From a virus, in IMG/VR virus record IMGVR_UViG_3300032053_000584, positions 1 through 22,315 of that record: a stretch of 22,315 nucleotides of DNA; one strand, given 5' to 3'. Below are positions 1 through 22,315 of the stretch, piece after piece (within the stretch, counting starts at the first letter, position 1; every line of letters begins with the position of its first letter). The notes beneath the pieces are model-generated. The model ran no database searches. It was not told where the DNA came from and worked only from the letters and a program-made list of their open reading frames with translations. The position numbers and the translations under genes are program-made.

Positions 1-4
1 AGGG

Positions 5-39
5 TACTGTCCTGCCAGGGTACAGGGCAGGACACAGTA
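5..39. repeat. Inverted repeat (hairpin) at left edge
   Basis: GTCCTGCC at 9-16 is the exact reverse complement of GGCAGGAC at 26-33, around a 9-base loop. The outer arms TACT (5-8) and AGTA (36-39) add four pairs with a two-base bulge. AGGGTAC is also directly repeated at 1-7 and 17-23. No T-run follows, so it does not look like a complete intrinsic terminator. It could be an operator or an mRNA structure. The window edge prevents seeing what lies upstream. Confidence 0.4.
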
Positions 40-50
40 ACCTTAGCAGG

Positions 51-284
51 GTGCTAGGCAACGTTGCTAGGGTAGCGTTTTCTGAGTGCATCCACCACTG
101 GCTCGTTGACCCTCAAGAGGCCGTCTGCCGGTGCGATGGCGAGCCCCATTATCATGCAGGTTGTCGGCTCTGCCTCGCCACCCGCACCTTCCCAGCCTTC
201 CTTGAGCCCGGTCCGATAGCGAATGCGGTGGCGTATGGGAAGAGGGGGGCGAGAGCTACGTGGAAAGGGCGGAAGTTAGCATGA
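51..284 (+). CDS. Small Cys/His-rich protein, putative zinc-binding, function unknown
   Basis: A 77-residue reading frame from a GTG. The same frame stays open upstream to the left edge of the window, so the 5' end may lie outside and the start is uncertain; the GTG has no convincing ribosome-binding site. The protein has Cys13, Cys26, Cys28, His33, His35, Cys38 and Cys41. The clustered CRC and CRLC knuckles with HYH between them look like a zinc site. Its TGA overlaps the ATG of the next gene in an ATGA junction, a coupling style used repeatedly in this window, which supports it being real. I do not recognise a family. Confidence 0.5.
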   Translation: MLGNVARVAFSECIHHWLVDPQEAVCRCDGEPHYHAGCRLCLATRTFPAFLEPGPIANAVAYGKRGARATWKGRKLA

Positions 285-670
285 GGACTCTCACTGACAT
301 CGCCGACATGGTGAGCGACTGGCAGGTTGCGCTCGCTCTCGGCCAGTGGACATTTAGGCTTACTCAGAAGAGGAGCTATGACGACCGCGTGTTCCGCGTC
401 GAGCACGTCCGACACTATCGAGAGGTGCAGGTGAAGGTGTACCCTGAAGCCCTCACGATGCCCGCTACGCGGTGTTGGCGCTTTGTCTGCCATGAACTAC
501 TACATCCCTTTTTCTGGCCGGTAGAGGAGGTCTTGGCGACTGACATAGGTGAGGGCGCTGTGTATGAGCGCTGGCATGACGCAGAGGAGACGGCTATCGA
601 CGCGCTGTCTATTCAGTTAGTCGAACTGTTTCCTATGCCGGCGAAGTATGCAGAAGCGCCCGCTGAGTAG
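281..670 (+). CDS. Putative zinc metallopeptidase-like phage protein (HELLH motif)
   Basis: 129 residues from the ATG at 281, which overlaps the preceding stop and has a purine-rich GGAAAGGGCGGAAG upstream. An in-frame TTG/GTG-type start at 260 is less likely. The centre reads CHELLHPFFW (His71, Glu72, His75), matching the HExxH zinc-binding signature of metallopeptidases. About 25 residues later an acidic WHDAEETAIDAL helix could supply the third ligand, as in small gluzincins and IrrE/SprT-like phage proteins. No signal peptide is seen. The substrate cannot be read from sequence. The motif is short, so the enzyme call is an inference, while the coding call is strong. Confidence 0.7.
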   Translation: MRTLTDIADMVSDWQVALALGQWTFRLTQKRSYDDRVFRVEHVRHYREVQVKVYPEALTMPATRCWRFVCHELLHPFFWPVEEVLATDIGEGAVYERWHDAEETAIDALSIQLVELFPMPAKYAEAPAE

Positions 671-677
671 CGAGCGC
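656..677. terminator. Possible weak bidirectional hairpin between convergent genes
   Basis: GCGC (656-659) and GCT (662-664) pair with AGC (669-671) and GCGC (674-677) across a GAGT loop. This gives a 7-bp interrupted stem overlapping the stop codon of the rightward gene. It lies between convergent coding regions (rightward ending 670, leftward ending 704). Only a short CCCTTTCC follows on the rightward side, so termination strength is doubtful. Confidence 0.25.
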
Positions 678-703
678 CCTTTCCTGCTAGTCGGGCCGTG
701 CGC

Positions 704-910
704 CTACTTGCCCTCTGCCTTCTCGATGGCGGCGCGGGCCATGTCCATTGCCCTCTTTCGGTTGTTCAGGTAATCGGCAGGCTCCCAACTTTCAGGTAGC
801 ATCGCCTTCAGCGCCGCCAGCAGGTCGGCGTTGATGGCGCGGAGGTAGGCAGTGGCATTCTTCACGGTCAACTCCGTGATTCTGTCTTCAAGTTCGTCGC
901 GCTGTGCCAT
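704..910 (-). CDS. Small phage protein with DLLAAL motif, function unknown
   Basis: 68 residues. The ATG at 910 (leftward) is chosen because a strong AGAGGAGAGAGAACG ribosome-binding site precedes it. The frame extends much further upstream, but that part overlaps the neighbouring gene and reads like out-of-frame translation. The protein is mostly helical and charged, with a central ADLLAALKAMLP segment and a C-terminal AAIEKAEGK. Both segments resemble the end of the HTPGPW-type phage protein encoded just upstream, suggesting the two are partial paralogues. It is the last gene of the leftward unit. Function is unknown. Confidence 0.65.
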   Translation of the reverse strand: MAQRDELEDRITELTVKNATAYLRAINADLLAALKAMLPESWEPADYLNNRKRAMDMARAAIEKAEGK

Positions 911-930
911 CGTTCTCTCTCCTCTAACTA

Positions 931-1257
931 TCATCCGTCCGTCCCTGGGGCCCTCAGACCCATCGCGGCGGCAATAGCAGCCCGTGTGATCCGCCGTGCA
1001 ACCCTCAATTCCGACGGACCCGCACGATTCTCTATCGCACCCGTCAATACGCGGTCGGATTCCTTGAGTGCCGCCAGCAGGTCGGGGGCGGCTGCTATCA
1101 GGTGGGCGTCTGGCTCGATCCATTCATTAGTGTCCTCGTCAAATGATTTGCTGCCAGCTACACTACATACTCTCTGGCCGTTAGGAGCGATTATGTCCTG
1201 CTCTGCTCCAAGGCTGTGGTATGGAGCGATTGTCCACGGTCCCGGTGTGTGTGCCAT
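931..1257 (-). CDS. HTPGPW-family phage protein of unknown function
   Basis: 108 residues starting MAHTPGPW, with the typical IAPNG and AHLIAAAPDLLAALKE segments of a widespread small phage protein family. These proteins sit in early or accessory regions of many phages and have no established function. The ATG at 1257 is preceded by AGAGGAGAGAACG, almost identical to the sites of the two other leftward ORFs. It lies 20 bases upstream of the 704-910 gene and 14 bases downstream of the 13-codon mini-ORF, consistent with one leftward mRNA from the promoter at 1453-1481. Confidence 0.8.
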   Translation of the reverse strand: MAHTPGPWTIAPYHSLGAEQDIIAPNGQRVCSVAGSKSFDEDTNEWIEPDAHLIAAAPDLLAALKESDRVLTGAIENRAGPSELRVARRITRAAIAAAMGLRAPGTDG

Positions 1258-1271
1258 CGTTCTCTCCTCTG

Positions 1272-1313
1272 CTATCTTCTCTCGCCGTCAGTGGGCGCTG
1301 TCATCTTGTCCAT
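1272..1313 (-). CDS. 13-codon mini-ORF (possible leader peptide) of the leftward unit
   Basis: An ATG at 1313 reads MDKMTAPTDGERR and stops at 1272. It has the same AGAGGAGAGAACAATG-type initiation region as the two genes that follow, so it is likely to be translated. It is far too short for a known family and has no attenuator-like codon run. It may be a true mini-gene, a remnant whose body was lost, or a translated leader that couples to the HTPGPW gene. Its ribosome-binding site may be partly paired by a CTCTT/AAGAG hairpin (1323-1327 with 1338-1342). Confidence 0.35.
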   Translation of the reverse strand: MDKMTAPTDGERR

Positions 1314-1357
1314 TGTTCTCTCCTCTTTGCCAAATTGAAGAGCCCCATCGCCCGACT

Positions 1358-1447
1358 CAGAGGTTAGGCCGAGTCGCGGTCGTGAGACCAGGCTCCGGGG
1401 CTCATGCTGCAAATGACAAGACCGCTGACTCATGGACCTAACCTCTG
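1358..1447 (-). promoter_or_regulatory. Long inverted repeat forming a structured 5' leader of the leftward mRNA
   Basis: Three consecutive arm pairs match exactly: CAGAGGTTAGG (1358-1368) with CCTAACCTCTG (1437-1447), GAGTC (1371-1375) with GACTC (1427-1431), and GCGGTC (1376-1381) with GACCGC (1420-1425). That is 22 base pairs around a 38-base loop. The expected transcription start of the leftward promoter is near 1446, so the hairpin would begin at the very 5' end of the RNA. A further GACTC at 1354-1358 could pair with 1371-1375 instead, giving a competing fold. No T-run follows, so it is not a plain terminator. Confidence 0.55.
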
Positions 1448-1452
1448 CCCTG

Positions 1453-1481
1453 ATTATCGGCGATGCTCGCTCGGTTGTCAA
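1453..1481 (-). promoter_or_regulatory. Leftward sigma70-type promoter
   Basis: Read on the minus strand, TTGACA (1481-1476) is followed by a 17-base spacer and GATAAT (1458-1453). This is a perfect -35 with one mismatch in the -10 at optimal spacing. It faces the leftward mini-ORF, the HTPGPW gene and the 704-910 gene. It is back to back with the rightward promoter-like element at 1543-1561, leaving about 60 bases between the two for shared control. Confidence 0.8.
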
Positions 1482-1542
1482 GGGGTCTGGACAAGTATTT
1501 GCTAGTTCGTTTCAGCTCTTAGCGCATTGAATGACCGGCTTG

Positions 1543-1561
1543 TTGACGCTTGGCGTATAAT
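1543..1561 (+). promoter_or_regulatory. Rightward promoter-like element TTGACG-N7-TATAAT
   Basis: A perfect TATAAT at 1556-1561 within GCGTATAAT lies about 20 bases before the HNH gene start. The only TTGAC-like hexamer is 7 bases upstream, too close to act as a standard -35; at 16-18 bases the sequence is poor. The same arrangement (TTGACA, 8 bases, TATAAT) recurs at 5439-5458. The TATAAT probably sets the start of the packaging-block transcript near 1568, and the TTGAC may be an operator or an unusual recognition element. Confidence 0.5.
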
Positions 1562-1581
1562 AGGCGAAAGGGAGTAGACAG

Positions 1582-1926
1582 ATGAGAGTGGCCCCGTCCT
1601 TGCCTTGTCGGAAGCCGGGATGCCACAATCTTCAGCCATGTGCACTGCATCCTGGCAAGCCGTTCGCATCGGTAGGACTGCGACCATCAGCATCGGAGCG
1701 TGGCTACGGCGCCAGACATCGAGAGTGGAGGGCACTCATACTCGCTGCTCACCCTATCTGCCAAGCGGTCGACTGTGATCAACTAAGCACAGACGCTCAT
1801 CATATCGTCCCTATTCGCTTCGGTGGTCCGCGTTTCGATGTGGCAAATGGTCGCGCCCTCTGTCACTTTCATCATGCACAGCAGACGGGGAAAGAAACGG
1901 GGCGGAGATGGAAAGTACCTGCCTGA
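1582..1926 (+). CDS. HNH endonuclease, packaging-associated
   Basis: 114 residues. The ATG at 1582 follows a good GAAAGGGAG site. The C-terminal half carries the HNH core: DAHHIVPIRFGG (His73, His74), Asn89 and LCHFHHAQQTG (His95, His97, His98). Cys60/Cys65 and Cys94 are likely structural zinc ligands. Small HNH proteins next to terminase genes are known in HK97-like phages, where they assist cos cleavage by the terminase holoenzyme. Here it lies about 0.9 kb before TerS, with one gene between, in the same operon, so that role is likely. An N-terminal CxxxxC pair and CALHPGKP segment are also typical of this phage subgroup. Confidence 0.9.
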   Translation: MRVAPSLPCRKPGCHNLQPCALHPGKPFASVGLRPSASERGYGARHREWRALILAAHPICQAVDCDQLSTDAHHIVPIRFGGPRFDVANGRALCHFHHAQQTGKETGRRWKVPA

Positions 1927-2765
1927 ATTGCGGTAAGACGTTTGTGACTAATAGACGTGTTCGGCAATACTGTTCCTACCGCTGCTCTAACAAGGGTAAT
2001 GCTGACAAGCGCTTGGAAGGTAAGACGGCGACCGTCTGGAGTTGTGGTGGGGGAGTACAGAGCACGGCTATCGCTGCCCTTATCTGCGCTGGCAAGATGC
2101 CGAAGCCGGATTATGCCATTATCACGGACGTTGGCTATGAGAAGACGGCGACGTTTGACTATGTGGAGGCGCACATGATACCGCGGCTCGCTGGCATCGG
2201 CCTGGAACTTCAGATCATCAAGACGACGGACTACACAGATAACACCATCATCGACCCGCAGGGCTATGTGCGTATTCCTGCCTTCAGAGACGGGGCTAAG
2301 TTCCCAACGCATTGCAGTGGTAGATGGAAGGGATACGTCGCGCGCAAGTGGATGCGCGAACAGGGTATCGCGAAGGCTATCAACTGGATTGGCATCTCAC
2401 TCGATGAAGCGCGTCGGGCGCGAGAGTCGACCTTGCAGTGGGTTGAACTGCGCTATCCCCTGATCGATATGGGCATCAGGCGCGAGGATTGCTTGTGGCT
2501 CATAAGCGAGCACGCATGGCCTCGCCCTCCGCAGACATCGTGTTTCATCTGTCCACTTCAGAACGACGGGAGTTGGCTACGGACCAAGCAGCAATATCCG
2601 CAGGACTGGGCACGGGCAATAGAAATTGAGCGGGAGATACAGCGAGTGAAGCCGGACGTGTACTTGCACAAGTCACTCGTGCCATTGCCCGAAGTCGAGT
2701 TCAAGTTTGCGTGGGCTGACGCGATGGGCGAATGCAAAGAGCTGGGTGTTCAATGCTGGGGGTAG
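1908..2765 (+). CDS. PP-loop ATPase, PAPS reductase-like, with N-terminal zinc finger
   Basis: 285 residues, overlapping the HNH gene by 19 bases; the ATG at 1908 sits right after GGGGCGGAG. Residues 1-30 form a zinc-finger-like knuckle (Cys5, Cys8, Cys22, Cys26). Residues 44-53 read WSCGGGVQST, the PP-loop of the N-type ATP pyrophosphatase / phosphoadenosine phosphosulfate reductase superfamily, which adenylates or thiolates substrates. Cys136 in HCSGRW and Cys212/Cys215 in SCFICP are candidate sulfur-carrying or iron-sulfur ligands. Phage members of this superfamily are common and mostly uncharacterised; nucleic-acid sulfur modification or sulfur metabolism are the usual suggestions. No partner modification genes (for example other Dnd proteins) are visible. 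Confidence 0.85.
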   Translation: MESTCLNCGKTFVTNRRVRQYCSYRCSNKGNADKRLEGKTATVWSCGGGVQSTAIAALICAGKMPKPDYAIITDVGYEKTATFDYVEAHMIPRLAGIGLELQIIKTTDYTDNTIIDPQGYVRIPAFRDGAKFPTHCSGRWKGYVARKWMREQGIAKAINWIGISLDEARRARESTLQWVELRYPLIDMGIRREDCLWLISEHAWPRPPQTSCFICPLQNDGSWLRTKQQYPQDWARAIEIEREIQRVKPDVYLHKSLVPLPEVEFKFAWADAMGECKELGVQCWG

Positions 2766-2854
2766 GCGGTCGAATATTTTGCAAGTGTCGTTTGCGCCGT
2801 ACCGCTAGCGTACCACTTTGATGCTATTTACGATTTGATTGAGGACTGATTGCT

Positions 2855-3262
2855 ATGCCAATAGTAGGACGCAAACCAAAACCCGAAGACCAGCGGCGCA
2901 ACCAGAATAAGCACGTCGACTGGGTCGAGGTTATAGACAGACCCTTTGAGGACGCCCCGCCACTCAAGGGCAAGTGGCCGGCGAAGACAAAGCGATGGTG
3001 GCATGCCGTCTCGACTATGCCTCATTGTATTCTGTGGACCGATTCGGAATGGCAACGGGCTTTCGATACTGTGGAGATGGTGGCGGCGTTTCATCAGGGC
3101 GACTTGAGGCTGGCGACAGAACTCCGTGCTCGTGAACGCGAGATGGGTACGACCCTAGACGCCCGCCGCGACCTGCGTATCAGGTATGTCGAAGCGAAGG
3201 CGAACGAGGAGCGACCGGCGTTAGTGGCTATTAAAGACTACAGGAAGGCGCTGGAAGGATGA
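2855..3262 (+). CDS. terS: Terminase small subunit
   Basis: 135 residues from an ATG preceded by GAGGACTGATTGCT. The protein starts with a basic VGRKPKPEDQRRNQNK segment, followed by a KWPAKTKRWWHAVSTMP segment, a central TDSEWQRAFDTVEMVAAF helix and a conserved DARRDLRIRYVEAK helix. This layout is typical of TerS proteins of actinobacteriophage-like siphoviruses. TerS binds the packaging start site and loads TerL. The C-terminus DYRKALEG is encoded by the first copy of a 21-bp cassette repeated at the next two junctions. The stop overlaps the next ATG (ATGA). An 89-bp gap separates it from the PP-loop gene. Confidence 0.85.
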   Translation: MPIVGRKPKPEDQRRNQNKHVDWVEVIDRPFEDAPPLKGKWPAKTKRWWHAVSTMPHCILWTDSEWQRAFDTVEMVAAFHQGDLRLATELRAREREMGTTLDARRDLRIRYVEAKANEERPALVAIKDYRKALEG

Positions 3263-3495
3263 GGGGTTACGACGAAGGCGAGTGGGAAATTCAGTTGGGA
3301 ACACAAGTCCGCAACATATTCGGTGCACCAGCCAAAGTGGCCGATATGCGTTTCTACCGACGACCTCGCTCCGCAGACTTCGACTTGCTTCTGGAGGTCG
3401 AATTCGATAATGGCCGTCGTCAATGGGACGTCTACTATCACTTCTTGCCGGACGATGCGGAGCCAAGCAGATTCAGGAAGGCGCTGGAAGGATGA
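3259..3495 (+). CDS. Hypothetical protein, 78 residues
   Basis: Starts at the ATGA overlap with TerS, with GGAAGG as ribosome-binding site. It is a soluble, mixed-charge protein rich in aromatic residues with alternating hydrophobic stretches (DFDLLLEVEFDNGRRQWDVY), suggesting a small beta-rich fold. The C-terminus RFRKALEG comes from the repeated junction cassette and matches the end of TerS although the proteins are otherwise unrelated. No Cys or catalytic motif is seen and no family is recognised. Its position inside the TerS-TerL operon gives the only hint: possible packaging accessory. Confidence 0.7.
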   Translation: MRGYDEGEWEIQLGTQVRNIFGAPAKVADMRFYRRPRSADFDLLLEVEFDNGRRQWDVYYHFLPDDAEPSRFRKALEG

Positions 3496-3689
3496 ATGAA
3501 CCTAGAGTTGAAGCCGTTATTGATAAGAACGTCTATTGCTGGAAATGTCGGGAGAAGATAGGCGACGAGTTGGCCCGCCCGTGGATTATCACCTGCCACG
3601 AATGCACAGCACTCAATCACAGTCCTTGGGGCTATCCCGGTATGCCCACACAGTCTGCGATGGCCCCAACTCAATCAGGCCACGCTTAG
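3492..3689 (+). CDS. Zinc-ribbon mini-protein, 65 residues
   Basis: The ATG at 3492 overlaps the previous stop (ATGA) and has the cassette ribosome-binding site; the frame is open further upstream but that part overlaps the previous gene. Cys16/Cys19 (CWKC) and Cys35/Cys38 (CHEC) form two knuckles about 16 residues apart, a standard zinc-ribbon layout. The C-terminus is Pro/Ser/Thr-rich and looks disordered. An alternative frame over its last codons reads into RKAMEG-stop like its neighbours, so a recent frameshift may have changed its tail. Function is unknown; nucleic-acid or protein binding is a guess from the fold. Confidence 0.65.
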   Translation: MNEPRVEAVIDKNVYCWKCREKIGDELARPWIITCHECTALNHSPWGYPGMPTQSAMAPTQSGHA

Positions 3690-3704
3690 GAAGGCGATGG
3701 AAGG

Positions 3705-3794
3705 ATGAGCGGGGAGAAGCTCAAAGCGAGCGCCATTATCTGGACGGTAGATTGGCGGATTGGCGACCGCCCTCCCCGGTCAAAGAAAGAATGA
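3705..3794 (+). CDS. 29-codon ORF immediately before TerL
   Basis: The ATG in the third junction cassette opens a 29-residue frame (starting MSGEKLKASAIIW and ending PRSKKE), stopping at 3794, one base before the proposed TerL start at 3796. The peptide is basic with a short hydrophobic AIIWTV run. TerL itself has only a weak ribosome-binding site, so translation of this ORF may deliver ribosomes to TerL. It may be a leader or a degenerate duplicate rather than a functional protein. Confidence 0.45.
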   Translation: MSGEKLKASAIIWTVDWRIGDRPPRSKKE

Positions 3795-3795
3795 G

Positions 3796-5424
3796 ATGAC
3801 GGTGGTAGCGCTAGCAATGCCCGTCACCGCCGGCCCTACCTGGCAGCGTGACAAGCACGGTAAGTTTGTCCTTCCGACGCATACGCTTGGCTGGGACATC
3901 CTCGGCTGGACGGCGGAATACCTGCTCCAGCCGGACGGTCCCCTAGCTGGCGACCCGTGGAAGTTCACGCAGGAGCAAGCCCGTTTCCTTCTTTGGTGGT
4001 ATGCCGTCGACGAGCGAGGCCGTTTCATCTATCGCTCGGGGATGCTGCGAAGGATGAAGGGGTGGGGTAAGGACCCATTCGCGGCTGCGATTTGTGGTGT
4101 TGAGTTCGTTGGGCCATGCCGGTTCGACCGTTGGGAGAACGGGCAACCAATCGGGGAACGGCATTATTCGGCTTGGATACAGGCTGCGGCCGTTTCGCGT
4201 GAGCAGACCCGCAACCTGATGACGATCTTCCCGGCCATGATGTCGCCGAAGATGATCGCCGAGTTCGGTGTCGATGTCGGCAAGGAGATCATCTACGCGA
4301 ACAACGGGCGCCAGCAAATCCAGGCCGTAACGAGTTCGCCACGGGCGCTTGAGGGCGGGCGTGCAACCTGCGTTATCAAGGACGAAACTCATCACTGGCT
4401 CGGCTCCAACGAAGGTCACGAGATGAGCAAGGTCATTGCCCGCAACGTGGCGAAGTCGCGCGACGGCTCCTCGCGGGTGCTGGCGATCTCCAATGCCCAT
4501 GCGCCTGGTGAGAACTCCGATGCGCAGAGCGACTATGAGACAGCGCAGAAGATCGCTCAGGCCGGTTTGGCGAGCGACTTCCTCTATGACTCGCTCGAAG
4601 CGCCGGAGGGCATTGACCTGGATGACGATGGGGCGGTCTTGTCGGGTGTCCTGGCCGCCTGTGGCGACTCCGAATGGGTCAGCCCGGATCGTCTACTAGC
4701 TGAGATTCGCGACCCCCGGACGTCGCCCGCGATGGCGCGGCGCTTCTACCTGAATCAGATCGTCGCCGAAGAGGACAAGCCCTTCGACTACGAGCAATGG
4801 CTGACGCTGGGAAAGCCCGACTACGTCGTGCCGGACGGCGCGCTGATAACGCTCGGCTTCGATGGTTCGACGAAGCGCGACCACACCGCGCTCATCGGGA
4901 CCGAGATTGTGACCGGGCACCAATGGGTCGTCGGCTACTGGGAACCCATAGAGACGCGTGCCGGTGAGATAGAGATTCCCTTCTTTGAGGTCGACGCGAC
5001 TGTCGACGCGGCATTCACCCGCTGGAAGGTCTGGCGCGGCAACTTCGACCCCTTCTACTGGCGGGACATGGTCGCGGCCTGGGCGGGCCGGTACGGGGCG
5101 GACATCGTCGTGAGTTGGGACACGACCAAGTACGGCAAGATGGCGTTCTCGCTACTGGCGTATCGCGAGGCGATACAGACTGGCGCCCTCTCCCATGACG
5201 GCGACCCGCGTTTCGCTGCCTGCATCCAGAACGCCCACAAACACATGCTGTCCATGACGGATGACGACGGCAACCGACTGTGGGTGATCCAGAAGGAGCG
5301 CCCGGACTCGCCGCTGAAGATCGACGCGGCGATGGCGGGTTGCCTATCCTGGGAAGCGTACACAGCGGCGATAGCGGCCGGCGCGAGCACGGAGCCGGTG
5401 GGAATAGGGATGATGCTGGTATGA
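3796..5424 (+). CDS. terL: Terminase large subunit
   Basis: 542 residues from the ATG at 3796; a TTG 36 bases upstream in frame is less likely because it lies within the preceding small ORF. The N-terminal ATPase has a KGWGKDP motif (residues 88-94) as a degenerate Walker A, found in actinophage-type TerL, and CVIKDETHHW (192-201) with Asp196-Glu197 as Walker B. The C-terminal RNase H-like nuclease shows LGFDGSTKRD (Asp356) and SWDTTKYGK (Asp442) as candidate metal ligands. The protein packages concatemeric DNA into the prohead with TerS, the portal and probably the HNH protein at 1582. The length is usual for this subgroup. The stop is in an ATGA overlap. Confidence 0.95.
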   Translation: MTVVALAMPVTAGPTWQRDKHGKFVLPTHTLGWDILGWTAEYLLQPDGPLAGDPWKFTQEQARFLLWWYAVDERGRFIYRSGMLRRMKGWGKDPFAAAICGVEFVGPCRFDRWENGQPIGERHYSAWIQAAAVSREQTRNLMTIFPAMMSPKMIAEFGVDVGKEIIYANNGRQQIQAVTSSPRALEGGRATCVIKDETHHWLGSNEGHEMSKVIARNVAKSRDGSSRVLAISNAHAPGENSDAQSDYETAQKIAQAGLASDFLYDSLEAPEGIDLDDDGAVLSGVLAACGDSEWVSPDRLLAEIRDPRTSPAMARRFYLNQIVAEEDKPFDYEQWLTLGKPDYVVPDGALITLGFDGSTKRDHTALIGTEIVTGHQWVVGYWEPIETRAGEIEIPFFEVDATVDAAFTRWKVWRGNFDPFYWRDMVAAWAGRYGADIVVSWDTTKYGKMAFSLLAYREAIQTGALSHDGDPRFAACIQNAHKHMLSMTDDDGNRLWVIQKERPDSPLKIDAAMAGCLSWEAYTAAIAAGASTEPVGIGMMLV

Positions 5425-5438
5425 TCCGCTTACCTGTA

Positions 5439-5458
5439 TTGACAATTAAGCGTATAAT
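5439..5458 (+). promoter_or_regulatory. Promoter-like element TTGACA-N8-TATAAT after TerL
   Basis: A perfect TTGACA (5439-5444) and perfect TATAAT (5453-5458) are only 8 bases apart, too close for a normal sigma70 pair, with GCG directly before TATAAT as at 1553-1555 and 7410-7412. The ATG at 5466 lies 7 bases after the -10, exactly where transcription would start. It may therefore drive a leaderless mRNA for the mini-protein and the downstream membrane and head genes. Confidence 0.4.
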
Positions 5459-5465
5459 GTCGGGG

Positions 5466-5588
5466 ATGAGGCAAACATGCCGACATGAGCGGGTCAGTAC
5501 TGCCGGGTGGTGTGAAATCTGTGGCCAACCGATGGAAGATGCCCTCTACGTCGTGCGCCGCGAGGTTCCGAACAGTGAAAATCATTGA
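5466..5588 (+). CDS. Zinc-knuckle mini-protein, 40 residues
   Basis: Reads MRQTCRHERV then WCEICGQPM, with Cys5, His7, Cys16 and Cys19 as a probable zinc site. A second possible start is the ATG at 5421, overlapping the TerL stop (ATGA), which would add 15 residues encoded over the promoter-like element. The 5466 start is preferred because the extra residues look like translated promoter sequence, but the genome's habit of ATGA coupling favours 5421; both may be used. Similar CRHER...WCxxCG mini-proteins are frequent in phages of GC-rich hosts and have no known function. Confidence 0.6.
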   Translation: MRQTCRHERVSTAGWCEICGQPMEDALYVVRREVPNSENH

Positions 5589-5715
5589 TGCTGACGACCG
5601 CAAGGTGCTCGCGCAGTGGGCGATCCTCGTCCTCACCGCTATCGTCGTCCTCATCGTGGCGGCGGGCGCCCTCGGGTTCGCCCTCTCAGTGTTTGAGGCG
5701 GCAAGGAGGTTGTAG
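5575..5715 (+). CDS. Single-pass membrane mini-protein, 46 residues
   Basis: A GTG at 5575, preceded by GAGGTTCCGAACA, overlaps the previous gene by 14 bases. The short N-terminus VKIIDADDRKV is followed by about 25 hydrophobic residues (AILVLTAIVVLIVAAGALGF and beyond), one clear transmembrane helix, then a short FEAARRL tail. The charge pattern suggests the N-terminus is outside or ambiguous. With the next gene it forms a pair of membrane peptides between TerL and portal, an uncommon place for membrane proteins. A holin-like or membrane-modulating role is possible but not shown. Confidence 0.6.
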   Translation: MKIIDADDRKVLAQWAILVLTAIVVLIVAAGALGFALSVFEAARRL

Positions 5716-5719
5716 TACT

Positions 5720-5815
5720 GTGCTGATGTTACTTGCCATCTTCGCCATCTGGTTGAGCGGGTGTATTGTTGGTGCCCTCATTGGTCTCTGGATAGCCTAC
5801 CTACGTACACATTAG
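5720..5815 (+). CDS. Second membrane mini-protein, 31 residues
   Basis: A GTG at 5720 lies 10 bases after a perfect AAGGAGGT ribosome-binding site; an in-frame ATG at 5726 is the alternative. The peptide is almost entirely one hydrophobic helix (LLAIFAIWLSGCIVGALIGL) ending in a basic YLRTH tail. LSGC fits a lipobox, but a basic n-region is missing, so a simple membrane anchor is more likely than a lipoprotein. It is one of the shortest ORFs in the window, but its strong initiation site argues that it is made. Function is unknown. Confidence 0.55.
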   Translation: MLMLLAIFAIWLSGCIVGALIGLWIAYLRTH

Positions 5816-5826
5816 GAGGTTCCGAC

Positions 5827-7356
5827 ATGGGACTCATCGCTGATACACTTCCCTCTCCCTTCGTCCGCAACGCTGCTCCCGCCATTATATCTTCAACCTT
5901 CGGCGCGGGCATGTCTCCGATGGGCAGCAACTATCTCGGCTTCTCCGGCGCCTACATGCGGAACGAGATCGTCTTCGCAGCCATTGAGATGCTGGCGACA
6001 TCGGCGGGCGAGCCGCACATCATGGGTACGCGCCGGCAGCGTTCCAGTCCGCAGATTCGTAACGAGATTCGCAACCTCTGGGCGACGGGGACGCCGTACT
6101 ATCAGGTGCCGAGTCGTCTCATCCGTAACGGCTTTGTCAAGGAAGTGCCGGATCACCCGCTGGTCCGTCTGCTGAACAACCCGAACCCCTTCATGAGCCG
6201 CAGCCAACTCTGGGGCACCGTCGTTATGGACCGCTGCCTCGCCGGCAATGCCTACATCCTGAAGGCACGCGGGCCGCTCGGCAACATCGCTGAACTCTGG
6301 CGGCTCCGGCCGGACCGCGTTCGCATTATCCCCGGCGGCGAGTTCATCAAAGCCTATGAGTACAACACTGGTGCGGGGAAGGTCGAGTATCCGCCCGAAG
6401 ACATCATGCAATTCAAGACGCGACACCCGCTGAACGATTACTATGGGATGCCGCCGCTGATGGCGATTGCCGCTCGCGTCGATATCGACGACTACATGAA
6501 GAACTTTTTAAAGACCTTCTTCGAACGCGGCGGCGCTGGTATCGGTGGCGTGCTGAGCGTGAAGAACCAGCTCAGCCAACAGCAGCGCGATGATGTTAGG
6601 GCGCTGCTCGAAAGCCGAGCGTCGGGTCCGTCTAACTGGCACAGGACGCTCGTCCTTGATGCGACCGAGGCGACGTATAACCAGATGGGCCTGAACCGCG
6701 GCCTCCGCGACGCGCTCCCGAAGGAACTGGACGCTGTCTCCGAGGCGCGGATCGCGATGGCGTTCGGGATACCGGGCTCGATCCTCGGCCTGCTTATCGG
6801 CTACGAGTCCTCATCCTATGCCAACAAGCGGCAGGACTGGCAGGTGTTCTGGGACCTGACGATGACGCCGCTGCTGTCTGACCTAGACGATGTACTGAAC
6901 CTCAAGATTGTGCCGGACTTCGCAGGTGTCGATGAAGTAGCATTCGACCTGAGCGATATCCGGGCTCTCCAGGAGGATGTTGACAAGATTCACGAGCGGC
7001 ACCGCAAGAATGTGCAAGCTGGTCTGGAGACATGGGAAGAGGGACGCGACGGTCTCGGCCTCGACCCGGAGATTACGGAAGGAACCCTAATCATCCCGTC
7101 AAACATGACGCCGACGAAAGTCGCGCTGTTGGACGAGGCACCTCCGCCTCCGCCGGTTCCGCAACTTCCGCCTGCCACGGCGGTCGTAGAAGCCCTACGA
7201 GCCACCTTCACGCAGCCGCAACTCGCGGCGCCCGCTAAGGCCGTGTCGATTGTCGATGAGGCATATTGCGGGTGCGGACGCCTTCTCGGGAAGAACCTGA
7301 ATGAAGGCGGCGAAGTTTGGTGTGCGAGGTGTAAAAAGGACGTGATGGTTCAATGA
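5827..7356 (+). CDS. Portal protein, HK97 family, with C-terminal Com-like zinc ribbon
   Basis: 509 residues from the ATG at 5827, preceded by TAGGAGGTTCCGAC. An upstream in-frame start overlaps the membrane mini-gene and is rejected. The core shows typical HK97-portal segments: PLVRLLNNPNPFMSR, GNAYILKARG, LWRLRPDRVRI, an EDIMQFKTRHPLNDYYGM loop, and the late MAFGIPGSILGL and YANKRQDWQVFW helices. The portal forms the dodecameric vertex through which DNA is packaged. After about residue 455 there is a Pro-rich linker. Then Cys481, Cys483, Cys499 and Cys502 form a zinc ribbon resembling Mu Com-type ribbons (CGRLLGK...WCARCKK). This tail is not part of the classical portal fold. Confidence 0.95.
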   Translation: MGLIADTLPSPFVRNAAPAIISSTFGAGMSPMGSNYLGFSGAYMRNEIVFAAIEMLATSAGEPHIMGTRRQRSSPQIRNEIRNLWATGTPYYQVPSRLIRNGFVKEVPDHPLVRLLNNPNPFMSRSQLWGTVVMDRCLAGNAYILKARGPLGNIAELWRLRPDRVRIIPGGEFIKAYEYNTGAGKVEYPPEDIMQFKTRHPLNDYYGMPPLMAIAARVDIDDYMKNFLKTFFERGGAGIGGVLSVKNQLSQQQRDDVRALLESRASGPSNWHRTLVLDATEATYNQMGLNRGLRDALPKELDAVSEARIAMAFGIPGSILGLLIGYESSSYANKRQDWQVFWDLTMTPLLSDLDDVLNLKIVPDFAGVDEVAFDLSDIRALQEDVDKIHERHRKNVQAGLETWEEGRDGLGLDPEITEGTLIIPSNMTPTKVALLDEAPPPPPVPQLPPATAVVEALRATFTQPQLAAPAKAVSIVDEAYCGCGRLLGKNLNEGGEVWCARCKKDVMVQ

Positions 7357-7394
7357 CTGAGTTTGTGTGGGTCATCACACGCGAAGGGACTTGA
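7353..7394 (+). CDS. 13-codon ORF overlapping the portal stop, possible gene remnant
   Basis: The ATGA at the portal stop opens MTEFVWVITREGT and ends at 7394, inside the downstream promoter. The start of the peptide resembles the beginning of small phage proteins that open with a VWVIT/S-type strand. It may therefore be the truncated head of such a gene, cut off where the promoter and RNA-like element begin. The ribosome-binding site is weak (AAGGA 13 bases upstream). It may equally be chance. Confidence 0.2.
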   Translation: MTEFVWVITREGT

Positions 7395-7418
7395 CAAACC
7401 GTCAAGTAGGCGTATAAT
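7391..7418 (+). promoter_or_regulatory. Strong sigma70-type promoter between portal and protease
   Basis: Perfect TTGACA (7391-7396), a 16-base spacer and perfect TATAAT (7413-7418). The spacer contains GTCAA, so TTGACAAACCGTCAA is a 5-bp inverted repeat over the -35 that could be an operator. The GCGTATAAT core is shared with the elements at 1543 and 5439. Transcription would begin near 7425 and meet a repeat-containing structured stretch and a terminator before reaching the protease gene. Confidence 0.75.
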
Positions 7419-7424
7419 CACCTT

Positions 7425-7570
7425 AGCAATTTGACAACTGAATAGGACGACGGCGAGAGCGAAGAGCCAGTACCGTCAGCGGCCAGAGCGAAGAGCCGGG
7501 GCCGTAAAGTCCGTGAGGCTATAAGCCCGATCTACAGGTTCACCGGAGCCTGCGAGATGCGGGCTTTTTT
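7425..7570 (+). ncRNA. Candidate structured RNA or attenuator with tandem hairpin repeats
   Basis: Between a strong promoter and an intrinsic terminator lie two 18-base direct repeats, CGGCSAGAGCGAAGAGCC, at 7451-7468 and 7480-7497, differing at one base. Each can fold with GGC and GCC closing a purine-rich loop. Larger pairings are also possible: GACGG (7449-7453) with CCGTC (7473-7477), and CGGCC (7480-7484) with GGCCG (7500-7504). GGAC (7445-7448) can pair with GTCC (7509-7512) to enclose both. No convincing ORF crosses the stretch. It does not match a riboswitch I recognise. It may be a free small RNA of about 146 bases or a leader controlling the head genes. Confidence 0.5.
7523..7570 (+). 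terminator. Intrinsic terminator upstream of the protease gene
   Basis: AAGCCCG-ATCT-A-CAGG (7523-7538) pairs with CCTG (7549-7552), AGAT (7555-7558) and CGGGCTT (7560-7566) around a 10-base loop, and the stem runs into a T6 tract (7565-7570). The upstream GGCT at 7517-7520 can pair with AGCC at 7524-7527 and would compete with the terminator stem, so regulated readthrough is possible. It ends 21 bases before the protease start. Confidence 0.8.
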
Positions 7571-7591
7571 GTTTGCCCGGAGATTGAGCCT

Positions 7592-8503
7592 ATGCCACTT
7601 CCGAAGCCGAACAAAGACGAAGACAAACCTACGTTCATGGGCCGCTGTATGAGCGAATTGAAAGAGGAATACCCCAAGCAGGACCAGCGCGTCGCGGTTT
7701 GTCTGACGCAATGGAGTAAGGGAACTGAGGACAGCATGAAGAGCTGGTACGAAATCCGCAATGCGACTGCCGAGACTGCTGAGGTTTTGCTCTACGACGA
7801 GATCGGCGGTTGGGGCATTACGGCCTCCGACTTTGCTAAGGAACTCCAGGGCGTCAAGGCCAAGATCATCAACCTGCGGATCAACTCGCCGGGCGGCGAT
7901 GTGTTCGATGGCGTCGCCATCTACAACGCATTGAAGAATCACCCGGCAGCCGTTCACGCCGTCGTCGATGGCTTGGCCGCTTCCAGCGCGTCCTTCATCA
8001 GCCAAGCGGGTGACACCGTTCTCATGGCGACAGGCTCGACCATGATGATTCACGAGCCGAACGGCATGACGATGGGCGACGCCCAGGACCACGCGAAGAT
8101 GGCGGAGACGCTGAACAAGATGGGCGACACCATCGCGTCTTTCTACGCCATGCGTGCCGGCGGCGATGAACCGCTTTGGCGGGCGCGGATGCGGGCTGAG
8201 AGTTGGTTCAGGGCGCAAGAGGCCGTCGATATCGGTCTGGCCGATGGCGTCGTAGGGGGCAAGGCGGAGAACCGCGTCGGCATCTTCAACCTGAGCAGCT
8301 TCAAGAACGTGCCCGACTGGGTTCCGCAGGCTATCGCTCCACCTATTGATGAGCCGAAACCTGAACCGGACCCCGTACCAGAACCATCCCCGATTACGGA
8401 AGGACTCAAAGAGGGCGTCGCCCAGGTTGTCAAGCGACCGGGGTTGCCGCCCTTTGACTTTAGAGAAGCAGTAAAGGCGGGCACAGCCCGCGAAGGAGAC
8501 TAG
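7592..8503 (+). CDS. Prohead maturation protease, ClpP-like (S14 fold)
   Basis: 303 residues; the ATG at 7592 follows CGGAGATTGAGCC. Residues 1-45 carry a phage-typical extension (FMGRCMSELKEEYP then RVAVCLTQW) often seen before or beside head proteases, so this start is preferred over the internal ATG at 7736. The ClpP-like core has INSPGGDVFDG, the nucleophile motif GLAAS with Ser131, and MMIHEPNG with His154. The enzyme cleaves the scaffold-like delta domain of the capsid protein during head maturation. After about residue 245 the C-terminus is rich in Pro and Glu (PEPDPVPEP), probably flexible. The major capsid gene follows two bases after the stop, so the pair is co-translated. Confidence 0.92.
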   Translation: MPLPKPNKDEDKPTFMGRCMSELKEEYPKQDQRVAVCLTQWSKGTEDSMKSWYEIRNATAETAEVLLYDEIGGWGITASDFAKELQGVKAKIINLRINSPGGDVFDGVAIYNALKNHPAAVHAVVDGLAASSASFISQAGDTVLMATGSTMMIHEPNGMTMGDAQDHAKMAETLNKMGDTIASFYAMRAGGDEPLWRARMRAESWFRAQEAVDIGLADGVVGGKAENRVGIFNLSSFKNVPDWVPQAIAPPIDEPKPEPDPVPEPSPITEGLKEGVAQVVKRPGLPPFDFREAVKAGTAREGD

Positions 8504-8505
8504 AT

Positions 8506-9879
8506 ATGGCAAAGATCGCAATTCCCGAGAAGCCCGAAGAGCTTGAAGAACTGTTGGGCGACCGCAAGCGCGTCGAGGCGCTGATCGACTCCGGCCAGTT
8601 TGCCGATGTGGTCAAGGCGTATGCCAAGGCCACCGACGACCGAGGCCAGCTTGCCGACATCGTGAAAGAATCCATTGATGCGGCATTCAAGGGCCAGGAC
8701 GCACTCCGTGCAACCATCGACGAGACCGTTAAGGAATCGTTGGAGAAGACCCTTGGCACCTACGGCGTGAAGCGCCCGGAGATGATCGTCGGCACTGACG
8801 CCAAGGCGCACGGTGCGGCCTACAACAAGCACGCCCTCGGCTCTCCCCTCGACAAGGAGTTCGAGAATACCGCCGACTTTTTTGAATCGATCTGGCACGG
8901 CAACCTGGCCGGCCAGGACCGCTGGCGCAAGATTCGCAACGACTACAGTTCGATTGATCCCGCAGCCGGCGGCTTTCTAGTGCCGGAAGTCCTGCGATCA
9001 GAGTTGCTTCGTCTCGCCCTGGAGACATCCGTTGTTCGCCCGCGTGCGCGGGTCATTCCAATGGACTCGGCGCGGGTTCCCTTCCCGTGTATCGACTCGA
9101 CCTCTCACGCCTCCAGCGTCTTCGGTGGCATTACCGGAACGTGGATCGAGGAGAGCGGAACGCTCGGCGAATCCGAAGCCAAGTTCGGACGTGTCGTACT
9201 CCAGGCAGCGAAACTCGCTGCCAGTTGCGACGTGCCGAACGAACTGTTGCAGGACTCCATCGTGTCCTTCGCGGCGCTTATCGAGCAGATGATGCCCGAG
9301 GCAATCGCCTGGTATGAGGACGTGGGTTTCCTGACCGGCAACGGCGTCGGTCAGCCGCTCGGCGTTCTGAACAGTCCCGCCCTCGTCACCGTGACGAAGG
9401 AGACGGGGCAAGTCGCCGACAGTATCGTTTGGGAAAACCTGGTCAAGATGTACGCCCAGATGCTACCGGGTTCGCTCGGTCGCGCAGTCTGGGTCGCGAA
9501 CATCAACTGCTTCCCCGAACTCGCGACGATGAGCCTTAGCGTCGGCACCGGCGGCGGGGCAATCTGGCTGAACAACGGCGTCAACGGCCCGCCCGCGCAG
9601 ATTCTAGGTCGACCCCTGATCCTGACGGAGAAGGTTCCGACCATCGGTGGCGCTGGCAGCGGCAAGGACATCTCCTTTATAGATTTTGGATATTATCTTA
9701 TAGGAGATAGAATGCAAATGCGTGCGGAATCCTCGCCGCATTTCCACTTCAGTACAGACCAGACAACTTTCCGTATTATTGAGCGGGTTGACGGTAGAGG
9801 CTGGTTGATGAGCGCCTTGACACCAGCCAATTCGAGTACAACTTTGAGCCCGTTCGTGACCTTGGGCGAGAGGGGCTAG
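8506..9879 (+). CDS. Major capsid protein, HK97 fold
   Basis: 457 residues from an ATG preceded by GGAGACTAGAT. Residues 1-110 are charged and helical, the expected delta scaffold domain removed by the protease. The mature part begins near DPAAGGFLVPEVLRSEL and shows the hallmarks of the HK97 family: the E-loop/P-domain stretch WIEESGTLGESEAKFG, ASCDVPNELLQDS, FLTGNGVGQPLG and a late DFGYYLIGDRMQMR strand. The length is normal for the family. Codons for the YYLIGDR stretch (9672-9720) are strikingly AT-rich compared with the rest and contain TAGGAGAT followed by an in-frame ATG (Met403). This could be an internal initiation site or a recombined patch. Confidence 0.95.
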   Translation: MAKIAIPEKPEELEELLGDRKRVEALIDSGQFADVVKAYAKATDDRGQLADIVKESIDAAFKGQDALRATIDETVKESLEKTLGTYGVKRPEMIVGTDAKAHGAAYNKHALGSPLDKEFENTADFFESIWHGNLAGQDRWRKIRNDYSSIDPAAGGFLVPEVLRSELLRLALETSVVRPRARVIPMDSARVPFPCIDSTSHASSVFGGITGTWIEESGTLGESEAKFGRVVLQAAKLAASCDVPNELLQDSIVSFAALIEQMMPEAIAWYEDVGFLTGNGVGQPLGVLNSPALVTVTKETGQVADSIVWENLVKMYAQMLPGSLGRAVWVANINCFPELATMSLSVGTGGGAIWLNNGVNGPPAQILGRPLILTEKVPTIGGAGSGKDISFIDFGYYLIGDRMQMRAESSPHFHFSTDQTTFRIIERVDGRGWLMSALTPANSSTTLSPFVTLGERG

Positions 9880-9891
9880 ACAATCGAATAA

Positions 9892-9956
9892 GGCCAGCTT
9901 GGGCGGGCAATAACCCCCCCGCCCAGGCCAAGACCCGGTAGGCATTGAAACCCCTG
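9892..9956 (+). repeat. Two hairpins after the capsid gene
   Basis: TGGGCGGG (9900-9907) pairs perfectly with CCCGCCCA (9918-9925), extended by GGCC (9892-9895) with GGCC (9926-9929). A second weaker hairpin is formed by GGTAGG and CCTGCC just downstream. There is no T-run, so these look more like mRNA-stabilising or processing structures, or a leaky terminator, between capsid and decoration genes. Confidence 0.5.
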
Positions 9957-9981
9957 CCGAGATGGGCGAAAGGAAAGTGTA

Positions 9982-10518
9982 ATGGCAAGCAACCCAGGTG
10001 GATTGGGCCGAGTGTGCGACTTCAGCGTCGGAATATCCCCCGTTGATACGCAGACCGGCAACATGACCGGCAAGCGTATCTCGATGGAGAACTGCGGCGG
10101 CCTGATGATCGTCCTGTTCAAGGCGGCGGGCATCGCCAACGACGACTACTCGATACATCTTGTCGAGCACACTGCTTACACCGGCGGGACTAGCACAGAC
10201 CTGGCCTGTATGACGAGATACTGGCAGAAGAAGGAAACGGCGCTCGACGGTGACGAGGCATGGAGCGAGGTAACGCAGACGGCCTCCCACGCCAACACCG
10301 CCGACGCTACCTCTGCCGAAGCGGAGATGATCATCGTCTTCGACGTACAGGCATCGCAGTTGAGCGACGGCTACACCCACATCAGCATGGACTGGACGGA
10401 CACGGGCGCGGGCGGGACGCAGCCGGGCTGCATCCTGTACGTCCCCTACGACCTCAAGGTACAGCGCAAGCCGGCGAACATGACGAGCTGGCTGCGGCCG
10501 GGCGTAGCGAACGCATAA
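9982..10518 (+). CDS. Probable head decoration or accessory capsid protein
   Basis: 178 residues; the ATG at 9982 follows GAAAGGAAAGTGTA. The sequence is beta-rich, with alternating hydrophobic residues and the segment VFDVQASQLSDGYTHISM, followed by GCILYVPYDLKV. This resembles a family of virion proteins encoded just after the major capsid gene in many siphoviruses, probably binding the capsid surface. No enzyme motif, signal peptide or membrane segment is seen. The assignment rests on position and general similarity, not on a diagnostic motif. Confidence 0.65.
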   Translation: MASNPGGLGRVCDFSVGISPVDTQTGNMTGKRISMENCGGLMIVLFKAAGIANDDYSIHLVEHTAYTGGTSTDLACMTRYWQKKETALDGDEAWSEVTQTASHANTADATSAEAEMIIVFDVQASQLSDGYTHISMDWTDTGAGGTQPGCILYVPYDLKVQRKPANMTSWLRPGVANA

Positions 10519-10532
10519 GGAGGATAACCTAG

Positions 10533-10850
10533 ATGGCTGAGGCAGACGAACTCCAAGAACGAATAGATGCGGCGCGAGAAGACATCCAGAAGGTTGTGTC
10601 CTTCCTAGTCAACCGCTTCGGTCGTGAGGCTGACGTATTCGCGCACCTCAACTCGGCACTCCGCCATCTAAGGGAAGCGCCTCCACCCAGACAAGAGAAA
10701 GCGGTGGCCGTCGAAGAGGCGGCCACCGAAGAACCCGAAGAAGAAGTCGAGAGTATAGCGCCGCCCCTGGAGGAGCCGGTCGCCGTGGCTGAGGCCGTGG
10801 CGTCCAAGGGTGCCCACAGAGGACGGCGGGGAAGGAATAAGAGAACATGA
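10533..10850 (+). CDS. Hypothetical acidic protein with basic tail
   Basis: 105 residues with a strong AAGGAGGATAACCTAG site. Residues 1-50 form a charged, probably coiled helix (DELQERIDAAREDIQKVV). The middle is a low-complexity Glu/Ala/Val/Pro stretch, and the last twelve residues are strongly basic (HRGRRGRNKRT). The acidic-then-basic layout suggests an intrinsically disordered linker or a small assembly factor. The stop overlaps the next ATG (ATGA), so it is coupled to the following virion protein. No family is recognised. Confidence 0.7.
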   Translation: MAEADELQERIDAAREDIQKVVSFLVNRFGREADVFAHLNSALRHLREAPPPRQEKAVAVEEAATEEPEEEVESIAPPLEEPVAVAEAVASKGAHRGRRGRNKRT

Positions 10851-11326
10851 GTGGACAGTGGAAAGGCAAGGCAATCCGAGAGAGCACGCTGGGCATCCAC
10901 GTTAACAAGACGCTGGCAACTCTCGCCGACGGCAATATCTTCGCTACCTACGGCCGGGTGCTCGTGACCCTACTGTGGGGCCAGAGCGTAACTGCAGGAG
11001 ACGGCGGCGCGACGACGCTTAAACTTCAGGAAGAAACGAACACCGTCGATCTCTGCGCGGCTACGACCATCACTGGTGATGTGACAGGAACCACGTATCA
11101 GTTAACGGGTGATGTGGCGGTCATCCTCAACGGCACCGGCAATACTCCTGTCATCGGCGTCGGCTATGCCCTCTCAGCGTTCCAGCAGAACCCGATCATC
11201 ATCGGTATGCCTGGGGCGCTGGACGCGATCCAGCAAGTCCAGACGGGCGACGACACGACGGGCGTGATCGAATGGCACGCCTACTACATCCCGCTCGAAG
11301 AGGGCGCCTACATGACGGCGTCGTAA
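10847..11326 (+). CDS. Probable structural protein of the head region
   Basis: 159 residues, coupled by ATGA to the previous gene. Thr/Gly/Val-rich, with repeated beta-strand-like segments (TLATLADGNIFATYGRVLVTLL, ATTITGDVTGTTYQL, DVAVILNG) and no Cys cluster or catalytic motif. It is typical of small beta-sandwich virion proteins; a decoration or fibre-like role is inferred from context between capsid and connector genes. It is followed by a 62-bp gap holding a strong hairpin. Confidence 0.6.
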   Translation: MSGQWKGKAIRESTLGIHVNKTLATLADGNIFATYGRVLVTLLWGQSVTAGDGGATTLKLQEETNTVDLCAATTITGDVTGTTYQLTGDVAVILNGTGNTPVIGVGYALSAFQQNPIIIGMPGALDAIQQVQTGDDTTGVIEWHAYYIPLEEGAYMTAS

Positions 11327-11333
11327 CAAGTTC

Positions 11334-11372
11334 GGGTGCGCTCGGCGGTAGGCAACTGCCGCCGAGCAACCC
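11334..11372 (+). repeat. Strong hairpin before the LamG-like gene
   Basis: GCTCGGCGG (11340-11348) pairs perfectly with CCGCCGAGC (11359-11367) around a 10-base loop, and GGGT (11334-11337) with ACCC (11369-11372) extends it. There is no T-run. It is similar in kind to the hairpin after the capsid gene, so these may punctuate head-gene expression by mRNA processing or partial termination. Confidence 0.55.
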
Positions 11373-11388
11373 ATAACGGAGGCAGCCG

Positions 11389-12168
11389 ATGACCGTGTAC
11401 ATTCGTGGCCTTGATGGCAAACTCAACGACATCCTGACGATCCTCGGGACGACTACACCTCAGTTGTTTCCCTTCTGGGAGGCTACGGGCCAACTTGTTA
11501 CAGGCATCGGCATTGGCGACTTGGTGCCCCGTGAGACCGCCGGCGCAGCGGAGGACTTGGAGCATGACTATGCCCCACTGAAGTTGCCGTGCGGCCTCTA
11601 TTCCTACCACTTCCACCCGACCGGCGACCACCACCTGGCGGGCATCGACCACGCCGACTACAGCTTCGCCGGCACGGGAGGCATGAGTCTCGGTGCCTGG
11701 ATTCGGCCTAATAGGGTGACTAACAACTGCATCATGGCTAAGTACGACGTAGCGGGTACGGATCGCGAGTACCGGCTCTGGCTCGACGCCGCCAGCAAAC
11801 TTGACTTCGAGATGTACGACGACACGGCGAACGCGAGTGAAATAGCTATTAGCGCCGCCACCGACATCACGTTAGGCCAGATGCAGTTCGTCGTGGCGAC
11901 GTATGACGGGACTGCCGCTACACCTACTGTCTATCTCTACGTCAACGGTGTGGCGGTCAACGACGGCAGTACGACAGAGACGGGCAACTTGGTTGACATG
12001 ATTCCCGGCGCAACGCCGCTGACTGTCGGTTGTAGCGGCGTAACGGCGACGCCGACCTTTGAGTTTCACGGGCGCATCGCGTTGCCCTTCATCACGGGCA
12101 AGGCGCTGACGGCGGCGCAGGTCGCGTCGTTCTACAAGTTGACGGCGCCGATGGTGGGGATCTGCTGA
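11389..12168 (+). CDS. LamG / concanavalin-like domain virion protein
   Basis: 259 residues; the ATG follows ACGGAGGCAGCCG. From about residue 85 the protein reads as a LamG-type jelly roll: FAGTGGMSLGAWIRPNR, IMAKYD, EYRLWLDAASKLDFEMYDD, a QMQFVVATYDGTAA strand, YLYVNGV, and the closing FHGRIALPFITGKALTAAQV. Such domains bind carbohydrates or proteins and are common on phage surfaces. The first 80 residues are different and may attach it to the virion. Being in the head module, a capsid-displayed adhesion protein is the simplest interpretation. The stop overlaps the next ATG by one base. Confidence 0.75.
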   Translation: MTVYIRGLDGKLNDILTILGTTTPQLFPFWEATGQLVTGIGIGDLVPRETAGAAEDLEHDYAPLKLPCGLYSYHFHPTGDHHLAGIDHADYSFAGTGGMSLGAWIRPNRVTNNCIMAKYDVAGTDREYRLWLDAASKLDFEMYDDTANASEIAISAATDITLGQMQFVVATYDGTAATPTVYLYVNGVAVNDGSTTETGNLVDMIPGATPLTVGCSGVTATPTFEFHGRIALPFITGKALTAAQVASFYKLTAPMVGIC

Positions 12169-12347
12169 TGTCGTGGGCACAGTTACAGGCGATAGCGCAG
12201 GAAGCGCGCGAAGAGGCGCAGCGTCAGCGGACTGAGCCGCCGCAAGCCTGCCCGCGCGATGGCGAGCCGCTGGAATACCACCCAGGCAAAGGCGTCCTGC
12301 ACTGCAAGTTCTGCGGCTGGATGACGACGGGCAAACCGAATGGATAG
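12168..12347 (+). CDS. Zinc-finger mini-protein of the MSW...CPxDG family
   Basis: 59 residues, sharing one base with the preceding stop (TGATG). It starts MSWAQLQAIAQEAREE, a helix, then has ACPRDGEPL and LHCKFCGW (Cys28, His45, Cys46, Cys49), ending in a short tail. Small proteins of exactly this form (helix, CPxDGxPL, then CxxCGW) are common in the head-tail region of actinobacteriophage-like genomes and have unknown function. Asp31 stands where a fourth Cys might be expected, as is usual in these proteins. The 12-base gap to the next gene suggests the same operon. Confidence 0.75.
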   Translation: MSWAQLQAIAQEAREEAQRQRTEPPQACPRDGEPLEYHPGKGVLHCKFCGWMTTGKPNG

Positions 12348-12359
12348 CGAGGAAGAGTC

Positions 12360-13415
12360 GTGGGAAACACCGCAACCCGAGCTTATACGACGGTCACGGC
12401 GGTCAAGGCCGACGTGGGACTTGCCGGTCCTGACCTCGATTCACTTATCCTCCGGAACATCAAGGCTGCGACTCAGCACATTGAAAACATACTCGGGCGG
12501 CGCTTCATCCCGGAGACGGCGACGAAACTCTACCGCTGGCCGTCACAGAATGGACGGGGCGGCTACGTCCTGAAGTTCCCCGACGACGATCTACTCGCCG
12601 TAACGCTCCTACAGGCGAAGGCTCAGGACACGACGCCGACGACGATCGTTGCCGCAGACTACTTCAAGGAACCGGCCAACGGCCCGCCCTATGGCAGCAT
12701 CGAGATTGATCTGTCCTCTTCGGCTGCCTTCGAGCCGGGCGACACGCCGCAACGGTCCATCTCCGTCGCTGGACGCTGGGCCTATTGCGAGGACACGGAG
12801 GCCGCCGGCGCGCTGGCAGAAGCTGACGACGGTTCCGAGACGGCCCTAGATGTCAGTGACAGTTCACTCATCGACGTGGGCAACACCATCCTCATCGGCA
12901 CGGAGGCCATGTTCGTCTCGGCGAAGGGCCTACTTGATGTCGGAACGAACACGAATGCGGCGCTGACGCAGGATAAGGCAGGGACGACAGTCGCTGTCGT
13001 AGATGGCACGAAAGTCAAGGCGGGCGAAATCATCACCGTCGAGTCGGAACGGATGCTGGTGGAATCCGTCAGCGGCAATAGTCTCGCGGTGAAGCGGGCC
13101 TATGACGGTTCTGTCTTGGCCTCGCATCTGACGAATCAGGATATCTACGCACCGCGCACGCTGACCGTCGTGCGAGCCGTGAACGGTACGACGGCTGCTG
13201 CCCACTTGGATGCAGCGGCCATCGTCAAGTATGCGCCGCCGGGCGATATCGAGGAATACTGCCGCGCTCGTGCTATCGCACAGCATGAGCAGGGCAAGTC
13301 CGGTTGGACAGGTGTCATTGCTAGTGCAGAAGGCGGTTCCGTCGAGACCAAGATGTTCGGACTGTGGGCGATGGAGAAGGCACTCAAAGCTTCATATGGG
13401 CGTGTGGGAGTATAA
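12360..13415 (+). CDS. Head-tail connector protein with repeated VxRAxxGT modules
   Basis: 351 residues from a GTG with a GAGGAAGAGTC site. The N-terminal part (YTTVTAVKADVG, ILRNIKAATQHIENILGRRF) and the final helices (EEYCRARAIAQHEQGKSGW) resemble connector proteins of the HK97 gp6 type, which ring the portal. Between them lies an expanded beta-rich insertion, residues 150-295. It carries two copies of a module ending LAVKRAYDGSVLASHL and LTVVRAVNGTTAAAHL, a motif seen in many phage structural proteins. The protein is much longer than gp6 itself (about 100 residues), and the insertion explains the difference. Confidence 0.75.
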   Translation: MGNTATRAYTTVTAVKADVGLAGPDLDSLILRNIKAATQHIENILGRRFIPETATKLYRWPSQNGRGGYVLKFPDDDLLAVTLLQAKAQDTTPTTIVAADYFKEPANGPPYGSIEIDLSSSAAFEPGDTPQRSISVAGRWAYCEDTEAAGALAEADDGSETALDVSDSSLIDVGNTILIGTEAMFVSAKGLLDVGTNTNAALTQDKAGTTVAVVDGTKVKAGEIITVESERMLVESVSGNSLAVKRAYDGSVLASHLTNQDIYAPRTLTVVRAVNGTTAAAHLDAAAIVKYAPPGDIEEYCRARAIAQHEQGKSGWTGVIASAEGGSVETKMFGLWAMEKALKASYGRVGV

Positions 13416-13417
13416 CG

Positions 13418-13792
13418 ATGGCTACACCGCTGAACATCAATGTAAAGGTCAGTGGGCCGCTGTTTACCAAGAACCTGACCGAGACTGTCAAGAAGGCGAT
13501 CATTGCCGAAGGATTGAAGAAGATCGAGGAGCGACAGGAAAGGGGCACCGCCTCATTAATTCGCAGGAAGGGAACATGGGCGACAGGGCGGCCGAAGTTT
13601 CAAGGTGCCAAGTTGAATCCCGTGCGTCGTCAAACCAAGGGACTCACACTGGAAATACTCGCGTCGACTGGTAGCGGTCCTCGGCGGCGTCGAGCCAGGA
13701 AGTGGGTAGAAAACAACATGGCGATGATTTATCGGGCGGCTCCGTCAATGCTTAGAAGTATTGCTAAACGCATAGTCTCGGAACTCAACTGA
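13418..13792 (+). CDS. Head-tail joining protein, HK97 gp10-like
   Basis: 124 residues; the ATG at 13418, two bases after the previous stop and preceded by GTGGGAGTATAACG, is chosen over an upstream in-frame start inside the connector gene. It begins with INVKVSGPLFTKNLTETVKKAI, a strand and helix like gp10-type proteins, and is strongly basic in the second half (GPRRRRARKWVENN). The position between connector and tail terminator fits a neck protein. The stop overlaps the next ATG (TGATG). Confidence 0.65.
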   Translation: MATPLNINVKVSGPLFTKNLTETVKKAIIAEGLKKIEERQERGTASLIRRKGTWATGRPKFQGAKLNPVRRQTKGLTLEILASTGSGPRRRRARKWVENNMAMIYRAAPSMLRSIAKRIVSELN

Positions 13793-14202
13793 TGGCCTAT
13801 ATAACTACCGCGCTGCAACTCATCCAGTCCTACCTTAGCGGCAAAGGCTGGTTCAAAACGGTGACCATCGGTGAACCCGATGCGCCGCCTGAGACGCCGG
13901 CGGCCGCAATCTTCCTAACGAGAGGCACGGCTAACCAGTTGTCAACAACTAGCTTCCGCCGACAGCGGGACGTTATGGTTCGCATCTATATGGATGTGAT
14001 GGAGGAACCGCGCGAGGGCGCTGAACTCGCCCTCGACAAGATGGTCTATGACGCTGAGACCGCGTTCAAAAACGATCTCAGTCTTAGTACTACCGGCTGG
14101 GTGATTCTCGGCGATATCGCTGAGACGTTTGATTATGTCCTGTTCGGCAACCGGCCGTTCAGGATTGCCGATATTGTCTTGCCCCTGTCGCAGAGGGAAT
14201 AG
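13792..14202 (+). CDS. Tail terminator-like protein
   Basis: 136 residues, translationally coupled to the gp10-like gene. The layout fits lambda gpU/HK97 gp11-like tail terminators: an N-terminal helix (LQLIQSYLSG), then strands including AAAIFLTRGTANQL and RQRDVMVRIYMDV, a middle helix (ELALDKMVYDAETAF), and a last strand. Such proteins cap the tail tube and join it to the head. In a standard siphovirus the major tail protein would follow directly; here about 2.4 kb of cargo genes intervene. Confidence 0.7.
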   Translation: MAYITTALQLIQSYLSGKGWFKTVTIGEPDAPPETPAAAIFLTRGTANQLSTTSFRRQRDVMVRIYMDVMEEPREGAELALDKMVYDAETAFKNDLSLSTTGWVILGDIAETFDYVLFGNRPFRIADIVLPLSQRE

Positions 14203-14210
14203 GAGTCCAC

Positions 14211-14420
14211 ATGGACAAGCGCGATGAACTCATTGCTCAGGGATACGGCGCCGTGGTTAAGGGGTGCATTGCCCATCGGACAGACGGCGATTGCTGGACC
14301 GAGAAGGACTGGCTCATACCGCTCAAGGATATGGAAGAAGCGATTGATCACGGGTACACGAGGTGCAGGAAATGCGGCTCGACATCGGCTGCGGAGACAA
14401 GCGAGACGAAGGCTACCTAG
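14211..14420 (+). CDS. Zinc-knuckle mini-protein, 69 residues
   Basis: The ATG at 14211 follows AATAGGAGTCCAC. Cys19, Cys28, Cys52 and Cys55 (in TRCRKCGS) give a possible zinc site split across a DWLIPLKDMEEAIDHGY segment. The tail is Ser/Thr-rich. Its last 49 bases overlap the methyltransferase gene, which starts in another frame. First gene of the cargo block; function not recognised. Confidence 0.6.
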   Translation: MDKRDELIAQGYGAVVKGCIAHRTDGDCWTEKDWLIPLKDMEEAIDHGYTRCRKCGSTSAAETSETKAT

Positions 14421-14806
14421 CGACTGACATCGCCGGACGTCCAGACGTCATCTGCGATGCCCGCCACTTGCCCTTCAAGGATGGCACGTTCGAGAAGGTG
14501 CGGATGCTACACGTTCTTGAGCACATCCCGCGCGAGTTCCTGGTACAGACGGTGAACGAATGCCATCGCGTGACGGTTGAGGAGGGCGAACTGGAGATCG
14601 AAGTTCCGATCTTCCCGTCCGACGATGCGATGGCAGACCCGACGCATATCAGTTTCTTCGTGCCGCGAACCTTCGACTACTTCGTCGATGGCAAGGGCTT
14701 CGACGAACACCGGCGGCTCTACGGGATAGCGCGCTGGGCATACATCGACCGGGAGCGCTTGGGCGACAACAGCATCATTAACGTGAGGCTCCAGCGATGC
14801 GAGTGA
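14372..14806 (+). CDS. SAM-dependent methyltransferase (class I)
   Basis: 144 residues from the ATG at 14372, which has GAGG eight bases upstream; a GTG three codons earlier is possible. It opens with motif I, RLDIGCGDK, then YLATDI as the acidic strand-2 end, ICDARHLPFKDGTFEKV and the MLHVLEHIP strand typical of Methyltransf_11 proteins. It is short for the family, lacking a large substrate domain. The substrate is unknown. The next gene is a glycosyltransferase overlapping by 10 bases, and such pairs usually belong to glycan synthesis or decoration rather than DNA methylation. No DNA target-recognition motif (such as DPPY/NPPY) is seen. Confidence 0.85.
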   Translation: MRLDIGCGDKRDEGYLATDIAGRPDVICDARHLPFKDGTFEKVRMLHVLEHIPREFLVQTVNECHRVTVEEGELEIEVPIFPSDDAMADPTHISFFVPRTFDYFVDGKGFDEHRRLYGIARWAYIDRERLGDNSIINVRLQRCE

Positions 14807-15843
14807 TGATTGTCTCTTCGCCGCACGCCTTCAGTACCCGCGATGTCTACACTGGGCATCTGGCAGGGCTGCGCGCGTGCCTAGGCGAGAAGAACGTCAT
14901 CAGTTATGACATCCTGCACCGCTTCAACCTATTCCACTCCTGGACGAAGTTCATCGAGCAGGAGACGGGCAGCGTACCGCGCGAACTGCGCGCTAACATC
15001 CTTGCCTCAGAGCCCGTCTTCGGCGCTGCCCACTATCACGAGGTCGACGCCGTCTACCTCATCTCGCCGATGTACTTCCCCATGAGCATCATCGATATGT
15101 TCCGCAAGGACGGCTTCAAGGTGTGGGCGTACTTCACCGAATGCCCATATGAGGATGAGTTCTGGGCCAGGGGCCAGGCCAGCCACTTCGATGCTTGCTT
15201 TGTCAACGACCGCTACAGCCTTCCTCGCTACCAGACATTCAACCACCGCACGGCGTACCTGGGGCATTCGTACAACCCCGCCATACATCACCCAGGACGC
15301 GGGCCGGCCCCTGGCCACCAACACGTCATCATGGTAGGCACCGGGTTCAAGACGCGCCGCGACTTCATCGCTGAAGCCGATTGGGAGGGCATCGACCTCC
15401 GGCTCTACGGCGGGATGTGGGACGGCATCGCCGGCGAAGTCGACTGGCCGCTGTACTCCCGCGTCCGTCCGCGCCTCATCGAGAACCAGACAACGGCCAA
15501 GATATATCGCGGCGCCACCATTGGGCTCTCGATGCACCGCGCCGAGCGCACATTCGAGGCCGAGCAGTACATCGACAGGGGCGAGGCGTACTCAGTCGGG
15601 CCGCGAACCTACGAGCTCGCCGCCTGTGGCCTGTTCCAGATAAGCGACTACCGGCCCGAACTTAAGGACATCTTCGAGGACACCGTGCCCATCTACAACT
15701 CGCCGCAGGAAATGGAGCGGCTGGTCAGGCATTATCTAGCGAACCCAGAGGAGCGCCAGGAGTTTGCAGGGCGACAACTGGAAGCAGTCAAGCCGCATAC
15801 GGTCGAGCGGCGAATGGCAGAACTCCTGGAATATGTAGCGTAA
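14797..15843 (+). CDS. CgeB-like glycosyltransferase
   Basis: 348 residues, overlapping the methyltransferase. It starts MRVMIVSSPHAFSTRD, an N-terminal Rossmann strand and loop. The C-terminal half carries the GT-B hallmark YSVGPRTYELAACGLFQISD (residues 265-284) followed by ELKDIFEDTVPIY and a helical LVRHYLANPEERQEFA tail, as in the CgeB/YkvP family (spore-coat and phage glycosyltransferases). ATIGLSMHRAE lies before it. It would transfer a sugar from a nucleotide donor. Since it is encoded in the late morphogenesis region, decoration of virion protein or of the host surface is a reasonable guess. No membrane helix is present. Confidence 0.85.
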   Translation: MRVMIVSSPHAFSTRDVYTGHLAGLRACLGEKNVISYDILHRFNLFHSWTKFIEQETGSVPRELRANILASEPVFGAAHYHEVDAVYLISPMYFPMSIIDMFRKDGFKVWAYFTECPYEDEFWARGQASHFDACFVNDRYSLPRYQTFNHRTAYLGHSYNPAIHHPGRGPAPGHQHVIMVGTGFKTRRDFIAEADWEGIDLRLYGGMWDGIAGEVDWPLYSRVRPRLIENQTTAKIYRGATIGLSMHRAERTFEAEQYIDRGEAYSVGPRTYELAACGLFQISDYRPELKDIFEDTVPIYNSPQEMERLVRHYLANPEERQEFAGRQLEAVKPHTVERRMAELLEYVA

Positions 15844-15848
15844 AGGAA

Positions 15849-16562
15849 TTAGGGATGCGCGAGTTCGCGGACACGTTCGATGGAATCGAAGCGGCGCCAG
15901 AAGGTGCGCCAATCGGGCATGTTGTTGCGATTGCCGCATTCGGACGAATTGGGCGGGTGACCCAGCAGAATCCAGCGCGAACGATAAGTCTCAAGCAGTT
16001 CGGCATTGGAGATGTACGCATGATAACTTCCGGGCGTGTGCTGATGCAGTGTCTTGTGCTGCTGGCGCGTCAGGCAAACCAGATTCTCCAAGCGGTTGTC
16101 ATCTCGCACGCCGTTGATGTGATGAACCTGAGAGCCTACGGGAATCGGGCCATGCTCCGCCTCCCATACAAGGACATGTTCCCCCACATATCGGCGATCC
16201 CTCAAGAGCATGACATAACCGGATTGCCTCATTCTCCCGCCCTTCCAACGTGGGTTAGCAGCTCCAGTAGGAGTCGTAACCCGTCCATTGTGGCCATGAA
16301 CGAAGCGCAAGGGATACCCGATATATTGCCCGCGCTTATGGTTGGCGGTTGTGGCGATGGCGGTCGACTCGCCGCATCCACATTCACAAAGGCCAGTTGG
16401 CGGTGCCCAATTAGCAGATGGTGGCGTTCGTGCGCCTCGCTTCATCTGCTGAAAGGCACCCGTCTTGGCCCAATGACCCTGAACGAAACGGGCACTACGG
16501 TTCGGGTTCTTCCTGCTACGCGGAGGCAGGGGAAGTCCACATCCACAGGCGCATTCAGTCAT
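15849..16562 (-). CDS. HNH homing endonuclease, antisense in the tail module
   Basis: 237 residues on the strand opposite to all neighbours, ending six bases after the glycosyltransferase stop. The ATG at 16562 is chosen; a GTG at 16580 is possible. Residues 4-30 and 59-91 are two similar modules, CACGCG...RFVQGHW and CECGCG...RFVHGHN, probably zinc-binding DNA contacts. HNH_3-like motifs follow: EHVLVWEAEHGPIP, VHHINGVRDDNRLENLVCL (His147, His148, Asn150, Asn160), then QHKTLHQ (His169, His173). The last 60 residues look like a DNA-binding helix region (RTFWRRFDSIERVR). Free-standing homing nucleases of this build are common phage parasites. It has its own promoter and no ribosome-binding site. 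Confidence 0.9.
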   Translation of the reverse strand: MTECACGCGLPLPPRSRKNPNRSARFVQGHWAKTGAFQQMKRGARTPPSANWAPPTGLCECGCGESTAIATTANHKRGQYIGYPLRFVHGHNGRVTTPTGAANPRWKGGRMRQSGYVMLLRDRRYVGEHVLVWEAEHGPIPVGSQVHHINGVRDDNRLENLVCLTRQQHKTLHQHTPGSYHAYISNAELLETYRSRWILLGHPPNSSECGNRNNMPDWRTFWRRFDSIERVRELAHP

Positions 16563-16568
16563 ACCGTA

Positions 16569-16597
16569 AGTGTAACACACTAGAGAGGAAGGTGCAA
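16569..16597 (-). promoter_or_regulatory. Promoter of the antisense homing endonuclease
   Basis: On the minus strand, TTGCAC (16597-16592), a 17-base spacer and TACACT (16574-16569). Six bases then separate the -10 from the ATG at 16562, so the transcript would start at or next to the start codon: a leaderless mRNA. The -35 overlaps the ribosome-binding region of the rightward tail gene starting at 16599. Confidence 0.55.
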
Positions 16598-16598
16598 T

Positions 16599-16997
16599 AT
16601 CAGCACGTTACTAGGCAGAGACGCAGCGGTATATTGGGGTTCTACGGTAAGCCCCTCGCGCATCGCTGAGACTCGCAACATTAGCATCGACATGGGAGCG
16701 GAGTGGGTCGACGATACTGTCCACACCGACACCAACCGCAGTGAGCAGCCGACCTTCAGCACGTTCACCTGCACGATTACGGGCCTCTACGACGACGCGG
16801 CCTTCATTGTGACGGATGACGCGATAGCGAAGGTGCAGGGCTACTTCTACGTTTACCCGAAGTCCAGCGTCAACACGCAGTACTTCTACGGGCGCGGTTA
16901 CGTGTCGGTCGACGAACTGAGCCTGCCCTACGATGACTTCTCGACCTTCAACTGGACGATCAAGCCGTCGGGAACCGTCACGTTCAAGCACGCGTAA
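16599..16997 (+). CDS. Probable major tail protein with an apparent ATC start
   Basis: In frame, the protein can be read from an ATC at 16599 (ISTLLGRDAAVYWGS...), six bases after a strong AGAGAGGAAGG site; a TAG lies upstream at 16581. There is no ATG, GTG or TTG before the ATG at 16692, which would cut off 31 residues that look genuine (RDAAVYWGSTV, AETRNISIDMG). From ATC the length is 132 residues. Segments RNISIDMGAEWVDDTVH, FTCTITGLYDDAA and GYVSVDELSLPYDDFSTFNW fit small major tail tube proteins. It lies upstream of the tail chaperones and tape measure, the expected place. Either ATC is used, or ATG was mutated or misread. Confidence 0.75.
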   Translation: MSTLLGRDAAVYWGSTVSPSRIAETRNISIDMGAEWVDDTVHTDTNRSEQPTFSTFTCTITGLYDDAAFIVTDDAIAKVQGYFYVYPKSSVNTQYFYGRGYVSVDELSLPYDDFSTFNWTIKPSGTVTFKHA

Positions 16998-17488
16998 TGC
17001 GACGCGAAGTCCGTCAATGGGTCGAGCGGGTCGTGCAGGAGAAGGCGCCGCAAGCGCCGGTTCTCGAAGTGGGTGCATTGAATATCAACGGCACCTGCCG
17101 CGACCTGTTCCCGCAAGAGAGCTACATCGGCCTGGACACGCAGGAGGGCAAGGGCGTCGACATGGTAGGCGACATCATGGAGCCACTTCGGATTCTGTAC
17201 TACGGCTTCAACACCGTCCTCTGCCTGGAGACGCTAGAGCACATCGCCCAGCCGTTCAAGGCCCTCATGCGGATGCACGACTGCCTGATACCGGGCGGCC
17301 TGTTCATCGGCTCGTGGGTCTTCAAGTTTGCGATCCACCATGCGCCAGACTACTGGCGGGTGACGCCGGCGGGCTTCCGCTACGCGCTGGAGCAGGCGGG
17401 ATTCGAGGAGATCAACATCGAGACGGAAGGCGAAGGGCCGGTGGGTGTGTTCGCTACTGCACGGAGGCCGAATGAAGTCGCTACATGA
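16997..17488 (+). CDS. Second SAM-dependent methyltransferase
   Basis: 163 residues, starting in the stop codon of the tail protein (TAATG), with no separate ribosome-binding site. PVLEVGALNINGTC forms a motif I variant (Glu-Val-Gly-Ala), followed by SYIGLDTQEG, a VLCLETLEHI strand, and PGGLFIGSWVF; the C-terminal YWRVTPAGFRYALEQAGF is typical of Methyltransf_11/23-type enzymes acting on small molecules or glycans. It shares overall design but little sequence with the enzyme at 14372. The location between the major tail protein and the tail chaperones is unusual and suggests inserted cargo. Substrate unknown. Confidence 0.82.
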   Translation: MRREVRQWVERVVQEKAPQAPVLEVGALNINGTCRDLFPQESYIGLDTQEGKGVDMVGDIMEPLRILYYGFNTVLCLETLEHIAQPFKALMRMHDCLIPGGLFIGSWVFKFAIHHAPDYWRVTPAGFRYALEQAGFEEINIETEGEGPVGVFATARRPNEVAT

Positions 17489-17819
17489 AGTCGGTGGCGT
17501 TCGTCTGCGCGGTCCTGTCGCCGAGTTGTGGGCGCACGGCTGCAAGGCCGGCCTTGTCTACGACTGGGTATTCGAGGGCTGGCAGGCGGAATGGGAACTG
17601 CGGGCGGAGCGCTACAAACTTGACCCGCTGGTCATCACCAACGGCCTCCGCGACGTGCGCGTGAAAGTAGAAGTAGGCCCCGGTGTTCTAGAAGCGCCGG
17701 GCACAATCTGGACGGACTGTATAGCCGATGGTCACAGCCATCGGGCAATCATCATCAAGGGAGGAGAACTGTCATGGCGACAAAAGCGGGCGGTGTCCGC
17801 GAAAGCAAGCCGAGACTGA
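17472..17819 (+). CDS. Hypothetical protein before the tail chaperones
   Basis: 115 residues from the ATG at 17472, which has GGAGG five bases upstream and overlaps the methyltransferase end. Its final 46 bases overlap the next gene and its ribosome-binding site. The protein shows LWAHGCKAGLVYDWVFEGWQAEWEL and a later beta-rich part (DVRVKVEVGPGVLEAPGTIW). No family is recognised. The length, good initiation site and tight overlaps argue for coding. A role in tail assembly or alongside the methyltransferase cannot be told apart. Confidence 0.6.
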   Translation: MKSLHEVGGVRLRGPVAELWAHGCKAGLVYDWVFEGWQAEWELRAERYKLDPLVITNGLRDVRVKVEVGPGVLEAPGTIWTDCIADGHSHRAIIIKGGELSWRQKRAVSAKASRD

Positions 17820-18139
17820 CCAAAGACCAACTCCTTGATGCGCTGCGAACGCGGCGCCAGGAGTATGACTTGGATGGGGTCGGCACGATCATCATCGAGA
17901 GCATCAGCGTTGACCGTTTTGCGGCCGTGCAGGGCGATTTGGGCGACATGAACACCGCAGATGCCCTGAAGCGGATATGCCTTCTTGGTGTGGTCGAGCC
18001 GGCCCTGTCCCCTGAAGACCTGGAGGCGCTGGGTGCAGCGGACGTGAGCGCCATTAACAACCTGGCGAACGCCATCATGCGCGTCAGTGGTCTAATCGGA
18101 GACGGTGCGAGCCGTTTTTTAGGGACCACGAAGAGTTAG
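17774..18139 (+). CDS. Tail assembly chaperone (gpG-like, zero frame)
   Basis: 121 residues with a strong AAGGGAGGAGAACTGTC site. The protein is soluble and largely helical (DQLLDALRTRRQEYDL, DALKRICLLGVV, SAINNLANAIMRVSGLI). Its place directly before the tape measure gene and the slippery sequence near its end identify it as the G-type chaperone that coats the tape measure during tail assembly. Terminating ribosomes stop at 18139; a fraction shifts at 18115-18121 to make the longer GT form. Confidence 0.85.
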   Translation: MATKAGGVRESKPRLTKDQLLDALRTRRQEYDLDGVGTIIIESISVDRFAAVQGDLGDMNTADALKRICLLGVVEPALSPEDLEALGAADVSAINNLANAIMRVSGLIGDGASRFLGTTKS

Positions 18140-18288
18140 AAGGACTGATCCTTTATTGCGTCGAGAAACTACACCGCCTGCCATCTGAGGTAAGCGCTCC
18201 CATGTGGGAGATGATGCTGGCCTTTGAAGTAGCGAAACGGCAGGTGAAGCGAGAACAGGAAGCGATACGACGTGGCCAACGTAGTTAA
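17774..18288 (+). CDS. Tail assembly chaperone GT fusion made by -1 frameshift
   Basis: Zero-frame codons run to TTA at 18119-18121 (116 residues). After a -1 slip, reading resumes at 18121 with AGG GAC CAC and continues for 55 codons to TAA at 18286-18288, giving about 171 residues. The added part (ARG-ASP-HIS..., then LILYCVEKLHRLPSEV, PMWEMMLAFEVAKRQ and a basic end) looks like a genuine T domain and has no start codon with a good ribosome-binding site of its own. In lambda-like phages GT links chaperone to tail tube subunits. The end overlaps the tape measure start by 17 bases. Confidence 0.82.
18115..18121 (+). promoter_or_regulatory. Programmed -1 frameshift slippery site T-TTT-TTA
   Basis: The heptamer TTTTTTA sits in the exact X-XXY-YYZ register of the chaperone frame (T ending CGT, then TTT, TTA). 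A small hairpin AAGGA/TCCTT (18140-18144 with 18149-18153) lies 18 bases downstream but is weak and may not be a stimulator. The site has the standard position, five codons before the zero-frame stop. Confidence 0.85.
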
Positions 18289-20683
18289 GATCGAAGTCAC
18301 GGCTCAAGATCGGGCGTCAGCGGCACTCAAGGGGCTACGCGGCAACATCGATCAACTCGGTGGACGGCTGACAAGTCTGGGCGCTACCGCTGTTAAGGCA
18401 GTAGGTGCCCTTACGGCTGTTGGCGTAGCAGCGGGCGCGGCCTTCGCCGTAACCGGCGTCAGGGCAGCAGCCGACTTCGAGAAGGCGCTGGCGCAGTCTG
18501 TTGGGCTGGCGAGTCTACTGCCGGAAGAAGTCGGCAAGGTTCGTGATGAACTCCTGAAGATGGCGACGGCGGTTGGCAAGGGGCCGCAGGAACTCGCCGA
18601 GGCATTCTATTTCGCATCGTCCGCCGGCCTAGATACGGAAAAGGCACTGGCCGCTGTTGCGTCGTCAGCAAAGGCTGCGGCTGCTGGTATGGGAGAGACG
18701 AAGACCATCATCGACGCCGTGACCTCCGTGATGAACGCCTACGGCATGGCGGCAGACCAGGCTAACCGTGTCACGGATGCCCTTGTCAACACCGTCAAAT
18801 ACGGCAAGGGCGAGCCGGAAGACCTCGCCGGTAGCATCGGCAAGGTTGTCCCTGTTGCCTCGCAGATGGGTGTCAGTATCGAAGAAGTAGGCGCGTCAAT
18901 GGCTGTGATGACGCGCATCGGTCTTAATGCCGATGAAGCGGCCACAGCCCTGCGCGGTACCCTCCTGGCGATCATGAATCCTGCTGCCCAAAGTTCTGAC
19001 GCCTTGAAGAAGATAGGCAAGTCGGCGGCAAGTCTGCGGCAGGAGATCAAGACGAAGGGGCTGGCGGCGACCCTCGTCGACATGATGAAGGCACTGGAGG
19101 GCGATGACGAGGCACTAGCGGCTATCATCCCCGAAGCGCGAGCTCTCACGGGCGTCCTAGCGACGGCGGGTAATCAGAGCGAAGAGTATGTCAAGGTTCT
19201 CGCCGAAATGAACGATGGCCTCGGTGCGACGGATAACGCCTTCGCTGAGGCCAGCGATACCTTCAGCTTCAAGATGGCGCAACTCAAAGCCTCCTTCGAT
19301 GTGCTGAAGGTCAAGGTCGGTAACGAACTCCTGCCTGCATTGAAGAAGTTTGCCGATTGGCTAGTAAGCGTGCAGCCGAAGATAGAGGCATTCGGCCGCG
19401 AACTCAAGGAGCGGTTGGCACCGGCATTAAGGCAACTCGGCGATTGGATTAACCGTGATGTCGTACCCGCGCTTCAGAAGTTGCGGGACTGGAATACTGG
19501 AGAACTCATGCCGCGCCTGGAACGGTTCACTAACTGGCTCGGAACCATCCTCCCTGGCGTGGCGGCGGTTGGCGGACAGACACTCTCCGACATCGGCGCG
19601 GCCCTCGGTACCTTGAGGGACGGTGCGGCGGGACTTGCGGACTGGGCATCAGAACATGGCGAGGCGGTAGCAGCGATCCTCATCGGTATCGGCGTCGCGC
19701 TTGCGTGGGCGAACCCGACCATGGGCATCGCAGCGGGCATTATCGGAATCGCACTAGCTATTGAATTGATGCGGACGAACTCCGAGAGTTTGCCGAAGCC
19801 ACTCCTTGAAGTCCAGGTCGCCATTCTCGGTGTTACGGCGGCGATAGTCAATCAGGTAGAGACCATCGCCGACATAGGTGACAAGTTCTCATATCTTGCC
19901 AAAGTTGCTGAGGCGCTCCCGCAGCCCTTCGGGGGCATAGTCAAGGCGTTCGGTGACACTTCAAAGGCGGCAGGCGCTTCGGCGGCCGACGTGGAGAAGG
20001 CAACCGATCAATGGAAGACGGATATTACGGGCCTCAAGGAAGAAGCCGAGGCGCAACTGAACGCTATCAACTTCCGGGAGGCAGAGCAGGCGCTTGGCGA
20101 CTTGAAGAAAAAGGGCGATCTCCTACCGCAGACTTTTGCATCAATGGCCGATACCGGCGTCGCGAGCATGGTAACGCTCAATCAACTGAATACGGCGGCG
20201 ATCCGGGGCGACATCGACAAGCTCACGAGCGGCGCCCACATAGCCAGGACTGCCGCTAAGGACATGGTGAACGCCTGGGATCAGGCGCTCAGAGACTCGA
20301 CGGCTGACTTTCAGGCGATTGCCCGACAGATTGACGAGCAGTCGCGCCGACTCCAATCGCTACCGTGGACGCCACCGACAAGACCTTCGGCCAGTATCCC
20401 GAGCGGGACACGTAGTATCTCCGGTGTTGGTGTCTACGGCGATGGCGGTATCGTGCCGGGGCCGCTTGGCAAGGCGCAATGGGGCTTACTGCATGGCGGC
20501 GAGCAGGTGATACCAGCGGGGCAGCGAAGGGAAGCGACGGTCAACAACCTTCAGATGCACGTCACGATCAACGGCACGTCGGAGGAAGCACTGACGAAGT
20601 TCGAGCGGCTGTTCAACGACTTGCTACGACGGGCAGGCTACGGCGGTTCGTCAATATCAGCGGGAGCGTTTATACCAGCATGA
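18272..20683 (+). CDS. Tail tape measure protein
   Basis: 803 residues from a GTG preceded by CAGGAAGCGATACGAC. The N-terminal region has an RASAALKGLRGNIDQLG helix, then the TP901-type core: AADFEKALAQSVGLA, AEAFYFASSAGLD, VMNAYGMAADQANRVTDALV, GSIGKVVPVASQMGVSIEEV and MTRIGLNADEAATALRGTL. A hydrophobic stretch at about residues 464-505 (AAILIGIGVALAW, GIAAGIIGIALAI) is the usual membrane-active part. Near the end, a GGIVPGPLGKAQWGLLHGGEQVIPA motif is typical of tape measures. It sets tail length; at roughly 0.15 nm per residue, about 120 nm. The stop overlaps the next ATG (ATGA). Confidence 0.95.
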   Translation: MANVVKIEVTAQDRASAALKGLRGNIDQLGGRLTSLGATAVKAVGALTAVGVAAGAAFAVTGVRAAADFEKALAQSVGLASLLPEEVGKVRDELLKMATAVGKGPQELAEAFYFASSAGLDTEKALAAVASSAKAAAAGMGETKTIIDAVTSVMNAYGMAADQANRVTDALVNTVKYGKGEPEDLAGSIGKVVPVASQMGVSIEEVGASMAVMTRIGLNADEAATALRGTLLAIMNPAAQSSDALKKIGKSAASLRQEIKTKGLAATLVDMMKALEGDDEALAAIIPEARALTGVLATAGNQSEEYVKVLAEMNDGLGATDNAFAEASDTFSFKMAQLKASFDVLKVKVGNELLPALKKFADWLVSVQPKIEAFGRELKERLAPALRQLGDWINRDVVPALQKLRDWNTGELMPRLERFTNWLGTILPGVAAVGGQTLSDIGAALGTLRDGAAGLADWASEHGEAVAAILIGIGVALAWANPTMGIAAGIIGIALAIELMRTNSESLPKPLLEVQVAILGVTAAIVNQVETIADIGDKFSYLAKVAEALPQPFGGIVKAFGDTSKAAGASAADVEKATDQWKTDITGLKEEAEAQLNAINFREAEQALGDLKKKGDLLPQTFASMADTGVASMVTLNQLNTAAIRGDIDKLTSGAHIARTAAKDMVNAWDQALRDSTADFQAIARQIDEQSRRLQSLPWTPPTRPSASIPSGTRSISGVGVYGDGGIVPGPLGKAQWGLLHGGEQVIPAGQRREATVNNLQMHVTINGTSEEALTKFERLFNDLLRRAGYGGSSISAGAFIPA

Positions 20684-20850
20684 GCGCGAACCTAATCAAA
20701 GTGGAGAAGAATCGCTCGGGCGAGTTGATTAGAACTAATGCCCAGAGGCCAACGGAGATGCTGGCGAGGGCTACTACATGCCGACTCATGACGACTCCTT
20801 TCGGCGGGAACTATATGATAACACACTTTGTCAAGGGACAGATTAGATGA
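20680..20850 (+). CDS. Small hypothetical protein, 56 residues
   Basis: The ATG overlaps the tape measure stop and its own stop overlaps the following ATG, both as ATGA. The protein is basic and has no Cys cluster or membrane helix; it opens MSANLIKVEKNRSGELIRTN. The ribosome-binding site is weak (GGGAG 14 bases upstream). It may be a true small tail accessory or a spacer ORF maintained for coupling. Not recognised. Confidence 0.5.
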   Translation: MSANLIKVEKNRSGELIRTNAQRPTEMLARATTCRLMTTPFGGNYMITHFVKGQIR

Positions 20851-21218
20851 CAACCGCTTACGCATTCATCCTTGACGGCTATACCTTCCCGCGTGCGGAT
20901 GTGCCCGCGCGCGGGCCTATCGTCTATCACCAGCCGCAGAACTGGTCAGAACAAGATATCGTCGGCAGTACCACGACTGGCGCAACCGTACTCACCTTCC
21001 TCGGGCTCAAGAGCCAGCAATGGACCTACGTCTCGCGGGCGGTGACAGCGACGAAGGATAAACTACTCGCCGTCTACAACGCTCATATCCCTGTCGTCAT
21101 GAAGACGCCGCAGGACGGAACGGGCGTCAACGTCGTCATGACCGAACTTGAAATCCAGTACATCGAGCCGATTGAGGACGGCAAGTTCCTTTGCACGTTC
21201 ACACTGATGAGGCGCTGA
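20847..21218 (+). CDS. Minor tail protein (distal-tail-like)
   Basis: 123 residues, with AAGGGACAGATTAG before the ATG. Beta-rich: YAFILDGYTFPRADVPARG at the start, a WTYVSRAVTATKDKLLAVY helix region, and a terminal GKFLCTFTLMRR strand. It resembles small proteins found just after the tape measure gene that contribute to the tail tip, but the match is to general features and position only. Confidence 0.6.
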   Translation: MTTAYAFILDGYTFPRADVPARGPIVYHQPQNWSEQDIVGSTTTGATVLTFLGLKSQQWTYVSRAVTATKDKLLAVYNAHIPVVMKTPQDGTGVNVVMTELEIQYIEPIEDGKFLCTFTLMRR

Positions 21219-21219
21219 C

Positions 21220-22315
21220 GTGACACTACTGGATCAGGTTCTCTCCACGACGCGCGAACTGCACTATCTGGTCCGCATCAACGGCGTCCTGATTCTGCCC
21301 ACCAATCCGACAGAAGCGACCGGCGTGCCCGGCATCTCCCGCATCGTCGTCGACAAGATGTCGCCCGTTCCAGTGTGCAGCATCGACGTAAACCGCATAC
21401 CGACGTGGGTGAAGCGCGGCCAGGTCGTGACGGTCGACATGGGTTACGACGGCTTCTATCAGCGCGTGTTCACCGGCACCGTCCAGGATCGCAGCCGTGG
21501 CCTCGGCGCAGGCACTATCAACTGCATGGGCGAGTCCTTCAAGATCGAGCGAGGCATCGAGATACCGGAGCGCAATGTCGACGGCCACACCGTAGATACG
21601 GCCATTGAAGACATCCTCGACTATCTCGGCGTCGACAACTACAACATCGTCGCGCCCGCCTTCACGCTTGGCACGGCGTCTAATCCTGTCCTCAATCGCA
21701 TGACGGCTTCGGCGGAACTCGAATTGCTCATGGGCATCGACGGCTGCATGAGGATGGAGACGGGCAGCGGTCGCGTCATCATCCGCCAGGTCGAGGGACT
21801 ACCTGCTTCGACAGCCTTCATGTCCTACGGCACAACGACAGCGGCAGGTATCACGGCAGGCGAGACGCGCGAGGACCCACAATACTTCCGTAACCGCGTC
21901 ATCGTGACGGGTGCGACCGTGACGGAAGGCGTGGCGCCGGACGAGACCTCTCGCACTATCACGGCGACGGCGACGGTCGTCGATTCGCCACTGGCGCAAC
22001 CGGCGCTACCCTCCGGCACATTCATCGACGCCGAGTACAGCAATCATCTTATCGACACTGACGCGAAGGCGGCGGCAGTTGCCGGACGGCTGGCAACGCA
22101 GTATGCCCGCGTGCCGCAGTACACGCCCGTTACCGTGCCGCTGAACCCGCTGCTTGAACTCTGGCAGACACTGGAGTTCGTGATCCCTGACCTCGACCTG
22201 AACGGAATGTTCTGGGTCTCGGGTCTACGTCACACCATCGACAAGGGCGGCGCGAAGACTGAACTCATGCTCCGCGGTGGTGACGAACTCGGTGGCACGG
22301 TGAACATCAACCCCA
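21220..22315 (+). CDS. Tail hub/baseplate-like protein, truncated at the window edge
   Basis: A GTG one base after the previous stop, with TGAGGCG upstream, opens a frame that runs off the right edge (at least 365 residues). The N-terminus (STTRELHYLVRINGVLIL) and later parts such as PTWVKRGQVVTVDMGYDG and QRVFTGTVQDRSRG read like the first domain of gp27-like tail hubs. ESFKIERGIEI, then SAELELLMGIDGCMRMETGSG, and near the edge FWVSGLRHTIDKGGAKTELM fit the later domains. Such hubs close the tail tube and carry the tip proteins. The C-terminus is missing. Confidence 0.8.
   Translation, partial: MTLLDQVLSTTRELHYLVRINGVLILPTNPTEATGVPGISRIVVDKMSPVPVCSIDVNRIPTWVKRGQVVTVDMGYDGFYQRVFTGTVQDRSRGLGAGTINCMGESFKIERGIEIPERNVDGHTVDTAIEDILDYLGVDNYNIVAPAFTLGTASNPVLNRMTASAELELLMGIDGCMRMETGSGRVIIRQVEGLPASTAFMSYGTTTAAGITAGETREDPQYFRNRVIVTGATVTEGVAPDETSRTITATATVVDSPLAQPALPSGTFIDAEYSNHLIDTDAKAAAVAGRLATQYARVPQYTPVTVPLNPLLELWQTLEFVIPDLDLNGMFWVSGLRHTIDKGGAKTELMLRGGDELGGTVNINP

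Follow-up and report, generated by a model that had tools for sequence, protein, structure and literature searches.

A minus-strand HNH endonuclease gene at the translation start of a phage tail gene, and its probable membership of a mobile, tail-linked family

In a 22,315-base viral record, the whole of which we call the window, an HNH gene lies antisense between a glycosyltransferase gene and the gene for the major tail protein (MTP), the tail tube protein. Comparison with related phages makes it probable that this gene encodes a free-standing homing-type HNH endonuclease, and that it belongs to a mobile family specialized on the translation-start regions of MTP genes.

The HNH gene and its product

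The recognizable genes of the window, which include terminase, portal, protease, major head protein, tail module and tape measure genes, lie on the plus strand, with a single exception, the HNH open reading frame (ORF) at 15849-16580. An earlier, preliminary description of this DNA had placed the gene opposite to all its neighbors, as is borne out by every recognizable neighbor. It had also noted a tight fit between stop codons with six bases between them; the stops are indeed adjacent, at 15843 and 15849, and the interval is five bases. The relevant features are as follows.

14797-15843, plus strand: glycosyltransferase gene, operon-upstream of the insert (PF13524, E 7.8e-24); adjoins the MTP gene in HNH-less relatives
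15844-15847, plus strand: AGGA, leftover of the ancestral MTP Shine-Dalgarno sequence at the left insert edge (comparison with L006 and L007)
15848-16585, no strand: approximate inserted segment (spacer comparison)
15849-16562, minus strand: HNH endonuclease gene, 237 aa from ATG 16562 (Pfam HNH_3 and PHROG HNH families)
15855-16583, plus strand: shadow ORF of 242 codons in the exact antisense register of the HNH gene (no family match; stop avoidance)
16056-16178, minus strand: HNH catalytic domain, residues 129-169, VHHINGVRDDNRLENL...QQHKTLH (Pfam; alignment)
16281-16394, minus strand: second CxCGC module, CECGCG...RFVHGHNGR (Cys invariant in alignment)
16464-16553, minus strand: first CxCGC module, CACGCG...FVQGH (Cys invariant in alignment)
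16569-16574, minus strand: TACACT, a candidate extended (TG) -10 element, 6 nt upstream of the ATG (position conserved in the family)
16584-16594, plus strand: Shine-Dalgarno region of the MTP gene, AGAGGAAGGTG (sequence)
16592-16597, minus strand: -35-like TTGCAC within the MTP ribosome-binding region (sequence)
16599-16997, plus strand: MTP gene (phrog_1407, E 4e-7), with ATC at the start-codon position

ATG 16562 is preferred as the HNH start over the less likely in-frame GTG 16580, because the starts of family members fall just before the first CxCGC module. The ORF matched Pfam HNH_3 (PF13392) with an E value of 3.4e-19 and 68.6 bits, against a curated cut-off of 24.8. The catalytic HH...N...H is intact: in an alignment of 10 relatives, H147, H148, N156 and N160 were invariant and H169 was near-invariant. 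A weak match to HNH_repeat, a homing-associated repeat, was found at the C terminus. Both CxCGC modules lie N-terminal to the HNH core, and the T4 mob-type order, with HNH first and a C-terminal zinc finger, was not found in the window protein. The first module is probably a metal-binding, DNA-contacting module, and we infer a function for the second.

An AlphaFold2 model of the protein had a mean pLDDT of 69, with 80-94 in the HNH core and lower values in the modules. In a fold search, the top-ranked solved structures were Cas8-HNH and I-HmuI (PDB 1u3e, rank 2, E 0.075), both with E of about 0.07; these model-based matches are supportive of an HNH core and of nothing beyond it. A sequence search of the PDB gave no match. 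GC3 of the HNH gene is 60%, versus 79-81% in the flanking genes. The gene is not inside an intron or intein but between two complete genes, both of which align end to end with the copies in relatives. Separately, an apparent intein was observed in the terminase large subunit of L002 (about 4400-5700), with an HNH ORF inside it in a different frame.

Empty sites in relatives

We compared the window with viral contigs chosen by an MTP 42-87% identical to its own. Seven lineages (L006/L008, L007, L009/L010, L015, L018, L019 and L031) have no HNH gene at this site, and in all of them the glycosyltransferase and MTP genes are about 8-20 nt apart. The empty site that the preliminary description had proposed to seek in relatives was therefore found, and its refuting case, in which all relatives carry the gene, does not hold. 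The spacer between the two genes is 755 nt in the window versus 12 nt in L006, L007 and L008. A search of the rest of five records, several of them fragments, turned up no HNH homologue.

The empty junctions read TAA-CGGAGGTTCAAC-ATG in L006 and TAG-AGGAGATAATCA-ATG in L007, and the occupied junction of the window reads TAA-AGGA/ATTAG...HNH...AGAGGAAGGTGCAAT-ATC, where the slash marks the left insert edge. Comparison of these junctions indicates that the insertion split the MTP Shine-Dalgarno sequence, with AGGA on the left and a new Shine-Dalgarno sequence on the right. AGGAA repeats at 15844-15848 and 16586-16590 may flank the insert. The first 18 nt of the MTP gene are 44% identical between the window and L006, versus 82% over the rest of the gene, and L006 and L007 match at 16 of these 18 positions. 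The sequence beside the insert has therefore been exchanged or recoded, which is what either co-conversion or the loss of a recognition site should produce. These comparisons show recent gain or loss at the window site and support the view that the gene was gained.

The MTP start had been placed at 16599. The position stands, with ATG there in L006, L007 and L008; the codon in the window is ATC, which had gone unremarked and is possibly a base error in the record. On the other flank, the last 60 nt of the glycosyltransferase gene (15784-15843) are 95% identical to L006, versus 82% just upstream; identity is high in L007 too, and this 3' end is possibly conserved beyond protein reasons. A DNA-level search of isolate phages with the region and an exact search of viral contigs for the right junction of the window gave no match, and no MTP relatives were found in cellular genomes.

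A family linked to MTP genes

The nearest full-length relatives of the HNH protein were mostly encoded antisense to their neighbors, which PHROGs identified as MTP genes. We defined a subfamily by at least two CxCGC modules and an HHxxG HNH core, a definition written after ten cases had been seen, and scored as its niche the antisense position directly 5' of an MTP gene, counting non-duplicate loci. A local search with trimmed ORFs placed 15 of 17 subfamily members in this niche versus 1 of 105 other HNH relatives. It missed L119, whose 5' gene is an MTP gene (phrog_4574, E 1.6e-12), bringing the count to 16 of 17, the window among them. The exception, L061, matches in the HNH core only.

As a check for bias in the local search, PHROGs were run on the genes adjacent to control HNH relatives. 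The 37 control genes in the antisense 5' position gave one major-tail match, and the controls were taken as 2/105 (16/17 versus 2/105, Fisher P 6e-17). The other 103 control neighbors matched families such as portal, terminase, exonuclease and major head, and their 25 most frequent families did not include a major tail family. All six classifiable members found in a later scan, once the rule had been seen (L115, L117, L118, L119, L120 and L131), obey it.

All members of the family are known from metagenomic viral contigs. No full-length member was found among 50,697 phage isolate records searched with five queries, and in a search of 792 cellular genomes from two phyla none of the best matches was a core-type HNH.

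In the operon sense, the window, L034, L035 and L040 all have a PF13524 glycosyltransferase gene upstream of the insert. Glycosyltransferase and methyltransferase genes were also observed inside tail modules beside the MTP gene in several unrelated phages (window 14363-15843 and 16997-17488; L034, L035, L040), and their products may modify the tail tube. The methyltransferase gene directly follows the MTP gene in the window (16997-17488) and L007, and lies several genes upstream in L006 (1776-2246) and L008, and so has moved within the tail module.

Mobility of the family

The operons of L117 and L038 (whose contig is also numbered L122) are homologous, and each contains one long and one short MTP paralogue. 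The HNH gene of L117 lies 5' of the long MTP gene, and its long-short junction is empty; that of L038 sits in the long-short junction, and here it is the position 5' of the long MTP gene that is empty. Similarly, the HNH gene of L120 lies 5' of the first MTP gene (CAAGGATTAG...), a site that is empty in L039 (CAAGGAGGCATAATATG), where the HNH gene lies 5' of the second. In both pairs, the insertion points are in or adjoining the Shine-Dalgarno sequence. This comparison shows that the same type of site has been entered repeatedly in the same orientation, with a shift between neighboring MTP paralogues. The seven HNH-less lineages display the polymorphism expected of a free-standing homing endonuclease gene, which is present in some phages and absent from close relatives whose empty site is intact.

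The HNH proteins of L038 and L119 are 52% identical, and their MTPs 20%. Across the family, HNH and MTP similarity were weakly correlated (rho 0.21), and some vertical inheritance is therefore present. Tandem divergent MTP paralogues with an antisense HNH gene between them were observed in L038, L039, L045, L065, L131 and L155.

A predicted leaderless promoter

The preliminary description had proposed that the gene has its own leaderless promoter over the start signals of the tail gene. In the window, the layout is TTGCAC (16597-16592), 17 nt, TACACT (16574-16569), 6 nt and ATG (16562), with 3/6 matches to the -35 and 4/6 to the -10 consensus hexamer; the probability of an equally good site in 60 nt is 0.035. 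As had been described, the -35 (16592-16597) lies in the MTP ribosome-binding region, where it overlaps the end of the Shine-Dalgarno region 16584-16594. A generic promoter scan of the window did not call the site, and therefore the claim could not stand on the window alone.

We then counted -10 elements with a score of at least 4.5 located 6 or 7 nt before the start codon in a set of 17 genes, consisting of the 16 MTP-linked members and L155, which lies 5' of an MTP gene and has one CxCGC module. Such an element was present in 10 of the 17; the corresponding figures were 0.8% for random start codons in these loci and 4 of 77 for other HNH genes. L065 shares the layout of the window (TTGCAC-17-TATACT-6-ATG), L131 has TATACT-6-ATG, and L036 has ATGACA-17-TATAAT-6-GTG, with its -35 overlapping the MTP ATG. 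L115, L117 and L120 are among the members with a ribosome-binding site in place of the leaderless -10. The predicted leaderless promoter at the HNH ATG, overlapping the MTP start region, is thus supported by its conservation in the family. Predicted HNH transcription runs away from the MTP gene and against the late operon; the HNH gene would be expressed early and then silenced by late read-through.

The antisense register and MTP start codons

The shadow ORF begins 11 nt after the glycosyltransferase stop codon and ends 15 nt before the MTP start. A stop can appear in this register only where the HNH gene uses TTA, CTA or TCA. The 17 genes of the promoter count contain 30 such codons, where their third-position composition predicts 66.6 (ratio 0.45), and 8 of the 17 contain none. 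In 102 control HNH genes, there were 390 versus 427 expected (0.91), and 15 had none (permutation P 0.0028). In the eight stop-free members, the end of the shadow frame falls anywhere from 20 nt inside the MTP gene to 43 nt upstream of its start; in L034, the frame opens with an ATGA that overlaps the glycosyltransferase stop and closes 4 nt short of the MTP gene. This codon statistic fits, perhaps, selection for translation across the antisense gene, and the stop-free register suggests that interference with MTP expression, which the preliminary description had raised, is being reduced rather than exploited.

Four MTP genes with an adjacent HNH gene have a non-canonical codon at the start position: ATC (the window and L034), ATT (L045) and ACG (L115). 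The codon is ATT or ACG in the HNH-less L009/L010, which are separate contigs with identical sequence here. Each of these non-canonical starts has an upstream in-frame stop and a good Shine-Dalgarno sequence, and no ATG, GTG or TTG nearby. A link between HNH presence and a non-canonical MTP start was not established (4/17 versus 1/14, P 0.34).

Interpretation and alternatives

In the reading that we favor, the HNH gene has been inserted antisense into the ribosome-binding region of the MTP gene, and it is one case of a family whose niche, across phages that are otherwise unrelated, is the site where MTP translation starts. Conservation supports a predicted leaderless promoter that would start transcription at the HNH ATG, heading away from the MTP gene, and a new Shine-Dalgarno sequence on the MTP side of the insert. 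The open register on the operon strand, likewise supported by conservation, may let ribosomes on the late transcript cross the insert to the MTP gene. During co-infection, the HNH protein would nick or cut a relative's MTP start region that lacks the insert, and the HNH gene would be copied into that relative in the course of repair; where divergence prevents repair, the rival would be left with damage to an essential tail gene. Cleavage, promoter use and relay translation are inferred. The junction had been suggested as the cleavage target in phages lacking the gene; it does mark the insertion niche, which was seen independently in other phages, and it may be where the protein cuts.

A Shine-Dalgarno sequence is a feature of every gene, and the MTP start regions across the family have little in common beyond it. 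Recognition of sequence alone is therefore not an obvious cause of the niche, which might arise by selection after insertion. A fuller model is tentative and rather doubtful: the family would recognize tail-tube translation starts in unrelated phages, directly or by a shared DNA feature, insert only in antisense and with a leaderless promoter, and keep its complementary strand open for a translated relay, by which late ribosomes would arrive at the tail gene through reinitiation. If true, relay and reinitiation would explain how some of the tail genes get by with ATC, ATT or ACG starts.

It is unlikely that the gene is an ordinary free-standing HNH endonuclease without a tail-gene target, which inserts widely and survives at a tolerant position antisense and 5' of MTP genes. 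Tolerance by itself would not predict 16 of 17 members at one gene type, when other HNH relatives adjoin terminase, portal, endolysin and exonuclease genes, nor would it predict recoded MTP codons beside the insert. This alternative does accommodate the divergence of the MTP starts, which is too great for a single long recognition site (HNH 52%, MTP 20%), and the stop-free antisense register and new Shine-Dalgarno sites would fit selection for tolerance.

A domesticated regulator or tail-assembly accessory, passed on as a unit with the MTP gene and tuning MTP expression either itself or through its antisense transcript, would account for the tight linkage and for a promoter over the MTP start region, with the shadow ORF perhaps coupling translation. 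We consider it quite improbable, however, as the HNH gene is absent from close relatives with an ordinary start site, its position varies between homologous operons, the catalytic residues are kept and transcription heads away from the MTP gene. A last alternative, with an incidental HNH frame and the shadow ORF (15855-16583) as the true gene, is highly improbable: the shadow ORF is co-directional with the operon, with AGGA upstream of its start and 242 open codons, but it was rejected as the main coding frame by the HNH_3 match of the HNH frame (3.4e-19), the lack of any family match of its own and a register broken in 9 of 17 family members whose HNH gene is intact.

Homing endonuclease genes are usually catalogued insertion by insertion. 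Here, one subfamily is tied to the tail-tube gene, its ribosome-binding site and the antisense orientation, often with a leaderless design, across MTPs down to 20% alike. This provides a testable case of how a selfish gene can occupy the start signals of a gene that is both essential and highly expressed, and yet leave its carrier alive. The matched occupied and empty sites can be used to find the recognition sequence. In the complementary strand, with its lack of stops, there is a concrete instance of antisense overlap that may be selected at the level of RNA or translation.

Comparison with known systems

No description of an MTP-linked or antisense leaderless homing endonuclease family was found in open-access papers; the lack of isolates with full-length members may explain this. 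I-HmuI, an HNH homing nickase, resembles the window protein in its HNH core, as in the weak fold match above. It is encoded by an intron in a DNA polymerase gene, whereas the window gene lies between complete genes.

T4 mob genes (mobA-E) are likewise free-standing HNH endonuclease genes, intergenic in phage operons. They differ in lacking an MTP niche and in their expression: seven free-standing T4 genes, including mobA, mobC, mobD and mobE, ride upstream transcripts (PMC2988022). Mob-like genes of ICP1 encode an N-terminal HNH domain and a C-terminal zinc finger, and the same paper describes HNH-3 genes located within tail operons and essential genes flanked by endonuclease genes (PMC10448857). 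A precedent for the arrangement is T4 segD, a free-standing endonuclease gene lying antisense in the interval between genes 23 and 24 and reported without a recognizable promoter (PMC2988022). Like the window gene, segD lies beside a highly expressed structural gene, that for the major capsid protein; it differs in being of the GIY-YIG type, in lacking the leaderless promoter predicted for the MTP-linked family, and in being a single gene of one phage group rather than a family tied to one gene type.

C.PvuII also has a leaderless transcript from the initiator codon at an endonuclease locus (PMC2997769), although it is an activator-dependent restriction-modification controller and not a homing gene. 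A possible model for the benefit of the window gene is PhiPA3 gp210, an HNH endonuclease that acts in interference competition by damaging an essential gene of a co-infecting relative. By analogy, the window enzyme may act in the same way; gp210 differs in being intron-encoded, in targeting the virion RNA polymerase gene and in that its nicking was shown by experiment (PMC11620839).
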